From an uncultured Prevotellaceae bacterium (GTDB taxonomy: Bacteria > Bacteroidota > Bacteroidia > Bacteroidales > Muribaculaceae), in assembly GCA_900318645.1 (NCBI GenBank), contig ONLH01000018.1, positions 1-64,000 on the forward strand: DNA of 64,000 bases, read 5' to 3'. A program made the translations under genes and the position numbers. The notes under the pieces are model-generated. The model made no database searches, was not told where the DNA came from, and saw only the letters and a list, made by a program, of their open reading frames with translations. Each line of letters starts with the position of its first letter. Positions within the stretch are counted from its first letter, which is position 1. Shown here one piece after another: positions 1-64,000 of the stretch.

Positions 1-148
1 AACTCTCTGACCACAAAGGTAATAACTAAACTTGAACTGATGAAGCCAGAAAGTTAAAAATGTTAATTCCCTTGGTGTGCAACATAGAAATAAATACAAA
101 TGCATCCGCCGATGCTTATTGTTTTGCGAGCCTTTTGCGAGCAATAAA

Positions 149-176
149 CTTTGCGACTTCGCGGCTTAGCGTGAGG
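149..176 (+). repeat. 28-bp inverted repeat, left copy
   Basis: This segment is the reverse complement of 4593-4620 with 26 of 28 bases matching (differences at two internal positions). The two copies lie on either side of the BspA-like gene. Whether they mark a cassette or are two members of a dispersed family cannot be decided from this window. Confidence 0.7.
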
Positions 177-296
177 CTTTGCCCTGCGGGGCTAACGCTA
201 ATTGCGCTAATTTTACGGATTTCACGAATTTAATATAAGAATTCGCGGAATTAGTTGAATTAGCGTAATTCGCATTTAAAAAACACTGCGGATGCC

Positions 297-336
297 AACT
301 GAAAACTAAAAACTGAAAACTAAAAACTGAAAACTA
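297..336. repeat. AACTGAAAACTAA micro-repeat tract
   Basis: About three 14-base units built on AACTGAAAACTAAA lie directly upstream of the promoter of the BspA-like gene. Related tracts occur at 11130-11158, 55505-55595 and 62191-62222. Confidence 0.7.
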
Positions 337-349
337 GGATTTTTTTTAC

Positions 350-357
350 TATATTTG
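350..357 (+). promoter_or_regulatory. Bacteroidetes -7 box TATATTTG for the BspA-like gene
   Basis: TATATTTG matches the TAnnTTTG consensus and lies 32 bases before the start codon at 390. No clear TTTG -33 box is seen at 19-21 bases upstream, because that position falls in the micro-repeat tract. Confidence 0.6.
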
Positions 358-389
358 CGGCAGATATTAACTTTTAATACGATATTGCT

Positions 390-3300
390 ATGAAAAATAA
401 AGCTTTACTTCTTCGGCTGGTCGTCCTGGTGGCGGCCATGATGTGTGCCCTCGGTGCCGCCGCTGCCGAGGCCTATGCCTGCTACACGTCGACGAATAAT
501 ACGTTGACGTTCTACTACGACAACCTGCGCAGTAGCCGCCCGGGTGAGACTTTTGACTTGAACACGGGTAGCAATAGCCCAGCGTGGGACTATGTGGACC
601 TCAATGAAAATGTACGCAAGGTGGTCTTTCATTCGTCGTTCGCTAGTGCCCGGCCTGCGAGCACCTGCCGCTGGTTCGCCAATAAGTTACTATTAGAATC
701 CATCGAGGGCCTCAACTACTTGAACACCAGTGCGGTGACCATTATGGCTAATATGTTCTCTGATAGCTATCTTATAGGAAACCTTGACTTGAGCCATTTC
801 AACACAGCTAATGTGACCGATATGTCATTCATGTTTGGAGAATTCTATACTGAAAAGCGTCTGTTGAATCTGAGTAGTTTTGACACGCGCAATGTGACGA
901 AGATGGACCGTATGTTCAGTGGGAGCAATGTCAAGACGATCATTGTGGGCGATGGCTGGACTACTGAAAATGTTGCTAGTGCATACGGGATGTTTGCGGT
1001 TTGTGGGAGCTTGGTAGGAGGCATGGGCACTGCCTATCACTTTAACCAAGATGGTATAGAGTATGCCCATATCGATGGAGGCGAATCCAATCCTGGCTAT
1101 TTTACCAGTGCACAGGATTACAATAGTAAACCCTATGCGGTACTCACGATAGAAGGACAAGACTTAGGCTCTCGTCAAATCCTGACGTTCTACAACGACC
1201 ATCAGCGACTGTCCCATTCCGAAATCACCTATGGAATTGAAATAATCGAGTCTAGTAACTTTTTTATGAATATTGGTCCGGAGTGGTATATCCCCGATGA
1301 CAATGAATACTCGAACATTAACGGAGTGGTGTTTGATCCATCCTTTGCCTCAGCGCGCCCTAAGAACACATATAATTGGTTCGCTGGAATGATATTTTTG
1401 GATGACATCACAGGAATTGAGTACCTGAACACCAGCGAGGTGACCAACATGGCTAACATGTTCAAGGGATGCAATAACTTAAGGGCAATTGACGTGAGCC
1501 ATTTCAACACCAGCAAAGTGACCGATATGGAATATATGTTTTATGATTGTCAGCAATTATTACAACTCGATGTGAGCCACTTCAATACAAGTAATGTGAC
1601 CAATATGGAAGGCATGTTTGATGCTTGTCAGCGATTATCACAACTCGATGTGACCAACTTCAATACAAGTAATGTGACCAATATGGAATATATGTTTCAA
1701 GATTGTCAGCGATTATTACAACTCGATTTGAACCACTTCGACACGGGTAGCGTGACCACTATGAGAGGTATGTTCGGCAATTGTGAATCTTTGAATTCAA
1801 TTGATATGAGATCTTTCAACACCCAGAATGTGACAGATATGAACGCAATGTTCTTTTGTTGCCAATCGCTGATAACGCTTGATTTGAGCAGTTTCAACAC
1901 GTCCAACGTGCGCAATATGAGCCAAATGTTCCAGGGCTGCACTTCGCTGCAGACCATCATCGTGAGCAATCAATGGACCACTGCAAGTCTGTCAGTTACA
2001 GGAAGCTCGATGTTCAATGATTGCACGAGTCTGGTGGGCGGTATGGGCACGGTTTATGATTCCAATCATTATGATGAAGACTACGCGCACATCGACGGCG
2101 GCCCCAGCAACCCCGGCTACCTCACCGATGCCTATACATATTATTATGCCTGCTACACGCCGTCGAACACGACGCTAACGTTCTATTATGACGACCAGCG
2201 CACTTCCCGCCCGGGCACGACCTACAGCCTGAATGCTGTAGGAACAAGTCCTGATTGGTACACCGATAACACTTATAAGAATGTCACTAAGGTGGTCTTT
2301 GATGCCTCGTTCAGTGCAGCTTATCCGAAGAGCACGTTCTCATGGTTTGCCCGCATGACCAATCTCACTTCTATCACAGGCTTGAGTAACCTGAGCACTG
2401 TTTATACTCAGGATATGAGCTATATGTTCTATGGTTGCACAGGCTTAACCAGTCTTGATTTGACGGGCTTCCAGACACCTAATCTGAAGAATATGGAATA
2501 CATGTTCTTTAATTGCTCCAACCTGACCATGGTGGATCTTTCCAGCTTCAACACTGCTGGGGTGACAAACATGAATTACCTGTTCCGTGGTTGCAGCCGC
2601 TTGGCGACTATCTATGCAGGATCAGGTTGGACAATACCTGCTGTGACTGCCGGCAATTTTATGTTCTCGGGATGCACGAACCTTGTCGGTGGCCGGGGCA
2701 CGACCTATGACGCCAGCCATGTGGATAAGACTTATGCCCACATCGACGGTGGCACGAGCAACCCGGGCTACTTGACTGCTGTTGGCTATGGCCTGTCGGT
2801 GGGTGGTGTTGCCGTAACTTACAAGAATGCGTCTAACATCACTGGTCCCGGCATCGTTAGCGGCACGGCCAGTTATAACCCCTCTACCAGAACGTTGACA
2901 CTCAATAATGTCAACATCACCCTTAACACGGCTGCTGGCATCAGTGTGAATGGCACTTTTGATGGCGATGTGTGCTACATCAATCTCGTGGGCGATAACC
3001 ACCTGGACGTCACCAACTATTACTCCTTATTTGTTGAAAAAGCGACCACCATCACCGGCAATGGAACGCTGGACACGGGCAGTGGTGGCATTAGAGTCAT
3101 TCTAAGCGCGCCACTGGTCTTTGAGGGCGGTTGCACTGTGAAGGGTAATAGCATTATGGGCAGTAGCAGCGATGGCGAGACGCTGACCGTTAGAGGTTCT
3201 GAGACAAGCGTGATAATGTCCTACACCATTTGGGGCCTTGCCGGTCTCACGTTGAATGATGGTCTGTTTATCGTTGAACCCGCAGGTGGCTATTATGACC

Positions 3301-4448
3301 CGTCATCACGATGGATGAAGAATGCCAATGGGACCAACTGCACGTCGGGCGTGACTATCAATAATGGACGTCAGATGTATGCCGAGAGGTCTGCCGAGAA
3401 CAATGGATCTGTAACACTGACATTCTATTATGACACCCAGCGCAATACCCGCCCGGGCATAACCTTCAGCATCTACGAGGGCATGGTTGATCCCGAATGG
3501 TATGAGGATGGCTATTCTTATGATATTACCAAGGTGGTGTTCGATCCCTCGTTCGCCAGCGCACGCCCCACGAGCACCTATCACTGGTTCGCCGAGATGT
3601 ACGACCTGACCAGCATTGAGGGCATGCAATACCTGAATACCAGCGAGGTGACCAATATGGCAAGTATGTTCTGGGAATGTGGTGCGTTGCCCGCTGTTGA
3701 CGTGAGCGGCTTTGACACCCGCAAGGTGACCGACATGTCGGCCATGTTCGCTGAATGCTATGAATTGACTGCTCTTGACGTCACCGGCTGGAATACCAGT
3801 TATGTGACTGATATGTCCTGGATGTTCAGTGATTGCTCAGAGCTGACCAGCCTCGATGTGAGCCACTTCAATACTTCCAATGTAACTAACATGAGGCAAT
3901 TGTTTGACGGGTGCAGTGGTTTGACAAGCCTGGATGTGGGCAATTTCGACACGAGCAATGTGACCGACATGTCGTCGATGTTCAGTTGGTGCAAGGGTCT
4001 GCAGCAGTTGGATCTGAGTGGTTTCAATACCAGTAAAGTGACAAACATGTCATGCATGTTCAATGAATGTGACAATTTGAGGACCATTTATGTTGGCGAT
4101 AGCTGGACCACCGCAGCCGTAACGTCATCCTCTTATATGTTCGACGTATGCCACAGCCTGGTGGGCGGCAAGGGAACGGCCTACAGTTCCTCTAACCCGA
4201 AGGACAAGACCTATGCTCACATCGACGGCGGCCCGAGCAACCCGGGCTACTTTACCGGAAAGGGTGGCGGCCTGCGTGGCGACGTGAACGGCGACGGCAA
4301 GGTGAACATCAGTGATGTGACCGCCTTGATCAACCTGCTGCTCGCGGGCAACACACCACCGTACACTGCCGACTGCAACCAGGACGGCAAGGTGAACATC
4401 AGCGATGTTACCGCCCTGATCAACTACCTGCTTAGCGGAAGTTGGTGA
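390..4448 (+). CDS. Secreted BspA-like (DUF285) repeat protein with C-terminal dockerin repeats
   Basis: This 1352-residue protein begins with a cleavable signal peptide (Ala-rich, ends near residue 26). It has four modules, each opening with an LTFYYD-like strand and closing with a DGGPSNPGY-like motif, at about residues 37-236, 265-576, 596-794 and 1009-1287. Each module is filled with BspA/DUF285 leucine-rich repeats of the form NTSNVTNMxxMFxxC. Residues about 798-1003 form a different beta-rich insert (LTLNNVNITL-type). The last 60 residues hold two dockerin-like calcium-binding repeats (DVNGDGKVNISDVTALI and a second copy). BspA family members are surface adhesins; binding partner and attachment mode here are unknown. 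No cohesin is visible in the window. Flanking repeats are described separately. Confidence 0.9.
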   Translation: MKNKALLLRLVVLVAAMMCALGAAAAEAYACYTSTNNTLTFYYDNLRSSRPGETFDLNTGSNSPAWDYVDLNENVRKVVFHSSFASARPASTCRWFANKLLLESIEGLNYLNTSAVTIMANMFSDSYLIGNLDLSHFNTANVTDMSFMFGEFYTEKRLLNLSSFDTRNVTKMDRMFSGSNVKTIIVGDGWTTENVASAYGMFAVCGSLVGGMGTAYHFNQDGIEYAHIDGGESNPGYFTSAQDYNSKPYAVLTIEGQDLGSRQILTFYNDHQRLSHSEITYGIEIIESSNFFMNIGPEWYIPDDNEYSNINGVVFDPSFASARPKNTYNWFAGMIFLDDITGIEYLNTSEVTNMANMFKGCNNLRAIDVSHFNTSKVTDMEYMFYDCQQLLQLDVSHFNTSNVTNMEGMFDACQRLSQLDVTNFNTSNVTNMEYMFQDCQRLLQLDLNHFDTGSVTTMRGMFGNCESLNSIDMRSFNTQNVTDMNAMFFCCQSLITLDLSSFNTSNVRNMSQMFQGCTSLQTIIVSNQWTTASLSVTGSSMFNDCTSLVGGMGTVYDSNHYDEDYAHIDGGPSNPGYLTDAYTYYYACYTPSNTTLTFYYDDQRTSRPGTTYSLNAVGTSPDWYTDNTYKNVTKVVFDASFSAAYPKSTFSWFARMTNLTSITGLSNLSTVYTQDMSYMFYGCTGLTSLDLTGFQTPNLKNMEYMFFNCSNLTMVDLSSFNTAGVTNMNYLFRGCSRLATIYAGSGWTIPAVTAGNFMFSGCTNLVGGRGTTYDASHVDKTYAHIDGGTSNPGYLTAVGYGLSVGGVAVTYKNASNITGPGIVSGTASYNPSTRTLTLNNVNITLNTAAGISVNGTFDGDVCYINLVGDNHLDVTNYYSLFVEKATTITGNGTLDTGSGGIRVILSAPLVFEGGCTVKGNSIMGSSSDGETLTVRGSETSVIMSYTIWGLAGLTLNDGLFIVEPAGGYYDPSSRWMKNANGTNCTSGVTINNGRQMYAERSAENNGSVTLTFYYDTQRNTRPGITFSIYEGMVDPEWYEDGYSYDITKVVFDPSFASARPTSTYHWFAEMYDLTSIEGMQYLNTSEVTNMASMFWECGALPAVDVSGFDTRKVTDMSAMFAECYELTALDVTGWNTSYVTDMSWMFSDCSELTSLDVSHFNTSNVTNMRQLFDGCSGLTSLDVGNFDTSNVTDMSSMFSWCKGLQQLDLSGFNTSKVTNMSCMFNECDNLRTIYVGDSWTTAAVTSSSYMFDVCHSLVGGKGTAYSSSNPKDKTYAHIDGGPSNPGYFTGKGGGLRGDVNGDGKVNISDVTALINLLLAGNTPPYTADCNQDGKVNISDVTALINYLLSGSW

Positions 4449-4480
4449 GTTAGAAGTTAGAAGTGAGGAGTTAGAAGTTA
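4447..4480. repeat. TTAGAAGT micro-repeat tract
   Basis: The tract starts immediately at the stop codon of the BspA-like gene and consists of degenerate GTTAGAAGTTAGAAG units. It belongs to the TAG-rich spacer family seen throughout the window. Confidence 0.7.
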
Positions 4481-4529
4481 GCATCCGCGTTGATGCGAGC
4501 AAGCTCGCAGATTAGTGGTTAGTGATTAG
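4481..4529. repeat. 49-bp direct repeat, copy 1 (GCATCCGCGTT + GCGAGC hairpin + TTAG tract)
   Basis: An exact 49-base copy recurs at 4633-4681. The unit combines a GCATCCGCGTT word, a TGCGAGC-AA-GCTCGCA hairpin and a TTAGTGGTTAGTGATTAG tract. Two further GCATCCGCGTT words lie at 4541 and 4687. Confidence 0.9.
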
Positions 4530-4592
4530 AGATTAGTGAAGCATCCGCGTTGTAGGGCCTCGCCTTGGCGTGGCCGCCCCACGACGGATAAA

Positions 4593-4620
4593 CCTCACGC
4601 TAAGCCGCTAAGGCGCAAAG
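4593..4620 (-). repeat. 28-bp inverted repeat, right copy
   Basis: This is the inverted partner of 149-176 (26/28 identical). Confidence 0.7.
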
Positions 4621-4632
4621 ATTATTAAGCTG

Positions 4633-4681
4633 GCATCCGCGTTGATGCGAGCAAGCTCGCAGATTAGTGGTTAGTGATTAG
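4633..4681. repeat. 49-bp direct repeat, copy 2
   Basis: Identical over 49 bases to 4481-4529; the copies are 152 bases apart. Confidence 0.9.
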
Positions 4682-4816
4682 TGATAGCATCCGCGTTCCT
4701 GTCAATTGGAGCGCGGATGTTCATTAAACTCTAAACTTTAAACATTAAACTGCGAGCGTGAGCTCGCATCAATCAAACTTTAAACTGCGAGCGCCAGCTC
4801 GCATCAAATATTTTAC

Positions 4817-4824
4817 TATCTTTG
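4817..4824 (+). promoter_or_regulatory. -7 box TATCTTTG of the amylase gene
   Basis: TATCTTTG fits TAnnTTTG and lies 28 bases before the ATG at 4853. A -33 box is not evident, because the expected place is occupied by a GCGAGC hairpin. Confidence 0.6.
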
Positions 4825-4852
4825 CGATGTTTAATCAAAGTTTTTAGTGTAT

Positions 4853-6265
4853 ATGAAAAAGATTATTTCCTCAGTTCTGATTGCTGTCATGGGTTTGATG
4901 GCTGGTATGGCTTCGGCTGCCGAGGCTGGTCAGGGCAATAACGAGATTATCCTCCACGCTTGGTCGTGGTCGTTCAACACCATTAAGGAGCACCTGCCCG
5001 AAATTAAGGCAGCGGGCTATACCATCGTACAGACGTCGCCCATCAACGAGTGTGTCGTGGGCGAAGGCGGCGGCCGTCAGCTCTTCGGTCACGGCAAGTG
5101 GTATTACCACTACCAGCCGACGGACTGGACCATCGGTAACTACCAGCTGGGTACGCGCGACGAGTTCAAGGCGATGTGCGACGAGGCGACCCGCCTGGGG
5201 CTGCGCGTCATCGTGGATGTGCTGCCTAACCACACCGTCATCGACCGCACGCAGATCAATGCCCGCCTGGACAGCGCCGTGCATGGCCGCGAAAACCTGT
5301 TCCACGCCAACGGCCTGTGGCCCATCAAGGACTACAGCGACCGCTACCAGTGCACAACGGGCGAAATGGGTACGCTGCCCGACGTGAATACCGAGAATCC
5401 CGATTTCCAGTATTACTACATGCAGTATGTCAACGACGTGCTGGCCTGTGGCGCCCGCGGATTCCGCTACGACACAGCCAAGCACATCGGTCTGCCGAAC
5501 GAGATGCGTGACCCCAAGTCGCCCGAGAACGACTTCTGGGACGTCGCCATGGGCCGCAAGGCTGTCAAGGGCTTGAGGTTGGCCGTGCCGCGCGAGGACC
5601 TCTTCATTTATGGTGAGGTGCTGCAGGACCGCAATGTGCCCGAGCAGGGCTATGCCGAGTATATGGACTTGACCGCCAGCAACTATGGCTGGGTGCTGCG
5701 CAACGTGCTCAACAAGCATGATGCCCGCGCCGACAATCTGTTGACGTGGCACCACTCGGTGGATCCCGCCCACCTGGTGACCTGGGTGGAGTCGCATGAC
5801 ACCTATTGCAACGAGCACGCTTCGGCAGGCATGAGCGACGAGCTCATCCGCCTGGGATGGGTCTTCCTGACCGCCCGCAAGTATGGCACGCCGCTGTTCT
5901 ATTCACGCCCTCACGGCAGCACCCGCGAGAACTACTGGGGCGACAACGAGATTGGCAAGGTGGGTAACGACGAGTTCAAGCACCCCGTGGTAAAGGCCGT
6001 CAATGAGTTCCGCCACCGCAACGTCAATCAGCCCGAGAACATCGTCTATAGCGAGAACGGCAAGCAGATTATCGTGGAGCGTGGCTCTCGTGCCGCAGTC
6101 GTCATCAACCTCGACGAGCAGCCCAGCCAGGTAGCTATCCCCGTCACCCTGAGCAACGGCAAGTACCGCGATGCCGTCACCAAGCAGCGCTTCCAAGTCA
6201 AGAATGGCGTCTTCAAGGCAAGCCTTTCTCCGATGACAGCTTACGTTCTTGATTCAGGTCGCTAG
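4853..6265 (+). CDS. Secreted alpha-amylase, GH13
   Basis: This 470-residue enzyme should hydrolyse alpha-1,4-glucan outside the cytoplasm. A signal peptide covers the first 22-24 residues. The four GH13 regions are readable: DVLPNH near residue 122 (region I), GFRYDTAKH near 202 with the nucleophile Asp (region II), YGEV near 253 with the acid/base Glu (region III) and WVESHD near 312 (region IV). A C-terminal beta domain follows. I prefer ATG 4853 over an in-frame GTG at 4847, because it gives a normal signal peptide start (MKKII). The gene has its own -7 box and a terminator at 6325, so it is monocistronic. It is short for GH13 and resembles the simple bacterial/plant-like alpha-amylase subtype. 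Confidence 0.92.
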   Translation: MKKIISSVLIAVMGLMAGMASAAEAGQGNNEIILHAWSWSFNTIKEHLPEIKAAGYTIVQTSPINECVVGEGGGRQLFGHGKWYYHYQPTDWTIGNYQLGTRDEFKAMCDEATRLGLRVIVDVLPNHTVIDRTQINARLDSAVHGRENLFHANGLWPIKDYSDRYQCTTGEMGTLPDVNTENPDFQYYYMQYVNDVLACGARGFRYDTAKHIGLPNEMRDPKSPENDFWDVAMGRKAVKGLRLAVPREDLFIYGEVLQDRNVPEQGYAEYMDLTASNYGWVLRNVLNKHDARADNLLTWHHSVDPAHLVTWVESHDTYCNEHASAGMSDELIRLGWVFLTARKYGTPLFYSRPHGSTRENYWGDNEIGKVGNDEFKHPVVKAVNEFRHRNVNQPENIVYSENGKQIIVERGSRAAVVINLDEQPSQVAIPVTLSNGKYRDAVTKQRFQVKNGVFKASLSPMTAYVLDSGR

Positions 6266-6324
6266 TGACTTGAGATTAGAGGGGCTGCATTGTGCGAGCC
6301 GGAGGCTCGCAATACACCGACATG

Positions 6325-6357
6325 GCATCCGCTTCCAGTTTGGACGGATGCTTTTTT
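6325..6357 (+). terminator. Rho-independent terminator after the amylase gene
   Basis: GCATCCG pairs with CGGATGC across a 13-base loop and is followed by TTTTTT. The stem is built from the same GCATCCG word that occurs singly in many other spacers of this window. A TGCGAGCC...GGCTCGCA hairpin lies just upstream, near 6293. Confidence 0.75.
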
Positions 6358-6381
6358 AATCAGCTAGAGTAGCGAGCAAAA

Positions 6382-7125
6382 CTACAGCTCGAGGGGGAAG
6401 TCGACGGGGTGGCGGCGGCTGTAGCGGGTCCAGAAGGCGGTGCGGGATTGCATGGTGAGGCGGACGGCTTCGTCCTCGTTGAAACCGCGGGCGCGGGCGT
6501 AGCTGCGGGCGATGAGTTCGGTAAAACGCTTGGGCCCCCACAGGCGGCACATGGTGGCACAGCCGTCCTCGAGGCTTATTTTGCCGAAGCGCATGCGGTT
6601 GATGTCTACTATGGCAAAATGATAGCCTTGTTCATCCTTGTCCCACAGGATGTTGCCTGGAGAATAGTCCCGATGCAGCACCTCGCGGTCGTGCATCATG
6701 GCGGTAAAACGGCCGAGGGCATCGGCTATATCCTCGTAGGTGCCCTCCTGGGCGTTGCCGAATTCATAAAGCGTGTGCTTGAGCGGCGACTGCACGCTGA
6801 CGAAGTAACTCAGGCCGAGCAGTCCGCAAGTGCGCTGCTCGATATAGGCGATGGCCTCGGGCGTGTCGATGCCGCGCTCCAGCAGTCGGGCAGGGTAGAG
6901 GAAGGCGCGCAGCCCCTTGGGCTGGCGGATGCCCAGCGAGTACACTACACGGTTCACGATGTGTGTCTTGCAGTAGCGCTTGACGTTGACGAGCGTGCCG
7001 TCGGGGGCAGTGATGACGCGCAACTGGTTACGCTTGTCATAGATCACCTCGCCCAAGTGCTCAAAATCCTCGGGTAGCCGTTCCAGCCACTCTCGCAGGT
7101 GTTGATATTTAGGATTAATTAGCAT
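6382..7125 (-). CDS. Lipopolysaccharide-kinase-like (Kdo/WaaP family) protein
   Basis: The product of about 247 residues has a protein-kinase-like fold signature: a lysine-containing strand (VNVKRY), the catalytic loop HRDYSPGNIL and a metal-binding VDINRMRFG in place of DFG. These are hallmarks of the Kdo/WaaP family, which phosphorylates LPS core sugars. A protein or small-molecule substrate cannot be excluded. An in-frame ATG exists at 7143, but a TAACTTTG box at 7132-7139 on the same strand would place transcription start inside that extension, so the ATG at 7125 is preferred. It lies 46 bases beyond the fucose-isomerase-like gene, with a hairpin between them. Confidence 0.8.
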   Translation of the reverse strand: MLINPKYQHLREWLERLPEDFEHLGEVIYDKRNQLRVITAPDGTLVNVKRYCKTHIVNRVVYSLGIRQPKGLRAFLYPARLLERGIDTPEAIAYIEQRTCGLLGLSYFVSVQSPLKHTLYEFGNAQEGTYEDIADALGRFTAMMHDREVLHRDYSPGNILWDKDEQGYHFAIVDINRMRFGKISLEDGCATMCRLWGPKRFTELIARSYARARGFNEDEAVRLTMQSRTAFWTRYSRRHPVDFPLEL

Positions 7126-7148
7126 GCTTGACAAAGTTATCACCTTTA

Positions 7149-7183
7149 AAGACCCTAAGGACTATAAGGTGCCTTAAGGTCTT
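7149..7183 (-). terminator. Hairpin downstream of the fucose-isomerase-like gene
   Basis: AAGACC-C-TAAGG pairs with CCTTA-A-GGTCTT (11 pairs, one mismatch, 11-base loop), 7 bases after the stop codon at 7190. The U-run is weak, so this may be an attenuating terminator or a stability element. Confidence 0.5.
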
Positions 7184-7189
7184 CAGGGT

Positions 7190-8425
7190 CTAGTTGCTAG
7201 CAGCTAATTGCTTGAATACAGCAATCAGTTTTTCAACGTGATTTCCCTTCACGATGACGTGGTGGTTGCCGATGCTGCGCTCCAGGAAGTAGTCCAGCGG
7301 CTCGTCGAGGCGCAGGTGCAGCTGGGTGCGGCACATGTTGGGGTTGGTGGTGCACTCCAGCAGTTGAGCCTTGCTGATGAAGTAGCGCTCCATGCTCCTG
7401 CCGCCACACTTGACCACGGTCATCTCCATCGGGTCGAAAATGCCCTCAACGGCGACACCGCTCAGCGACTCGTAGTGGTCGCGCACGATGTAGTGGTCGG
7501 TCATTGCGGGGGCAATGGTGCAGTGGGCAAATACCATCTCGTGGGCGGCATTGTCGAGAATCTTGGACGGGTTGGCCATGAAGGTCATCTCTCCCGTAGC
7601 GGCTTGCACGGCAAGCATGGTGAGTAGGGTCTGCTCGTCGCCCTCGCAGCCGGCAGGGATGCCCTCTTGATTAAGCAAAGCCAGTGCCACACAGCCCGTG
7701 GTGTGCGTCGTGGGGATAAGGTCAAAGCAGTTGAGGGTAAAGGCATCCAGGTGGTAACGTTCCACGATGCCCTTGACCGAGCGGTAGAGGCGCATGGCCT
7801 TGACGACCTCGTCGCGTGACGGCTCTTTCATGCCCATGGCCTTGTTGATGAATTCGTCGGTGATGTCCTGAACCTCACTGTCGGGTGTAGCCTCGTAGCC
7901 CTTGACGACCTCGTTGAGAGGCACATCGACCATCTCCACACCCCAGCGGTTGTGCATGGCGGCATAGTCCACATTGCTGGCGATGAGCCAACCTGACGGT
8001 TTGCCGATGACGCCCACGCGTTTGCCCTTCAGGCGGCTGATGGCATCATGGGCGGTAGTATAATCGTCAATGCCCTGCATGATGAAACTCGTTGGACCGT
8101 GCAGTACGCGGCCATGGCGGTCATTCTGGCGCATCCACGACAGGATCTCGAGCGAGGCTGCCAGCGAATTCTTCAGGCCATCGGCAATGAGCACGACATA
8201 GGGCGGCAGGTCATCGATGTGAGCCTTGACCATTTCTTCCACACCTCCGCTGCCGACGAGCACCATCGTTGCGCCTTCGGGTAACGGTTTGTCAAGTTCC
8301 TCGGGGAAGATATACTGCACGTCATATTTCTCTTTAATGGCATCGAGCAGCTCGTGATGGTCGGTAAAAATTGACTCACGTGTTGCCAGCGATGAGGCGA
8401 AAGTAATCAGATTCAGTTTCATCAT
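7190..8425 (-). CDS. L-fucose isomerase-like protein
   Basis: The 411-residue cytoplasmic protein has the general build of the L-fucose/L-arabinose isomerase superfamily: an N-terminal Rossmann-like half with VLVGSGGVEEMVK and LIADGLKNSLAASLE, and a C-terminal half with MTFMANPSKI and FAHCTIAP. It is shorter than bacterial FucI (about 590 residues), so it is one of the uncharacterised fucose-isomerase-like proteins of Bacteroidales. Its sugar substrate is not deducible. No fucose kinase, aldolase or permease lies nearby. It may share a transcript with the kinase-like gene downstream. Confidence 0.75.
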   Translation of the reverse strand: MMKLNLITFASSLATRESIFTDHHELLDAIKEKYDVQYIFPEELDKPLPEGATMVLVGSGGVEEMVKAHIDDLPPYVVLIADGLKNSLAASLEILSWMRQNDRHGRVLHGPTSFIMQGIDDYTTAHDAISRLKGKRVGVIGKPSGWLIASNVDYAAMHNRWGVEMVDVPLNEVVKGYEATPDSEVQDITDEFINKAMGMKEPSRDEVVKAMRLYRSVKGIVERYHLDAFTLNCFDLIPTTHTTGCVALALLNQEGIPAGCEGDEQTLLTMLAVQAATGEMTFMANPSKILDNAAHEMVFAHCTIAPAMTDHYIVRDHYESLSGVAVEGIFDPMEMTVVKCGGRSMERYFISKAQLLECTTNPNMCRTQLHLRLDEPLDYFLERSIGNHHVIVKGNHVEKLIAVFKQLAASN

Positions 8426-8443
8426 GTCAGAATATTTTAAGCG

Positions 8444-9058
8444 TTAGAATTTAAAGCGTGCACCACCCAGGATAATGCCCTGTTCGCCGACACCCAGTTC
8501 GGCAAAGCCGCGCACCTGCTTGTTGCCCACTTCGACACCGATCAGCGAAGCCTGGAAATTGAAAAACACATCGTTGGTGATGTTTTTCTCGCCCGTCAGT
8601 TTGCCGCTTTCGTTATAGGCTTGGTCGCTGAAGCGAGCTACTGAGGCGCCGACGGCCACTTTGGAGTACAAGCCCCAAATGTCCTTGCGCAGCCAGTTGA
8701 ATTTCACTGATGGCATGAAGGTGAAGTAGGAGCGGAGTCTGTGGTTTTTGATCTGCTCATTCCGGAACGCGTCCTCATTATTGTTGGCGAAGACAGCCAC
8801 AGTACCGACGCCCACCAGCGGGCTGGTGTGATAGTAGTATTCCAGGCCGAGGGGACCAACATAGTGGTCGTTCTTGCTGCTCTCGCCGAATATTCCAGCA
8901 CCGATTTTGCTAAAAACGTCAATCCATATCGAGTTGGGCATAGCACCGTAGCTGATAGCTATCTCATGACGCGGCTCCTCCTCTTCCTGAGCTTGGGCCG
9001 GCATAGACATGAATGCACAGGCGACCAATGCTACTGCTAATAAAAACTTGTTTTTCAT
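8444..9058 (-). CDS. Outer-membrane beta-barrel protein, copy A
   Basis: This protein of about 204 residues has a signal peptide (MKNKFLLAVALVACAFMSMPAQA) split by no obvious lipobox, and beta-strand-rich alternation ending in a terminal aromatic (ARFKF), typical of outer-membrane barrels. It is a clear paralogue of the next upstream gene: both share the GLEYYYHTSPLVGVG-type segment, FMPSVKFNWLRKD and GEQGI. The start at 9058 is preferred to 9070, because it begins the signal peptide directly. A TTTG-N20-TAAATTTG promoter lies at 9099-9130. Function is unknown; such barrels often act as small porins or stress proteins. Confidence 0.75.
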   Translation of the reverse strand: MKNKFLLAVALVACAFMSMPAQAQEEEEPRHEIAISYGAMPNSIWIDVFSKIGAGIFGESSKNDHYVGPLGLEYYYHTSPLVGVGTVAVFANNNEDAFRNEQIKNHRLRSYFTFMPSVKFNWLRKDIWGLYSKVAVGASVARFSDQAYNESGKLTGEKNITNDVFFNFQASLIGVEVGNKQVRGFAELGVGEQGIILGGARFKF

Positions 9059-9098
9059 AAACGTATCCAATATGTTAGTTAGAATGATAATTACGTTG

Positions 9099-9130
9099 CA
9101 AATTTAGAGAAAAACCATGAGCCACACAAA
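9099..9130 (-). promoter_or_regulatory. Promoter of barrel gene A (TTTG-N20-TAAATTTG)
   Basis: On the minus strand TAAATTTG (9106-9099) is preceded, after a 20-base spacer, by TTTG (9130-9127). The -33 box overlaps the T-run of the terminator of the upstream paralogue, so the two genes are separate transcription units. Confidence 0.65.
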
Positions 9131-9167
9131 AAAAGCGGCCCGAGACTGCTCTCTTGGGCCGCTTTTT
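9127..9167 (-). terminator. Terminator after barrel gene B
   Basis: AAAAAGCGGCCC pairs with GGGCCGCTTTTT (12 bp, 14-base loop). On the minus strand the hairpin is followed by a T-run, 18 bases after the stop of the gene at 9185. It is symmetrical enough to act in both directions. Confidence 0.8.
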
Positions 9168-9184
9168 ATCGTTGGTTGAATACA

Positions 9185-9796
9185 TCAGAACTTGTAGCGC
9201 ACACCGGCTAAGGCAATACCTTGCTCACCGATACCGAACTCGGTAAAAGCGCGCACTTGCCTGCTGCCGGCTTCAATGCCGATGGCTGTAGCCTGGAAGT
9301 TGAACACGATGTCATTGGCCGTCGCCTTGTCATCGATATTCTTGCCTAATTCATCATAATACTTTTCGTTAAATTTGGCGTAGGTGACACCAGCTGCAAC
9401 CTTGGAATACAGACCCCAGTGGTCCTTGCGCAGCCAGTTGAATTTCACCGACGGCATGAAGGTGAAGTAGGTCCTGTTGATGTGTGAGTTCTGAATCTTC
9501 TCATAGAAACCGTCTTCTTGGTTGGTGCTGAAGACCGCTACAGCACCGACCCCAATCAGCGGGCTGGTGTGGTAGTAATATTCCAGTCCAATGGGACCGA
9601 CACACTTATAGTTCTCATGGGTCTCTCCAAACAATGCAGGAATGATGTCGGTAAGAACGTCAAACCACGCTGAATTGGGCTTTACACCATAGCTGACAGC
9701 AATCTCATGACGGTTTCCATCCTCATCCTCTGCCTGAGCGGGCATACACACAAATGTGCTGATGACCAATGCGGCCAATAAAAACTTAATCTTCAT
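9185..9796 (-). CDS. Outer-membrane beta-barrel protein, copy B
   Basis: This 203-residue protein has a signal peptide (MKIKFLLAALVISTFVCMPA) and the same layout as the 8444-9058 product, with shared YYYHTSPLIGVGAV and FMPSVKFNWLRKDHWGLYSK segments and a terminal aromatic residue (VRYKF). The pair is a tandem duplication in which each copy has kept its own promoter and terminator. A -7 box TACCTTTG lies at 9826-9833 on the minus strand. Function is unknown. Confidence 0.75.
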   Translation of the reverse strand: MKIKFLLAALVISTFVCMPAQAEDEDGNRHEIAVSYGVKPNSAWFDVLTDIIPALFGETHENYKCVGPIGLEYYYHTSPLIGVGAVAVFSTNQEDGFYEKIQNSHINRTYFTFMPSVKFNWLRKDHWGLYSKVAAGVTYAKFNEKYYDELGKNIDDKATANDIVFNFQATAIGIEAGSRQVRAFTEFGIGEQGIALAGVRYKF

Positions 9797-9825
9797 AAAT
9801 CAAATCATATTTTTAAAATTGGGTG

Positions 9826-9833
9826 CAAAGGTA
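9826..9833 (-). promoter_or_regulatory. -7 box TACCTTTG of barrel gene B
   Basis: TACCTTTG on the minus strand lies 29 bases before the ATG at 9796. No good -33 box is seen. Confidence 0.55.
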
Positions 9834-10006
9834 ATAAAATGATTTCATTTTTCGGGTTATTGCAGTCGTTTTTCTCTCTCTGCACCGCCACATTGAGGCC
9901 ATTGTTGCTGCTGAGAGGGCTATTGGCGATGGGGTTTATGTTAATCTTTTAACAATATATGTGTTAAATTAACGTCATTTTCACTCGGGGGTGTTTGGTA
10001 ATGATG

Positions 10007-10014
10007 TATTTTTG
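10007..10014 (+). promoter_or_regulatory. -7 box TATTTTTG upstream of the MoxR/Bat cluster
   Basis: TATTTTTG matches TAnnTTTG and is 47 bases before the ATG at 10062. It is the most plausible promoter for the whole 10.1-18.7 kb cluster. The nearest TTTG (9994-9997) is too close to serve as a -33 box. Confidence 0.55.
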
Positions 10015-10061
10015 CACCTTGTAAAAAACGACTAATAAAGAACAAAAAGAACGATATTATT

Positions 10062-11057
10062 ATGGCAGAATCAGTCAATATCAGGGAATTGAACGACCTG
10101 ATTGCAAGTAAAAGTAATTTCGTGAACATGATCCGTCAGGGAATGGATCAGACTATCGTGGGCCAGAAGCACCTCGTGGACTCGTTGCTGATCGCGCTGC
10201 TCGCCAACGGCCACGTCCTGCTCGAGGGTGTTCCCGGTCTTGCCAAGACCAAGGCCATCAGCACGTTGGCATCGTTGATTGATGCCCGCTTCTCGCGCAT
10301 CCAGTTCACGCCTGACCTGCTCCCCGCCGACGTGGTGGGTACCATGATTTACAGCATCAAGAAGGAGCAGTTTGAGGTAAAGAAGGGCCCGGTATTTGCC
10401 AACTTTGTCCTCGCCGACGAGATCAACCGTGCTCCCGCCAAGGTCCAGAGTGCCCTGCTCGAAGCCATGCAGGAACGTCAGGTGACCATCGGCGAACAGA
10501 CTTTCAAGCTTGATGACCCCTTCCTGGTACTCGCTACCCAGAACCCCATTGAGCAAGAGGGTACTTATCCATTGCCCGAAGCCCAGGTGGACCGTTTCCT
10601 GATGAAGGTGCTCATCGGTTATCCCAGCAAGAGCGAGGAGAGCGAAATCATCAAGATGAACATCGCTCCCGACCCCGTTGAGGTGCGTCCCATGGTCACT
10701 CCCGCCGACATCGTTGACACCCGCAAGGTGGTTCAGCAGATTTACATCGACGAGAAGATTCAGAAATATATTGTGGACATCGTGTTCGCTACCCGTTTCC
10801 CCGCCGACTATGGCTTGAACGACCTGAAGAGTATGATTTCGTTTGGTGCTTCGCCCCGTGCATCCATCAACATGGCACTGGCGTCGAGGGCATACGCCTT
10901 CCTGCGTAACCGCGGTTATGTAATCCCCGAGGATGTACGTGCCGTTTGCCACGACGTGATGCGTCACCGTCTGGGTCTGACCTACGAGGCCGAGGCCAAC
11001 AACATCACCAGTGACGAGATCATCAGCAACATCCTTGACAAGATTGCAGTGCCTTGA
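10062..11057 (+). CDS. MoxR-family AAA ATPase
   Basis: This 331-residue ATPase shows the MoxR (AAA_3) pattern: Walker A EGVPGLAKT near residue 55, Walker B VLADEINRAP near 110, and the sensor region ATQNPIEQEGTYPLPEAQVDRF. MoxR proteins act as chaperones for partners carrying DUF58 or von Willebrand A domains, and such partners follow directly. It heads the Bat cluster of Bacteroidales, linked in Bacteroides fragilis to oxygen tolerance and envelope integrity. A near-perfect 21-base palindrome (TTCAAGTTGC-A-GCAACTTGAA, 11060-11080) and a TTTAGAGTT tract separate it from the next gene. Confidence 0.93.
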   Translation: MAESVNIRELNDLIASKSNFVNMIRQGMDQTIVGQKHLVDSLLIALLANGHVLLEGVPGLAKTKAISTLASLIDARFSRIQFTPDLLPADVVGTMIYSIKKEQFEVKKGPVFANFVLADEINRAPAKVQSALLEAMQERQVTIGEQTFKLDDPFLVLATQNPIEQEGTYPLPEAQVDRFLMKVLIGYPSKSEESEIIKMNIAPDPVEVRPMVTPADIVDTRKVVQQIYIDEKIQKYIVDIVFATRFPADYGLNDLKSMISFGASPRASINMALASRAYAFLRNRGYVIPEDVRAVCHDVMRHRLGLTYEAEANNITSDEIISNILDKIAVP

Positions 11058-11059
11058 TA

Positions 11060-11080
11060 TTCAAGTTGCAGCAACTTGAA
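11060..11080. repeat. 21-bp palindrome after moxR-like gene
   Basis: TTCAAGTTGC and GCAACTTGAA are exact inverted arms around a single A, 2 bases after the MoxR stop codon. It could be a protein-binding dyad or a cruciform; a hairpin would have a minimal loop. Confidence 0.6.
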
Positions 11081-11117
11081 GTTTAGAGTTTAGAGTTTAA
11101 AGTTTAGGGTTTAGGGG
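11081..11117. repeat. TTTAGAGTT micro-repeat tract
   Basis: Degenerate TTTAGAGTTTAGAG/TTTAGGG units lie between the MoxR and DUF58 genes and are followed by an AACTGACAACTAAAAACT tract to 11158. The same dialect recurs at 11988-12016 and 49125-49153. Confidence 0.7.
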
Positions 11118-11162
11118 GTGTCAGCAACCTGACAACCACCAACTGACAACTAAAAACTATCA

Positions 11163-11348
11163 ATGGATACCAATGAACTGTTGCGCAAGGTCCGCAAGAT
11201 AGAAATCAAGACCAAGGGCCTGTCGCAGAACATATTTGCCGGCGAGTACCACTCGGCCTTCAAGGGCAGGGGTATGACCTTCAGCGAGGTGCGCGAGTAC
11301 CAGTATGGTGACGACGTGCGCGACATCGACTGGAACGTCACAGCCTGA
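11163..11348 (+). pseudogene. DUF58 protein, N-terminal fragment (gene disrupted)
   Basis: These 61 codons match the start of Bacteroidales DUF58 proteins (VRKIEIKT, NIFAGEYHSAFKGRGM, EVREYQYGDDVRDIDWNVTA). The reading frame stops with TGA at 11346, exactly where the family continues with the conserved RFN...VKVFEEERELTV stretch. About 18 residues are missing and the rest continues in another frame from 11348, consistent with a deletion of about 52 bases. The combined length with that stretch (about 291) equals the usual family length. It could be a true deletion or an assembly error. DUF58 proteins are the expected partners of MoxR. Confidence 0.8.
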
Positions 11349-11986
11349 TGCTGCTTGTCGATGTGAGCGGCAGCAAGGACTTTGGTGCCGTGGGCGTTGC
11401 TAAGCGTGAGATGATGGCCGAGATAGGTGCCACCATCGCTTTCTCGGCTATCGAGAACAACGATAAGGTGGGCGTCATCTTCTTCAGTGACAAAATAGAG
11501 AAATTCATCCCGCCCAAGAAGGGCCGCAAGCACATTCTGCTGGTCATCCGCGAACTGCTTGACTTCCAGCCCGAGAACACTGGCACCGATATCAACATGG
11601 CGTTGGAATACATGACCAGTGCCTTGAAAAAGCGCTGCACGACCTTCTTGGTAAGCGATTTCATCGATGAGCATGATTACAGCAAGTCCTTGTCCATCGC
11701 CAACCACAAGCATGACGTCATCGCCGTTCAGGTCTATGACAAGCGTGAGGCACAGTTGCCCGATGTGGGCCTGATGCGCGTGCGCGACGCCGAGCGTGGT
11801 ACCATGCGTTGGGTAAACACCAGCAGCAAGCGCGTGCGCGATACCTATCACCGCTGGTGGTATAACCAGCAGCAGGCCGTCAACAGCACGTTGCAACGCT
11901 GTAACGTGGACATGGCCAGCGTGGCGACCGACGAGGATTATGTCACCGCTCTGATGGGATTATTCAAGTCGCGCAAGGCGACTTGA
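11348..11986 (+). CDS. DUF58 protein, C-terminal fragment (von Willebrand A-like part)
   Basis: This 212-residue frame starts at an ATG overlapping the TGA of the fragment before it (TGATG), so it could be translated by re-initiation. It opens with MLLVDVSGSKDFG, the MIDAS-like DxSxS strand of the DUF58/VWA fold, and continues with IGVIFFSDK-like and KGRKHILLVIRELLDF segments through the family's normal end. The VWA core is therefore intact, but the N-terminal third is separate and the linking strand is lost. It lies in the Bat cluster between MoxR and a membrane protein. Confidence 0.75.
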   Translation: MLLVDVSGSKDFGAVGVAKREMMAEIGATIAFSAIENNDKVGVIFFSDKIEKFIPPKKGRKHILLVIRELLDFQPENTGTDINMALEYMTSALKKRCTTFLVSDFIDEHDYSKSLSIANHKHDVIAVQVYDKREAQLPDVGLMRVRDAERGTMRWVNTSSKRVRDTYHRWWYNQQQAVNSTLQRCNVDMASVATDEDYVTALMGLFKSRKAT

Positions 11987-11987
11987 G

Positions 11988-12016
11988 GTTTAGAGTTTAG
12001 GGTTTAGAGTTTAAAG
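11988..12016. repeat. TTTAGAGTT micro-repeat tract
   Basis: TTTAGAGTTTAGGGTTTAGAG units directly follow the stop of the DUF58 fragment. Confidence 0.65.
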
Positions 12017-12048
12017 ACTGAGAACTACAAACTGACTACTATTGAATC

Positions 12049-13008
12049 ATGTCACAGAAAGTGAGACATATTGTAATGGCCGCTATCGTGCTGCTGGCTG
12101 CTGTGCCAGCGGCTTGGGGCGGTAACGTGACGTTCAAGGCCAAGCTTGACAGCGCTACGCTGCTCATGGGCAAGACCACGACGTTGCATCTGGAAATCAC
12201 CCAGGATAAGGATGCCCGTGGCTTTTTCCCCGGTGAACAGTTGGATACGCTCAATGCCATGGTCGAGATTGCCGAGCGCCCTGCCGCCGACACAATCGAT
12301 TTGGATAACAATCGCATCCAGATCAACCGTGACCTCATCATCCAGAGCTTTGACTCGGGTATGTGGATTATCAAGCCCATCCCCTATGTGGTGAATGGCG
12401 ATACGGCCTTCTGCAACCAGTTGACACTCAAGGTGCTGCCCGTTGACGTGAGCCAGATGAAAGACATCAACGACATCAAACCTGTCGAGGATGTTCCCTT
12501 CAATCTGCTGGATTGGCTGCCCGACTACTGGTGGGCATGGTTGCTGGGACTGTTACTCATCGGTGCCGGCATCTGGGCTTATCGCAAGTATTACAAGAAA
12601 GGCATCAACCCGTTGAAGCCCAACAAAAAACGACTGCCACCCTACGAGGAAGCGATGATCAACCTGCAGAACCTCAAGGCCGCCCAGCTGTGGCAGCAGG
12701 GACAGGAGAAGGAGTACTTCACGGGCCTGACCGACATCCTGCGCGTGTATATCGACCGCCGTTTCCACATCAATGCCGTGGAGATGACCTCTTCACAGAT
12801 TATCGACACGCTGAAGAAGAACGATGAGACCAAGGCGGTGAACGAGCAATTGGAGATGATTCTCGAGATTGCCGACATCGTGAAGTTTGCCAATGCCCGT
12901 CCCCTTGCCGACGATAACGAGGTCGCTTACCAGCGTGCCGTGAACTTTGTCGAGGCAACACGCCCCGTTGTTGAACAACCTGAAAAGAAAGAGGAGGTGA
13001 AGAAATGA
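12049..13008 (+). CDS. Bat-cluster membrane protein of unknown function
   Basis: This 319-residue protein has a signal peptide (to about residue 25), a periplasmic beta-rich domain of about 130 residues resembling the BatD type (VTFKAKLDSATLLMGKTTTL), one transmembrane helix near residues 160-180 (WWAWLLGLLLIGAGIWAY) and a cytoplasmic helical tail ending in a charged EQPEKKEEVKK. The tail pattern (YFTGLTDILRVYIDRRF) is like the C-terminal region of BatD. A gene of this kind normally sits between DUF58 and BatA in Bacteroidales. Its stop overlaps the BatA start (ATGA), indicating translational coupling. Confidence 0.75.
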   Translation: MSQKVRHIVMAAIVLLAAVPAAWGGNVTFKAKLDSATLLMGKTTTLHLEITQDKDARGFFPGEQLDTLNAMVEIAERPAADTIDLDNNRIQINRDLIIQSFDSGMWIIKPIPYVVNGDTAFCNQLTLKVLPVDVSQMKDINDIKPVEDVPFNLLDWLPDYWWAWLLGLLLIGAGIWAYRKYYKKGINPLKPNKKRLPPYEEAMINLQNLKAAQLWQQGQEKEYFTGLTDILRVYIDRRFHINAVEMTSSQIIDTLKKNDETKAVNEQLEMILEIADIVKFANARPLADDNEVAYQRAVNFVEATRPVVEQPEKKEEVKK

Positions 13009-14000
13009 TCAATCTCGCTCATCCAGGATTGCTGTGGCTGCTGCCCGTGCTAATCATACCGCTCGTCGCGTGGTATATCTACAGCCAGGACAAGAACGAG
13101 CCCGAGATGAACGTGTCGTCAACGCGTGCGTTTGACGGCATGGGCACGAGCTGGAAAGTGTGGCTCAAGCATTTCTCGTTTGCCCTCAAGATGGCCGCGC
13201 TGGCTTGTCTCATCGTCATCCTGTGCCGCCCGCAGACCAAGGATAGCTGGTCCACCAGCGACGTGGAGGGAACCGACATCGTCATCGCCCTTGACGTGTC
13301 CACCAGTATGCTCGCCAAGGATTTTTCTCCCAACCGCTTTGAGAGCGCCAAAAAGGTGGCGACCCAGTTTGTCAGCGGCCGTGACCACGATAACATCGGC
13401 TTGGTGCTGTTTGCAGGCGAGAGTTTCACCCAGGTGCCCATGACCATGGACAATGCGGCACTCGTTAACGCCATCGGCCAAACCGAGATGTTTGCGCTTG
13501 AAGACGGTACCGCCATCGGTGACGGTATCGCTACCGCCATCAACCGCATCCGTGACGGCAAGGCCAAGAGCAAGAGCATCATCCTGCTCACCGACGGTTC
13601 CAACAACACCGGTGTTGTCGCTCCTAACACCGCTGCCGACATCGCCCGCAAGTATGGCATCAAGATTTATACTATCGGCGTGGGCAGTAACGGCACTGCC
13701 GATTACCCGGTCGCTATTGACTATGCCGGCAACATCCAGTACCAACGCATGCCCGTCGTCATCGATGAGGCTACCTTGAAGAATATTGCTTCAACGACCG
13801 GTGGCAAGTACTTCCGTGCCACTTCGGGCAGCGTGTTACGCAACGTCTTCAGCGAAATCGACAAGTTGGAGAAGACCCACATGGACGTACAGCGCTTTAC
13901 CCACACCGAGGATCATTACGAGCCGTGGGCATTGCTGCTGCTTGGCCTGTTGTTATTGAGTCTGTTGCTGGATTATACGATGTTAAGGCACATTCCCTGA
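13005..14000 (+). CDS. batA: BatA, VWA-domain aerotolerance protein
   Basis: This 331-residue inner-membrane protein has two N-terminal transmembrane segments (residues about 8-27 and 58-75), a periplasm- or cytoplasm-facing von Willebrand A domain with the MIDAS motif DVSTS (Asp97, Ser99, Ser101), and a C-terminal transmembrane helix (ALLLLGLLLLSLLLDY). BatA and BatB are paired VWA proteins thought to form a complex with the TPR proteins BatC and BatE. The start overlaps the preceding gene by four bases. Confidence 0.92.
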   Translation: MINLAHPGLLWLLPVLIIPLVAWYIYSQDKNEPEMNVSSTRAFDGMGTSWKVWLKHFSFALKMAALACLIVILCRPQTKDSWSTSDVEGTDIVIALDVSTSMLAKDFSPNRFESAKKVATQFVSGRDHDNIGLVLFAGESFTQVPMTMDNAALVNAIGQTEMFALEDGTAIGDGIATAINRIRDGKAKSKSIILLTDGSNNTGVVAPNTAADIARKYGIKIYTIGVGSNGTADYPVAIDYAGNIQYQRMPVVIDEATLKNIASTTGGKYFRATSGSVLRNVFSEIDKLEKTHMDVQRFTHTEDHYEPWALLLLGLLLLSLLLDYTMLRHIP

Positions 14001-14012
14001 TGTGAGCGAGCT

Positions 14013-14046
14013 CACAGATTAGAGATTAGTGAATAGAGATTAGTGA
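14013..14046. repeat. GATTAGTG micro-repeat tract with GTGAGC hairpin
   Basis: A TGTGAGC-GA-GCTCACA hairpin (14001-14016) leads into AGATTAGAGATTAGTGAATAGAG units between batA and batB. It is the same arrangement as GCGAGC hairpin plus GATTAGTG tract at 4490-4530. Confidence 0.65.
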
Positions 14047-14083
14047 GAATTTAATGGGTACATTGAATCAATAAAAGAAAACA

Positions 14084-15157
14084 ATGATCAATTTTGCTCA
14101 TCCGCAATATTTCTACCTGCTGCTTTTGCTGCCTGCACTGGTGCTGCTGTTCTTGTGGAACCGCCGTGACCGTAGCAAGCGACTGCAGCGTTATGGCAAG
14201 CGGGCATCCATCGAGCCGTTGATGCCCGAGGTGTCACGCTACAAGCCGTGGATACGTCTTGTACTGGAACTCCTGTTGCTCACGATGGTCATTGTGGTGC
14301 TTGCACGTCCCCGTGCCGGTTCCAGCAAGACCACGACCAAGGTTCATGGCATCGAGGTGATGGTTGCCGTCGATGTCTCCAACTCGATGAATGCGTCAAG
14401 CACCGATAATCCCCAGGACGTGAGCCGCCTGCAACGTTCTAAGATGATTCTGCAGAAGCTCATTGACCGCCTTGAGAATAATAAGGTGGGACTGATTGTG
14501 TTTGCCGGCAATGCTTATATGCAGATGCCCATGACGAGCGATGCCGCTTCGGCCAAACTGTTCCTGAATGGCATCAATACCAATATGGCTCCCACCCAGG
14601 GAACTGCCATCGGTGCTGCCATCAATATGGCGTTGAACGGCTTCTCGCAGAGTAAGAAATCCCAGAAGGCCATCATCATCATCACTGATGGTGAGAACTT
14701 TGAGGACGATGCTGTCGATGCCGCCCGTAATGCGGCAAAACTCGGTGTCCAGGTCAATGTCATCGGCGTCGGCTCCACCACAGGCGCTCCCATCCCCATA
14801 GATGGCGGCTACCTGACCGATGACGAGGGTAATCCCGTGACCACCTACCTCAACGAGAAAATGGCCCAACAGATTGCCGATGCCGGCAAGGGTGTCTATA
14901 TCTCGGGAACCGCCTCGGATGCCGTTTCGACCTTGCAGGAGACGCTTGACAAGCTCGCCAAGAGTGACCTCGCCGCAGTCTCCTACACGCAGCACGACGA
15001 GCAATTCCCCGTGTTTGCCACACTGGCGCTGTTATTGCTGCTGGCATTGCTGCTCCTGCTTGAACGCAAGAATCCGTGGCTCAAGAAGTATAATTTCTTT
15101 ACGAAGGACAAGAAAGAGAATACTGTAAAAAATGAGACTCAACAAGATAATAAATAA
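14084..15157 (+). CDS. batB: BatB, VWA-domain aerotolerance protein
   Basis: This 357-residue membrane protein has the same plan as BatA: N-terminal hydrophobic helices (residues 9-25 and 57-75), a VWA domain with an intact MIDAS DVSNS (Asp97, Ser99, Ser101) and a C-terminal helix (LALLLLLALLLLLE), then a short basic tail. Its last 26 bases overlap the start of batC, so the two are translated together. BatA and BatB both start MIN(F/L)AHP, betraying their duplication. Confidence 0.92.
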   Translation: MINFAHPQYFYLLLLLPALVLLFLWNRRDRSKRLQRYGKRASIEPLMPEVSRYKPWIRLVLELLLLTMVIVVLARPRAGSSKTTTKVHGIEVMVAVDVSNSMNASSTDNPQDVSRLQRSKMILQKLIDRLENNKVGLIVFAGNAYMQMPMTSDAASAKLFLNGINTNMAPTQGTAIGAAINMALNGFSQSKKSQKAIIIITDGENFEDDAVDAARNAAKLGVQVNVIGVGSTTGAPIPIDGGYLTDDEGNPVTTYLNEKMAQQIADAGKGVYISGTASDAVSTLQETLDKLAKSDLAAVSYTQHDEQFPVFATLALLLLLALLLLLERKNPWLKKYNFFTKDKKENTVKNETQQDNK

Positions 15158-16004
15158 TGTAGTCGCTGCGCTGATGCTGGCTGTGTTCTCGTCGGGCATG
15201 GCATTTCCCGCCATGGCCCAGGGTAAGGCACCCAAGATGACCAAGCAGGAAAGAGTGTGCCTGCGCAACGGTAACAAGCTCTATGAGAAAAAGCGCTTTG
15301 CCGAGTCCGAAGTCGAGTACCGCAAAGCATTGCAAGCCAATCCCTCCAGCGAGAAGGCCCAGTTCAACCTCGCCACTGCACTCATGCGTCAGGGCAGTGT
15401 CACTTCTCAGGAAAATGATGACAAGAACCCGATGAAGCAGGCCGAGGGCATCCTCACCAATCTTGCCAAGGGCGCACAGGACAAACAGTTGCGTGGCAAA
15501 GCTTGTTATGACCTGGGTAACATCGCCTACGGCCGTCAACAGTATGACCAGGCTGTAGAGTTCTACAAGCATGCCCTGCGTTGCAATCCCGATGATGAAC
15601 ATGCGCGCCAGAACCTGCGTCTTGCCCAGCTGAAGAAGCAGCAACAGGACAAGAACAAGGATAAGAATCAAGACAAGAACCAAGATAACAAGGATCAAAA
15701 TAAGGACCAGAATAAGGACCAAAATAAGGACCAAAATAAAGATCAGAACAAGGATCAAGACAAGGACAAACAGAATCAAGACAAACAGAATCAAGATAAG
15801 CAAAATCAAGACAAACAGAATCAGAACCAAAATCAAAATCAGGACCAAAAGCAGCAACAACAGCAGAGCGGCATGAGTCAGCAGAATGCCGAGCAGGTGC
15901 TCAAGGCGATGCAGGACCGCGAGCGTGCTACCCAGCAGCGCATCAATGCCCAGCAGGCTCAGCAGCAGCGTCATGAGCGAATGCGCACCAACAAGAAATG
16001 GTAA
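15132..16004 (+). CDS. batC: BatC, TPR protein with KDQN-repeat tail
   Basis: This 290-residue protein has a signal peptide (to about residue 29), TPR helices at about residues 35-170 and then a low-complexity tail of KDQN/KQNQD repeats (about residues 173-245) before a Gln/Arg-rich end. TPR domains mediate complex formation with BatA, BatB and BatE. The tail is encoded by in-frame near-repeats of AAGGACCAGAAT, so its length probably varies between strains. The start lies inside the batB coding region. Confidence 0.88.
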   Translation: MRLNKIINNVVAALMLAVFSSGMAFPAMAQGKAPKMTKQERVCLRNGNKLYEKKRFAESEVEYRKALQANPSSEKAQFNLATALMRQGSVTSQENDDKNPMKQAEGILTNLAKGAQDKQLRGKACYDLGNIAYGRQQYDQAVEFYKHALRCNPDDEHARQNLRLAQLKKQQQDKNKDKNQDKNQDNKDQNKDQNKDQNKDQNKDQNKDQDKDKQNQDKQNQDKQNQDKQNQNQNQNQDQKQQQQQSGMSQQNAEQVLKAMQDRERATQQRINAQQAQQQRHERMRTNKKW

Positions 16005-16006
16005 AT

Positions 16007-16031
16007 TGAGTTAGAAGTTAGAAGTGAGGAG
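16007..16031. repeat. TTAGAAGT micro-repeat tract with GCATCCGC word
   Basis: GAGTTAGAAGTTAGAAGTG units follow the batC stop and end in GCATCCGC, the same order as after the BspA-like gene at 4447-4490. Confidence 0.65.
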
Positions 16032-16070
16032 TTAGGAGTTGCATCCGCATCCTAAAGTCTAAATAAGTCA

Positions 16071-17891
16071 ATGAAGCGAATCATTAATATAGCAATCCTG
16101 CTCTTGACGGCCATTGTGGTCCAGGCGGCATCGTTTACCGTCGAGGCACCGCGCCAGGTCGTTGAGGGCAACAAGTTCAATGTCACATTTGTGCTCACTA
16201 ACGGTGAGGGCAGCAGTTTCACTCCGCCCGAGGTGAGCGGAGCCAAACTCATCTATGGCCCCAGTGTGTCACACAGTTACAGCTCGTCGTGGGTCAACGG
16301 CAAGTCAAGCAGCAGCTCCAGCGAGGAATATACCATGATTTATAAGGCGACCGGTACGGGCAAGTGCCACATCGGTGCCGCATCCATCGTAGTGGGTGGT
16401 AAGCGCTTTACGACCAAGGCGTTGACTATTGATGTGTTGCCCTCGGGTAGCAGTCATCCCAGTCAACAGCCGCAGCGCACCCCTGGAGCCCCCACACCTT
16501 ATAGCGATCCCATGACGCAGAGTGCCGATAAAGAGGTGAGCGGCAAGGACCTGTTTGTGCGCATCGAGATGAGCAAGCCGCGTGTCTATGAGCAACAGGC
16601 GGTGGTCTGCACCATCAAGTTGTACACCAAGTATCAGGTGTCCCAGTTCATGCCCACTATCCAGCCCTCGTTTGATGGCTTCCTTATTGAAGAAATCCCC
16701 ATGCAGCCTAGCCTCAACAAGGTGGAAACCTTCAACGGCCAGCAGTATATGGTGGCCATTCTCAAGAAATGTATCCTCTACCCGCAGCAGAGCGGCAACC
16801 TGACCATCACATCGGGTAACTATGACGTGAGTGTGGTGCAGTTTGACACGTTCAAGAGCATCTTCGGCACCCTCTCCAAACCTGTTGAGAAAGACCTCAA
16901 GGTCACCAGCAATAAGGCGACCATCCACATCTTGCCGTTGCCTGAGCCCAAACCGGCCTCGTTCACGGGTGCCGTGGGTAAGTTCAATGTCACGACAGAC
17001 CTCAAGCCTGCCACGGGCCTCAAGACCTACAGCGCCGCCACCTATCGCTACATCATCAGCGGTACTGGCAACATCAAGTACATCAAGGCGCCTGAGGTGA
17101 AATTCCCTGAACAGTTTGATGTCTATGACCCCAAGACCGACGTCCAGGTCAACGACGGAGCCGGCGACATGAGCGGCAAGGTGATTATGGATTATACCTT
17201 CATCCCGCAGTATGCCGGTGAGTTTGAGATTCCCGCGGGCGAGTTCTCCTATTTTGACCCCGAGACGGGCAAGTATGAGACGATTACCGTTCCCGCACGT
17301 CACCTCACTGTGGCCAAGGGCGAGGGCCAGCCCAGTAACCACTACCGCATGAAGAATATGGACATCCGTCCCATCAAGAGCGGTAACTTGAACCTCAAGA
17401 AGTCGCACGGCTATATCGTGGACAGCTGGACCTACTGGTTGTGGTTCCTGCTGCCGCTATTGGCACTGGTGGCACTGCTGATGTATTACCGCAAGCAGTT
17501 GAAGGAGCGTGCCGACGTGCGCCGCATGCGTTCCAAGCGCGCCAGCAAGGTGGCTCAGCGCCGCCTCAAGGCAGCCCGTGGCTTTGCCACGCGTGGTGAC
17601 CGCAGCGGTTTCTATGCCGAGATGCTCAATGCCCTGTGGGGCTACATGAGTGACAAGTTGTCGATTCCCGTGAGCGAGTTGAGCAAGGACAACATCAATG
17701 CCGAACTCGAGCAGTACGGCATCGATGACCAGCTCCGTCAGGAGTCCATCGCTCTCATCGACAAGTGCGAGTTCGCCCAGTATGCCCCCGAGTTGGCCTC
17801 GGGCGACATGAATGCCGTGCTCGACGAGGCTGCCGGCATCATCGACCGATTGGAAAGTGTTAAACGCAAGAAAACCATCGTAGAGTCATGA
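16071..17891 (+). CDS. batD: BatD, oxygen-tolerance membrane protein
   Basis: This 606-residue protein has a signal peptide (to about residue 22), a long periplasmic beta-sandwich region with the BatD opening SFTVEAPRQVVEGNKFNVTF and a repeated domain, a transmembrane helix near residues 453-473 (WFLLPLLALVALLMYYR), and a cytoplasmic helical tail of about 130 residues. BatD is thought to link the VWA/TPR complex to the periplasm. The stop overlaps the batE start by four bases (ATGA). Confidence 0.92.
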   Translation: MKRIINIAILLLTAIVVQAASFTVEAPRQVVEGNKFNVTFVLTNGEGSSFTPPEVSGAKLIYGPSVSHSYSSSWVNGKSSSSSSEEYTMIYKATGTGKCHIGAASIVVGGKRFTTKALTIDVLPSGSSHPSQQPQRTPGAPTPYSDPMTQSADKEVSGKDLFVRIEMSKPRVYEQQAVVCTIKLYTKYQVSQFMPTIQPSFDGFLIEEIPMQPSLNKVETFNGQQYMVAILKKCILYPQQSGNLTITSGNYDVSVVQFDTFKSIFGTLSKPVEKDLKVTSNKATIHILPLPEPKPASFTGAVGKFNVTTDLKPATGLKTYSAATYRYIISGTGNIKYIKAPEVKFPEQFDVYDPKTDVQVNDGAGDMSGKVIMDYTFIPQYAGEFEIPAGEFSYFDPETGKYETITVPARHLTVAKGEGQPSNHYRMKNMDIRPIKSGNLNLKKSHGYIVDSWTYWLWFLLPLLALVALLMYYRKQLKERADVRRMRSKRASKVAQRRLKAARGFATRGDRSGFYAEMLNALWGYMSDKLSIPVSELSKDNINAELEQYGIDDQLRQESIALIDKCEFAQYAPELASGDMNAVLDEAAGIIDRLESVKRKKTIVES

Positions 17892-18661
17892 AACAGTTCG
17901 TTATTACTATACTCTTAGTCGTGCTGGCTTTGCCCGTTTTGGCAGGCGATAACCCCTTCATCGGCCGTGCCAACCAGGCCTACAAGCAGGAACTCTATAA
18001 CGAGGCATTAAAACTCTATCTGCAGGAAGCCGAGCGAACGGGTGTCTCGTCGGACCTGTACTGCAACATCGGCGATACCTATTATCGTCTCAAGGACAAC
18101 GTGCACGCCGTGCTCTACTACGAGCGGGCGCTCTTGCTCGACCCGTCGAACAGCGACGCACGTTTCAACCTGGAGTTCGTGAGAAGCAAGATGCAGTTGC
18201 CCGACGATGCCGGCGACTCGTGGTTCAGCAACTGGGTTGACCAGACGGTGAGCCGTCTGTCGAGCAATGCATGGGCCATCATTGCCATCATCACCTTCCT
18301 GTTGTTCCTGGCATGCGTGGCGGCCTACCTCTTCCTGGATAATGTGCTCATGCGCAAGATCGGTTTCTTTGGCGGTGCGATAGTCTTGGTGATAAGTATC
18401 TTGGCCAATCTGGCGGCTTTTCATGTCCATGACAAGGCGACGGGTGGTAATGGTGCCATCATCATGCCTGAGAGCGCGACGTTGAGCACTGCACCCCGCG
18501 AGCCTCGCGACAAGGAGGAAGAAGCTTTCCAGTTGCAGCAGGGCACCCGCGTCGAAATTGTCGATTCCATTGCCGACAAGACTCATGGTAAGTGGCTGCA
18601 AGTTTCCACGGCTGGAGGTCACAAGGCGTGGATTAATGCCAAGGACGTTGAAGTTATTTAG
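17888..18661 (+). CDS. batE: BatE, TPR and SH3-domain protein
   Basis: This 257-residue protein has a signal peptide, TPR repeats at about residues 20-100 (AYKQELYNEALKLYLQEAE), two transmembrane helices at about 130-150 and 158-178, and a bacterial SH3 domain at the C-terminus (GTRVEIVDS...GKWLQV...KAWINAKDVEVI). This is the full BatE layout. It ends the Bat series and is followed after 41 bases by a PAP2 gene, which may be co-transcribed. Confidence 0.9.
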   Translation: MKQFVITILLVVLALPVLAGDNPFIGRANQAYKQELYNEALKLYLQEAERTGVSSDLYCNIGDTYYRLKDNVHAVLYYERALLLDPSNSDARFNLEFVRSKMQLPDDAGDSWFSNWVDQTVSRLSSNAWAIIAIITFLLFLACVAAYLFLDNVLMRKIGFFGGAIVLVISILANLAAFHVHDKATGGNGAIIMPESATLSTAPREPRDKEEEAFQLQQGTRVEIVDSIADKTHGKWLQVSTAGGHKAWINAKDVEVI

Positions 18662-18702
18662 GCTTTAGGTTTTAGGGTGGGGAATTAAATAGAAGAGAGA
18701 CA

Positions 18703-19365
18703 ATGCTGGATTATCTGAATGACATAGATACTGACGCCTTGCTGGCGGTGAATGGTCTGCACGATGCGTTCCAGGATGTGATGTGGTGGATGGTGTCCGC
18801 CAAGTGGTCATCCTTGCTCCTTGTGCTTGCCTTGATATGGGTGCTGCTTCATCAAAACCGACGTCATGCCGTGCTTGTGCTTATCATGTTGGTGTTGGCA
18901 GTAACTCTTGCCGATCTACTCTCGTCGGGCCTCATCAAGCATCTCGTGGAGCGCCTGCGTCCCACCCATGATCCATCGCTTGGTAACGCGGTTCATGTCG
19001 TCAACGGTTACCGTGGCGGCATGTACGGCTTTGTCTCAAGCCATGCTGCCAACTTCTTTGCTGTTGCCACTTTCTTGTCATTGCTGGTGCGGCATCGGTT
19101 AGTCACCTGTTCATTATTGGCCTGGGCGGTGCTGCAATGCTACAGCCGTGTCTATCTAGGAGTGCATTACCCTGGTGACATCCTCGGGGGTATCGTCGTG
19201 GGCGTGCTGGTCGGCTTTGTTGTGAGCTGCCTCATGCGTTGGATTCAACGCCGATGGCGTTTTCCTGACGGCCATTATACCGGTACCGATGCCACTGTCA
19301 TGGCTTCCTCTCTGGCTGTCACGGTTGTCGGTCTCCTCACCGCAGCTCTCATCCAAACTATCTGA
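18703..19365 (+). CDS. PAP2-family membrane phosphatase
   Basis: This 220-residue polytopic protein carries the three PAP2 motifs: KHLVERLRP (motif 1), SSHAANFF (motif 2) and SRVYLGVHYPGDILGG (motif 3 with its catalytic His). Such enzymes dephosphorylate lipid phosphates such as undecaprenyl pyrophosphate or lipid A. It follows batE without a clear promoter of its own. Which lipid it uses cannot be told from sequence. Confidence 0.88.
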   Translation: MLDYLNDIDTDALLAVNGLHDAFQDVMWWMVSAKWSSLLLVLALIWVLLHQNRRHAVLVLIMLVLAVTLADLLSSGLIKHLVERLRPTHDPSLGNAVHVVNGYRGGMYGFVSSHAANFFAVATFLSLLVRHRLVTCSLLAWAVLQCYSRVYLGVHYPGDILGGIVVGVLVGFVVSCLMRWIQRRWRFPDGHYTGTDATVMASSLAVTVVGLLTAALIQTI

Positions 19366-19403
19366 TTTTTATTGTCTTATTCCATCGTTGAACGTTGGGT
19401 TGG

Positions 19404-19435
19404 AAATAAAAAAATCCCCGACTCACGCCGTGGAT
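19404..19435 (-). terminator. Rho-independent terminator of the candidate small RNA
   Basis: ATCC-A-CGGC-GTGA-GTCG-G-GGAT reads as a stem of 8 pairs with one mismatch and a GTGA loop, followed on the minus strand by a seven-base T-run. The PAP2 gene is on the plus strand, so this terminator needs its own minus-strand transcript. Confidence 0.7.
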
Positions 19436-19558
19436 CATTTTTTGAAAAAATCTAATTAACCTCTAATACCATTAACATAAACCTTAAAACTAAATCTTAA
19501 CCTTTTAAGCAGAAAACCTCATGCCTCACGGCAACGATTTTTGCCCTTGATGAAAAAT
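19404..19558 (-). ncRNA. Candidate small RNA of about 155 nt, unknown family
   Basis: On the minus strand a TACCTTTG box (19572-19565) would start a transcript near 19558. It runs through a hairpin with UGCC-GUGA-GGCA as its tip and outer AAAAUC/GGUUUU pairs, then a CUUAA-AAGG-UUAAG hairpin, and ends in a clear rho-independent terminator at 19414-19435 followed by seven U. There is no open reading frame of note. 6S-like or other Bacteroidetes structured RNA families are the first candidates, but I cannot assign one. Confidence 0.5.
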
Positions 19559-19564
19559 CGAGTG

Positions 19565-19572
19565 CAAAGGTA
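19565..19572 (-). promoter_or_regulatory. -7 box TACCTTTG of the candidate small RNA
   Basis: TACCTTTG on the minus strand fits TAnnTTTG. A good -33 TTTG at 19-21 bases is missing. It faces away from the GH125 gene. Confidence 0.45.
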
Positions 19573-19807
19573 ATGCCAAATATGTTATTAAACATAATTT
19601 TTGGACAAGAAAATGTATTTCGTTAACATTATTTAATATTTGAAGACGTTTTTTTGTACTCATTCGGTGAAAAACCTGAAAAAACTCACGCCAAGTCGCC
19701 GTGTTTTTACAAAGAAAGAACAGGTGACTTTATGTGGCTGACTCATCAAGTCTATAGTTGGTTGATGCTTGTGCAATTTTCCCTTCGTTGACTTTTTTGT
19801 CATGTAA

Positions 19808-19839
19808 TTGGTTGTTATGGAGAAGAATTGTTATCTTTG
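19808..19839 (+). promoter_or_regulatory. Promoter of the GH125 gene (TTG-N21-TATCTTTG)
   Basis: TATCTTTG (19832-19839) with TTG 21 bases upstream places transcription start near 19846, 20 bases before the ATG at 19866. This argues against the longer open frame that begins at 19758. Confidence 0.65.
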
Positions 19840-19865
19840 CAGTAGAAACTAATTATCAAGAACTT

Positions 19866-21326
19866 ATGAAACTGAGACATTTGTTATTGTTGATGGTGGC
19901 GATGGCGGCAGTATTGCCAGCCACGGCCGACGTGCATGAGCGCTACACCACGATGGTGAGTGACGCGACAACGACCTACGTAACCAAGCGTCCGCCTGCC
20001 GAGGAGCGCCTGTTTACCAGCAAAATCATTGAGAAACGTATTCAGGAGGTGCTCAAGCAGATCAAGGGCAACCCGCGGCTGGCGTGGATGTTTGAAAACT
20101 GTTTTCCTAACACCCTCGACAGCACGGTGCATTACCGCATCGGTAATGACGGCGAGGATGACACCTTTGTCTATACGGGCGACATCCACGCGATGTGGCT
20201 GCGCGACAGCGGTGCCCAGGTGTGGCCCTATGTCAAGTATGCCAACAAGGACGAGAAACTGCGCCACATGCTGCGTGGTGTGATCCTGCGCCAGCTGAAG
20301 TGCATCATTCTGGATCCTTATGCCAACGCCTTCAACGACGGCCCCACGGGTTCGCAGTGGGAGAGCGACCTGACCGATATGAAGCCCGAGTTGCATGAGC
20401 GCAAATATGAGATTGACTCGTTGTGCTACCCGATCCGCCTCGCCTATGAATACTGGCTTGTGACAGGCGATGACAGCATCTTTGGCGACCTGTGGCAACA
20501 GGCGATTCAGGCCGTGCTGCGCACCTTCAAGGAGCAGCAACGCAAGAATGGCGATAAGGGCCCCTACAAGTTCATGCGCCGCGATATTGACGCTAAGTCT
20601 TCCCTGACTTGGTACGGCTGGGGGCCTCCCGTCAATCCTGTGGGACTGATCGTGTCGTGTTTCCGTCCTAGCGACGATGCCACAGTGTTACCCTTCTTGG
20701 TTCCCAGCAACTTTATGGCAGTGAACTCCTTGCGAAAAGCTGCAGAGATTCTCCAGAAGGTTAACCAGGATTATCTGTTGGCTGAGCAGTGCCGCAGTCT
20801 GGCCCAGGAGGTAGAGGATGCCCTGCACAAGTATGCCATCGTGGAACATCCCAAGTATGGTAAGATTTACGCCTATGAGGTAGATGGTTGGGGTGGCCGC
20901 GTGCTGGCCGACGATGCCAATGTGCCCAGCCTGCTGGCGATGGGCTATCTGGGCGATGTGCCGATGGATGACCCCATCTACCGCAACACGCGCCGCTTCG
21001 TCTGGAGCGAGGACAATCCCTGCTTCTTCAAGGGCAAAGCGTGTGAAGGCATCGGTGGCGCCCACACGGCCTATAACCTGATTTGGCCCATGAGCATCAT
21101 GATGAAGGCCTTCACCGCCGACAATGACGAGGAAATCGCCTGGTGCATGCGTCAGCTGCTCACGACCGATGCCGGCACAGGTTTCATGCATGAGTCGTTC
21201 AATAAGGACAATCCCGAGAAATATACTCGCGCCTGGTTCGCTTGGCAGAATACCCTCTTCGGTGAGTTGGTTATCCACTTGGTCGATAACGGCAAGACCG
21301 ACCTGCTCGTCCACTGCCTGGATTGA
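19866..21326 (+). CDS. GH125 exo-alpha-1,6-mannosidase, secreted
   Basis: This 486-residue protein matches the metal-independent glycoside hydrolase family 125, which removes alpha-1,6-linked mannose. Signature segments are YTGDIHAMWLRDSGAQVWPYV, GPTGSQWESDLTDMKPE, YEIDSLCYPIRLAYEYW, and FKGKACEGIGGAHTAYNLIWPMSIMMKA near the C-terminus. A signal peptide covers residues 1-20 (MKLRHLLLLMVAMAAVLPAT). The start at 19866 follows the promoter. It probably helps remove mannose from host or yeast N-glycans, in line with the sialidase and beta-galactosidase in the window, but it is a single gene without SusC/D partners. Confidence 0.9.
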   Translation: MKLRHLLLLMVAMAAVLPATADVHERYTTMVSDATTTYVTKRPPAEERLFTSKIIEKRIQEVLKQIKGNPRLAWMFENCFPNTLDSTVHYRIGNDGEDDTFVYTGDIHAMWLRDSGAQVWPYVKYANKDEKLRHMLRGVILRQLKCIILDPYANAFNDGPTGSQWESDLTDMKPELHERKYEIDSLCYPIRLAYEYWLVTGDDSIFGDLWQQAIQAVLRTFKEQQRKNGDKGPYKFMRRDIDAKSSLTWYGWGPPVNPVGLIVSCFRPSDDATVLPFLVPSNFMAVNSLRKAAEILQKVNQDYLLAEQCRSLAQEVEDALHKYAIVEHPKYGKIYAYEVDGWGGRVLADDANVPSLLAMGYLGDVPMDDPIYRNTRRFVWSEDNPCFFKGKACEGIGGAHTAYNLIWPMSIMMKAFTADNDEEIAWCMRQLLTTDAGTGFMHESFNKDNPEKYTRAWFAWQNTLFGELVIHLVDNGKTDLLVHCLD

Positions 21327-21337
21327 TCTCGCTTCTA

Positions 21338-21380
21338 TAGCAATTATAGTATCTATAGCATCTATAGTGGCTATAGTTTC
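21338..21380. repeat. CTATAG micro-repeat tract
   Basis: Six to seven CTATAG or near-CTATAG words at roughly 9-12 base intervals lie just after the GH125 stop codon. It is another dialect of the TAG-rich spacers. Confidence 0.65.
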
Positions 21381-21399
21381 AACTATTCAAAAAAAACTT

Positions 21400-21439
21400 T
21401 TACAATCCCTATCAAATATTAAAATGATAGGGATTGTAA
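21400..21439. terminator. 15-bp perfect hairpin after the GH125 gene
   Basis: TTACAATCCCTATCA and TGATAGGGATTGTAA are exact inverted arms around a 10-base AT loop. The A-run before it would give a U-run on the minus strand; on the plus strand the T-run is weak. It may be a terminator or a processing site. Confidence 0.55.
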
Positions 21440-21460
21440 TTCTATAATAGCCAAAAACAT

Positions 21461-21468
21461 TACCTTTG
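21461..21468 (+). promoter_or_regulatory. -7 box TACCTTTG of the DUF4954 gene
   Basis: TACCTTTG lies 32 bases before the ATG at 21501. No -33 box is clear. Confidence 0.55.
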
Positions 21469-21500
21469 TCCCCACATTTAATCATCACTTATCAATAATC

Positions 21501-23357
21501 ATGAAAGAATACCTCCAATTGACAGACCAACAAATCCAATCCTTGAAGAAGAATGACTGTTGGGCACAAGACTGGAATGAGATAAAAGTAACGGCCGATT
21601 TTGACGCGAGCCGTTGCCATCGTGTACAATTTTACGGATGGGCTCGATTGGGAAACGGTTGTGGAACCGTGGAGATTACCGAGGGCTTTGTGAAGAACTG
21701 CGGCATCTATAATGCCACCTTACGCAATGTGACCATCGGTGATAACTGTCTGATCGAGAATATCGGCAACTACTTGAATAATGTGGCCATCGGTGATGGT
21801 TGCTATATCTCCAACGTGAGCACCATCGACACCGTGGGAAAACCCGACTATGGCCAGGGGCACACGATTGCTGTGCTCAACGAGGTGGGTGACGGCAACC
21901 TGTTGCTGTTGAACGAACTCAATAGCCAGCTGGCGGCCCTCATGGTCAAGCATGGCGATAACAAGCCCATGATGGAAGCCATCAAGCGGATGGTAGCCGA
22001 GTCGGTCGAGAAGTCACGTCCGGCGTGCAGTACCATCGGCAACCATGTGAAGGTAGTCAACTCTGGTGTCATCATCAACACCATCATCGATGACGGCAGC
22101 CAGTTGTGCGGTGTTTCACGCATGTCCAATTGCACCATCAGCAGCACGCTGGAGAATCCCATTATCATCCGCACAGGCGTCATCTGCGAGAATACCATCA
22201 TCAGTGGCGGCTCTCGCTTGAACGGTAGTGTCAAACTGACGGATTGCTTTGTGGGTGAGTTTTGCCAGCTCGAGAATGGATTCACGGCAGCAAGCAGTGT
22301 CTTCTTTGCCAACAGTTATATGTCTAACGGTGAGGCGTGTGCAGCCTTCTGCGGCCCCTTCACGGTAAGTCATCACAAGAGTTCACTGCTCATCGGCGCG
22401 ATGTTCTCGTTCTATAATGCGGGTTCAGCGACCAACTTCAGCAACCATGCCTACAAGATGGGCCCCATGCATTATGGAACCCTGGAGCGCGGCTGTAAGA
22501 CTGCCAGTGGCGCCTACCTGCTGTTGCCAGCCAACGTGGGTGCGTTCAGCGTGCTGTTTGGCAAGCTGATGTATCATCCCGACACGAGCGATCTGCCCTT
22601 CTCTTACCTTATCGCCTACAGCGACACGATGTACCTCAAACCGGGTCGCAATTTCGCCACCGTGGGACTGTACCGTGACATCCGCAAGTGGCCCAAACGT
22701 GACAAGCGTCCGCAGGGAGTACGCAAGAGCGTGGTCAACTTTGACTGGCTTAGCCCGTTTACCATCAGTGAAGTACTGCGCGGCAAGAAGATTCTGGAGA
22801 ACCTGCTCGCAGCCAGTGGTGATAACGTGAGCACCTATAACTATCATGAGTATGTCATCAAGGCTCCGTTCCTGCACATGGGCATCAAGTATTATGACAT
22901 GGCCCTGCGCATCTATATGGGTGCTGTGCTCAAACGCCACAAACCCATTCCTCCCGTTTCCACCGAGGGCGAGGGCAACTGGATTGACCTGGCTGGCCTG
23001 CTCATGCCGCAGACTGCCGAAGAGCAGATTATCGACGACATTGTCAATGGTCGCCTTGATTCCATTGAGGCCGTGAATGCCCGATTTAAGGCTATTGATG
23101 CCAATTATAACGAATTGCGTTGGGCTTGGAGCTATCGCATTATCCTTGATTACTACGGCATTGACTCACTGACCGAAGAGGCTGTAGAGCGCATCCACCA
23201 GGACTACGTGACTGCACGACGTGAGTGGATTGCCCTCATCCGTAAGGATGCCGAGAACGAGTACACCCTGGGTGATGTAGATCGCGAGGTCCTTGAAGAT
23301 TTTGTCACCATGCTTGACCGCGAAGTAGACTTTGAAAACCAGAAACTATATATGTAA
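21501..23357 (+). CDS. DUF4954 family protein (left-handed beta-helix fold)
   Basis: This 618-residue cytoplasmic protein matches the Bacteroidetes DUF4954 family. Residues about 60-300 have the hexapeptide pattern of a left-handed beta helix (IGDNCLIENIGNYLNNVAIGDGCYI, TIIDDGSQLCGVS, VICENTIISGGSRLNG), as in sugar-nucleotide pyrophosphorylases and acyltransferases. The C-terminal half is mostly helical. There is no visible nucleotidyltransferase domain, so a sugar-nucleotide role is only an inference. It is monocistronic by its own -7 box and by the repeat tract that follows. Confidence 0.85.
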   Translation: MKEYLQLTDQQIQSLKKNDCWAQDWNEIKVTADFDASRCHRVQFYGWARLGNGCGTVEITEGFVKNCGIYNATLRNVTIGDNCLIENIGNYLNNVAIGDGCYISNVSTIDTVGKPDYGQGHTIAVLNEVGDGNLLLLNELNSQLAALMVKHGDNKPMMEAIKRMVAESVEKSRPACSTIGNHVKVVNSGVIINTIIDDGSQLCGVSRMSNCTISSTLENPIIIRTGVICENTIISGGSRLNGSVKLTDCFVGEFCQLENGFTAASSVFFANSYMSNGEACAAFCGPFTVSHHKSSLLIGAMFSFYNAGSATNFSNHAYKMGPMHYGTLERGCKTASGAYLLLPANVGAFSVLFGKLMYHPDTSDLPFSYLIAYSDTMYLKPGRNFATVGLYRDIRKWPKRDKRPQGVRKSVVNFDWLSPFTISEVLRGKKILENLLAASGDNVSTYNYHEYVIKAPFLHMGIKYYDMALRIYMGAVLKRHKPIPPVSTEGEGNWIDLAGLLMPQTAEEQIIDDIVNGRLDSIEAVNARFKAIDANYNELRWAWSYRIILDYYGIDSLTEEAVERIHQDYVTARREWIALIRKDAENEYTLGDVDREVLEDFVTMLDREVDFENQKLYM

Positions 23358-23404
23358 TGTTTAAAGTTTAATGTTTAAAGTTTAATGTTTAAAGTTTAAA
23401 GTTT
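23358..23404. repeat. TTTAAAGTTTAATG micro-repeat tract
   Basis: About three and a half units of GTTTAAAGTTTAAT lie between the DUF4954 and four-helix-bundle genes. A shorter inverted piece (AACATTAAACTTTAAAC) lies just after the latter, at 23770-23790, so that gene is bracketed by the tract in inverted orientation. Confidence 0.75.
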
Positions 23405-23405
23405 A

Positions 23406-23777
23406 ATGGGAATGGAAGTTTTTCAGTTTGAGAGTCTTACGGCATGGATAAAGGCTAAAGAATTAACACTTTCAGTCTATCGACTTGTCGCAAAGTTCCC
23501 CCAACATGAACAGTTTGCCCTCAGCAGTCAGATTAGAAGGGCGGCCATATCTATACCATCAAACATTGCCGAGGGAAGCGGTAGAATATCAATGAAAGAA
23601 AAAGCCCATTTTGTTGAAATAGCTTTTGGTTCCTTGACAGAGACTTATTGCCAATTGCTATTAGCAGTGGATTTAGGCTATATTGCTACCGCCGAATTAG
23701 AGGCTATCAAATCTCAATTCAGTGACACCTCTCGTCTGATGAGTGGCCTGCGCAACAGCTATACCTCTAAACATTAA
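23406..23777 (+). CDS. Four-helix-bundle protein (S23/IVP family)
   Basis: This 123-residue protein has the family signature of 23S rRNA intervening-sequence-type proteins: AKELTLSVYRLVAKFP, SQIRRAAISIPSNIAEGSGR and FLEIAFGSL-like segments. They form four-helix bundles that are thought to pentamerise and bind nucleic acid; their role outside rRNA insertions is unknown. Here the gene is not within rRNA. An ATG at 23406 and another at 23412 are both possible starts. It is flanked on both sides by TTTAAAGTTTAAT tracts, in keeping with the frequent mobility of this family. Confidence 0.88.
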   Translation: MGMEVFQFESLTAWIKAKELTLSVYRLVAKFPQHEQFALSSQIRRAAISIPSNIAEGSGRISMKEKAHFVEIAFGSLTETYCQLLLAVDLGYIATAELEAIKSQFSDTSRLMSGLRNSYTSKH

Positions 23778-23797
23778 ACTTTAAACATTAACCTAAT

Positions 23798-23820
23798 ATT
23801 TTTACCCAAGGGGTAAAAAT
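23798..23820. terminator. 10-bp hairpin between the four-helix gene and the tRNA
   Basis: ATTTTTACCC pairs exactly with GGGTAAAAAT over a 3-base loop. It can end the four-helix gene transcript and, read on the minus strand, back up the tRNA terminator. Confidence 0.6.
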
Positions 23821-23855
23821 CAAAAGGAGCGCCACTCGATGTGACGCTCCTTTTG
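23821..23855 (-). terminator. Terminator of the tRNA-Met gene
   Basis: CAAAAGGAGCG pairs with CGCTCCTTTTG, with an inner CAC/GTG extension. It begins at the encoded CCA end of the tRNA on the minus strand and could work in both directions. Confidence 0.75.
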
Positions 23856-23930
23856 GTAGCGGGACTGAGAATTGAACTCAGGACCTCCGGGTTATGAATC
23901 CGACGCTCTAACCGACTGAGCTATCCCGCC
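23854..23930 (-). tRNA. tRNA-Met (anticodon CAT), CCA encoded
   Basis: The minus strand folds as a complete cloverleaf: acceptor GGCGGGA/TCCCGCT (G1 faces U72), D arm GCTC...GAGC, anticodon loop TTCATAA with CAT, T arm CTGAG-TTCAATT-CTCAG, discriminator A and an encoded CCA. The anticodon stem has an A-C mismatch at its loop end (positions 31 and 39). It resembles elongator Met tRNAs of Bacteroidales; a tRNA-Ile with a modified CAT anticodon is the alternative. A textbook promoter lies immediately upstream. Confidence 0.93.
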
Positions 23931-23948
23931 ATTTCTTAAAAGCGACTG

Positions 23949-23980
23949 CAAAGGTATAACCAATTTCCCAACCAGCCAAA
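23949..23980 (-). promoter_or_regulatory. Promoter of tRNA-Met (TTTG-N20-TACCTTTG)
   Basis: On the minus strand TTTG (23980-23977), a 20-base spacer and TACCTTTG (23956-23949) give a start about 12 bases before the mature tRNA. Confidence 0.85.
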
Positions 23981-24095
23981 TTTTTTCTCAAAAAATTTGC
24001 ATAACGTGATTAAAACAGGTTGAGAAAGGGTGCAATTCCAGCTCCCCGCACAATGGTGCAAGTGCCTAAATGATATATAGTTTTGGGTTGAAAAC

Positions 24096-24126
24096 TTGTG
24101 GGAATGAAATATTACATCTATTTTTG
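24096..24126 (+). promoter_or_regulatory. Promoter of the sialidase gene (TTG-N20-TATTTTTG)
   Basis: TTG at 24096-24098, a 20-base spacer and TATTTTTG at 24119-24126 give a transcript start near 24133 and a leader of about 105 bases. Confidence 0.7.
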
Positions 24127-24237
24127 TAGGGAATGGCAAACAAATTTCCACAACGGCCGGTTTGTGAGTACATCCGTAAGCATTGAACAAGTCGTTGTGC
24201 ATCATATAGGAGTAATGATTCAGATGATTTGAGTATT

Positions 24238-25602
24238 ATGAAAATCTGTTTTCAATCAATGGTATTATTGCTGGCGGTGTTGCTGTCACAGGCTGTCGGT
24301 GCACAGGGCGTCTATGGAGACGTGAACGGTGACAGCGAGGTGGACATTGCCGATGTGAACGAGGTCATCAATGTGATTTTGGGTTATACGGAACCTGTGC
24401 CACCACCCGATGAGCCTGAATCTGACACGATACCTGTCACGGTGTTTGACACTGAACTCTCTCCCCGTCACTACTACCGTATCCCCGCCATCGTTGAACT
24501 GCACGACGGCCGGCTGCTGGCCATGGCCGACGATAGGCACAGCAGCGATGCTGATATCGGCGGCAACAAAGGCATCGACATTGTGGGCAGAGTGAGCGCT
24601 GATGGTGGCAAGACGTGGGGGGAGACCTTCATGATTGCCAATGGTACCACATTTAGCAATGGCTTTACCAACAGCCATGGCGATGCGGCGGCTGTGGCCG
24701 ATCACGAGACAGGTCGCTTGCTCATCATGTGCGCATCGGGAACGCAGGGATTTCTCAGTTCGACGTTGCAGAATCCGTTGCGTGTAGGACGCTATATGAG
24801 CGAGGATGATGGCCAGACGTGGAGCGAGGAGGATGTGACGAACGATATTTATGGCATCTTTGCTGAGTGTCCCGAGGTGAACAGCCTGTTCTTCTCCAGT
24901 GGGCGCATTTGCCAGAGCCGCCGCATCAAGGTGGGTGACTATTATCGCATTTACTCGGCTGTTGACGGGCCGATGGGTGTGGGTTGCCTGGTGCTCTACA
25001 GCGATGACTTCGGGCTGACGTGGCAGGCCTTGGGCGGTCCTCAAGTACGCCCGACCATCACGCCGTGGGGCGATGAGGCCAAGATTGAGGAATTGCCCGA
25101 TGGCAATGTGCTGCTGAGTTGCCGTTCCAAACAGACCGGCACTAGCGGCAGACTGTTCAATATCTACAATTACTTCACTGCCTCGTGGGGCGAAATGGCC
25201 GTCAGCAATGATGCGGAACAGGGCACTTACAGCGAGGATTGCTCCTGCAATGGCGAAGTGCTCATTGTGCCCGTAGTGCGTACCAGCGATGGACGCAGCA
25301 TGCACCTGGCCCTGCAAACCGTGCCGCGTGGCAAGGGGCGCCAGCTGGTGAGCATCTACTATAAACCGTTGCTGGATGGCAGCGACTATGACGAGCCGTC
25401 GGATTTCTCATTGGGCTGGCAGCGCTATCAGGTGACCGATAACTATTCGGCCTACTCGACGATGATTGCCACTACTGGTGGTGGCATTGCCTTCTTCCAT
25501 GAAGACTGCAACGACAACAACAGCACTTCGGCCTACGACCTGCTGTTCCAGCAATTGACCATTGACAGAATTACTAACGGAAAATACACTGCAATCAAAT
25601 GA
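24238..25602 (+). CDS. Secreted sialidase (GH33) with an N-terminal dockerin-like repeat
   Basis: This 454-residue enzyme should release terminal sialic acid from host glycans. After the signal peptide (to about residue 22) comes one dockerin-like repeat (GDVNGDSEVDIADVNEVI, about residues 27-45), a Pro-rich linker, and a six-bladed propeller with the RIP motif (YRIPA, Arg81) and three Asp-boxes (SADGGKTW at 120, SEDDGQTW at 188, YSDDFGLTW near 254). The ATG at 24238 is preferred over an in-frame TTG at 24229. Its stop codon overlaps the next start (ATGA). A dockerin repeat at the N-terminus, as a single rather than a double repeat, is unusual. Confidence 0.93.
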   Translation: MKICFQSMVLLLAVLLSQAVGAQGVYGDVNGDSEVDIADVNEVINVILGYTEPVPPPDEPESDTIPVTVFDTELSPRHYYRIPAIVELHDGRLLAMADDRHSSDADIGGNKGIDIVGRVSADGGKTWGETFMIANGTTFSNGFTNSHGDAAAVADHETGRLLIMCASGTQGFLSSTLQNPLRVGRYMSEDDGQTWSEEDVTNDIYGIFAECPEVNSLFFSSGRICQSRRIKVGDYYRIYSAVDGPMGVGCLVLYSDDFGLTWQALGGPQVRPTITPWGDEAKIEELPDGNVLLSCRSKQTGTSGRLFNIYNYFTASWGEMAVSNDAEQGTYSEDCSCNGEVLIVPVVRTSDGRSMHLALQTVPRGKGRQLVSIYYKPLLDGSDYDEPSDFSLGWQRYQVTDNYSAYSTMIATTGGGIAFFHEDCNDNNSTSAYDLLFQQLTIDRITNGKYTAIK

Positions 25603-26573
25603 TAATGAACGAAAGAAATATTCAAGTGCTTGCGGCTCCGCTGCAAGGTGTTACTGATAACGTGTGGCGCATGGCGCAGTACGAAGTGTTTGGGGGCGTG
25701 GATGCCTATTATGCACCCTTCATGCGCGTGGAGCATGGCGAGGTCAGGCGCAAAGACCTGCGCGATGTAGATCCCGAACGTAATGCGGGTATTACGCTTA
25801 TTCCGCAAATCCTGGCCTGCCTGCCCGATCATGCCCTGATGATGGTTGAGGCGCTTAAGCAGATGGGGTATCGTCGCATTGACATCAACCTGGGGTGCCC
25901 GTTCCCGCCCATTGCCCTGCATCGCAAGGGCTCTGGTATGCTAGCCTATCCCGAATTGGCCGAGGCTCTATTCCGCGCTCTTGCTGCCGTTGACGGAGTA
26001 GAGTATAGCGTGAAGATGCGCTTGGGCTGGGATAGGAACGACCAGTGGCGGGATGTCCTGCCCTTGATGGACATCATCAAACCTGCCAACATCGCCGTGC
26101 ATCCTCGTATAGGCAAGCAGCAGTACAAGGGAGACTTGGATATTGAACAGTTTGAGGCGTTGCTTGCCGCTTCGCCGTGGCCAGTGATTTATAACGGAAA
26201 CTTGCGGACTGTGGAGGATATTGAGGACATCACCCGTCGTTATCCCACACTTGCCGCTGTGATGGTGGGCAGTGGACTTGCTGCTAATCCGGGTATGTTT
26301 GCTCCTGCTGCCAAACCCGATGATTACCGCCGTTTCCATGACCTGCTGGTGGATGGTTACACCGAGCAACTCAACGGCGGTGAGGCACAGTTGGTGCGTC
26401 ACCTGCAGGACATCTGGCAGACCTTCTTGCCTGGAATTGGCCGCAAGCTGTTCAAGGCCATCCGCAAGTCCCGCACCCTCGATCAGTATCAGAATGCCGC
26501 AGCTGCAGCCCTTGCCGATGTTGAGAACGCCTTGACCGCTCGCCCTGAAGAAGCGACGGACATGGCTGAGTGA
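25599..26573 (+). CDS. tRNA-dihydrouridine synthase
   Basis: This 324-residue flavoenzyme of the Dus family reduces uridines in tRNA. It has an N-terminal FMN-binding TIM barrel with APLQGVTDNVWR, the INLGCPFPP motif with the catalytic-loop region, VKMRLGWD, NIAVHPRIGKQQYKG and the NGNL...VMVGSGLAANPG phosphate-binding stretch, followed by a helical RNA-binding domain. The start overlaps the sialidase stop by four bases, so it is translationally coupled to a secreted glycosidase, an odd pairing. A second ATG lies at 25605. Confidence 0.9.
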   Translation: MIMNERNIQVLAAPLQGVTDNVWRMAQYEVFGGVDAYYAPFMRVEHGEVRRKDLRDVDPERNAGITLIPQILACLPDHALMMVEALKQMGYRRIDINLGCPFPPIALHRKGSGMLAYPELAEALFRALAAVDGVEYSVKMRLGWDRNDQWRDVLPLMDIIKPANIAVHPRIGKQQYKGDLDIEQFEALLAASPWPVIYNGNLRTVEDIEDITRRYPTLAAVMVGSGLAANPGMFAPAAKPDDYRRFHDLLVDGYTEQLNGGEAQLVRHLQDIWQTFLPGIGRKLFKAIRKSRTLDQYQNAAAAALADVENALTARPEEATDMAE

Positions 26574-26612
26574 TGTGGCCATGTCATGCGCTGATGCATT
26601 GCCTGGCGATTG

Positions 26613-26634
26613 GAGACGCAAGATGTTGCGTCTC
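26613..26634. repeat. GAGACGCAA palindromic hairpin
   Basis: GAGACGCAA and TTGCGTCTC flank a GATG loop. A related, perfectly palindromic version is at 57789-57810. Confidence 0.65.
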
Positions 26635-26698
26635 TACAAGGCATAGAGGGCTAACTCGTTGAAATATAGAGTGTAATTGATTGAATTTATGTGATTAA

Positions 26699-26754
26699 TT
26701 ACAGATAACAAGAAGAACCGCCTCGCGTGAGGCGGTTCTTCTTGTTATCTGTAA
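26699..26754. terminator. 26-bp perfect hairpin between convergent genes
   Basis: The arms run from TTACAGATAACAAGAAG to its exact complement with a GCGT loop, 26 pairs without a mismatch. It lies between the Dus gene (plus) and an amylase gene (minus) that converge here. It is probably a bidirectional terminator, though far longer than needed. Confidence 0.7.
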
Positions 26755-26771
26755 ACACTGTGAGGAATACG

Positions 26772-28136
26772 TCACTTGTTGCCGAGCAGCAAGTATTGGT
26801 AAGGTTGAAGCGTTATACGTGCACCCAGATCCACTTCCATACCATTCATCAGGTTGATGACAGTGCGGTTGCTCCACATGCCGGGTACGGGAATGCTGTG
26901 CGATTCATTACGCACGTTGACAATAACCAGTACATTGTCGTTGTTGAGAACACGGTCAACACACAATATGTTGTTGTTATCGTCATCAAAGTAGGTGACC
27001 TTGCCGCTGGAGCGCAATGCAGGATGCTCATTATAAACCGAGATCAACTGCTTATACTCGTTGCGCATCTCTGGGTTAGCGTTCCAGTTAACAGGCACAT
27101 ACTTGAAGAAATTGATAGGCTCGGGATAGCCCACTTCCTGAGAACCATACACCAGCATACCGCCATGCAGCATGGTCGTTGCCACAAAGGCTGCCATCGA
27201 GGCCTTTGGTCCGCCATAGAGCTTGACGGGGGTCTCCTTGGTGGACTCATCGTGGTTGGTGGTAAAGCGCAGTTTATACTTACCTTTCCCCAAGTCTTTA
27301 TACTCATTCTTGTCAGCCTCGATGAGGGTGTTCACCTTGGCTTTGTCTCTCATGACCTTGGCAATGGCACCCATGAATTCCCAAGCGTAATTCAAGTCAA
27401 ATCCTGCTTTGAAATTGTCGGGGTTGGCACCCTCGGCAAGCATGAGAAGGTGGCGGGGCTTGGCTTTGTCCCTCAGCGTCTTGATACACTCGTTCCAGAA
27501 GTCGGCCGGCACTTGGTCGGCTACGTCACAACGGAAACCGTCAATGCCCACGCTGTCCACCCAGAAGCACATGGCGTCGATCATGGCAGCGCGCATCTCC
27601 TTGTTATTGTAGTTGAGGTCGGCCACATCGGTCCAGTCGGTACCGGGGGGATAGATGATATTGCCTATCGAGTCGTGGGTGTACCAGTCGGGATGCTGTT
27701 TTAGCCACACGTTGTCCCAGGCGGTGTGGTTGGCCACCCAGTCGAGGATGACACCCATGCCGCGTTCATGGCAGGACTCAACCAGCATGCGCAGGTCATC
27801 AATCGTACCATACTCGGGAGCCACAGCCTTGTAATCCTTGACGGAATAGGGCGAATTCTTGCTTTTTTCCTCACCGATGGGGTAGATGGGCATGATCCAT
27901 AACATGTTCACACCCAGGTCCTCGATGGAGTCAAGGCGTCCCAGGATGGCTTGGAATGAGTTGGAAGGGGCAAACACACGGGGGTTGACCTGATAGAGTA
28001 CCACATCGGCCACCTCAGGCACGTCAAAGGTGTCGGAGACAACCTGGGCATGATTCTCTTTGGGTTTGCAGCCCGTGATGACGATGATCATCAACGTCAG
28101 AATGGGCAATAATGCTAAAACAATCTTTTTCATCAT
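26772..28136 (-). CDS. Alpha-amylase family lipoprotein (GH13)
   Basis: This 454-residue protein has a lipoprotein signal (LTLMIIVITGC, Cys near residue 23), so it is anchored in a membrane, probably facing outward. The GH13 regions are DWVANH (region I), GFRCDVADQV (region II, nucleophile Asp), LAEGANP in place of the usual acid/base strand (region III) and TTNHDEST (region IV). It has VVLYQVNPRVFAP at the domain start. It is distinct from the soluble amylase at 4853. Substrate is probably alpha-glucan or maltooligosaccharide. It is monocistronic between a strong hairpin and a 45-base gap. Confidence 0.88.
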   Translation of the reverse strand: MMKKIVLALLPILTLMIIVITGCKPKENHAQVVSDTFDVPEVADVVLYQVNPRVFAPSNSFQAILGRLDSIEDLGVNMLWIMPIYPIGEEKSKNSPYSVKDYKAVAPEYGTIDDLRMLVESCHERGMGVILDWVANHTAWDNVWLKQHPDWYTHDSIGNIIYPPGTDWTDVADLNYNNKEMRAAMIDAMCFWVDSVGIDGFRCDVADQVPADFWNECIKTLRDKAKPRHLLMLAEGANPDNFKAGFDLNYAWEFMGAIAKVMRDKAKVNTLIEADKNEYKDLGKGKYKLRFTTNHDESTKETPVKLYGGPKASMAAFVATTMLHGGMLVYGSQEVGYPEPINFFKYVPVNWNANPEMRNEYKQLISVYNEHPALRSSGKVTYFDDDNNNILCVDRVLNNDNVLVIVNVRNESHSIPVPGMWSNRTVINLMNGMEVDLGARITLQPYQYLLLGNK

Positions 28137-28180
28137 AATATAAAGTTTTTGTTATTAAGAGTTTTCTTTCTCAATATTGA

Positions 28181-29443
28181 TTAGTTGCCGTTCAATGATT
28201 GTTTGAACTGTTCAAAATCGTCATTTTCGATTTCGGTGACGGTGATGGTGATCCGCTCATCAGCATCCTTGCTGATGGTGAACACCAGCACTTGGTCATC
28301 GACAGTGTAACCCGTCTCGATAGCTTGGGTCTCACTGTTGAGTCGCCAGGGCACGGCCATGCGGGCATTACTGCCTTTGAGGGCGTTCTTGATGGCGAGT
28401 TTGGCCATTTCCACATCCTTGACGGCTGTCGAGAACATCGTGCAGCTGTTATCGCTCCCGGCGGTCTGGGTGAAATCATATTTCTCGCTCAACCACAGTG
28501 CAATATCATTGTAGTGGTACTTGCTCTGGATGGTCTTGTGTGAAGAAGCCTTTTTGCGCTCAGCGGCTTGCTCGCGTTCCTGCTTGGCTTGCTCGCGTTC
28601 CTGCTTGGCTTGTTCGCGCTCTTGTTTCTTTTTTTCTTGGGCGAGGCGTTTCTCTTCTTCTTTTTTCTTCTTTTCCTCAGCCTTTTTCTGTTTCTCGGCT
28701 TCTTTCTGCTTCTTGGCTTCCTCACGTTGCTGCTCTTGGGCACGGCGTTTGGCCAGACGTTGCTCCTGTTCCAAGGCCTGCTCGCGTTCGCGTGCTGCGC
28801 GACGGCGTTCTTTCTCGGATACTACTGGTGCTGGAGCCTCCTCTTCCTCGCTGATTGCGCTAGTTGTCACATCGTCTTTGTCGGCTTCTTCAACATCCTG
28901 TTGAGTGATGGCACGACGAGAGCGTGTGCTGCGTTTGGAAGATTTATTGGTGGCGGGTTCTTCCTTGACAGCATCGGTTTTTCCCTTAGTGCTCTTGCCT
29001 AGGGTCTTGTAATAACCGGCAGTTTCAGTAACGCTCACGTAGTAGGTGCCGTCGTCAAGGGCTTTGCGCTTGACGCTGAAGCGGAACTTGTTCTTTTCAA
29101 ATCGGAATTCTTTCCAGTAGGTGGTGGTGGTCATCTGCCAGTCGCATACCGCTTTGATGTCGTCGTAGCTGGCCATCAGGCGGTCGATCATGTCGCGCAC
29201 CTTCTTGGAATTGAGACCTTCGGGAGTGTTTAGGAAATAGGTCACCTCACCCTTGCTGCGCTGCTGCTCCATGTCGGCAGCGCTAGGAGTATAATAATAT
29301 TCAAAGTAGTTGCGCCCGACAAAGACGTCATTCACCACTTCGCCAAGGTACCATTCCCACTCCTGTTGATTCATGACGGGCTGTGCTGACGATGCTATTG
29401 CCACGCATGCCATCATGCTCAAAATGATGTTTCTCAGTCTCAT
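28181..29443 (-). CDS. Envelope protein with a long charged coiled coil, unknown function
   Basis: This protein of about 420 residues starts with a signal peptide (MRLRNIILSMMACVAIASSAQ). The longer open frame beginning at 29485 would bury that signal, so 29443 is used. An N-terminal beta-rich domain (to about residue 150) is followed by a Lys/Glu/Gln-rich region of about 130 residues (EKQKKAEEKKKKEEEKR, KQEREQAKQEREQ) predicted to be a long helix, then a C-terminal alpha/beta domain of about 100 residues that repeats the pattern of the first (EYYYT...; KYHYNDIALWLSEKYDF). The layout resembles TolA-like spacers, but no family is recognised. Confidence 0.7.
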   Translation of the reverse strand: MRLRNIILSMMACVAIASSAQPVMNQQEWEWYLGEVVNDVFVGRNYFEYYYTPSAADMEQQRSKGEVTYFLNTPEGLNSKKVRDMIDRLMASYDDIKAVCDWQMTTTTYWKEFRFEKNKFRFSVKRKALDDGTYYVSVTETAGYYKTLGKSTKGKTDAVKEEPATNKSSKRSTRSRRAITQQDVEEADKDDVTTSAISEEEEAPAPVVSEKERRRAAREREQALEQEQRLAKRRAQEQQREEAKKQKEAEKQKKAEEKKKKEEEKRLAQEKKKQEREQAKQEREQAKQEREQAAERKKASSHKTIQSKYHYNDIALWLSEKYDFTQTAGSDNSCTMFSTAVKDVEMAKLAIKNALKGSNARMAVPWRLNSETQAIETGYTVDDQVLVFTISKDADERITITVTEIENDDFEQFKQSLNGN

Positions 29444-29573
29444 AAGCCAATTTTCAATTTGCTTGTGGGTCACAAATTTACACAATTAATCGATAATTCC
29501 CTCAAAAAGGACATAAAAAATATTTAAAAACTAATAACTTGCTCAGAATTTCGGTTAATTATGGGATATTTAT

Positions 29574-29604
29574 TTTGTAAGTTGGGTAAAATGTTGTATC
29601 TTTG
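29574..29604 (+). promoter_or_regulatory. Promoter (TTTG-N19-TATCTTTG) of the DNA-binding protein/USP pair
   Basis: TTTG at 29574-29577 and TATCTTTG at 29597-29604 with a 19-base spacer match the Bacteroidetes consensus closely. The ATG is 34 bases further on. Confidence 0.85.
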
Positions 29605-29637
29605 GGGGAAATTAGAAAATACTATCTATAAAATAGC

Positions 29638-29901
29638 ATGGCTATGTCAAGAACCATCACATTCAATGAATTGAGGCGTATCAAGAAAAGATTGCCTGAA
29701 GGCTCCATACACACGATTGCCGACAAACTCAACCTGCCGGTTCAGTCGGTGAGAAACTACTTTGGCGGGTCAAATTATGAGTTCGGGACCAATATGGGCT
29801 TCCATTTGGAGCCGGGTCCTGATGGCGGCCTGGTCGTGCTCGATGACCCTCAGATTCTTGATATGGCCCTTGAGATACTTGAGAAGCAAGACGAATCGTA
29901 A
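29638..29901 (+). CDS. Small DNA-binding protein
   Basis: This 87-residue protein has an N-terminal helix-turn-helix-like segment (ELRRIKKRLPEGSIHTIADKLNLPVQSVRNYF), in which the IADKLNLPVQSVRNYF part looks like a recognition helix. It ends in a conserved acidic tail. Proteins of this type are common in Bacteroidales next to universal stress genes. No target is known. It lies 15 bases before the USP gene and shares its strong promoter, so it could regulate the pair. A second ATG at 29644 is possible. Confidence 0.75.
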   Translation: MAMSRTITFNELRRIKKRLPEGSIHTIADKLNLPVQSVRNYFGGSNYEFGTNMGFHLEPGPDGGLVVLDDPQILDMALEILEKQDES

Positions 29902-29916
29902 AAACCTCTTTCTGAT

Positions 29917-31023
29917 ATGGACAATAACAAGAGCAACAACGATCCTAACAGGCTGGTTACTGTCGCCATCCACACGTTTGACCGTGCGGTGGAGCTGAAG
30001 AACACCCTTGAGGAAGAAGGCATCGAGGTGAAATTGCACAATGTCAACCTCGATGAGAAAGTGCTGGGCTCTGGAGTGAGGGTGCGCATCCGTGAACGTG
30101 ACCTGCCACAGGCCTTGCAGATCATTGAATCGCCCGAGACCACAACCAGCGATCAGCGATGTGTGTTGTTGCCTGTGGACTTTGGCAAGTATTCGCTCAA
30201 GTCGGTTAAGCTCGGCATGGAATATGCCCGTCGCAGCCGTGGCCGTGTCGTGTTGCTGCACAGTTATGTCAACGAGCGCCACACGATGTCGTTGCCCTTT
30301 GGCAGTGATCGTTTTGAAAGCCCCGAGGACGATTTCAAGAATATCAAGAAGCGTGCTCGCCAGCACATGGATGAGTTCAAAGATATGCTTTTAGATAAGA
30401 TAGCTGCTGGCGAGTTGCCCAAGGTGAAAATTGAAACCAAGGTGACTGAGGGTATCCCCGAAGAGCAGATCCTGCACTATGCCCAGAAGTATGACGTGTC
30501 ACTCATCGTGATGGGTACCAGCGGCACCAACCGTCGTCGCCAGAACATGATCGGCAGTGTGGCGGGCGAGGTGATGGATGCCTGCAAGTTCCCCATTTTT
30601 ACCGTTCCCATCGGGATGCCCGACGTGGGCTTGTCTGACATCACTCACGTGGCGTTTTTCTCCAATCTGATCCAGCAGGATTTGATTTCGTTTGACCGTT
30701 TCGCCAGGCTTTTCAATATGCGTGGCGTGGAGGTGACAATCATTCCTGTCGTTGATAAGAAAGACCGGCATCTGGTGGACCAGTCGCTGCAGCAACTGGT
30801 GCAGTATTGCCGTGAGCATTACCCCGAGTGCACGTTCAAGACCAAGCGCATCGCTGCCAAGTCCTTCATTGACAGCTTTGCCCAATATGCTAAGGACGAG
30901 AACATTCAGCTCATAGCTGTCCCCAACAAGAAATCAAGCATTTTCTCGCGTCTGTTCAATCCCAGTATCGCCCATCGCGTGCTGTTCCAGACCGACACAC
31001 CGATGCTTGTCGTTCCCGTGTGA
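29917..31023 (+). CDS. Universal stress protein with two USP domains and an N-terminal DUF2007-like domain
   Basis: This 368-residue protein begins with about 75 residues resembling DUF2007 (TVAIHTFDRAVELKNTLEEEGIEV). Two USP domains follow: residues about 84-230, with the ATP-binding-type MGTSGTNRRRQNMIGSVAGEVM, and about 235-368, which lacks that glycine-rich signature and is probably degenerate. USPs respond to starvation and redox stress. It is co-transcribed with the small DNA-binding protein ahead of it. Confidence 0.88.
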   Translation: MDNNKSNNDPNRLVTVAIHTFDRAVELKNTLEEEGIEVKLHNVNLDEKVLGSGVRVRIRERDLPQALQIIESPETTTSDQRCVLLPVDFGKYSLKSVKLGMEYARRSRGRVVLLHSYVNERHTMSLPFGSDRFESPEDDFKNIKKRARQHMDEFKDMLLDKIAAGELPKVKIETKVTEGIPEEQILHYAQKYDVSLIVMGTSGTNRRRQNMIGSVAGEVMDACKFPIFTVPIGMPDVGLSDITHVAFFSNLIQQDLISFDRFARLFNMRGVEVTIIPVVDKKDRHLVDQSLQQLVQYCREHYPECTFKTKRIAAKSFIDSFAQYAKDENIQLIAVPNKKSSIFSRLFNPSIAHRVLFQTDTPMLVVPV

Positions 31024-31050
31024 CACATGGTGAACCAATCCTGAACAGTG

Positions 31051-32205
31051 ATGCAACGATTCCAGGCCAAGCCACATTATGATATCCTTGATGGGCTGCG
31101 TGGTGTCGCTGCCTTGCTGGTGATTGTGTATCACGTTTTTGAATGTTTTGACTGGTCGCCGGTGCCTCATGGCTACCTGGCTGTCGATTTTTTCTTCGTG
31201 TTGTCGGGCTTTGTTATCGGCTATGCCTATGACGACCGATGGAGCGAGGGCCTTACGGTCAGCACTTTCTTCAAGCGACGCCTTATCCGATTGCACCCGA
31301 TGGTGATTATCGGGGCTATTATCGGCATGATATGTTTCCTCTTGCAGGGCAGTGTGCGTTGGGATGGCACGCCTGTCTCGGTGGGGTGGGTTATGGTCGC
31401 GATGCTGATGGGCATGCTGATGCTCCCCTTATATCCTGGTGCTGCCGCCGATGTGAGAGGCAATGGCGAACTGTTTCCGTTGAATGGCCCGTCATGGTCG
31501 CTGTTCTTTGAATATATCGGTAATATCTTTTATGCCTTGTTGCTGCGTCGCCTTTCCACAAGATGGCTGGCTGTGATTGCAGGTGTGACCGGCTGCGTGT
31601 TGGCTTATGTTGCCGTGTCTGATGGCTACTTGGGCGTGGGGTGGTCGATGGTGGACGGAGGGCTGTGGACGGGACTTGTGCGTATGCTGTTCCCCTATAC
31701 GGTGGGTATGCTCATGGCGCGTGTATTCCGTCCTGTAAAGGGCGCGCGGAGTGCCTTCTGGATATGTGCTGCCATCATCTTTCTGGTGGGATGTGTGCCG
31801 CTGGCGTTTGGAGAATTACTGCCGTGGCAGAATGGTTTGTACGATGCCCTGTGTGTCATCCTGGTGTTCCCGTGCTTGGTGTGGTTGGGTGCATCACAAC
31901 TAACGGTAAGTGGCACCACGCAGCGCGTGAGCCATTTCCTGGGCGAACTCAGTTACCCGCTCTATGCGGTCCACTATCCGCTGATGTATCTTTTCTATGC
32001 CCATATCGGCTTCAGCGGTGACCTCGTGCCCATCGCAGTTATGAATGACGTGTGGCCTGTCGCCATAGCCCTGCCTGTGGCTTGCATCCTGCTTGCATGG
32101 CTCTGCTGGCGTTTCTATGACCGCCCCGTTCGCCGTTATCTCATGAAGGCGAGCAGGATGATCCAGCAAAGGCCGAGCAGTGCAAAGAGTGACGACAACA
32201 TGTAG
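31051..32205 (+). CDS. Acyltransferase family 3 membrane protein
   Basis: This 384-residue polytopic membrane protein (about ten helices) has the family-3 acyltransferase opening YDILDGLRGVAALLVIVYHVFE with the conserved His, and FFFVLSGFVIGYAYD. Such enzymes O-acylate surface polysaccharides or lipids. The ATG at 31051 is preferred over a GTG at 31048. The last 70 bases overlap, in antisense, the end of the DUF1232 gene. It lies 27 bases after the USP stop and may be in the same transcript. Confidence 0.88.
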   Translation: MQRFQAKPHYDILDGLRGVAALLVIVYHVFECFDWSPVPHGYLAVDFFFVLSGFVIGYAYDDRWSEGLTVSTFFKRRLIRLHPMVIIGAIIGMICFLLQGSVRWDGTPVSVGWVMVAMLMGMLMLPLYPGAAADVRGNGELFPLNGPSWSLFFEYIGNIFYALLLRRLSTRWLAVIAGVTGCVLAYVAVSDGYLGVGWSMVDGGLWTGLVRMLFPYTVGMLMARVFRPVKGARSAFWICAAIIFLVGCVPLAFGELLPWQNGLYDALCVILVFPCLVWLGASQLTVSGTTQRVSHFLGELSYPLYAVHYPLMYLFYAHIGFSGDLVPIAVMNDVWPVAIALPVACILLAWLCWRFYDRPVRRYLMKASRMIQQRPSSAKSDDNM

Positions 32206-32435
32206 AGTTGGCGGCGAATGTAGCGACGTTCTGGCTTCTGGAAACTGCCGTGAGCAAACGTGAAGGCAGCCATAAACACCATGAAATCATCCACATAGCC
32301 AACGATGCCCTTGTCATCAAAGTCTCCGCCCCAAATGACATAGGCGATTGCAGCCAGTACCAGCACAACCCCTACCACACGACACACCTTCATGCCGGCG
32401 CTCACTTCCTGATGCTTATTCTCTCTCTTCTCCAT
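32136..32435 (-). CDS. DUF1232/YkvA-like membrane protein
   Basis: This 99-residue protein has two to three hydrophobic helices, the first near residues 17-32, and contains VGYVDDFMVFMAAFTFAHGSF, close to the IGYLDDL signature of YkvA/DUF1232 proteins. Function is unknown. Its last 23 codons lie antisense to the end of the acyltransferase gene, and both ends look natural. Confidence 0.75.
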   Translation of the reverse strand: MEKRENKHQEVSAGMKVCRVVGVVLVLAAIAYVIWGGDFDDKGIVGYVDDFMVFMAAFTFAHGSFQKPERRYIRRQLYMLSSLFALLGLCWIILLAFMR

Positions 32436-32461
32436 ATTAAATTATAGAATTAAATGTTTTG

Positions 32462-33745
32462 TCACCATATTTCCAGTAGCCAATCTAGGGCCGAATAAAC
32501 GTGAATTGACTTGTCTTCAGAGGACACTATTTTCGAGTCGGTAAATGCAATTAGCGTGAGTTTGTCACAATTCAATTCATGAGAAGCCTTGACCAGTGAG
32601 GTCGTTTCCCGTTGAAGGGTTTTGGAATTACTGATGTCATACGCAACTTGGATCAGTTCTACGGCTTTGTTTTGATTGCAGATGACAAAATCCACTTCTT
32701 TTGCCCTAGGAGACGTTTTATAATAGTATATGTCAAGGAACAGAGGTGCACATCGGCGCATCAGTTCAATGAACACAATGTTCTCAAGTCTCCACCCCAA
32801 GTCTTCGGCCGCCATCGAATTCTCACGATTGTTTTGGATGCCTATGTCGACTGAATATGTTTTCTCATTGTGAATCCGTTGTTTACTTTTGAAAGAATGC
32901 TTTGTTAGCAATTGTATTAGGAACGCTTGTTGTAGAAATCCGACATATTTTTTGACGGTCTTGTCGGTAACATCCAGAAGCAAAGCAAGTTCACCATAGT
33001 TAATTGTTTGGCATGACGTTGAAATCAAGTGATGAGCCACTTTGCGCAGTACGTCAATATTTCTTACCTGATAGCGGTATTGAATGTCCTTGATAATAAT
33101 GGCTTCAATTAGGCTCTGGACATAACCACGTTTATTGTGCAATGACTGAAGTTCTGGGAATCCGCCATCAATCATGTATTGTGCAAAGGCTTGCTGTCGC
33201 TCAGCGACCGCTTTGGTGGTAATACCCTTAGTGTCAATATGATGAAAATGACAGTACTCTGAGAAAGAAAAAGGAAAGAGATGTATCTCATTATAGCGCC
33301 CCGTAAGATGAGTGGCTAACTCACCGCTCAACAACTTAGCATTGCTACCTGTCACGATGACATGCATCTTGCTTCTCAACAATCGATTCACAAACATGTG
33401 CCAGCCTTCCACATTTTGTACCTCATCAAGGAATAGATACTGAATATCGGCTCCATAAATCTGATAGATGCATGACAGCAATGTGTTAAGGTCTTCGACA
33501 TCCAAACTTGCAAGGCGGTCATCGTCAAAATTAGCATAGGCATAGTTAATCCCGTTCTCAATCAAGACCTTGTGGCAAAGAGTAGATTTTCCACTGCGTC
33601 TTACGCCAATGACGATTTGGGCAAGAGAACTATTCAGCTCAAATAAGGACTCCTCTCTTCGTGCGACCCATGTAGTTGTGTCGTAAGAATTTTTTTCATC
33701 CCTTTGCTCGGCTAAGACCTGGAGTATGATTCTTTCTGTTATCAT
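32462..33745 (-). CDS. AAA ATPase with C-terminal DUF4143 domain (copy 1)
   Basis: This 427-residue protein has Walker A GVRRSGKST (residues 47-55), Walker B YLFLDEVQN (DE at 108-109), a sensor Asn in VTGSNAKLL, and a winged-helix-like middle. The C-terminal DUF4143 domain has the restriction-fold-like strand pair KEVDFVICNQNKAVELIQV, where the usual ExK is replaced by ELIQ. The family is widespread in Bacteroidetes and has no established function. The gene has an excellent promoter, preceded by a tandem pair of inverted-repeat elements at 33813-33869. A second member at 39503 has the same arrangement. Confidence 0.88.
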   Translation of the reverse strand: MITERIILQVLAEQRDEKNSYDTTTWVARREESLFELNSSLAQIVIGVRRSGKSTLCHKVLIENGINYAYANFDDDRLASLDVEDLNTLLSCIYQIYGADIQYLFLDEVQNVEGWHMFVNRLLRSKMHVIVTGSNAKLLSGELATHLTGRYNEIHLFPFSFSEYCHFHHIDTKGITTKAVAERQQAFAQYMIDGGFPELQSLHNKRGYVQSLIEAIIIKDIQYRYQVRNIDVLRKVAHHLISTSCQTINYGELALLLDVTDKTVKKYVGFLQQAFLIQLLTKHSFKSKQRIHNEKTYSVDIGIQNNRENSMAAEDLGWRLENIVFIELMRRCAPLFLDIYYYKTSPRAKEVDFVICNQNKAVELIQVAYDISNSKTLQRETTSLVKASHELNCDKLTLIAFTDSKIVSSEDKSIHVYSALDWLLEIW

Positions 33746-33770
33746 AATGTGGATACTTGATTTTCAAGCG

Positions 33771-33802
33771 CAAAGATAGGTGAAATAATCATACACTCCA
33801 AA
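33771..33802 (-). promoter_or_regulatory. Promoter of ATPase copy 1 (TTTG-N20-TATCTTTG)
   Basis: On the minus strand TTTG (33802-33799), 20 bases, TATCTTTG (33778-33771). Transcription would begin about 20 bases before the ATG at 33745. The paired repeat elements start 11 bases upstream of the -33 box. Confidence 0.85.
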
Positions 33803-33812
33803 TAAATAAGTG

Positions 33813-33869
33813 CATTTTATCGGAGTATAAAACGAAAAAATGTCATTTTATCGGATTGCAAAACGATAA
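33813..33869 (-). repeat. Tandem pair of inverted-repeat elements upstream of ATPase copy 1
   Basis: Two 23-base copies (33813-33835 and 33844-33866) match at 20 of 23 positions with a period of 31 bases. Copy 2 has arms TTATCG and CGATAA around a 10-base centre; copy 1 has the same arms with one mismatch. On the minus strand the copies read ...AATCCGATAAAATG and ...ACTCCGATAAAATG. Likely a regulator- or ATPase-binding site. Confidence 0.75.
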
Positions 33870-33963
33870 CGAGCATTAGGTAAGACTGTCGTATGGCGAT
33901 TAATTCCCTTTGGGGGTTGGTCTATGCTGTGCATGGAGAGGTCGTTTTCGCTACGATCGTGGT

Positions 33964-34359
33964 TTAATAGCCGTCGCGGTCGCTGCGACCGTCTTCGAAG
34001 CCTTCGTCGTAACCTCGTTCGTAGCCGTCCAGGTATTGTTGTCGGGCCTTGCCACGGAGTTTGGTCTGGGGGGCGTAACTGTCTTCATAGGCACCGCCGT
34101 AGTCAGCACCGTCGTTGAAACCGTCTTCATAGCCGTCATCGTAGCCCATTTCCCAGTATTTGTTGACACGGGACGTTTTCTTCTTTTGAGCTGATTTCTT
34201 CTTGGTTTTGGCCTTGCTTTTCTTTTTGCTTTTGGTCTTCTTTGTAGTCACTTTGGTGACACTGGAAAGAGCCCCCAAAGAATGAGGTTCAGGCATCATT
34301 GCACCAGTTGTAAAACTGATGGCAAGGCACATGATGATAGCAAAAACGAAAGATCTCAT
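33964..34359 (-). CDS. Small secreted Lys-rich protein with DGY repeats, unknown function
   Basis: This 131-residue protein starts with a signal peptide (MRSFVFAIIMCLAISFTTGA), then a Lys/Thr/Ser-rich stretch (KTKSKKKSKAKTKKKSAQKK) and a tail of acidic-aromatic repeats (YDDGYEDGFNDG, DGYERGYDEGFEDGRSD). A longer open frame up to 34587 overlaps the tex gene in another frame and has no natural composition, so 34359 is chosen. It lies 13 bases after tex and may be co-transcribed. The tail suggests cation binding or cell-surface charge; no family is recognised. Confidence 0.6.
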   Translation of the reverse strand: MRSFVFAIIMCLAISFTTGAMMPEPHSLGALSSVTKVTTKKTKSKKKSKAKTKKKSAQKKKTSRVNKYWEMGYDDGYEDGFNDGADYGGAYEDSYAPQTKLRGKARQQYLDGYERGYDEGFEDGRSDRDGY

Positions 34360-34372
34360 CAATCGTTGACTC

Positions 34373-36511
34373 TTACTTGGGTTGGTCGATGCCGCGCATG
34401 GAGAGGGCGATGCGGCCGCGGTCATGGTCGATGCTGGCGACGCGGACGCGGACGTGCTGGTGGACGTGGACCTGGCGGGCGGGGGGAAGACCCTTCTGAG
34501 GCATCTGAGACACGTGGACGAGGCCGTCCTTGTGGATGCCCAGATCGACGAAAGCGCCAAACTGGGTGACGTTGGTGACGATGCCATTCAGCTCCATGCC
34601 TTCTCTCAGGTCCTTGATGTCGTTGACGTTCTCGTCAAATTCCCATACTTGCACCGTCGAGCGAGGGTCGCGTCCAGGTTTCTCCAGCTCGCTCATGATG
34701 TCACGCAAGGTGGGTTCGCCTACATCCTTGGAGAGATAGCGTTGCAGGTCAATCTTGTCGCGTTGTGCCTTGTCCTTGATGAGGTCGGCGATGCTGCAAC
34801 CGCAGTCCCGTGCCATGCGCTCTACAAGGGCGTAACGCTCGGGATGGACGGCGCTGTTGTCCAATGGATTGGCGCTCTCGGGTACGCGCAAGAAACCTGC
34901 CGCCTGCTCAAAGGTCTTTGGACCCAGTTTGGGTACCTTGAGCAGCTGTTGGCGTGATGTGAAGTGGCCGTTGGCAGCGCGATAATCCACGATGTTCTGG
35001 GCGAGGGTGGGGCCGAGGCCTGCGATGTAGGTGAGCAGTTCCTTGGAGGCCGTGTTGACGTTCACGCCGACGCTGTTCACGCAGCTCTGCACCGTGAAGT
35101 CCAGGGCCTCCTTGAGCCGTGTCTGGTCCACGTCATGCTGGTACTGTCCCACGCCGATGGACTTGGGGTCAATCTTGACCAATTCGGCAAGTGGATCGAG
35201 CAGACGGCGTCCGATAGAAACGGCACCGCGCACGGTCACGTCCTTGTCGGGGAACTCGTCGCGGGCAATCTTGCTGGCGCTATAGATGGAAGCACCATTC
35301 TCGCTCACGACAAACACGTCGATGGGTCGGCGGTAACGGATGCGCTTCAGAAAACGCTCGGTCTCGCGACTGGCCGTGCCGTTGCCCAGGGCGATGGCGT
35401 CAATCTTGTAGGCCTCGGTGAGCGAGTGTATCTTCTTGGTCGCCCCCTCGATGTCATTGTGGGGAGCGGTGGGGTAGATGACATCGTTATACAGCAGGTT
35501 GCCCTGCTCGTCAAGGCAGACAACTTTGCAGCCGGTGCGGAAGCCGGGATCGACGGCTAATACGCGCTTGCGGCCCAAGGGCGGCGCAAACAACAGTTGG
35601 CGCACGTTCTGGGCGAAGGTTTCAATGGCCTCGTCATCGGCTTTCTCTTTGGCTGCCGTTGCAAACTCCGTCTCGATAGATGGCTTGACCAGGCGCTTGA
35701 AGCTGTCTTCGGCAGCCTCATCAACTAGCTGTGATGCTTCGCCATTGCCCTTGACCACGATGCGTGCGATATTGTCAAGCGTGCGGTCATCGTTGATTTC
35801 GATACCGACCTTGAGGAAGCCTTCCTTCTCGCCACGGCGGATGGCCAGTAACTGATGAGATGAAACGCGCTTCAACGGCATGGAGTACTCATAGTAGTTC
35901 TCATAGTTGCGGCCCTCAATCTCCTTGCCCTTGACGAAGTGGGAGACGAGTCGCGCGTCATACTTGAAGCCTCGTCTAACCGCGTTGCGCACCGCCTCGT
36001 TTTCGCTAACCCACTCGGCGATGATGTCTTGTGCTCCCGTGATGGCTGCATCGGTGTCGGGCACCTTGTCACCATCAACAAATTGTTTTGCCCGTTCCTC
36101 GATATTGCCGCTGCGTTGCGACATGATGATTTTGGCCAGCGGCTCGAGCCCCAGTTGGCGAGCTGCTTCGGCGCGGGTCTTGCGTTTGGGTTTGTAGGGC
36201 AGGTAGATGTCTTCCAGCGTGTTGGCATCCCAGCAGTTGTTGATGCGGTCGGCCAGTTCGGGAGTCAGTTTGTCTTGTGCCTCGATGGTCTTGAGGATGG
36301 TGGCGCGGCGCTTCTCCAATTCGCGGTAGTAACGCAGCCGTTGGTCAATAGACTGGATGGAAAAATCGTCGAGGTTGCCTGTCGCCTCCTTGCGGTAACG
36401 GCTGATGAACGGGATGGTCGCACCATCGTCAAGCAGATTGACGGTGCCTGCCACTTGGTTAATGGGTATGTTCAGCTCTTGGGAAATGAGCGTTGAGAGT
36501 TTGTCTGCCAT
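34373..36511 (-). CDS. tex: Tex, RNA-binding transcription accessory protein
   Basis: The 712-residue protein has the full Tex layout: N-terminal helical domain, YqgF/RNase-H-like domain near residues 320-450 (VLAVDPGFRTGCKV), helix-hairpin-helix domains (VNTASKELLTYIAGLGPTLAQNIVDYRAANG) and a C-terminal S1 RNA-binding domain (LNGIVTNVTQFGAFVDLGIHKDGLVHVSQM). Tex is a conserved RNA-binding factor linked to transcription-coupled processes. It lacks the DNA-binding extra insertions of longer forms. The upstream spacer is filled by an AACTGGGAA tract. Confidence 0.95.
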   Translation of the reverse strand: MADKLSTLISQELNIPINQVAGTVNLLDDGATIPFISRYRKEATGNLDDFSIQSIDQRLRYYRELEKRRATILKTIEAQDKLTPELADRINNCWDANTLEDIYLPYKPKRKTRAEAARQLGLEPLAKIIMSQRSGNIEERAKQFVDGDKVPDTDAAITGAQDIIAEWVSENEAVRNAVRRGFKYDARLVSHFVKGKEIEGRNYENYYEYSMPLKRVSSHQLLAIRRGEKEGFLKVGIEINDDRTLDNIARIVVKGNGEASQLVDEAAEDSFKRLVKPSIETEFATAAKEKADDEAIETFAQNVRQLLFAPPLGRKRVLAVDPGFRTGCKVVCLDEQGNLLYNDVIYPTAPHNDIEGATKKIHSLTEAYKIDAIALGNGTASRETERFLKRIRYRRPIDVFVVSENGASIYSASKIARDEFPDKDVTVRGAVSIGRRLLDPLAELVKIDPKSIGVGQYQHDVDQTRLKEALDFTVQSCVNSVGVNVNTASKELLTYIAGLGPTLAQNIVDYRAANGHFTSRQQLLKVPKLGPKTFEQAAGFLRVPESANPLDNSAVHPERYALVERMARDCGCSIADLIKDKAQRDKIDLQRYLSKDVGEPTLRDIMSELEKPGRDPRSTVQVWEFDENVNDIKDLREGMELNGIVTNVTQFGAFVDLGIHKDGLVHVSQMPQKGLPPARQVHVHQHVRVRVASIDHDRGRIALSMRGIDQPK

Positions 36512-36557
36512 AGCTGGGAATAACTGGGAAAACTGGGAAAATAGGGAATAACTGGGA
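36512..36557. repeat. AACTGGGAA micro-repeat tract
   Basis: TAACTGGGAAAACTGGGAAAATAGGGAATAAC-like units fill the spacer between the metallophosphoesterase and tex genes. Confidence 0.65.
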
Positions 36558-36565
36558 GAGGGTGA

Positions 36566-37741
36566 TTATTTCTTTTTCTTGAGGGTGATGACGGTGATTT
36601 CGGGGGTGGTGCCGATGCGCATGGGTGGTCCCACCATACCGGTGCCGATGTTGACATAGAGCCACTGGTTGCCCTCACGGTAGGCTCCGCCCCACTCGGG
36701 ATAGCGTATGCTTGCCGGTGACCAGCGCCAGTTGCCCAACTTGAGCATGAGTTGCCAGGCGTGGGTGTGGCCGGCAAGCATCAGGTCGATATTGCTGTTG
36801 GTCAATGTGTTGGCACGCCAGGCATAGGGGTTGTGCTGCAACAGGATTTTAAAGTTGCCGTCTTTTAGTCCGCTATATGCTTTGGCAAGGTTGCCGCGCT
36901 TCTCAAACGGGTGGTCGCCGAAGTTCTCGGTGCCGATGAGTACTATCTGGTCTTCACCGCGCTTGATGAGCGTGTAGTCATCGTTGAGCAATTTCCACCC
37001 GGCGGTGGCTTGTAGGTCACACAGTGCCTTGCGGTCGGCAATCTGGGCGTTCTCGTCATCCCAACGCACGTAGTTGTCATAGTCGTGGTTGCCGAGCACC
37101 GAGAACACGCCGTCGGGAGCATGTAACCTAGCCAACAGGTCACGATAGGGTAGTGCTTCATCGGTCTTGCGGCTCACGAGGTCACCTGTGAAGCAGATCA
37201 TGTCGGGGTGCAAGTCGTTGATGGTATTGATCTGGCGCTCAACGATGGCGGTTCGACCGTTGTAGGTGCCTAGGTGGGCATCGCTCCACTGCACGATGCG
37301 GTAGCCATCAAAGGCATCGGGCAGGTTGTCAAATGCCATTTCCACCTCGTTCACCTCGATTTTGCCGGGAGTGACAATGGCTCCCCACCACATGATGCCG
37401 AACACCAGTGCTGCCACAATGAAGGAACATATTGTCATCCACCCTTGCTTCAATAGTCGTCCAATGCCGTACACCAGCATTCCCAACGCCTTGGGCGCCA
37501 GAATGGCGAAGAAGGTGTAAAGCATGTATTGACCTAGTACAAAGGTGCTGTTGGGCGTTGAAGCCTCGTTGAGTGGCATCACGGCAACGGCGGTGGTCAG
37601 CGCTGCGGTGAGCACAGCCAAGGCGCCGTTGAACCACGCCAGTCCACGGTAGCCGCTACGGCGCAACCTTCGGCAGATAAAAACGTCCATGGCGATGCAG
37701 AGCACCGCCACGACGATTAATCCTAACCAGTGAATCTTCAT
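36566..37741 (-). CDS. Membrane-anchored metallophosphoesterase
   Basis: This 391-residue protein has four N-terminal transmembrane helices (to about residue 125) and a calcineurin-like phosphoesterase domain with all metal motifs: SDAHLG, FTGDLV, VLGNHDYDN, LQHNP and AGHTHAWQL. Members of this group (YaeI-like) act on phospholipid headgroups or UDP-glucosamine lipids. It lies just upstream of tex on the same strand, separated by 54 bases of tract. Confidence 0.9.
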   Translation of the reverse strand: MKIHWLGLIVVAVLCIAMDVFICRRLRRSGYRGLAWFNGALAVLTAALTTAVAVMPLNEASTPNSTFVLGQYMLYTFFAILAPKALGMLVYGIGRLLKQGWMTICSFIVAALVFGIMWWGAIVTPGKIEVNEVEMAFDNLPDAFDGYRIVQWSDAHLGTYNGRTAIVERQINTINDLHPDMICFTGDLVSRKTDEALPYRDLLARLHAPDGVFSVLGNHDYDNYVRWDDENAQIADRKALCDLQATAGWKLLNDDYTLIKRGEDQIVLIGTENFGDHPFEKRGNLAKAYSGLKDGNFKILLQHNPYAWRANTLTNSNIDLMLAGHTHAWQLMLKLGNWRWSPASIRYPEWGGAYREGNQWLYVNIGTGMVGPPMRIGTTPEITVITLKKKK

Positions 37742-37743
37742 TT

Positions 37744-37798
37744 TAGGCGTTTTGGACTTTAGACCTTAGATTTTAGACTCTAGACCTTAGACTTTAGG
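37744..37798. repeat. CTTTAGACCTTAGA micro-repeat tract with GCGGATGC word
   Basis: GACTTTAGACCTTAGATTTTAGAC-type units continue to about 37798 and are followed by GCGGATGC (37804). They lie between the metallophosphoesterase and acyltransferase genes. Confidence 0.65.
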
Positions 37799-37842
37799 TT
37801 ATCGCGGATGCCCCCTAAAGCCTAACAGCTAAAGCTTGAAGC

Positions 37843-39024
37843 CTACTTTGTTGCCTCCAGGTAGTTGGTGAGCGGGTTGCTGTACATCTGCAACATCTTG
37901 TTGTACATGTAGAAGCGGTCGGCCTCGCTCAACTTCAGACCTTCGGTCTTGTCAATCTGGCTGGAGAGGTACTGCTCGAATGACTCGCGATCCTCCTGAG
38001 TGTACTTGTCGGCAAAGAGCTTGTCATCAAACAGGATGTCGTGGGCGATGTAGTTGGTCTTATAGATTTTGTAGTTCTGATGGATGGCGTGGTCAATGAT
38101 GGCGCACACGCGGTCAACCACCAGGAACTTGTCCAGACCCTCGGGAATCTTGTCCAGTTCCTCATTGATGCAGGGCGTGAAGGCGTAGTGTACCTCACCC
38201 TTGTGGCCGATGATACCGGTCTTCATGCTGATGAGGTCGTCCTCGGGCGCCTTGCGCCAGTTGGGGTTCTTGCTCTTGCACAGGAACTCCTTGGCCTTGA
38301 GGTAGTCGTTGGGATCATACTCATAGCTGATTGAGATGGGTGCGATGTTCAATTCCTTGAGACTGTCGAGGAAGGACTTGTCGCGGTTGCCGTAGGCCAG
38401 CATCTTGATGAGGCTCTCCTGAGTGCGGTCGTTGCTGTCCTTGCAACGTCCCTCGCGCTGGGCAATCCACAGCGAGGCGCGTTTCTCCTGCACGGCAAAG
38501 TGCATGTAGCCCGACAGCTGTACGGCAGCGGTCAGCGTCTGGATGCGGCCCAGGTTGCGCTTCACGATGAAGCTCTTGTTCATGCGCACCAGCTTGGTGA
38601 TCCAGTCATAGATGAGCAGGTTATTGCCGATGGCGATTTCGCAGGCATCGCGGCCGCCCTTGATGAGCAGATAGCTTAGCTGGGCCGAGTCGAGCACGAT
38701 GTCGCGGTGGTTGGTGACAAAGGTATAGGGCACTTCCTTGTCCAGGTTCTCGGTGCCACTCGTGGTGAGCGTAGTCGCCGTCTTGGCCATGAGACCCTCG
38801 ATGAAGGGTTTCATCACCTTGACCTGGAACTCATGCTTGGAGTTGATGCTCAGCAGCACGTGTTTGAATTCCGAGTACTTGTAGTTGGGCAGTGCCATAG
38901 CCACAATCTTCTGGAAACCAGGTTCCTGAACCAGGATGGTCATTGCCGTTTGAAAATCCTTGTCAGGAATCGGGCAAATGTCCTGATACTCAACTGGAAT
39001 GGGTATGTTCTCGTTCTCTATCAT
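37843..39024 (-). CDS. 1-acyl-glycerol-3-phosphate acyltransferase-like protein (PlsC family)
   Basis: This protein of about 393 residues carries an acyltransferase block TFVTNHRDIVLDSAQL, a variant of the NHxxxxD motif found in Bacteroidales members, and SFIVKRNLGR (second block) further on. It probably acylates a glycerolipid or related substrate at the inner membrane. The ATG at 39024 (MIENEN) gives an N-terminus like the family; an ATG at 39081 adds 19 residues and is possible. A TTTG-N20-TAATTTTG promoter lies at 39096-39127. Confidence 0.8.
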   Translation of the reverse strand: MIENENIPIPVEYQDICPIPDKDFQTAMTILVQEPGFQKIVAMALPNYKYSEFKHVLLSINSKHEFQVKVMKPFIEGLMAKTATTLTTSGTENLDKEVPYTFVTNHRDIVLDSAQLSYLLIKGGRDACEIAIGNNLLIYDWITKLVRMNKSFIVKRNLGRIQTLTAAVQLSGYMHFAVQEKRASLWIAQREGRCKDSNDRTQESLIKMLAYGNRDKSFLDSLKELNIAPISISYEYDPNDYLKAKEFLCKSKNPNWRKAPEDDLISMKTGIIGHKGEVHYAFTPCINEELDKIPEGLDKFLVVDRVCAIIDHAIHQNYKIYKTNYIAHDILFDDKLFADKYTQEDRESFEQYLSSQIDKTEGLKLSEADRFYMYNKMLQMYSNPLTNYLEATK

Positions 39025-39095
39025 AGTGGTAAAGTATTGCAGAGGCTCTTGTCGACACCTCTCGGTTTTTTGGTTGTTCAATTATTCTTAACCCA

Positions 39096-39127
39096 CAAAA
39101 TTAGTGCTAAAAGCGCAAAATGCCAAA
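39096..39127 (-). promoter_or_regulatory. Promoter of the PlsC-like gene (TTTG-N20-TAATTTTG)
   Basis: On the minus strand TTTG (39127-39124), 20 bases, TAATTTTG (39103-39096). Confidence 0.8.
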
Positions 39128-39475
39128 TTTTGATTTGGTTTTGTTGAGGCACATGCAAATTTAACCCATTAACCCTGCAGAGCCAACGTGAATTACACGA
39201 ATTAAGGCCACGCGAAGACGAGGCCCTACGATAAACAACTGAAAAGTCTAAGCCCATGCTATAGTTGTTGTGAAACTTCGTTTGCTGCAGCCAAGATTAA
39301 CATAATTCTCCTTGCTATCGTGGTGGCATTCATTGTGTAAATCCGAAGTGCTACTCCCGATTTACATTGCAAATCCGAAGTAGTACTCCCGATTTGCGCG
39401 ATTTAAAAGCATAATAATCAATAAAATGAAGTTTTTTTATTGAATTTTTTTTAGAAATAAATTTTTTGTGTAATT
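39128..39475. other. Intergenic region with a GTAGGGCCTCG element and the paired elements of ATPase copy 2
   Basis: No gene is present. A GTAGGGCCTCGTCTTCGCG element on the minus strand (39232-39210) resembles the one at 4554-4577. Two tandem inverted-repeat elements occupy 39337-39397. The rest is AT-rich. Confidence 0.6.
39337..39397 (+). repeat. Tandem pair of inverted-repeat elements upstream of ATPase copy 2
   Basis: Two 29-base elements (39337-39365 and 39369-39397) match at 25 of 29 positions, with a 32-base period. Element 1 has arms GTAAATC/GATTTAC, element 2 GCAAATC/GATTTGC; the single change in each arm is compensatory, so pairing is preserved. The centres read CGAAGTGCTACTCCC and CGAAGTAGTACTCCC. 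Confidence 0.85.
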
Positions 39476-39478
39476 TTG
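39471..39478 (+). promoter_or_regulatory. -7 box TAATTTTG of ATPase copy 2
   Basis: TAATTTTG lies 24 bases before the ATG at 39503, which favours that start over an in-frame TTG at 39476. No clear -33 box. Confidence 0.6.
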
Positions 39479-39502
39479 CCGCAAATCATCAATAATTTAG
39501 TT

Positions 39503-40648
39503 ATGTATCCACGCATTCTTTCACTTGACGAAATACAGGATGACAGTCTTTTCTTGTGGGGTGCCAGACAGACAGGAAAGAGCACGTTATTGAAAGCGTT
39601 GTTCCCTAAGGCCAGGTACTATGATCTGCTGAACGCTAATCTGTTTCGCTCCCTGTCACGTAACCCATCGCTGATGAGGGAACAACTCATATTGTTGCCC
39701 AAAGGCTCGGTGGTCATCATCGATGAAGTTCAGAAAGTACCTGACCTGCTTGATGAGGTTCACTGGTTAATCCAGAACCAAGGGCTGCATTTCATCTTGT
39801 GCGGCTCTAGTGCACGCAAGTTACGTCGTAGTGGTGCAAACCTGTTAGGCGGTCGGGCGTTATCTAACACGCTGTTCCCATTGGTGAGTGCCGAGATTGA
39901 TGATTTTGACCTTGAACGTGCACTTAACTATGGGACTATACCACCTCATTACTTAGCAAAGAATCCCGTGCGGCGTCTGCAGGCCTATATTGATGATTAC
40001 ATCCAACAAGAAATTGTTGCAGAATTGGTATTGCGTAATTTGTCGGCTTTCACTCGTTTTCTTGAAGTAGCGGCATTGAGTGACACTGAGATTGTCAATT
40101 ATACAAACATTGCTGCTGAATGTGGAGTGTCTGCCAAGACGGTAAAGGAGTATTTTTCAATATTGGAAGAAACGATGTTTGGCTTTATGCTTCCAGCCTA
40201 TACACGCACCATCAAGAGGCGCTTGGTACAAAGTCCCAAATTCTATTTCTTTGATGTGGGAATCCCCAACTACCTGCTGGAAAGAACTCCGCTTAAACCT
40301 GATACAGCAGATTATGGTCATGCCTTTGAACACTTGATGGTCCAAGAATTGAGAGCATATCTTGGCTACCACCACTCTCGTAAACAATTGTCCTATTGGC
40401 GCACATCAAGTGGCATTGAAGTGGATTGCGTTATCGGCGACGCCGAGGTAGCGATAGAATTCAAGTCCTCTACTGAAGTGCGTAACGCCCAATTGAAGGG
40501 GCTACGCACCTTCGCCGAAGAGCATCCTGGTGTCAAGCGATATGTGGTATCTCGTGAAATATATCCACGCCTTGTCGATGGCATCGAGATTTGGCCCATT
40601 CGTGACTTCCTTGCCAAACTCTGGCAAGGGGGTGTCATCACACCGTGA
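39503..40648 (+). CDS. AAA ATPase with C-terminal DUF4143 domain (copy 2)
   Basis: This 381-residue protein has Walker A GARQTGKST (residues 20-28), Walker B VVIIDEVQKV (DE at 74-75), sensor GSSARKL and a C-terminal DUF4143 domain. That domain ends in EVDCVIGDAEVAIEFKSS, which keeps the E...ExK pattern of restriction-like folds that copy 1 has lost. It is divergent from copy 1, so the two are not a recent duplication, yet both are preceded by tandem inverted-repeat elements. It converges with the tricorn-like protease gene. Confidence 0.87.
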   Translation: MYPRILSLDEIQDDSLFLWGARQTGKSTLLKALFPKARYYDLLNANLFRSLSRNPSLMREQLILLPKGSVVIIDEVQKVPDLLDEVHWLIQNQGLHFILCGSSARKLRRSGANLLGGRALSNTLFPLVSAEIDDFDLERALNYGTIPPHYLAKNPVRRLQAYIDDYIQQEIVAELVLRNLSAFTRFLEVAALSDTEIVNYTNIAAECGVSAKTVKEYFSILEETMFGFMLPAYTRTIKRRLVQSPKFYFFDVGIPNYLLERTPLKPDTADYGHAFEHLMVQELRAYLGYHHSRKQLSYWRTSSGIEVDCVIGDAEVAIEFKSSTEVRNAQLKGLRTFAEEHPGVKRYVVSREIYPRLVDGIEIWPIRDFLAKLWQGGVITP

Positions 40649-40692
40649 CAGGAGAAAGCCACTTGACCCCAAGGATCATTCTTGTTCCTTAA

Positions 40693-40733
40693 GAAAAAGA
40701 AAAAAGTCGGGAACCGTGGAGAGGGTTCCCGAC
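40693..40733 (-). terminator. Terminator of the tricorn-like protease gene
   Basis: GTCGGGAACC pairs with GGTTCCCGAC over an 8-base loop. On the minus strand it is followed by a T-rich run (complement of GAAAAAGAAAAAA). Confidence 0.8.
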
Positions 40734-40759
40734 CTGATTTTGTGTTGTTGTGATGGATG

Positions 40760-43700
40760 TTACTTCAGCATTTCTTGGACGGCGCGTTCGAGTTGGCGGT
40801 CATGGCCGGTGATGTAGTCCTCGGGGGTGTTATAGACCTCAACATCGGGCAGCAGCGGGGTGTTCTCGCAGTAGTTGCCACGCATGTCACGGCAGCCAAC
40901 TTGCGGGATGCCGAAGATCATTGAGCTGTCGATTAGCGTCTCCCACCAGACGGCGGTCATCGTGCCAGGCACAGGGGTACCGATGAGTTTGCCGATGCCC
41001 AATTCCTTATAGACAAAGGGGAAGCCGTGACCATTGCTGTAGTCGTCCTCGCACATGAGTACACAAGAAGGCTTGGTCCACTTGTTGAACGGGTCGGCAC
41101 CAACCACCTTGCCATGAGGCACAAAGTCCTGGTACTGCTTGCCGCTGAGCAGGGTGCACAGGTCATCGTGCAGCCAGCCGCCGCCGTTGTGGCGTTCATC
41201 GACGATGACAGCCTTGCGGTTGCGGTTCTTATCGCTGAGCAGTTCGCGATAGACGGTGCGGAACGACGGGCTGTTCATTTCCTTGACATGGACATAGGCC
41301 AGCTGGCCGCCCGAGAGGCTGTCCACCAGAGCACGGTTGCGGTCCACCCAGCGCTTGTAGAGCAGTTCATTCTGTTCGCCCTTGCTGATGGCCTTGATGG
41401 TGACATCAGAACGCTTCTTTGTCGTCGGGTTATAGACGGTGACATGGATGGGCTTGCCAGCCTTGCCATCAAGCATCCAATTGTAATCCTCGCCGGCCAG
41501 AATGTCGTGACCGTCGATTTTCTCGATGATGCAGCCGGGGGTGACACCTGTCTTCTTCACGTCAAAGGGGCCACGCTTGATGACCTCCTCGACACGAAGG
41601 CCGTTGCCCTCATAGGAATTGTCCAAGAAGAGGCCAAGAGCAGCGGTCTTGAGGCTCGCTCCCGGGGCGCTGTAGCGGGCACCGGTGTGGGAACCGTTCA
41701 ATTCGCCCAGCATCTCGCTCAACATGTCGCGGAAGTCGTAGTTGTTATTGATGTAGGGCAGGAAGCGCTTGTAATTCTCGCGGTAGCCTTCCCAGTCCAC
41801 GCCATGGATGTCCTCGACGTAGAATTTGTCCTTGACCTGTTGCCAGATGTGGTTGAAGATGTACTCGCGTTCCTGATAGGGACGGTAGTTGAAGTTGGCC
41901 TCAAAGCTGATGGGCTCGGGCTTGCCTTTGCCCAAGTCAATCTTCTTGATGCCATTGCCCGTGCAGACAAAGAGGTTCTTGCCGTCCTTGTCCAGCTCCA
42001 TGGAACCACCGCCCACGCCCTTGAGCACGATTTCGGTCTTGTTTTCACGCAGGTCATGTTTCCACAGGTCCATGCCGCCCTCGAAGGCTGCCTGATAATA
42101 GAGCGTGTCACCGCCGTTGGACAGGACATAATCGCCCAGGCGGGAAGAGTTCACGGTCAGGCGCGCAATGCGGTCACGGCAGTTCTCCAAGTCAAACTGC
42201 AGTGCAGGCACGGCAGGCTTTTCGTCGGCCGCGGCCTTTTTCTTTTTATCGTTTTTCTTTTTGCCAGCCTTGTCGTTCTTTTCCTTCTCGGCTTCTTTCT
42301 TCTGCTCTTTCTCGGCCTCTTCACGCAGCACCTTCTCCTCCTTGGTCATCCTGAAGCGCTCGTAGGCGTCTAGGTCAAAGAACATGATATACACATCATC
42401 CTCGGTGCCCCAGCTACCGTGGCTACGATAGCCCGCGCGGTCGCTGGTGAAAATCATCGCCTTGCCGCCGAGCACCCATTTGGCATTACCCTCGTTGTAG
42501 CCACTCTCGGTCAAGTTGTGCACCTCGCCGTTGCCGCTGGCGTTGACAAGTGCAACATCCTGGCTGTTCCAGCCACCAGTGCCGATATAGGAGGAGAGGA
42601 GCCAGCGGCTGTCAGGACTCCACTCAAACCACACGTCGCCGTCGCTGTAGGAATAGATATACTTGCCATCCATGAGGGTGCGCACGGCCTTGCTCTTCAC
42701 GTCAACGGCACGCAGGGTGGCGCGGTCTTCGAGGAAGGCAACGCTCTTGCCATCAGGGCTGTATTGCGGCTGGATGGAGGTGTGGCCTGTATTGGTGAGC
42801 TGTTCTTCCACCAAGTCGGTGGCATAGGTGAACAGTTTTTCATCTTTGTTCTTGATGGACGTCTGATAAATCTGCCACATGCCGTTACGCTCGCTGTCAT
42901 AGACGATGCTGCGGCCGTCGGGCGAGAAATCGATGGTGCGCTCTTGCTCGGGCGAGTCGGTAATCTGCTTGGTCGTGTTGTAGTCCACCGAGGTGACGTA
43001 AACATCGCCGTGCATTACAAAGGCGATTTCCTTGCCACCAGGAGAAACGCTGATAGCGGTTGCGCCGTCTTTCTTGATTTGGCGAATCAGCTCTTTCTCG
43101 CTGCGGTCGGCATTGATGGTGATATTGACCTTCTGAGGTTCACCGCCCTCATTCAGGATATAAATCTCACCATTGTAGCTGTAGCATAATGTGCCATTGT
43201 TGGCAACTGTCAGGTAGCGTACAGGATGTTTCGTGTGGCGGGTAAGCTGCTTGGCTTGTCCACCGATGGTGTTCTTATAGACGTTGAAAGTCCCGTCTTT
43301 TTCGCTCAGGTAGTAATAGGCGTTGCCGTCGGCAGCCCAGCGGGGCGTGCGGTCCTCACCGTTGAAGTCGGTGAGCTTGGTGAACTTCCCGTTCTGCTTC
43401 AGCCAGATGTCTCGGGTGATGGAACTTGTGTGATGTTTGCGGAAGGGATCCTCATAGCCCTTGATGTCGTGGTAGAGGATGTCTCCACGGCTGTTGATGC
43501 TCAGGTCCTGCATCGGCAATTCCGAGAACAGGCGTGCCCTGCCGCCATCGGTGCTCACCTGATACACCTGCGGGAATTGGCTGCTGGCAAAGAGGATGGA
43601 TTTTGCCGTGGGCATGTTGGTGGCCTCGAAGAGCACCGTCTTGTCGTCGAGGAAACACATCGGGGTCTCGTTACCGCTGTCGGTGGTGAGACGCTTAGGG

Positions 43701-44002
43701 ATGCCGCCTTCCTTTCCAACGACAAACACGTCGAGGCTTCCCTCGCGTGCCGAAGCAAAGGCGATGCTCTGGCCATCGGCGCTCCAGACGGGGTAGGCAT
43801 CATAGGCATCATTTGATGTCAGCTGATGGGCTATGCCACCTTGGGTAGAAACGGTAAACAAGTCGCCCTTGTAGGAGAATGCAATCGTCTTACCGTCAGG
43901 TGAAATAGCGCAAAAACGCATCCACAACGGGTTGGTTTGTGCCGCAGCACCGATTGTCAGCATCACCGCGACAATCACAGCAAGTTTTCTCAGAATAGTC
44001 AT
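40760..44002 (-). CDS. Tricorn-like S41 peptidase, secreted
   Basis: This 1080-residue protein has a signal peptide (to about residue 21), an N-terminal region of beta-propeller blades (repeated SPDGKTIAFSY-, SADGQSIAF-, SPDGRSIVY-like strands), a Lys/Glu-rich insert near residues 550-600, a core domain, a PDZ domain and a C-terminal S41 serine protease domain with the catalytic Ser989 in DDYSNGHGF. Such tricorn homologues degrade peptides in the periplasm of Bacteroidetes. It has its own -7 box (TACCTTTG at 44034-44041, minus strand) and terminator. Confidence 0.93.
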   Translation of the reverse strand: MTILRKLAVIVAVMLTIGAAAQTNPLWMRFCAISPDGKTIAFSYKGDLFTVSTQGGIAHQLTSNDAYDAYPVWSADGQSIAFASAREGSLDVFVVGKEGGIPKRLTTDSGNETPMCFLDDKTVLFEATNMPTAKSILFASSQFPQVYQVSTDGGRARLFSELPMQDLSINSRGDILYHDIKGYEDPFRKHHTSSITRDIWLKQNGKFTKLTDFNGEDRTPRWAADGNAYYYLSEKDGTFNVYKNTIGGQAKQLTRHTKHPVRYLTVANNGTLCYSYNGEIYILNEGGEPQKVNITINADRSEKELIRQIKKDGATAISVSPGGKEIAFVMHGDVYVTSVDYNTTKQITDSPEQERTIDFSPDGRSIVYDSERNGMWQIYQTSIKNKDEKLFTYATDLVEEQLTNTGHTSIQPQYSPDGKSVAFLEDRATLRAVDVKSKAVRTLMDGKYIYSYSDGDVWFEWSPDSRWLLSSYIGTGGWNSQDVALVNASGNGEVHNLTESGYNEGNAKWVLGGKAMIFTSDRAGYRSHGSWGTEDDVYIMFFDLDAYERFRMTKEEKVLREEAEKEQKKEAEKEKNDKAGKKKNDKKKKAAADEKPAVPALQFDLENCRDRIARLTVNSSRLGDYVLSNGGDTLYYQAAFEGGMDLWKHDLRENKTEIVLKGVGGGSMELDKDGKNLFVCTGNGIKKIDLGKGKPEPISFEANFNYRPYQEREYIFNHIWQQVKDKFYVEDIHGVDWEGYRENYKRFLPYINNNYDFRDMLSEMLGELNGSHTGARYSAPGASLKTAALGLFLDNSYEGNGLRVEEVIKRGPFDVKKTGVTPGCIIEKIDGHDILAGEDYNWMLDGKAGKPIHVTVYNPTTKKRSDVTIKAISKGEQNELLYKRWVDRNRALVDSLSGGQLAYVHVKEMNSPSFRTVYRELLSDKNRNRKAVIVDERHNGGGWLHDDLCTLLSGKQYQDFVPHGKVVGADPFNKWTKPSCVLMCEDDYSNGHGFPFVYKELGIGKLIGTPVPGTMTAVWWETLIDSSMIFGIPQVGCRDMRGNYCENTPLLPDVEVYNTPEDYITGHDRQLERAVQEMLK

Positions 44003-44033
44003 GTTTGAAGTATTTTCGGGTTAGTATTTTCCG

Positions 44034-44041
44034 CAAAGGTA
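44034..44041 (-). promoter_or_regulatory. -7 box TACCTTTG of the tricorn-like gene
   Basis: TACCTTTG on the minus strand lies 32 bases before the ATG at 44002. Confidence 0.55.
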
Positions 44042-44080
44042 ATAGGTTTTCTTGATATTTATAAGATTTGAATCAAGAAA

Positions 44081-44464
44081 TCAATATTCATAGTAATCCC
44101 ATCGGTCCAAGTACTTGTTCCACTTGTAGTACATGGTCATTTTCCCGTTCTTGTCATAGACCTCCCACCGCTCCATGTATTTGTCCCATTTCTTGTAACC
44201 GATGCGGTTGTAATTCTTGTCGGTGATATCAATCCGGTCCATATAGCGGTCCTCTTTTTCATATTTCACGACGTTCCCGCTCCTGTCATAGTACACGGTG
44301 CGGCCCATGTATTTGTCATACTTGGCATAGCCGATTCTTGTCCCGCTGCGGTCAAAGAACTCGTCCCGATCCATGTACTTGTTGTATTTCCGATAGGATA
44401 CCTGGCTCATCGTGGACAGGCTGATAAGCAACAGTAAGAGATATGTAATCAGGCGTTTCATCAT
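44081..44464 (-). CDS. Small secreted protein made of Tyr/Lys-rich tandem repeats
   Basis: This 127-residue protein has a signal peptide (to about residue 20) followed by about five repeats of roughly 20 residues built on YxKYMxRxxxYDRSGxxxxY (for example YDKYMGRTVYYDRSGNVV, WDKYMERWEVYDKNGKMT). The pattern recalls short beta-hairpin repeats of YD or MORN type, but matches neither exactly. It stands alone between the protease and the pseudouridine synthase. Function unknown. Confidence 0.7.
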   Translation of the reverse strand: MMKRLITYLLLLLISLSTMSQVSYRKYNKYMDRDEFFDRSGTRIGYAKYDKYMGRTVYYDRSGNVVKYEKEDRYMDRIDITDKNYNRIGYKKWDKYMERWEVYDKNGKMTMYYKWNKYLDRWDYYEY

Positions 44465-44551
44465 TCTTTTATCGTGCTATCCACTATCCCTGAATTCTAG
44501 ACGGTTTGAGACCAGCAAAAGGGAATCACTAAAGCAATTGCTTTATGTCGT

Positions 44552-45655
44552 TTATTTGGTGGCGAGGTTGCGGGCGTAGTCTTCCCACTTGGTGATGAGG
44601 GCGGCCATGTCGTCGGGGATGTCGCTGTCGAAGTCCATCTGTTGGCCGGTCTCGGGGTGAACGAAGCCGAGGGTCTTGGCGTGTAGGGCTTGGCGTGGGC
44701 ACAGGTCGAAGCAGTTATGGATGAACTGGGCGTAGCTCGATGAGCGGTTGCCACGCAGGATTTTGTCACCACCATATCGGGCATCGTTGAATAGCGGATG
44801 CCCGATATGCTTCATGTGAACGCGTATCTGGTGGGTGCGGCCCGTCTCCAGCTGACATTGAACGACGGCCACATGAGCCAGATTTTCCACGGTGTGCCAA
44901 TGAGTAACGGCATGCTTGCCCTGGTCACCATCAGGGAATACCTTCATCAGCACACGGTCGCGCGGGTCGCGCCCGATATTGCCCGTTACAGTCCCGTCAA
45001 GTTCTTTCATTTCGCCCCATACCACAGCAATGTACTGTCGCTTGGTGCTCTTCTTGAAGAACTGGGCACCGAGCGATGTTTTGGCATTGGGCGTCTTGGC
45101 AATGACGAGCAGGCCACTGGTGTCCTTGTCGATGCGGTGAACGAGACCCAGGCGCGGGTCAGTCACATCATAGTCAGGGTTGTCCTTGAAGTGCCAGGCC
45201 AGGGCGTTGACCAGCGTGCCGTCGAAGTTGCCGTGCCCGGGGTGAACCACCATGCCCGCTGGCTTGTTGACCACCATCAGGCTGGCGTCCTCATAGACGA
45301 TGTTCAACGGGATATCCTGTGCAACGATTTCACATTCATAGCGGGGGCGATCCATCACCACGCTGATGACGTCGCCAGGGTGCACGCGATAGTTGCTCTT
45401 GACGGGGCGCCCGTTCACGCGGATGCATTGTGCCTCGGCAGCATTCTGCACGCGGTTGCGGCTAGTGCCCTTGATGCGTTCGACCAGGTATTTGTCGATG
45501 CGTAGCAACACCTGCCCTGGCTCTACCACATAATGGTAATGCTCCCAGTAGTCGCGCCCGTCCTCGGTGAAGTCGGGTTCGCTGTATTCATATTGTATCT
45601 CGTCCTTGCCGCCTGATTCCAATTCGTCGTCCAGCAGCTCGTCGTCCAATGCCAT
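44552..45655 (-). CDS. rluD: RluD-family 23S rRNA pseudouridine synthase
   Basis: This 367-residue enzyme has an N-terminal S4 RNA-binding domain (about residues 47-110) and a pseudouridine synthase domain with the motif HRIDKDTSG (residues 173-181, catalytic Asp176), plus GRTHQIRVH. Members of the RluA/C/D group modify 23S rRNA; RluD is the best guess from the S4 domain and length. An acidic N-terminal extension (DDELLDDELESGGKDE) is peculiar to Bacteroidales. Confidence 0.88.
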   Translation of the reverse strand: MALDDELLDDELESGGKDEIQYEYSEPDFTEDGRDYWEHYHYVVEPGQVLLRIDKYLVERIKGTSRNRVQNAAEAQCIRVNGRPVKSNYRVHPGDVISVVMDRPRYECEIVAQDIPLNIVYEDASLMVVNKPAGMVVHPGHGNFDGTLVNALAWHFKDNPDYDVTDPRLGLVHRIDKDTSGLLVIAKTPNAKTSLGAQFFKKSTKRQYIAVVWGEMKELDGTVTGNIGRDPRDRVLMKVFPDGDQGKHAVTHWHTVENLAHVAVVQCQLETGRTHQIRVHMKHIGHPLFNDARYGGDKILRGNRSSSYAQFIHNCFDLCPRQALHAKTLGFVHPETGQQMDFDSDIPDDMAALITKWEDYARNLATK

Positions 45656-45749
45656 GGAATATTCTAAATGCCTGATTGATAAAAGTTAATGGTTTTTATT
45701 TCTTCTTGACCGTTTAGAGCTTATCTTACTTTTTTACCTTATCATTCAA

Positions 45750-46397
45750 TTAATAAATAAGGTCACTTTCATTCAGTAGAGTATAAGTAAAAGTACCGTC
45801 ATAAGTCTTAGAATCCTTAAAGGCTTCATTTTGTTTATCACAAAGATACATGAAGCGTTCAAACTCTTTTGGATTAGCAAATACTTGACATCCAGCGGAA
45901 TATTTATTTATATAGACACTTTCTTCAAACTCATTAGATCTATGAATGTTAATTCCAAATATTCCAGTATCTATTGTTTTGGGCTTTAAAGTATAAACCT
46001 TATCTTTATTATTGTCCCTATAAACCTTGACGGCTTTATTTTGTACTAGAGCTTTATATTTGCCTTTATGCTTGCCGACCTTATAGCAACCACGATATTG
46101 GCCGGGAACAAGAATGCTTGTACCTTTTTTATTAAGTAATTTCTGAACCATATAATAAAGTCCAGGTTCAGTAGTAATTTTATAAAGCACTCGGGTAAAT
46201 TCTTCGCTTTTAGGAGTGCGATAGATGACAACGAGCAGGTCATCATACAGATTAGTGACTTTGCCCTGCTGATCAGATCTAACACCAATGATGTTCAGAT
46301 TATAAGCACCCTTCGTAAAGTATTTATAACCTTTTTCAGTCAAAATTCTTTCAAAATCAGCATTTTTGCATTTCTCGTAAAATTTGGATTCAGCCAT
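45750..46397 (-). CDS. AT-rich gene, L,D-transpeptidase-like motif, unknown function
   Basis: This 215-residue protein contains GINIHRSN (His152) and SAGCQVF (Ser167, Cys170). A His followed by SxGC recalls the catalytic HX(n)SxGC of YkuD L,D-transpeptidases, and similar proteins occur in phages and mobile elements. There is no signal peptide, so the target may be intracellular or delivered by lysis. The DNA is visibly much richer in A and T than the neighbours, and codon use is shifted to AT-ending codons, which suggests transfer. No mobile element is seen next to it. Confidence 0.65.
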   Translation of the reverse strand: MAESKFYEKCKNADFERILTEKGYKYFTKGAYNLNIIGVRSDQQGKVTNLYDDLLVVIYRTPKSEEFTRVLYKITTEPGLYYMVQKLLNKKGTSILVPGQYRGCYKVGKHKGKYKALVQNKAVKVYRDNNKDKVYTLKPKTIDTGIFGINIHRSNEFEESVYINKYSAGCQVFANPKEFERFMYLCDKQNEAFKDSKTYDGTFTYTLLNESDLIY

Positions 46398-46480
46398 GAT
46401 TAATAAACTTAAAGGGTTAATGATAATGTGAAGTTAATACGCATGAGATAATGAATTATCTGCAAAAAGAGCGTCCAAGG

Positions 46481-47323
46481 TCAGTTCTTCTTGCCCTTGT
46501 CTTGATCTTTTTTCTTGTCTTTATCTGAGGACTTCTTGTCCTGATCCTTTTTCTTATCTTTGTTCTTATCTTTGTCCTTATCTTTGTCTTTCTTTTCTTC
46601 GGATGACTGAGACTTGCGTTCTTGTTCAGCACGAGCCTGGGCCGCCTTCATTTCTTCCTCATAGGTCTTTTGGGCGTCTTGATAGTTGGCTTCGTCGATG
46701 GAGTCCAGCATTTCAGGATCAAGAATCTGTTCAGGGTTAAGGTCAACGATGGAGCCGTCGCCCACGGTGATCTTGATTTTGCTGTTCACGCTGACAGGAG
46801 TGCCTGGTGCCACATGGTGGCCGTCAACAGTCACTTCCAGGATGAGGCCGCCCATTTCGCTGGGCACACTGTCCATGGTGACGTTCTTGTAGCCCATTGC
46901 CTTGAGGGTCGCCATGCCTTGTCTGCCGGGCAACTCTACCAGTTTAGGCAGTGCAATGATAGGAGCGTGCATTGCGTTAACACTCAAGTAAATGATACGT
47001 ATTTTCTTGATATAAGACTTGGCCTTCGGGTCTTGGTCAATGACCGTTCCTGGTTTGTAGTTCTCGTAGAAGGTGGTCGAGTCACTGATTTCCCAGCGCA
47101 AGCCAGCATCTTCAAGGATATCTATAGCTTTCTCCAATGGCATGTTGCGTACGTCAGGCACCTGCACCTGTTGGCCATGGGAGGTGAAAACGTCGATAAA
47201 CAGCAGGGCAATATAGCCAAAAGCTACCAATGCCAAAGCCATCAGAGCTGAGTTTACCAGTATGGGATGGCGGTCACGAAAGCGGTTAAATCCGCCCGAA
47301 TTCTTGTCGTTATTATTGCTCAC
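46481..47323 (-). CDS. PASTA-domain membrane protein with Lys/Asp-rich tail
   Basis: This 280-residue protein has a short cytoplasmic N-terminus, one transmembrane helix (about residues 22-47), and PASTA repeats at about residues 50-195 (VPDVRNMPLEKAIDILEDAGLRW and two more). The end is low complexity (about residues 215-280), with KDKDKDKNKDKKKDQDKK and similar, which resembles the tail of BatC. PASTA domains bind peptidoglycan fragments, but no kinase domain is present, so it probably has a structural or sensing role at the wall. Confidence 0.85.
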   Translation of the reverse strand: MSNNNDKNSGGFNRFRDRHPILVNSALMALALVAFGYIALLFIDVFTSHGQQVQVPDVRNMPLEKAIDILEDAGLRWEISDSTTFYENYKPGTVIDQDPKAKSYIKKIRIIYLSVNAMHAPIIALPKLVELPGRQGMATLKAMGYKNVTMDSVPSEMGGLILEVTVDGHHVAPGTPVSVNSKIKITVGDGSIVDLNPEQILDPEMLDSIDEANYQDAQKTYEEEMKAAQARAEQERKSQSSEEKKDKDKDKDKNKDKKKDQDKKSSDKDKKKDQDKGKKN

Positions 47324-47350
47324 GGTCGTTTTTGATTAAGTTATAATTTG

Positions 47351-47381
47351 CAAAGATAGTGCAAATTGAGGGTAGAACAAA
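47351..47381 (-). promoter_or_regulatory. Promoter of the PASTA gene (TTTG-N19-TATCTTTG)
   Basis: On the minus strand TTTG (47381-47378), 19 bases, TATCTTTG (47358-47351); the ATG is at 47323. Divergent from the 47438 gene, 57 bases away. Confidence 0.8.
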
Positions 47382-47419
47382 TTCTTGGCTCGGTTTTTTT
47401 TCAGATTTGGGAAAAATGC

Positions 47420-47427
47420 TAATTTTG
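47420..47427 (+). promoter_or_regulatory. -7 box TAATTTTG of the 47438 gene
   Basis: TAATTTTG ends only 10 bases before the ATG at 47438, so the transcript would have a leader of only a few bases. No -33 box is clear. Confidence 0.5.
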
Positions 47428-47437
47428 CAAGACAGTT

Positions 47438-47896
47438 ATGGAACAGGAATATGACAGAATCGTAGAACAGTTGCTGGAAGCGCCTTATTGGGTGATTGAC
47501 TTCTTGCCGATGCAGGTACCGCAGGACAGTGCGGGACAGTTTTTTGCTGTGGAGCAATATTATCTTGAGGAACCGCAGCATGAACGCTTGTGCCGCCAGT
47601 TTGCCGACGTGTTGCTGAAATTGAATTGCTACTACGACCTGTTGGTAAGCCGGGATGGTGGCGATGAATGGCTTTATCCCGATCCCAAGATGCTGGAAAA
47701 GTGGTTGATGGAAAGTCTGCAAAACGGTCACCTGTGCGTCTTGATTGGCGATGGCGATGCTCTGATTACTGCCAGCGGTGGCGACACCAATCTCACCCTC
47801 TACAACCTGTCGCCCGCCTTGCTTGAATTGGTCCGACAGCTTGCCACTGCTGCAGGCCTCTTCCTGTGGCAACCCCCAACAGACAGTAATTGTTGA
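47438..47896 (+). CDS. Conserved Bacteroidales protein of unknown function
   Basis: This 152-residue soluble protein (MEQEYDRIVEQLLEAPYWVIDFLPMQVP) has no signal peptide or recognised motif. The predicted pattern is alternating helices and strands, with an acidic tint. A minus-strand open frame of similar length overlaps it, but its composition is unnatural and the plus frame has the better codon pattern and a -7 box. Its function is not evident. Confidence 0.7.
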   Translation: MEQEYDRIVEQLLEAPYWVIDFLPMQVPQDSAGQFFAVEQYYLEEPQHERLCRQFADVLLKLNCYYDLLVSRDGGDEWLYPDPKMLEKWLMESLQNGHLCVLIGDGDALITASGGDTNLTLYNLSPALLELVRQLATAAGLFLWQPPTDSNC

Positions 47897-47999
47897 TTCC
47901 AATCAACTGGAGTCGTGATTATTGTGTGTTGCATGTAAACGACTATAATTCAATGAATTAAAAATTGCAAAAAATCAAAAAACACAACTAAAATAAATC

Positions 48000-49103
48000 A
48001 TGGATCGTTCTTCACAGATTATCAGGACAAGTTGGATAGGCATCATTGCCAATGTGTTGCTTGCTGCATTTAAAGCGGGTGTAGGTTTGTTAGCCAGTTC
48101 AGTAGCCATCGTTATGGATGCCGTGAACAACCTGAGCGACGCGCTCTCGAGTGTCATTACCATCATCGGCACAAAGCTGTCTCAACGTCCCGCCGACAGG
48201 AAGCACCCCTTCGGCTTTGGCCGCATCGAGTACTTCAGCGCCATCATTATCGCCGTTATCGTACTCACAGCGGGTGTGACCTCGCTCATTGAGTCGGTCA
48301 AGAAGATATTCAATCCCACCGAGCCTACCTATACCACTACTACGCTCATCGTCATCATTGTGGCGATTGTCGTGAAACTGGTGCTTGGCAGGTATGTCAA
48401 GTCACAGGGTGAGAAACTCAAGAGCGACGCATTGATCGCCTCGGGCTCCGATGCCCTGTTCGATGCCATCATTACGCTAGCGACGCTCATCTCGGCTGGC
48501 GTGATGCTGCTGTGGGACGTGTCGCTCGACGGCATCCTGGGAGCCCTCATCTCGCTGGTCATCATCAAGGCCGGTATCGAGATGCTTGCCTCGCCAGTCA
48601 ACGAACTGCTCGGCGCCAAGATTTCGCCTGAACTGCTGTCTCAAATCAAGAAGGAGGTCAATGACTTTGACGGCGTGCATGGCGTGTTTGACATCATTGT
48701 CCACAATTATGGCCCTGACGTACAAATCGGCTCCTTGCACATCAACGTAATGGATACGATGAATGCCCATCAGATTCACGGCCTCACGCGCCGCATCAGC
48801 GAAGAGATGTTTGAGCGTCATGGCATCATTATGACCGTTGGTGTGTATGCAGTCGCTACTGGCGAAAACAAGCGCGCCCAGTTGCAGCACACCCTCATGC
48901 AGGCCGCTGCCGCCCACGAGCACGTCGAGCAGGTCCATGGCTTCTATTACTTCGAGGACGAAAAACGTGTTTCAATCGATATTGTTCCCGATATCACCAT
49001 CCACGACGATGCCGCCTTTATCGACGAACTGAAGGCCGAGCTACAGCCCCTTGTCCCCGACGACACGGTATCCATTGTCATTGACCACAACTACAGCGAG
49101 TAG
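48000..49103 (+). CDS. Cation diffusion facilitator (CDF) transporter
   Basis: This 367-residue protein has about six transmembrane helices and the CDF signature (DAVNNLSDALSSVITIIG, with NLSDA in helix 2; HPFGFGRIEYFSAI loop; SGSDALFDAIITL in helix 5). A C-terminal cytoplasmic domain of about 80 residues binds metal and dimerises. It exports Zn, Fe or Mn; the DxxxD pairs fit a divalent cation of the Zn/Fe type. No metal regulator is adjacent. Confidence 0.9.
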   Translation: MDRSSQIIRTSWIGIIANVLLAAFKAGVGLLASSVAIVMDAVNNLSDALSSVITIIGTKLSQRPADRKHPFGFGRIEYFSAIIIAVIVLTAGVTSLIESVKKIFNPTEPTYTTTTLIVIIVAIVVKLVLGRYVKSQGEKLKSDALIASGSDALFDAIITLATLISAGVMLLWDVSLDGILGALISLVIIKAGIEMLASPVNELLGAKISPELLSQIKKEVNDFDGVHGVFDIIVHNYGPDVQIGSLHINVMDTMNAHQIHGLTRRISEEMFERHGIIMTVGVYAVATGENKRAQLQHTLMQAAAAHEHVEQVHGFYYFEDEKRVSIDIVPDITIHDDAAFIDELKAELQPLVPDDTVSIVIDHNYSE

Positions 49104-49124
49104 TAATGCTCGCTGCGCTTGCAG

Positions 49125-49153
49125 TTTAGAGTTTAGTGGTTAGAGTTTAGAGA
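49125..49153. repeat. TTTAGAGTT micro-repeat tract with GCATCCGC word
   Basis: GTTTAGAGTTTAGTGGTTAGAG units run into a GCATCCGC octamer at 49155-49162, downstream of the CDF gene. Confidence 0.65.
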
Positions 49154-49179
49154 GGCATCCGCATTCCTTTAAATGCTAC

Positions 49180-49241
49180 AACAACTGAACCATCTGAATG
49201 CTCTGAGAATTAACTCAGATTTTTCAGATGGTTCAGTTGTT
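49180..49241. terminator. 19-bp perfect hairpin between convergent genes
   Basis: AACAACTGAACCATCTGAA pairs exactly with 49223-49241, and an inner TCTGAG/CTCAGA pair is nested in the 24-base loop. It lies between the CDF gene (plus) and the beta-galactosidase (minus), so it probably terminates both. Confidence 0.7.
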
Positions 49242-49258
49242 AAAATCAGTTCCAGTTG

Positions 49259-52369
<3,111 letters not shown>

Positions 52370-52377
<8 letters not shown>

Positions 52378-53134
52378 TACGTAGGTACTCTTCGGCACGG
52401 GCGAGGTCCTCGGGGGTGTCGATGCCGATGGTAGCAGTGGTGGTGATGCCCGCCTTGATGGTGTAGCCGTTTTCTAGCCAGCGCAACTGTTCCAACGACT
52501 CAGCGAGTTCCAGCGGTGACTGCGGCAGACGCGTGATCTCTGCCAGTACGTTAGCACGGTAGGCATACATGCCCACATGAGTATAATACTGAGTCAAGGC
52601 GGGCCACTGGTCACGCTCCTTTCCTCTAACAAACGGGATGACCGAACGTGAGAAATAGCGGGCTCGCATCTGGTTGTCCAACACCACCTTGGGTGAATTG
52701 GGGTTCTCCAATTCGCTGTAGGGGCGGCTGGCATCAAAGGGGCGCACCAGCGTGGCAATGTCGGTCGTCGGGTCGTCAAAGCACGCCATGATGGCTTGCA
52801 ACTGATCGGGCTGGATGAACGGTTCATCACCCTGGATGTTGATGATGACATCCTCACCGCCGCCATTCTTCAGGTAGGCCTCCTGGCAACGGTCGGTGCC
52901 ACTGCGGTGCTCGGTACTCGTCATCACCGCTTTGCCGCCGAAGGCTGCCACAGCCTCCATGATGCGGTCATCGTCGGTAGCCACTACCACATGGTCCAGC
53001 ACTTTACTCACTTGGGTATATACCCGTTCTATCATCATTTTGCCGCCCAGCACTGCCAGCGGCTTCCCGGGAAACCTCGTCGAGGCAAACCTCGCTGGGA
53101 TAATCCCAATAAAAGTCAAATTTCTCTGTTCCAT
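52370..53134 (-). CDS. kdsB: KdsB, 3-deoxy-manno-octulosonate cytidylyltransferase
   Basis: This 254-residue enzyme activates Kdo as CMP-Kdo for lipopolysaccharide synthesis. The signature is GIIPARFASTRFPGKPLAVLGG near the N-terminus, VVVATDD, TSTEHRSGTDR and NIQGDEPFIQ. The length fits the family (about 250). It starts 4 bases after the stop of the PD-(D/E)XK gene, so the two are translationally linked, and its stop codon is provided by a repeat tract. Confidence 0.95.
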
Positions 53135-53138
53135 TATA

Positions 53139-54275
53139 TTAGTCCATTATTTTTTCGTTCAGTTTTGCCTCAATCTCTTTGATGGTAGGAATGGTGCCTT
53201 CTACCTTCTCGGGATAAAATTTCTCAAGTTCATACTCCGAAATCCCGATGGGCTGGCTGCTTGACTCCAGCGCATACTTTGCAAGTGTGTTGTCTTTGCT
53301 TCGACAAACTAATAAACCGATAGTTGGGTTATCTTTTCCCTCTTCTCTGAGTAAGTGGTTTGTTGCCGTTACATATGTACCTAATTGTCCAATATCCTTT
53401 GAGTCAAATTTGTCAATCTTTACTTCAATCACAACATAGCACCTCAGTTTGATATTATAGAACAGCAAATCAATGAACTTTTCTGTTTCGCCAATCTGCA
53501 AACGGTATTCTTTGCCAACATAAGCAAAGCCGGTACCAAGTTCTATCAGAAAATTAGTGATATTCGTTAATAGAGCCTCTTTTAATTGTGCTTCATTATG
53601 CCTTTTAGTGACTCCAATAAAAGCAAAGTTATAAGGATCCTTCGTCAGTTCTTGAGCCAGATCACTTGATTCGTCGGGAATTGTATGCTTGAAATTAGTG
53701 ATTGCCTTTCCTTTACGTTCATAGAGTCCAGTATTTATCCAATTAAGCAAAATGGCTCTGCTCCATCCATTCTCGATGGTTTGGCTTATGAAAAATAATG
53801 CCTTGTTTACATCTCCTTTAACCTTGTCCAAGATGAGTTTATGGTGTCCCCATGGCACTTTGAAAATCCCTTCACATGGCAAGGCGTTATCGGATGATTG
53901 AAATTCGCCCCCAACTTGGGGATGAATTTTGGAAGAAGCATCATCAATACTTTCGCCCTCAATTTGGGGGCGAATTGTAGCCGTCTGAGAATAAAGGAGA
54001 TAGAAACGCCTGCAATACCTCAGATTCGTGACTGATAAACCTTCAACTTGGGGCATCTCGCTTTTTAAATCCTTGCTCAATTGTTCAATAACGCTTTCAC
54101 CCCAACGCTCTTCCACTTTCATCTCTACGATGTCTCGCCCTAACAACCAATTAAATTTCAATTGTTCATAATTTACTCTTATGGCTGCCTTGATTTGGCT
54201 TTGTCGGTAGCGTGAGACAAGGCTCTTGACCCATTGGGTGTATTCCTTGTCAATTATAGTTATTGCTTTGCTCAT
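53139..54275 (-). CDS. PD-(D/E)XK nuclease of the YhcG/DUF1016 family
   Basis: This 378-residue protein matches the YhcG type: an N-terminal DUF1016 helical domain (SLVSRYRQSQIKAAIRVNYEQLKFNWLLGRDI) and a C-terminal restriction-like nuclease domain with FIDLLFYNIKLRCYVVIEVKIDKF, where the Asp and ExK active-site residues are intact. A linker insertion repeats PQIEGES/PQVGGEF. The family is often carried with restriction-modification or mobile genes, but here it stands alone, 4 bases ahead of kdsB. Role is unknown, possibly DNA maintenance or defence. Confidence 0.88.
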   Translation of the reverse strand: MSKAITIIDKEYTQWVKSLVSRYRQSQIKAAIRVNYEQLKFNWLLGRDIVEMKVEERWGESVIEQLSKDLKSEMPQVEGLSVTNLRYCRRFYLLYSQTATIRPQIEGESIDDASSKIHPQVGGEFQSSDNALPCEGIFKVPWGHHKLILDKVKGDVNKALFFISQTIENGWSRAILLNWINTGLYERKGKAITNFKHTIPDESSDLAQELTKDPYNFAFIGVTKRHNEAQLKEALLTNITNFLIELGTGFAYVGKEYRLQIGETEKFIDLLFYNIKLRCYVVIEVKIDKFDSKDIGQLGTYVTATNHLLREEGKDNPTIGLLVCRSKDNTLAKYALESSSQPIGISEYELEKFYPEKVEGTIPTIKEIEAKLNEKIMD

Positions 54276-54363
54276 AATCTTGGTAATTTAATATAAGCGT
54301 CATGCAGCCCAATGTCTATGGTCTCTTCTCAATAACTGTCGATTCCTCTTCTGCTCTGTGGCA

Positions 54364-55002
54364 TCAGTATCCCCAGTTCTCGCCGAGGAGGATGACGGTG
54401 TGGCGGTGGGCTGGGAAACTGTTGCGGGTGAAGTGGACGTAGTTGCAGATGCACTGCGGGCTGTTGCAGTTGTGGCACACACCGTCGAGGCGGCAGGGCG
54501 TGTCGCAACCCAGACGGGCGGTGTTGATAGGAGCGGCAACATTGCGGGCGCGGGCAAGTGCGGCCTCGATGGTGGGGGCAACCTTGTTCATCCCGATGAC
54601 GTGGATCACGTTGTGTGGGCCCCAGGTAATGGCGGCGACGCGGTTGCCACGGCCGTCGATGTTGACGATGACGCCGTCCTGGGTGATAGCGTTGGCGCTG
54701 GTGAGGAAGTAGTCCACATCCATCGCATCGAGGTAGCATTGGCGCTTCTCCTCGTTGGTTACGGCCTTGTCACGGTCAATGACTTTGTAATTGCCGCTGT
54801 TGATGAGCTCGTCGGTCAGTCCCATTTCGCGGATGGTCTGGGATCCGCCCCAAGTGATGCTGCTGCCCTCAGGGATAAGTGACTTGACGAGGGAGATAGC
54901 TTCGGCAGTGGTAGCGCAATAGTGAGCATTAAAGTTGCGGCGTTGCAGGTGCTTGATAATACGTCCTGCCAATAATTCGTTATGGATTTCAATAGGTGTC
55001 AT
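54364..55002 (-). CDS. LUD-domain protein (lactate-utilisation family)
   Basis: This 212-residue protein has the LUD signature GSSITWGGSQTIREMGL and a C-terminal cysteine cluster (CDTPCRLDGVCHNCNSPQCICNY) with seven Cys suited to an iron-sulfur or zinc site. LutC-type proteins act with LutA and LutB in lactate oxidation, but neither is present here. A standalone form of this type is common in Bacteroidetes; the cofactor chemistry is not certain. Confidence 0.85.
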   Translation of the reverse strand: MTPIEIHNELLAGRIIKHLQRRNFNAHYCATTAEAISLVKSLIPEGSSITWGGSQTIREMGLTDELINSGNYKVIDRDKAVTNEEKRQCYLDAMDVDYFLTSANAITQDGVIVNIDGRGNRVAAITWGPHNVIHVIGMNKVAPTIEAALARARNVAAPINTARLGCDTPCRLDGVCHNCNSPQCICNYVHFTRNSFPAHRHTVILLGENWGY

Positions 55003-55008
55003 AATTTT

Positions 55009-55038
55009 GATTAGTGATTAGAGATTAGTGAATTTAGA
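55009..55038. repeat. GATTAGTG micro-repeat tract
   Basis: GATTAGTGATTAGAGATTAGTG fills the spacer between the LUD and YqaA-like genes. Confidence 0.65.
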
Positions 55039-55501
55039 ATAGGTCAATGAGTTTCAGGGAACCCCAGATGATGGCGGCGTAGCGTAGCAGTTTGCCGATG
55101 GTCATGGTGACCAGCACAATCCAGACATTGGAACGCACATAGCCCAACGCGACGCTGATGGCAGTTCCCAACATGGGAATGAAGGCAAAGAATCCCATCC
55201 ATGCGCCACGATTGTGCATAAAGTGCAGAGCACGGTTGAGTTTCTCCTCGCTCACGTGGGCATATTTCTCTATCCATTCAATTTTACCCAAGTGCCCCAA
55301 CCAGTAGCACGTCATGCCACCGCTCACGTTGCCCGCCAGTGCCACGAACAGGCAGGTGACGGGATCCATGTGCAACGGTCCAACGCAGGCGATGACCAAT
55401 GCCTCGCTGCTGAACGGTACAATACTGCCGGCCAGGAACGATCCCAGAAACAGTCCGAGAAATCCCCATTGAGTGAAAAATTGAATCAACGTATCGAGCA
55501 T
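55034..55501 (-). CDS. YqaA/DedA-family membrane protein
   Basis: This 155-residue polytopic protein has four to five hydrophobic segments and the SNARE-associated/DedA pattern: GLFLGSFLAGSIVPFSSEAL, AGNVSGGMTCYWLGHLGK and MLGTAISVALGYVR. DedA-like proteins are linked to lipid flipping and membrane homeostasis. It is short relative to DedA (about 200), as in the YqaA subgroup. Confidence 0.88.
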   Translation of the reverse strand: MLDTLIQFFTQWGFLGLFLGSFLAGSIVPFSSEALVIACVGPLHMDPVTCLFVALAGNVSGGMTCYWLGHLGKIEWIEKYAHVSEEKLNRALHFMHNRGAWMGFFAFIPMLGTAISVALGYVRSNVWIVLVTMTIGKLLRYAAIIWGSLKLIDLF

Positions 55502-55504
55502 AGT

Positions 55505-55595
55505 TGCAGTTTACTGTTTGCAGTTTTTAGTTTTCAGTTTTCAGCTTTCAGCTTTCAGTTGTTTATTGGCGGATGCCACTGAAAACTGACGACTA
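55505..55595. repeat. CAGTTTTCAG micro-repeat tract with GCGGATGC word
   Basis: AGTTTTTAGTTTTCAGTTTTCAGCTTTCAG units, then GCGGATGC (55570-55577), and ACTGAAAACTGACGAC. This lies upstream of the YqaA-like gene and downstream of the esterase gene. Confidence 0.65.
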
Positions 55596-55600
55596 TTGTT

Positions 55601-56746
55601 TTATTTGAAGAGCAGCTGGGTGAAAATGACCAAGTAGTCGCGCCAATTGGCCCACTCGTGACCGGCACCGCTCTCATAATAGGTGTAACGCAAGCGATTC
55701 TTGTCCATCATTCCCCTGAAGTTGACGTTATCCTTGTACAGGAAATCATCCTTACCGATGCCAATCCAGTATAAACGGGGACGTTGCTTGAACTGGGTGA
55801 TGAGTTTATCCTCAAGGTCGTCATATATTTTGCTCTTGCCCTGGTCCATGCGGCCGATGGCTGCCGAAAACAGGCCCACATAGGCGAAATCATCGGGTTG
55901 ATTGGCGCTGATGTAGAGCGTGTGGTAGCCGCCCATTGATAGACCGGCGATGGCGCGGTAGCGCTTGGCAGCACGCGTGCGGTAATTGTTGTCTATCCAT
56001 GAAACGATGTCATTGAAGCTGCTTTCAAATGTCCCCTCCATCCATTGCTTGTGGGCAAAGGTGGGTTGCTCATTGCTGTTCGGGCCCAAGCCAGGAGCCG
56101 CAGGCGTGTCGGTGTGTCCGTTGGGCATCACCACGATCATCGGCTCGGCTTTGCCTTCGGCGATGAGGTTGTCAAGCACTTGGGCTGCATGGCCTTGTTC
56201 CAACCATACTGTCTCGTCACCACCTGTGCCGTGCAGCAGGTAAAATACGGGATACTTCTGACGGCCTTCATCGTAGCCAGCCGGCAGATAGACCATCATG
56301 CGACGCTTGGTCTTGAGGGTAGGGGAGTCATACCATACCGCTTCGACTTTGCCGTGAGGTACATCGTGTGTCGCCACTGGGCTATCGCCCTTAGGGTCAA
56401 GTACGAAGGTGCTCATCACAGTCTTGACATCGCGCAGCACTTGGGCATTCTCCTGATCAAGAACCTTCAAGCCATCAACGATATAATAGTACATGTACAG
56501 GTCAGGTTCCAGGTCGCGCAGGGTGATGCTCCATGTCTCGTTACCTGTGCGTTTCATCAATGTATCTACGCGTGAGTCAATGATTAAGCGCACCGAGTCG
56601 GCCGCAGGTGCCTTGAGCTTAAAAGTTACTGATCCGTCTTTAGCAATCTCGGGGCTGGCGACTGTTGGGGCCAAAAAGACACCTTGAGCACTCATAACGA
56701 GCCCCATCGCCATGAATGCAATAGCAAGTAGGAAAAGTTTTTTCAT
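55601..56746 (-). CDS. Secreted esterase of the CE1 type with an N-terminal starch-binding-like domain
   Basis: This 381-residue protein has a signal peptide (MKKLFLLAIAFMAMGLVMSAQ), an N-terminal Ig/CBM48-like domain (SVTFKLKAPAADSVRLIIDS, WSITLRDLEPDLYMYYYIVDG; residues about 30-120) and an alpha/beta hydrolase domain. The nucleophile is in AGLSMGGYHTLY, and the His is in SGAGHEWANWRDYL near the C-terminus. This arrangement is typical of CE1 feruloyl or acetyl-xylan esterases. The start at 56746 is supported by its promoter; the longer frame to 56884 would begin upstream of it. The substrate is a plant or host-linked ester. Confidence 0.9.
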   Translation of the reverse strand: MKKLFLLAIAFMAMGLVMSAQGVFLAPTVASPEIAKDGSVTFKLKAPAADSVRLIIDSRVDTLMKRTGNETWSITLRDLEPDLYMYYYIVDGLKVLDQENAQVLRDVKTVMSTFVLDPKGDSPVATHDVPHGKVEAVWYDSPTLKTKRRMMVYLPAGYDEGRQKYPVFYLLHGTGGDETVWLEQGHAAQVLDNLIAEGKAEPMIVVMPNGHTDTPAAPGLGPNSNEQPTFAHKQWMEGTFESSFNDIVSWIDNNYRTRAAKRYRAIAGLSMGGYHTLYISANQPDDFAYVGLFSAAIGRMDQGKSKIYDDLEDKLITQFKQRPRLYWIGIGKDDFLYKDNVNFRGMMDKNRLRYTYYESGAGHEWANWRDYLVIFTQLLFK

Positions 56747-56777
56747 CTTAGTAAAGTCTGTTAAAATAAAAGTTTTG

Positions 56778-56808
56778 CAAATATACTGGATTTTGAAGGC
56801 AATGCAAA
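56778..56808 (-). promoter_or_regulatory. Promoter of the esterase gene (TTTG-N19-TATATTTG)
   Basis: On the minus strand TTTG (56808-56805), 19 bases, TATATTTG (56785-56778). It overlaps the upstream spacer of the DUF169 gene. Confidence 0.7.
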
Positions 56809-56826
56809 AAGAAAAGCAGCCAAATT

Positions 56827-57537
56827 TTATTCCTGCATGCGAGTTTTCACTCTTTCCCAGGCATGAGAGCCGAACAGGAAACAATCCCGCATCGTGTCCA
56901 GCATTGCTGTGAAGCGGCTCATCGGGACAGTGAAGCTCAATTCGTTCTTGCCGACCCAGGGGCGTACCGACGGGTCAAACAACCCGAGGAAACAGCGGTA
57001 CCCACCACGGGCATTCTCAACGATGGTCATCGAAACCACCGTGCTGCAGCCTGACCCAAATTGTGCAACCACAGCATCGGGCTCATTGGTGTCATAGAAT
57101 GCCCACCCACACAGGCCTGAAAGCATATCAGGAGTAGCATAGAACATCACGCCCTCAAAACCTTCAAACGACTCAGCCTTGTCGATTCTTACAAAATTCA
57201 GATAAGGTTTTGCGGCACGGGGCATCTCTAGACTTTTGACATAGTTGGCGACCATCTCGGGCGTCTGTTTGTATTTTTCGGTCAATGAGACGAAATTGGG
57301 CACCCGCTTGGGCATATCGCTGAAACCCGTGTAAAGTTTGCCGCCACCACAGCCGATGACTTCGGCACTTAACGCCACGGGTGTGCCCTCGCGCGCTGCC
57401 TGCAAACTCTTGAAGAAACATCCGCCAATTTTTGCCGTCTGCGCTACTGGCGTGTCGCTGTATCCGAACAACAAGGGCAACTGAGCACCTTCCCCGAACG
57501 CTTTACGATAATTCTCAATAAATTCTTTCAATTCCAT
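56827..57537 (-). CDS. DUF169 family protein
   Basis: This protein of about 236 residues (from MELKEF) has conserved cysteine-containing segments typical of DUF169: IGGCFFKSLQAAREG, IGCGGGKLYTGF, and a Gly/Cys-rich GSGCSTVVSM. The function is unknown; some members are found near electron-transfer genes. ATGs upstream (57552, 57588) would precede the transcription start predicted from the TATCTTTG box at 57575-57582, or be close to it, so 57537 is used. Confidence 0.8.
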   Translation of the reverse strand: MELKEFIENYRKAFGEGAQLPLLFGYSDTPVAQTAKIGGCFFKSLQAAREGTPVALSAEVIGCGGGKLYTGFSDMPKRVPNFVSLTEKYKQTPEMVANYVKSLEMPRAAKPYLNFVRIDKAESFEGFEGVMFYATPDMLSGLCGWAFYDTNEPDAVVAQFGSGCSTVVSMTIVENARGGYRCFLGLFDPSVRPWVGKNELSFTVPMSRFTAMLDTMRDCFLFGSHAWERVKTRMQE

Positions 57538-57574
57538 ATCACATGCTTGCATTTGGTGAAACCATAAATCACCA

Positions 57575-57582
57575 CAAAGATA
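57575..57582 (-). promoter_or_regulatory. -7 box TATCTTTG of the DUF169 gene
   Basis: TATCTTTG on the minus strand lies 38 bases before the ATG at 57537. Confidence 0.55.
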
Positions 57583-57734
57583 ATGCAAGTCAAGGGTAGA
57601 AAAAAGAAATCACTCATTTTTTGCCGAAGCAGTGATTCTTTTTGTTTTCTTCAACGGAGTGTTATATCTGGTATAGTCCATTTAAGACGAATATACTCCA
57701 GAATTCAACGGATTGGCCAGCAGTTGCTCTTTGT

Positions 57735-57810
57735 AGGGACGCAAAATTTGAGTCTCAGATTGTTGGGGATTACCGAAATACAGCCCTGGAGACGCAAAAT
57801 TTTGCGTCTC
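57735..57810. repeat. Pair of GAGACGCAAAATTTTGCGTCTC-type palindromes
   Basis: 57789-57810 is a perfect 22-base palindrome (arms GAGACGCAAAA/TTTTGCGTCTC). A degenerate copy with GGGACGCAAAATTTGAG lies near 57736-57757. A looser relative is at 26613-26634. Between the copies sits a 30-base spacer. Confidence 0.75.
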
Positions 57811-57855
57811 TACATAGCGGATGAATCCGTCTCAGTGGAAAGGGATGTGTTAGAC

Positions 57856-60192
57856 TCAGTTGTTTCCCAGGATGATGTCAAGGATGGCGTTGACATCGGC
57901 TATGTTGACTTCCCCGTCGGAGTTCACATCACCAACTTGGCTCTGGTCATTGACAAGAATCATACTGATGGCCGTGTTGATGTCCGCGATATTGATCTCA
58001 TTATCAAGGTTGACATCACCGATGAGCGTGTCAAGCTGGAATTGCTGGTATTCGCTCCATTGCGAGGTGGTGCCATCAATGTAAACTGCCTGGACGCGCA
58101 TCGCGTAGTTTCCTTGTTTAGCCTCTGTAATCTCAAAGGATTTTCGGCTGATATCTTCATAACAGGCCACATCATCAGGGTTGAATTGGTTGGAGTTAGC
58201 GCCCGTCATGATGCTTACTTTGCTGAGCATGACGGCTTGCCCCCTTACTGACTTGTTGAAACTGATCGTCTCTTTCCCGCTGTTGATGCATGGTAATACG
58301 AACACATTTTCAATGCCGGTAGGCGTGGCGACAATTGTTGTGTCATAGTCGCCACAGGTTACTTTGAGGTTACTCATGAACATCGTTTCAGGACACTTGG
58401 CTGTGATATGGACAGTCAAATGCCCATAGCTGTTGCTGAGGTCAATCTGTGGGGTGGTAAGGCGTCCTGTTAGGACATCCGATCCGATATTTAGATATCC
58501 GTTGCCAGGGTATAGCCTGTTGCCTGTCCAGCCAGGTGTAGAAGTGAACTCGTCGAGCCTGGCTGATATGTCATTGATTCCAGAGTCGGACGTCAAGTGC
58601 TCAAATGACTGTTCCAGCAGCATTTTGCCGGCGAACCAATGAATTATCTCTAAGCGATAAGACTTCACGTTCACAAAGGGGGTGCTATCCTGCCATTGAG
58701 CCTTGAAGGAAGTGGCCGACAGCCGAGTGGGCGGCAACATGACCGGGTCATGCTTCTCCAGTTTAGCCCTGCCGATGAGCGTGAAAGTGACCGATTCAGC
58801 GCCCTCACTTTTCAAGGTCACGGTGGCAGTGTGGGTACCTGTTCGGGTCGGATGGAAGATGATAGGTACATTTATGCCCTCCTTGACTTCCTGGAGGCTC
58901 AGACGCGTCTTGTTGATGGTAAAGCTTCCGTCTTGGTCATTGAGGGTGACCGTGACGTCATGAGTCAGGGTGGATCCCTTGACTTCAAAGTAATTGGTGA
59001 TCTCTTTATTGACCGTACCGTTGATATATATCCTGTCGGTCAAAATCTTGATGGCCGGAGTCGTAACAGGCGGCTGAAAATTGGAGAGGTAGCACTGGAA
59101 AATATTATACACAGAACCTCCGCCGTCAAAGGCATTCAACACATAGTAGCCGTTGTTGCGTCCACTCCAGCCGAAGTTGACATGGTAAGAGTCACCCGGT
59201 GCATTATAACCATCAATATTGAAGGCATGAGCGCCACCGGTAGCCGATTGGCCGGTATAAAGGATGGGACGTCCCGATTTGAGTTCATATTGGAGCATGG
59301 CGGCCCATTCCTCATCGTTGTAGTACACCTTTCCGGTCTCGTCATTCAGTTTCATGTGGATATCGATATCCTGGTCGTAGCCGAAAAACTGTGTCGCATT
59401 TAAGATATCCAGATGACCTGCTCCGCTAGCTTGAGGAGTGTAGTCCATATACTCGGCTTGACCGATATAGCGCATCAACTTGCCCACAGCCTCAGCTTGG
59501 ATGCTGTTGTAACCCTCAGTATAGCTGTTGAGCATGTTGTTCCAGATGAAGGTTGTGGGCTGAAGTGTTTCGACCTCAATACTCTTGGTCTCGGTAGTAT
59601 AGCCAGGAACTGACTTGGTGAGATTGGTGGGATATTGCCAATAGTGGAATATCATAGCCATCGATGTGGCGGCACATCCCGTCAGGCAGCGCTGGCCTTG
59701 GTACACTGGGCACATGCAGTTGTATGGGTCACGTTGATCCCACTTGGTTTTGAGTAGAGGCGAAATACTGGTGGCGGCAAACTGTTGTGCTTTGTTGACG
59801 ACCATCTCAGGATGGGCTTGCAGGTATTCGAGCTGCCCTTTATAGAGTTCAAGGAAGAACTGCATGCCATCGGGCAAGTCGTTCATGTCAACAGCACCGT
59901 CGCCATGGGCCAGAATGGTCTCGGCTCGGTCATCTCCCGCAACGATGACATAGCTGCTGTTGTCGTCCGTGTTGAAAATGTAATAGTCGTTGAATCGTGT
60001 GTTGACCGATGACGGCTCGCTATGGACCAGACGCAGCGTCGATGAGGGAGCACTGGCTGTTAATCGGCCGTGTGAAGCAAGAAAACGGGCAGCTGCCGCA
60101 CGGGCAGCATCAGTCTCAACGTTTGCCCCATAGGCACCCATTACTGCCCATGCCAATAATTGGATAAGGAAAAATATTCTTGTTTTCATCAT
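57856..60192 (-). CDS. Streptopain-type cysteine protease (C10) with C-terminal dockerin repeats
   Basis: This 778-residue zymogen has a signal peptide (to about residue 23), a Spi/propeptide region (about 25-140) and a C10 catalytic domain with Cys173 (LTGCAATSMAMIFHYW) and His322 (GGAHAFNIDGY), plus the VNFGWSGRNNGYY loop. It continues with beta-sandwich domains of about 370 residues and ends in two dockerin-like repeats (GDVNLDNEINIADINTAI and GDVNSDGEVNIADVNAIL). C10 proteases of gut Bacteroidales degrade host proteins. The promoter (TACTTTTG) is at 60272-60279. No partner cohesin or secretion-specific C-terminal domain is seen. Confidence 0.93.
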   Translation of the reverse strand: MMKTRIFFLIQLLAWAVMGAYGANVETDAARAAAARFLASHGRLTASAPSSTLRLVHSEPSSVNTRFNDYYIFNTDDNSSYVIVAGDDRAETILAHGDGAVDMNDLPDGMQFFLELYKGQLEYLQAHPEMVVNKAQQFAATSISPLLKTKWDQRDPYNCMCPVYQGQRCLTGCAATSMAMIFHYWQYPTNLTKSVPGYTTETKSIEVETLQPTTFIWNNMLNSYTEGYNSIQAEAVGKLMRYIGQAEYMDYTPQASGAGHLDILNATQFFGYDQDIDIHMKLNDETGKVYYNDEEWAAMLQYELKSGRPILYTGQSATGGAHAFNIDGYNAPGDSYHVNFGWSGRNNGYYVLNAFDGGGSVYNIFQCYLSNFQPPVTTPAIKILTDRIYINGTVNKEITNYFEVKGSTLTHDVTVTLNDQDGSFTINKTRLSLQEVKEGINVPIIFHPTRTGTHTATVTLKSEGAESVTFTLIGRAKLEKHDPVMLPPTRLSATSFKAQWQDSTPFVNVKSYRLEIIHWFAGKMLLEQSFEHLTSDSGINDISARLDEFTSTPGWTGNRLYPGNGYLNIGSDVLTGRLTTPQIDLSNSYGHLTVHITAKCPETMFMSNLKVTCGDYDTTIVATPTGIENVFVLPCINSGKETISFNKSVRGQAVMLSKVSIMTGANSNQFNPDDVACYEDISRKSFEITEAKQGNYAMRVQAVYIDGTTSQWSEYQQFQLDTLIGDVNLDNEINIADINTAISMILVNDQSQVGDVNSDGEVNIADVNAILDIILGNN

Positions 60193-60271
60193 GATATATG
60201 CCTTTTAAAAGTTGTAATGATGATACGATAACTGGTTGCCATGTCATATTTCGGTAACCATCATAGCATCG

Positions 60272-60302
60272 CAAAAGTACATTTTCAGACAATGGCAGTC
60301 AA
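60272..60302 (-). promoter_or_regulatory. Promoter of the C10 protease gene (TTG-N20-TACTTTTG)
   Basis: On the minus strand TTG (60302-60300), 20 bases, TACTTTTG (60279-60272). The leader is about 75 bases. Confidence 0.65.
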
Positions 60303-60662
60303 GTCTTTTTATTCACAATTTTACCCAAAAACCGTTATTTTTTCAAAAACCGTCAAATTATTAGACACTTTGTGAGGAAAAAAGGGACGGTTCTTTTGAT
60401 GTAAAAGTTCGACTCTTATTCTTTACTGATTCGTTGATGAGTCGTATTTGCGCCAAATTTTTGGGGGGTGCGTACGCTCCCCCTTTTTGCGCCGTTGGGC
60501 GCCTTTCCGCGCCTTTTAACGCCTCATCGGCTAGCTGGAAAGGACTGTCAATCAGACGTTAGGAGGTTTTTAAAGGTTTTGGGAGGTGCGAACCTGAGTC
60601 CTATCAGGCGCACTGGGAATGTTCAGTAGATGATGGGGTTAGAAAGTTGTGGAGATAAGAAC

Positions 60663-60693
60663 AGCACGGGCCGATGAGATGTCGGTCCGTGCT
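60663..60693 (-). terminator. Hairpin after the dcuB gene
   Basis: AGCACGGGCCGA pairs with TCGGTCCGTGCT (12 pairs, one G-T) over a 7-base loop, 28 bases after the dcuB stop codon. The T-run is poor. Confidence 0.55.
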
Positions 60694-60720
60694 ATCAGGT
60701 ATATCAGATTTGTCTGCGGT

Positions 60721-62184
60721 TTAGATCCAGCCCATCGAGTGGTAGAGGAAGGCGATGAGGTAGCCAGCGACACAGGCGACTGCGGTGTGTACCAGACCGG
60801 GCATCATGAACGAGTGGTTGAGCAGGTATTTGCCGATGACGGTGGTGCCCGTGCGGTCGAAGTTCACGGTAGCGATATCCGAGGGATAGTTGGGGATAAA
60901 GAAGTAACCGTATACCGAGGGCAATACACCCAGCAGGATCCAGCCGTCAATGCCCAAGCCATAAGCCAGCGGCAGCATGGAAACGACCACTGCGCCCTGG
61001 GAGTTGACGAGCACCGACACGAGGAAGAAGGCAAAAGCAATCGACCACGGGTATTGTTCAACCAAGCCTGCTAGCATGTCCTGGATTTCGCCTAGGTAGT
61101 TGGCGAAGTAGGTGTCGGCGAGCCAAGCGATACCATAGATGGCGACCACGGCAACCATACCACTCTGCCAAACGGGACCAGAGATGGCCTTCTTGGGTGA
61201 AGCCTTGCAGAAGATGATCATCAGCGCGGCGGCGGTAATCATCACAATCTGGATGACGAGGTTCATCTTCAGCGGGGTGGGATGTGTCTTGGTCAAGCCT
61301 TCAACGGCGATACCCAGCTTTGCCAGCTGGTCAGCGGTGATGGTCACACGTGAGCCGATGAGTTCGACGGTAGCGTCACCGTCAATGGCCTTGATGGTAT
61401 CGTAAGCAGGCAACAGGTCTTGGAAGATAGCGAAGAACACGATCACCAGCAGGGCACCGAAGAAGATATACACGGCGCGCTTGCTCTCGGGAGCAATCTT
61501 CTTGTCGAGGGTGGTGGCGTTGCTGCCGTAGATGTACTCGCGCTGTGCGGGGTCGGCAATCTTCTTCTGGAACTCGGGGTCCTTGTCCAGGTCCTTACCG
61601 CGCTTGTAGGAGGCGATGGAAGCGACGATGATACCCAGCAGACAGGCGGGGATGGTTACCATGAGCACCTGCGGGATTGTGACGTTGTAGCCGTTGGCGC
61701 CGCTGATGGTGATGAAAGCCACTACGGCCGCTGCGATGGGCGAGCAGGTGATACCGATCTGGGACGCGATGCTGGCGATACCGCAGGGACGCTCGGGACG
61801 GATGCCCTTCTTAATCGCAATGTCGCAGATGATGGGCATCAGCGTATAAACCACGTGGCCCGTACCGACAAGCACCGTCAGGAAGAAGGTGCACAGCGGG
61901 GCGAGGAAGGTGATGCGGTCGGGATGCTTGCGCAGCATCTTCTCTGCCAGCTGGATCAACCAGTCCATACCGCCCGAGGCCTGCATGATACCGGCGCAGG
62001 TAACGGCGGCAATGATGATATAGATAACATCGGTGGGCGGATTGCCCGGTTTCATACCGAAGCCAAACACGAGGATGGCCAAGCCAATGCCCGAGATGGC
62101 TCCTAACGCCAGGCTACCGTATCGGGAACCCAGCCACAAAGCTCCAAGCACAATGCAGAGCTGTAAAATCATGATAAGTGACAT
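60721..62184 (-). CDS. dcuB: Anaerobic C4-dicarboxylate transporter (DcuB type)
   Basis: This 487-residue inner-membrane protein (about 12 helices) matches the Dcu family: RYGSLALGAISGIGLAILVFGFG, GIMQASGGMDWLIQLAEKMLRKHP, VGTGHVVYTLMPII and SQIGITCSPIAAAVVAF. It exchanges or exports dicarboxylates such as fumarate and succinate in anaerobic metabolism. It is longer than E. coli DcuA/DcuB by about 40-50 residues in the central cytosolic loop. It lies downstream of the porin gene across a micro-repeat spacer and may be co-transcribed. Confidence 0.93.
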   Translation of the reverse strand: MSLIMILQLCIVLGALWLGSRYGSLALGAISGIGLAILVFGFGMKPGNPPTDVIYIIIAAVTCAGIMQASGGMDWLIQLAEKMLRKHPDRITFLAPLCTFFLTVLVGTGHVVYTLMPIICDIAIKKGIRPERPCGIASIASQIGITCSPIAAAVVAFITISGANGYNVTIPQVLMVTIPACLLGIIVASIASYKRGKDLDKDPEFQKKIADPAQREYIYGSNATTLDKKIAPESKRAVYIFFGALLVIVFFAIFQDLLPAYDTIKAIDGDATVELIGSRVTITADQLAKLGIAVEGLTKTHPTPLKMNLVIQIVMITAAALMIIFCKASPKKAISGPVWQSGMVAVVAIYGIAWLADTYFANYLGEIQDMLAGLVEQYPWSIAFAFFLVSVLVNSQGAVVVSMLPLAYGLGIDGWILLGVLPSVYGYFFIPNYPSDIATVNFDRTGTTVIGKYLLNHSFMMPGLVHTAVACVAGYLIAFLYHSMGWI

Positions 62185-62190
62185 ATAGTT

Positions 62191-62267
62191 TAGTTTTAAG
62201 TTTTTAGTTGTCAGTTGTCAGTTGGTCTAGAGGATCTAGAATATCTAGAGAATCTAGAACTTCTAGT
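62191..62267. repeat. AGTTGTCAG/TCTAGA micro-repeat tract
   Basis: TTTAGTTGTCAGTTGTCAGTTGG then TCTAGA words at about 10-base intervals (TCTAGAGGATCTAGAATATC). The spacer lies between the porin and dcuB genes. Confidence 0.7.
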
Positions 62268-63386
62268 TTAATACCTGATGCTCACCTGGACAAACACGGT
62301 GCTGTAGTTGTGCTTCTCGAGGGCCTTGTCGTTGGTCAGACAGTACTCGGTCTGCACCTCCAGATACTTGCAGAAACGGTAGTTCAGACCCACCTCATAG
62401 TTGGTCTTGGCAGCGACCGACGAGGCGGTGGGACGGTAAAGGTCATAGCGAGCCTTGGCCATCAGCTTGTCCTTGATTACAGGAACGATGGCGAGGGCGT
62501 AGATACCGTCGCTCTTGTTGTTGGCAACCTCATTGCCGTCCTTGTCGGTATAGGTCTTGATGGCGACATCGCTGGCGTTTGAGGCGTTCTGATAGGTCGT
62601 GGCAAAGCCGAGACCGGTCGAGTGGATGTACTCGGTGCGCAGCTGCAGGTCACCCTTCTTGTACTCGGCACTCAGGGCGTAGCGGTGCTGGCGCAGGCTC
62701 ACGGTCTTGCCACCGCCCTTGCGGGCATAGGAGCCTTCCCAGCCGAAGGCGCCGATGCGCATACCCTCGATGGGCATGACCCATGCGCCGCCGATGATGT
62801 CCTTGCGCTCATCAACATCCTTGACGTTGATACCTTGGCCGTTGAATACGCCCACCTGGTAGTGCAGCAGGTTGCGTCCGCTCTTACTCTTCAGGAAGTC
62901 GCCCTGGAACTGCAGACCGATGTCACGGCCGTTGCTCGCGTGCATACCGGTGCGGTCGCTGAAACCAGCCAGCTTGCTCACGGGCTGTGAATAGCCCATG
63001 AAGCCCTGGTCGATGGGGTTCATCGGGTTCTCGTAGGTGAACGGGCGCTTGAACTGGCCCAACTTCACGCGGAAGAAATCCAGTTTCTGCCACTCCATGA
63101 AGTAGTCCACCAGACGCGGGCTGCTGCCCAGTGTCGTGGGGTTGCCGTTGATCTGGCCCTGGATTTTGTAGTAGAAATCGTTGAGGATGCGGCCCTCGAA
63201 CGATGCCCTGACGAGCCTCAGGTCAAACGAGTTGCTGTTGTTGCCATCCTGGAACGTCGCCTGATAGGACGCCATGGCAAAGCCGCTGAACTTGGGCTTG
63301 GTAAAAATCGGATTTTTGCCGTCGCCCTGGGCCATTGCCGTGAGCAGCAGCATCGACCCTAATAGGGTCAGCATAAGTCGTTTCAT
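62268..63386 (-). CDS. Porin O/P family outer-membrane protein
   Basis: This 372-residue protein has a signal peptide (to about residue 19, MKRLMLTLLGSMLLLTAMA) and a beta-barrel body with aromatic-girdle strands such as FDLRLVRASFEGRILNDFYYKIQG and a C-terminal aromatic residue (VQVSIRY). It fits the Bacteroidetes phosphate-selective-porin (OprO/P) family. It pairs with dcuB on one strand, so it may let dicarboxylates through the outer membrane. A -7 box TATATTTG lies at 63422-63429 on the minus strand. Confidence 0.9.
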   Translation of the reverse strand: MKRLMLTLLGSMLLLTAMAQGDGKNPIFTKPKFSGFAMASYQATFQDGNNSNSFDLRLVRASFEGRILNDFYYKIQGQINGNPTTLGSSPRLVDYFMEWQKLDFFRVKLGQFKRPFTYENPMNPIDQGFMGYSQPVSKLAGFSDRTGMHASNGRDIGLQFQGDFLKSKSGRNLLHYQVGVFNGQGINVKDVDERKDIIGGAWVMPIEGMRIGAFGWEGSYARKGGGKTVSLRQHRYALSAEYKKGDLQLRTEYIHSTGLGFATTYQNASNASDVAIKTYTDKDGNEVANNKSDGIYALAIVPVIKDKLMAKARYDLYRPTASSVAAKTNYEVGLNYRFCKYLEVQTEYCLTNDKALEKHNYSTVFVQVSIRY

Positions 63387-63421
63387 AATCAGTCTTTTTG
63401 GAGGTTAATTATATTTTTTTG

Positions 63422-63429
63422 CAAATATA
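63422..63429 (-). promoter_or_regulatory. -7 box TATATTTG of the porin gene
   Basis: TATATTTG on the minus strand lies 35 bases before the ATG at 63386. The -33 box is not clear. Confidence 0.5.
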
Positions 63430-63511
63430 AGCATATTTTCCGTAACGATGAGCGATTTGAGACAAAGAAACTGACTTTTTCTACTAAAAAGATATTTTTT
63501 AGTCGGTTTTA

Positions 63512-63542
63512 TTTGTTGTTTGATAGGAAATATCTATTTTTG
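63512..63542 (+). promoter_or_regulatory. Promoter of the 63585 gene (TTTG-N19-TATTTTTG)
   Basis: TTTG at 63512-63515, 19 bases, TATTTTTG at 63535-63542; the ATG is 42 bases further. Divergent from the porin gene. Confidence 0.8.
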
Positions 63543-63584
63543 CAAATAATTGCTTTTTGTTAACATTTAAATACCATTGTGATT

Positions 63585-64000
63585 ATGAAAAAGATTGTTT
63601 TATTATTGTTGTCTGCCATCCTGTCGATGGCAGTGAGTGCTAATCAGGTACAAAACGTGAAGTTGCCTAAGCCAGACCAGAACAAGACACGCCACACCAT
63701 GACTGTGCCACGTGCTGATTTCTCCCCATCGTTGAGGAACGCTACTCCTCAACTGGCCGAGGCGGTCGTTACTCCTCCTGCCGCGTTGGAGACCCAGGGC
63801 TACCGCATGAATGGCTACATCTTTGACGGCTCAAGCTGGGAAGTTGTGGACCGCACGTTGCAGATCGGTATAGACGGCAATGACGTCTATCTGCAGGGCT
63901 TCAGCGTCTATCTGCCCGAGGCTTGGATCAAGGGAACCCTCAATGAGGACTTCTCCCAGGTCACCTTCCCCATGCAGTACTATGGCGACTACTATGGCTA
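63585..64000 (+). CDS. Secreted protein, 5' part only (runs off the window)
   Basis: An open frame from ATG 63585 runs to the window edge (138 full codons). It begins with a clear signal peptide (MKKIVLLLLSAILSMAVSA), then a Pro/Thr-rich stretch and a beta-rich domain with FDGSSWEVVDRTLQIGIDGNDVYLQG and LPEAWIKGTLNEDFSQVTF. The pattern resembles repeat domains of secreted Bacteroidales proteins with IDGNDVYLQGF- and GTLNEDFSQVTFP-type strands, but the C-terminal part needed for naming is missing. A strong promoter precedes it. Confidence 0.75.
   Translation, partial: MKKIVLLLLSAILSMAVSANQVQNVKLPKPDQNKTRHTMTVPRADFSPSLRNATPQLAEAVVTPPAALETQGYRMNGYIFDGSSWEVVDRTLQIGIDGNDVYLQGFSVYLPEAWIKGTLNEDFSQVTFPMQYYGDYYG

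Follow-up and report, generated by a model that had tools for sequence, protein, structure and literature searches.

Tandem palindromes upstream of a PDC-S01-type ATPase-nuclease gene as probable docking sites of the encoded protein

Two palindromes in front of an ATPase-nuclease gene of an uncultured Prevotellaceae bacterium most likely serve the gene's own product, a DNA-cutting ATPase, as private docking sites. Matching sites are present at most of the relatives examined, which span several bacterial phyla, and bases 9-11 of the half-sites track residues 210-212, where the recognition helix of a predicted winged helix-turn-helix (HTH) domain begins. The palindromes, their family-wide conservation and this residue-to-base code come directly from computation. 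They make it quite probable, in our judgement, that the ATPase-nuclease encoded just behind the two palindromes binds them as its cognate sites, autoregulation being the likeliest role. The features concerned are given below, with positions in the window, i.e. the whole stretch of 64,000 nucleotides that was analysed.

39336 to 39366, forward strand: palindromic site 1, TGTAAATCCGAAGTGCTACTCCCGATTTACA, that is TGTAAATCCGAAGT-GCT-ACTCCCGATTTACA
39368 to 39398, forward strand: palindromic site 2, TGCAAATCCGAAGTAGTACTCCCGATTTGCG, that is TGCAAATCCGAAGT-AGT-ACTCCCGATTTGCG, 32 bp after site 1
39471 to 39478, forward strand: putative -7 box TAATTTTG, which fits TAnnTTTG and starts 73 bp past the end of site 2
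39503 to 40648, forward strand: the window gene, AAA_14 plus DUF4143 (PDC-S01 type), 381 amino acids, from Pfam, PADLOC and a structure model
40034 to 40210, forward strand: codons of the predicted winged HTH (residues 178-236), from the structure model
40130 to 40138, forward strand: codons 210-212 (Ser-Ala-Lys), which co-vary with half-site bases 9-11
32462 to 33745, reverse strand: copy 1, a divergent AAA_14/DUF4143 gene preceded by an array of its own, from Pfam and PADLOC
33813 to 33858, reverse strand: the array 5' of copy 1, half-site ACTCCGATAAAATG (reverse complement CATTTTATCGGAGT)

The palindrome pair and its gene

The two sites are imperfect 31-bp palindromes, 32 bp apart, located 5' of the AAA_14/DUF4143 gene; the start of site 1 is 167 bp from the ATG at 39503. 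An earlier, sequence-only reading of this DNA had described two 29-base elements with a 32-bp period and with arms GTAAATC/GATTTAC in one and GCAAATC/GATTTGC in the other. Indeed, 39337-39365 and 39369-39397 are identical at 25 of 29 positions, and period and arms are as described. The words AATCCGA and TACTCC(C)GAT, said to occur at both ATPase loci of the window, are found in the sequence of both, because the tandem arrays of copy 1's family use half-sites such as CATTTTATCGGAGT (by eye). Upstream of the copy-1-type genes L308, L309 and L310, longer arrays of TTTTGTGCAATCAATTGAACAAAA are seen, also by eye, with about five copies in L310.

A Pfam search detects six DUF4143 genes in the bacterium's own genome. 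When 281 of its upstream regions, taken from the window and about 396 kb of the genome, are ranked by a tandem-palindrome score that was designed after the pair had been seen, these six genes occupy ranks 1, 2, 3, 4, 6 and 7, the window gene being second. Rank 5, the sole non-ATPase among the top seven, is an unrelated gene (amylase-like by reading). It lies just behind tandem palindromes at 4745-4807 of the window (TTAAACTGCGAGC...GCTCGCATCAA, 35-bp period).

Pfam assigns AAA_14 and DUF4143 to the window gene, with AAA_22 under its cut-off. The PDC-S01 models of PADLOC match both ATPases of the window, with best E-values of 1.4e-57 for the window gene and 2.7e-100 for copy 1. The two proteins are 26% identical over 261 residues and both genes have tandem arrays, in keeping with the earlier claim that they share a design which is not due to recent duplication. 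Residues G20, K26, D74 and E75 of the ATPase motifs, as well as D308, E319 and K321 of the PD-(D/E)XK motif, are invariant in 81 sequences; we take D308, E319, K321 and the Walker residues to be catalytic. An AlphaFold2 model made with the 81 sequences (mean pLDDT 92) comprises an AAA+ part, a winged HTH and a PD-(D/E)XK domain, these names being read from secondary structure and motifs. The winged HTH, residues 178-236, is modelled with confidence, and its recognition helix spans residues 211-223.

Fold matches of the model include DNA-bound Orc1/Cdc6 (2v1u and 2qby; TM 0.26-0.27 by query length) and also STAND proteins, with low whole-chain scores. The winged helix of STAND proteins need not bind DNA. 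The presence of Orc1/Cdc6 among the matches, the combination of AAA+ with a winged HTH and the tandem arrays adjoining the gene would suit origin- or iteron-like sites serving an Orc1/Cdc6- or Rep-like initiator. However, the window gene sits, by reading, among ordinary chromosomal genes with no replicon genes seen beside it, and its product carries a PD-(D/E)XK domain; we regard an initiator as extremely improbable.

Conservation of the site

In the window gene's subfamily 51 loci were read, with identities of 51-100%. The sites of clade A (72-100% identity) are near TGTAAATCCGAAGT-NNN-ACTCCCGATTTACA. Other clades of the subfamily keep the AGT-NNN-ACT core, with changed arms and a changed distance to the start codon, and inside each clade that distance is nearly constant. 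In L009, 80% identical to the window protein, the pair is in reverse orientation. The half-site consensus is TG[CT]AAATTT[GA]AAGT, 14 bases, two copies of which stand around a free NNN.

A 14-base half-site model was used to score 183 loci, one region being too short for the shuffle comparison, which thus covers 182. A score of at least 12 (arm-AGT-NNN-ACT-arm) is reached by 150 of these 182 related upstream regions but by only 1 of 546 dinucleotide shuffles to which the model was likewise applied; since the loci also served for its training, the comparison leans somewhat towards the real scores. The window pair scores 37.4, compared with a maximum of 13.9 in the shuffles. The proposal that a dyad is under selection is upheld by this contrast. 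The 32 regions that misfit the model include those of 4 of the own genome's six ATPase genes, where the arrays have another form.

Within the subfamily, a site is present in 42 of 50 scorable loci (L015, without upstream sequence, is left out of the count), and none was found in L016, L088, L100, L103, L104, L106, L107 and L108. Five of these, L016, L104, L106, L107 and L108, form a clade without AGT-NNN-ACT that has another conserved upstream stretch in common, and four of the five sit behind one common comM-like neighbour-gene cluster.

As a control in the own genome, 285 upstream regions were scored. Six reach 12 or more: two belong to ATPase genes and four to other genes, whose scores are 27, 27, 14.0 and 13.6, both genes at 27 sharing one intergenic site. 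In a neighbour-gene control at named-genome loci, 13 of 133 regions score at least 12, and all 13 owe this to the site of the adjacent ATPase gene. Named genomes provided 80 relatives, of which 79 were scored. A site is present in 69 of them; outside Bacteroidota, with phyla taken from record titles, the count is 33 of 42. Perfect 14-pair palindromes occur, for example, in L230 (Prolixibacteraceae), L250 (Lamprocystis), L222 (KSB1) and L261 (Burkholderiales). When palindromy only is tested, with 40 shuffles each, p is at most 0.05 in 52 of 77 named-genome loci and above that value in 25.

The sequence-only reading had asked whether the type of element co-varies with the ATPase subfamily. It does: the arms differ between clades, and bases of the site are linked to residues of the protein.

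A residue-to-base code

For the 147 of 183 loci that score at least 15 (Neff 97), protein columns were compared with half-site bases by mutual information with average-product correction (APC-MI). Among all column pairs, the four highest values are those of residue 212 with position 10 (0.69), 212 with 11 (0.57), 211 with 9 (0.44) and 210 with 11 (0.37); the fifth-ranked protein-DNA pair has an APC-MI of 0.24. Counting genes that have the base in both half-sites, Lys212 goes with G10 (46 of 47 genes), as does His212 (9 of 9), while Pro212 goes with A10 (35 of 38), as does Val212 (7 of 9). Asn212 is found with G10 in 12 and with C11 in 15 of 22 genes. At the two neighbouring residues, Asp210 is associated with G11 (17/20), Ser210 with A11 (78/106) and His211 with G9 (15/18). 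The code is not clean throughout: Thr212 occurs with A or C, and Ala211 with mixed bases.

The influence of kinship was reduced by means of 73 disjoint nearest pairs, chosen on columns that exclude the winged HTH. Where both members have the same residue 212 (51 pairs), base 10 never differs; where residue 212 is unequal, it differs in 13 of 22 pairs (p = 5.8e-9). This is the lowest p of 2687 nearest-pair tests, the next being that of residue 264 (3e-6). With permutation confined to protein clusters, z at the finer cut lies between 10 and 14. L074 (Ser-Ser-Lys, with GAAGT) and L071 (Ser-Gly-Val, with AAAGT), 66% identical outside the winged HTH, provide a natural contrast. Copy 1, at 26% identity, has Lys at the position aligned with 212 and G at half-site position 10.

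In a held-out test, the table was learned on genus and family loci and applied to named genomes. Residue 212 predicts base 10 in 80 of 104 half-sites, versus 41 by the majority base, and is the best predictor of this base among columns with at least 80 half-sites. Outside Bacteroidota the prediction is correct in 29 of 44, versus 7. There is little gain for residue 212 with position 11 (67 versus 61 of 104) or for 211 with position 9 (57 versus 57 of 86). Residue 210 predicts position 11 in 103 versus 81 of 132 half-sites, with no gain outside Bacteroidota (46 versus 46 of 60). The site bases track the recognition helix encoded beside them, so that the palindromes upstream of the gene are most likely read by the ATPase-nuclease itself.

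Promoter geometry and mode of action

Most of the 150 upstream regions with a site hold one (93) or two (47); three sites occur in 6 regions, four in 3 and five in 1. Among 72 successive site spacings, 37 are of 32 bp and 7 of 31 bp. Of 81 genus and family loci with a site, 33 have it upstream of the core promoter, 20 overlapping it and 15 downstream; 13 have no recognised box. With sites in all three positions, no single repression geometry fits all of the loci. At the window gene, the putative -7 box matches what we take to be the Bacteroidota consensus, TAnnTTTG, and its 73-bp distance from site 2 is odd for a simple blocking repressor.

The role is probably that of an autoregulatory operator array, as judged from the DNA and the modelled protein. 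One winged-HTH domain would read each 14-base half-site, with positions 9-11 contacted by residues 210-212, where the recognition helix begins. If each half-site is read by one winged HTH, a dimer would cover one palindrome. The 32-bp step amounts to about three turns of DNA, so that two dimers would lie on the same face, perhaps as part of an AAA+ oligomer. Seated at its own promoter, the protein may hold its synthesis, and perhaps its nuclease, in check.

The sequence-only reading had taken the paired change in the arms as a sign of selection on pairing, either of the dyad or of a hairpin. This argument loses its force in the 12 elements of clade A. At position 3, four have T/T and two C/C, while mixed T/C is the commonest kind (6 of 12); the clade-A pattern did not pick up elements whose arms have changed, for instance the second element of L140. 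The compensatory argument is weak because each half-site takes C or T freely at that position. In 150 sites, left and right half-sites do agree above re-dealing among all loci at most positions, in a control that ignores kinship.

RNA hairpins, acting as an attenuator or a regulatory 5' leader, would be another way to account for the palindromes. RNA folding beats shuffles, with z of -3.6 and -4.3 for the single elements and -6.0 for both together, and in some clades the sites lie within the presumed 5' leader. Good folding, however, is expected of any palindrome, and a search of Rfam gave no family match at E ≤ 1. In addition, the window pair sits 5' of the promoter box, the pair of L009 is reversed, and the site bases follow a DNA-recognition helix. 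The transcribed hairpin that had been envisaged is thus unlikely, and RNA as the basis of these sites is very unlikely in our estimate. We return below to DNA sites for the ATPase-nuclease.

Sites without a gene

Occurrence of the pair at unrelated places in the genome would have counted against the earlier reading. In the own genome, a 25-base motif, allowing up to 3 mismatches, has two matches, both being this pair. In related genomes, though, orphan sites lie apart from any such gene. In 101 genomes of the genus, the motif has 56 matches in 33 genomes, versus 2 for the reversed pattern, with at most 3 in any genome. These 56 matches represent 37 places. An ATPase ORF adjoins 15 of them (one of copy-1 type, one cut by a contig end), and at 21 no ATPase ORF or fragment was detected by tblastn in flanks of 0.2 to about 4 kb, some of them limited by contig ends; one place (G248:C3) is outside this count. 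At family level, 32 of 198 genomes contain a second pattern when up to 3 mismatches are allowed, with 39 matches to the forward form and 5 to the reversed one. In the flanks of the 30 loci fetched for it, an ATPase ORF is present at 8 of the 14 with 0-2 mismatches and at 1 of the 16 with 3 mismatches; therefore 6 of the 14 better loci are again sites without a gene. A generic consensus with at most 1 mismatch was found in 0 of 395 genomes at the phylum level, which speaks to rarity alone. Four exact site patterns had no match in viral contigs. Relatives of the protein include 29 distant loci in viral contigs (24-33% identity), 5 phage records and 326 plasmid records.

Neighbour names used here (tex, comM, etfA, acyltransferase, amylase and so on) were read from translations, and DUF4143 places were listed for 7 of the genomes with orphan sites. 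In L140 (genome G268), the ATPase is absent and the pair adjoins the acyltransferase-like gene that also neighbours it in the window; the likeness to the window continues for about 30 bp beyond site 2. Other orphans have neighbours in common with occupied places, chiefly downstream of a tex-like gene. The place 3' of this gene (32205-34373 of the window, and L014, L084, L089, L090, L142, L144 and L151) holds clade D2 genes, a copy-1-type gene or sites alone, depending on the genome. Among 30 etfA-like loci, a site is nearby in L370 only; the orphan L139 is outside these 30. In the own genome, L192:4673-4966 (G000:C34) contains an orphan-like match to the half-site model, with a score of 27, between divergent non-ATPase genes. 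Orphan pairs that are simply free-living repeats are less likely, because, by eye, orphans of clade A retain part of what stands behind the pair where the gene is present.

A similar site just past the stop codon occurs in 6 of 161 genes, and four of these have their upstream central triplet there too. Terminal repeats were therefore not adopted as a general rule; the window gene, like 155 of the 161, is without a downstream site. At L427 (G095:C34) a site lies just 3' of the ATPase gene, and at L428 (G017:C78) identical palindromes stand on both flanks.

Plain gene loss accounts most simply for the orphans. Another reading takes the palindromes as recognised ends or landing sites of a mobile cassette made of sites, promoter and ATPase gene, with the nuclease helping movement and the orphans as scars. 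Five clade-A genes have no neighbour-gene cluster in common in flanks of up to about 1.5 kb, the orphan pair of L140 stands at the window gene's own neighbour and others at recurrent places, and the tex-like place holds different ATPase families across genomes. The lack of ATPase fragments in the fetched flanks of the 21 orphan places and the few downstream sites, four with the upstream triplet, also point that way. Conversely, 155 of 161 genes are without a downstream site, the sequence kept 3' of the pair at clade-A orphans is what plain gene loss predicts, neither of two places inspected had a precise empty site or a target-site duplication, and the site-to-start-codon distance is nearly constant within clades. 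We consider such a cassette rather unlikely. A broader version would make PDC-S01 genes self-addressed selfish cassettes, instead of or besides defence, each with a private palindrome read by the residue code and used both to regulate and to move or retain the gene, single or paired palindromes being left behind as scars; this too we hold to be doubtful.

For the operator reading, which we prefer, the dyad lies at the gene's own promoter in 150 of 182 relatives and the site bases co-vary with the recognition helix. Against a simple operator stand the varied promoter geometry, the 21 gene-less places and the downstream site of 6 of 161 genes.

Relation to known systems

Both ATPases of the window match the PADLOC models of PDC-S01, a phage defence candidate in which an ATPase is fused to PD-(D/E)XK. 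PDC-S01 is reported to top the individual loci of rumen genomes in frequency (PMC13356809) and to rank as the fourth most common defence across prokaryotes (PMC12988326), with validation pending for most such defence candidates (PMC12988326). A term search of the main text of PMC12988326 returns no description of a cis-acting site for PDC-S01, and no mention of one for this family was found in the open-licence literature on DUF4143, PDC-S01 and COG1373. The phage-defence role of the window gene is assumed from databases and has candidate status.

A cis site together with a residue-to-base code means that the target sequence is partly predictable from the protein. Paralogs within one genome carry different sites, and the code suggests how several of them coexist. 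Binding, autoregulation and mobility become directly testable for a common candidate anti-phage gene.

Autoregulated HTH repressors with palindromic operators are well known, for example controller proteins and toxin-antitoxin repressors. The present system resembles them in that palindromes lie at the gene's own promoter and HTH residues track the site bases. It differs in that the HTH is inside an AAA+ nuclease, the sites of paralogs differ and promoter geometry varies. Archaeal Orc1/Cdc6 with its origin boxes shares the combination of AAA+ and winged helix, and 2v1u and 2qby are among the fold matches; unlike Orc1/Cdc6, the window protein has a nuclease domain and no origin context, and over the full chain the match is weak, as the low TM values given above show.

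REP palindromes with RAYT transposases also consist of palindromes beside the gene of a DNA-processing enzyme, plus orphan copies, and the sites described here are like them in both respects. However, the own genome has two copies of the motif rather than hundreds, and the protein is AAA_14/DUF4143 by Pfam and not a RAYT (HUH/Y1) transposase.
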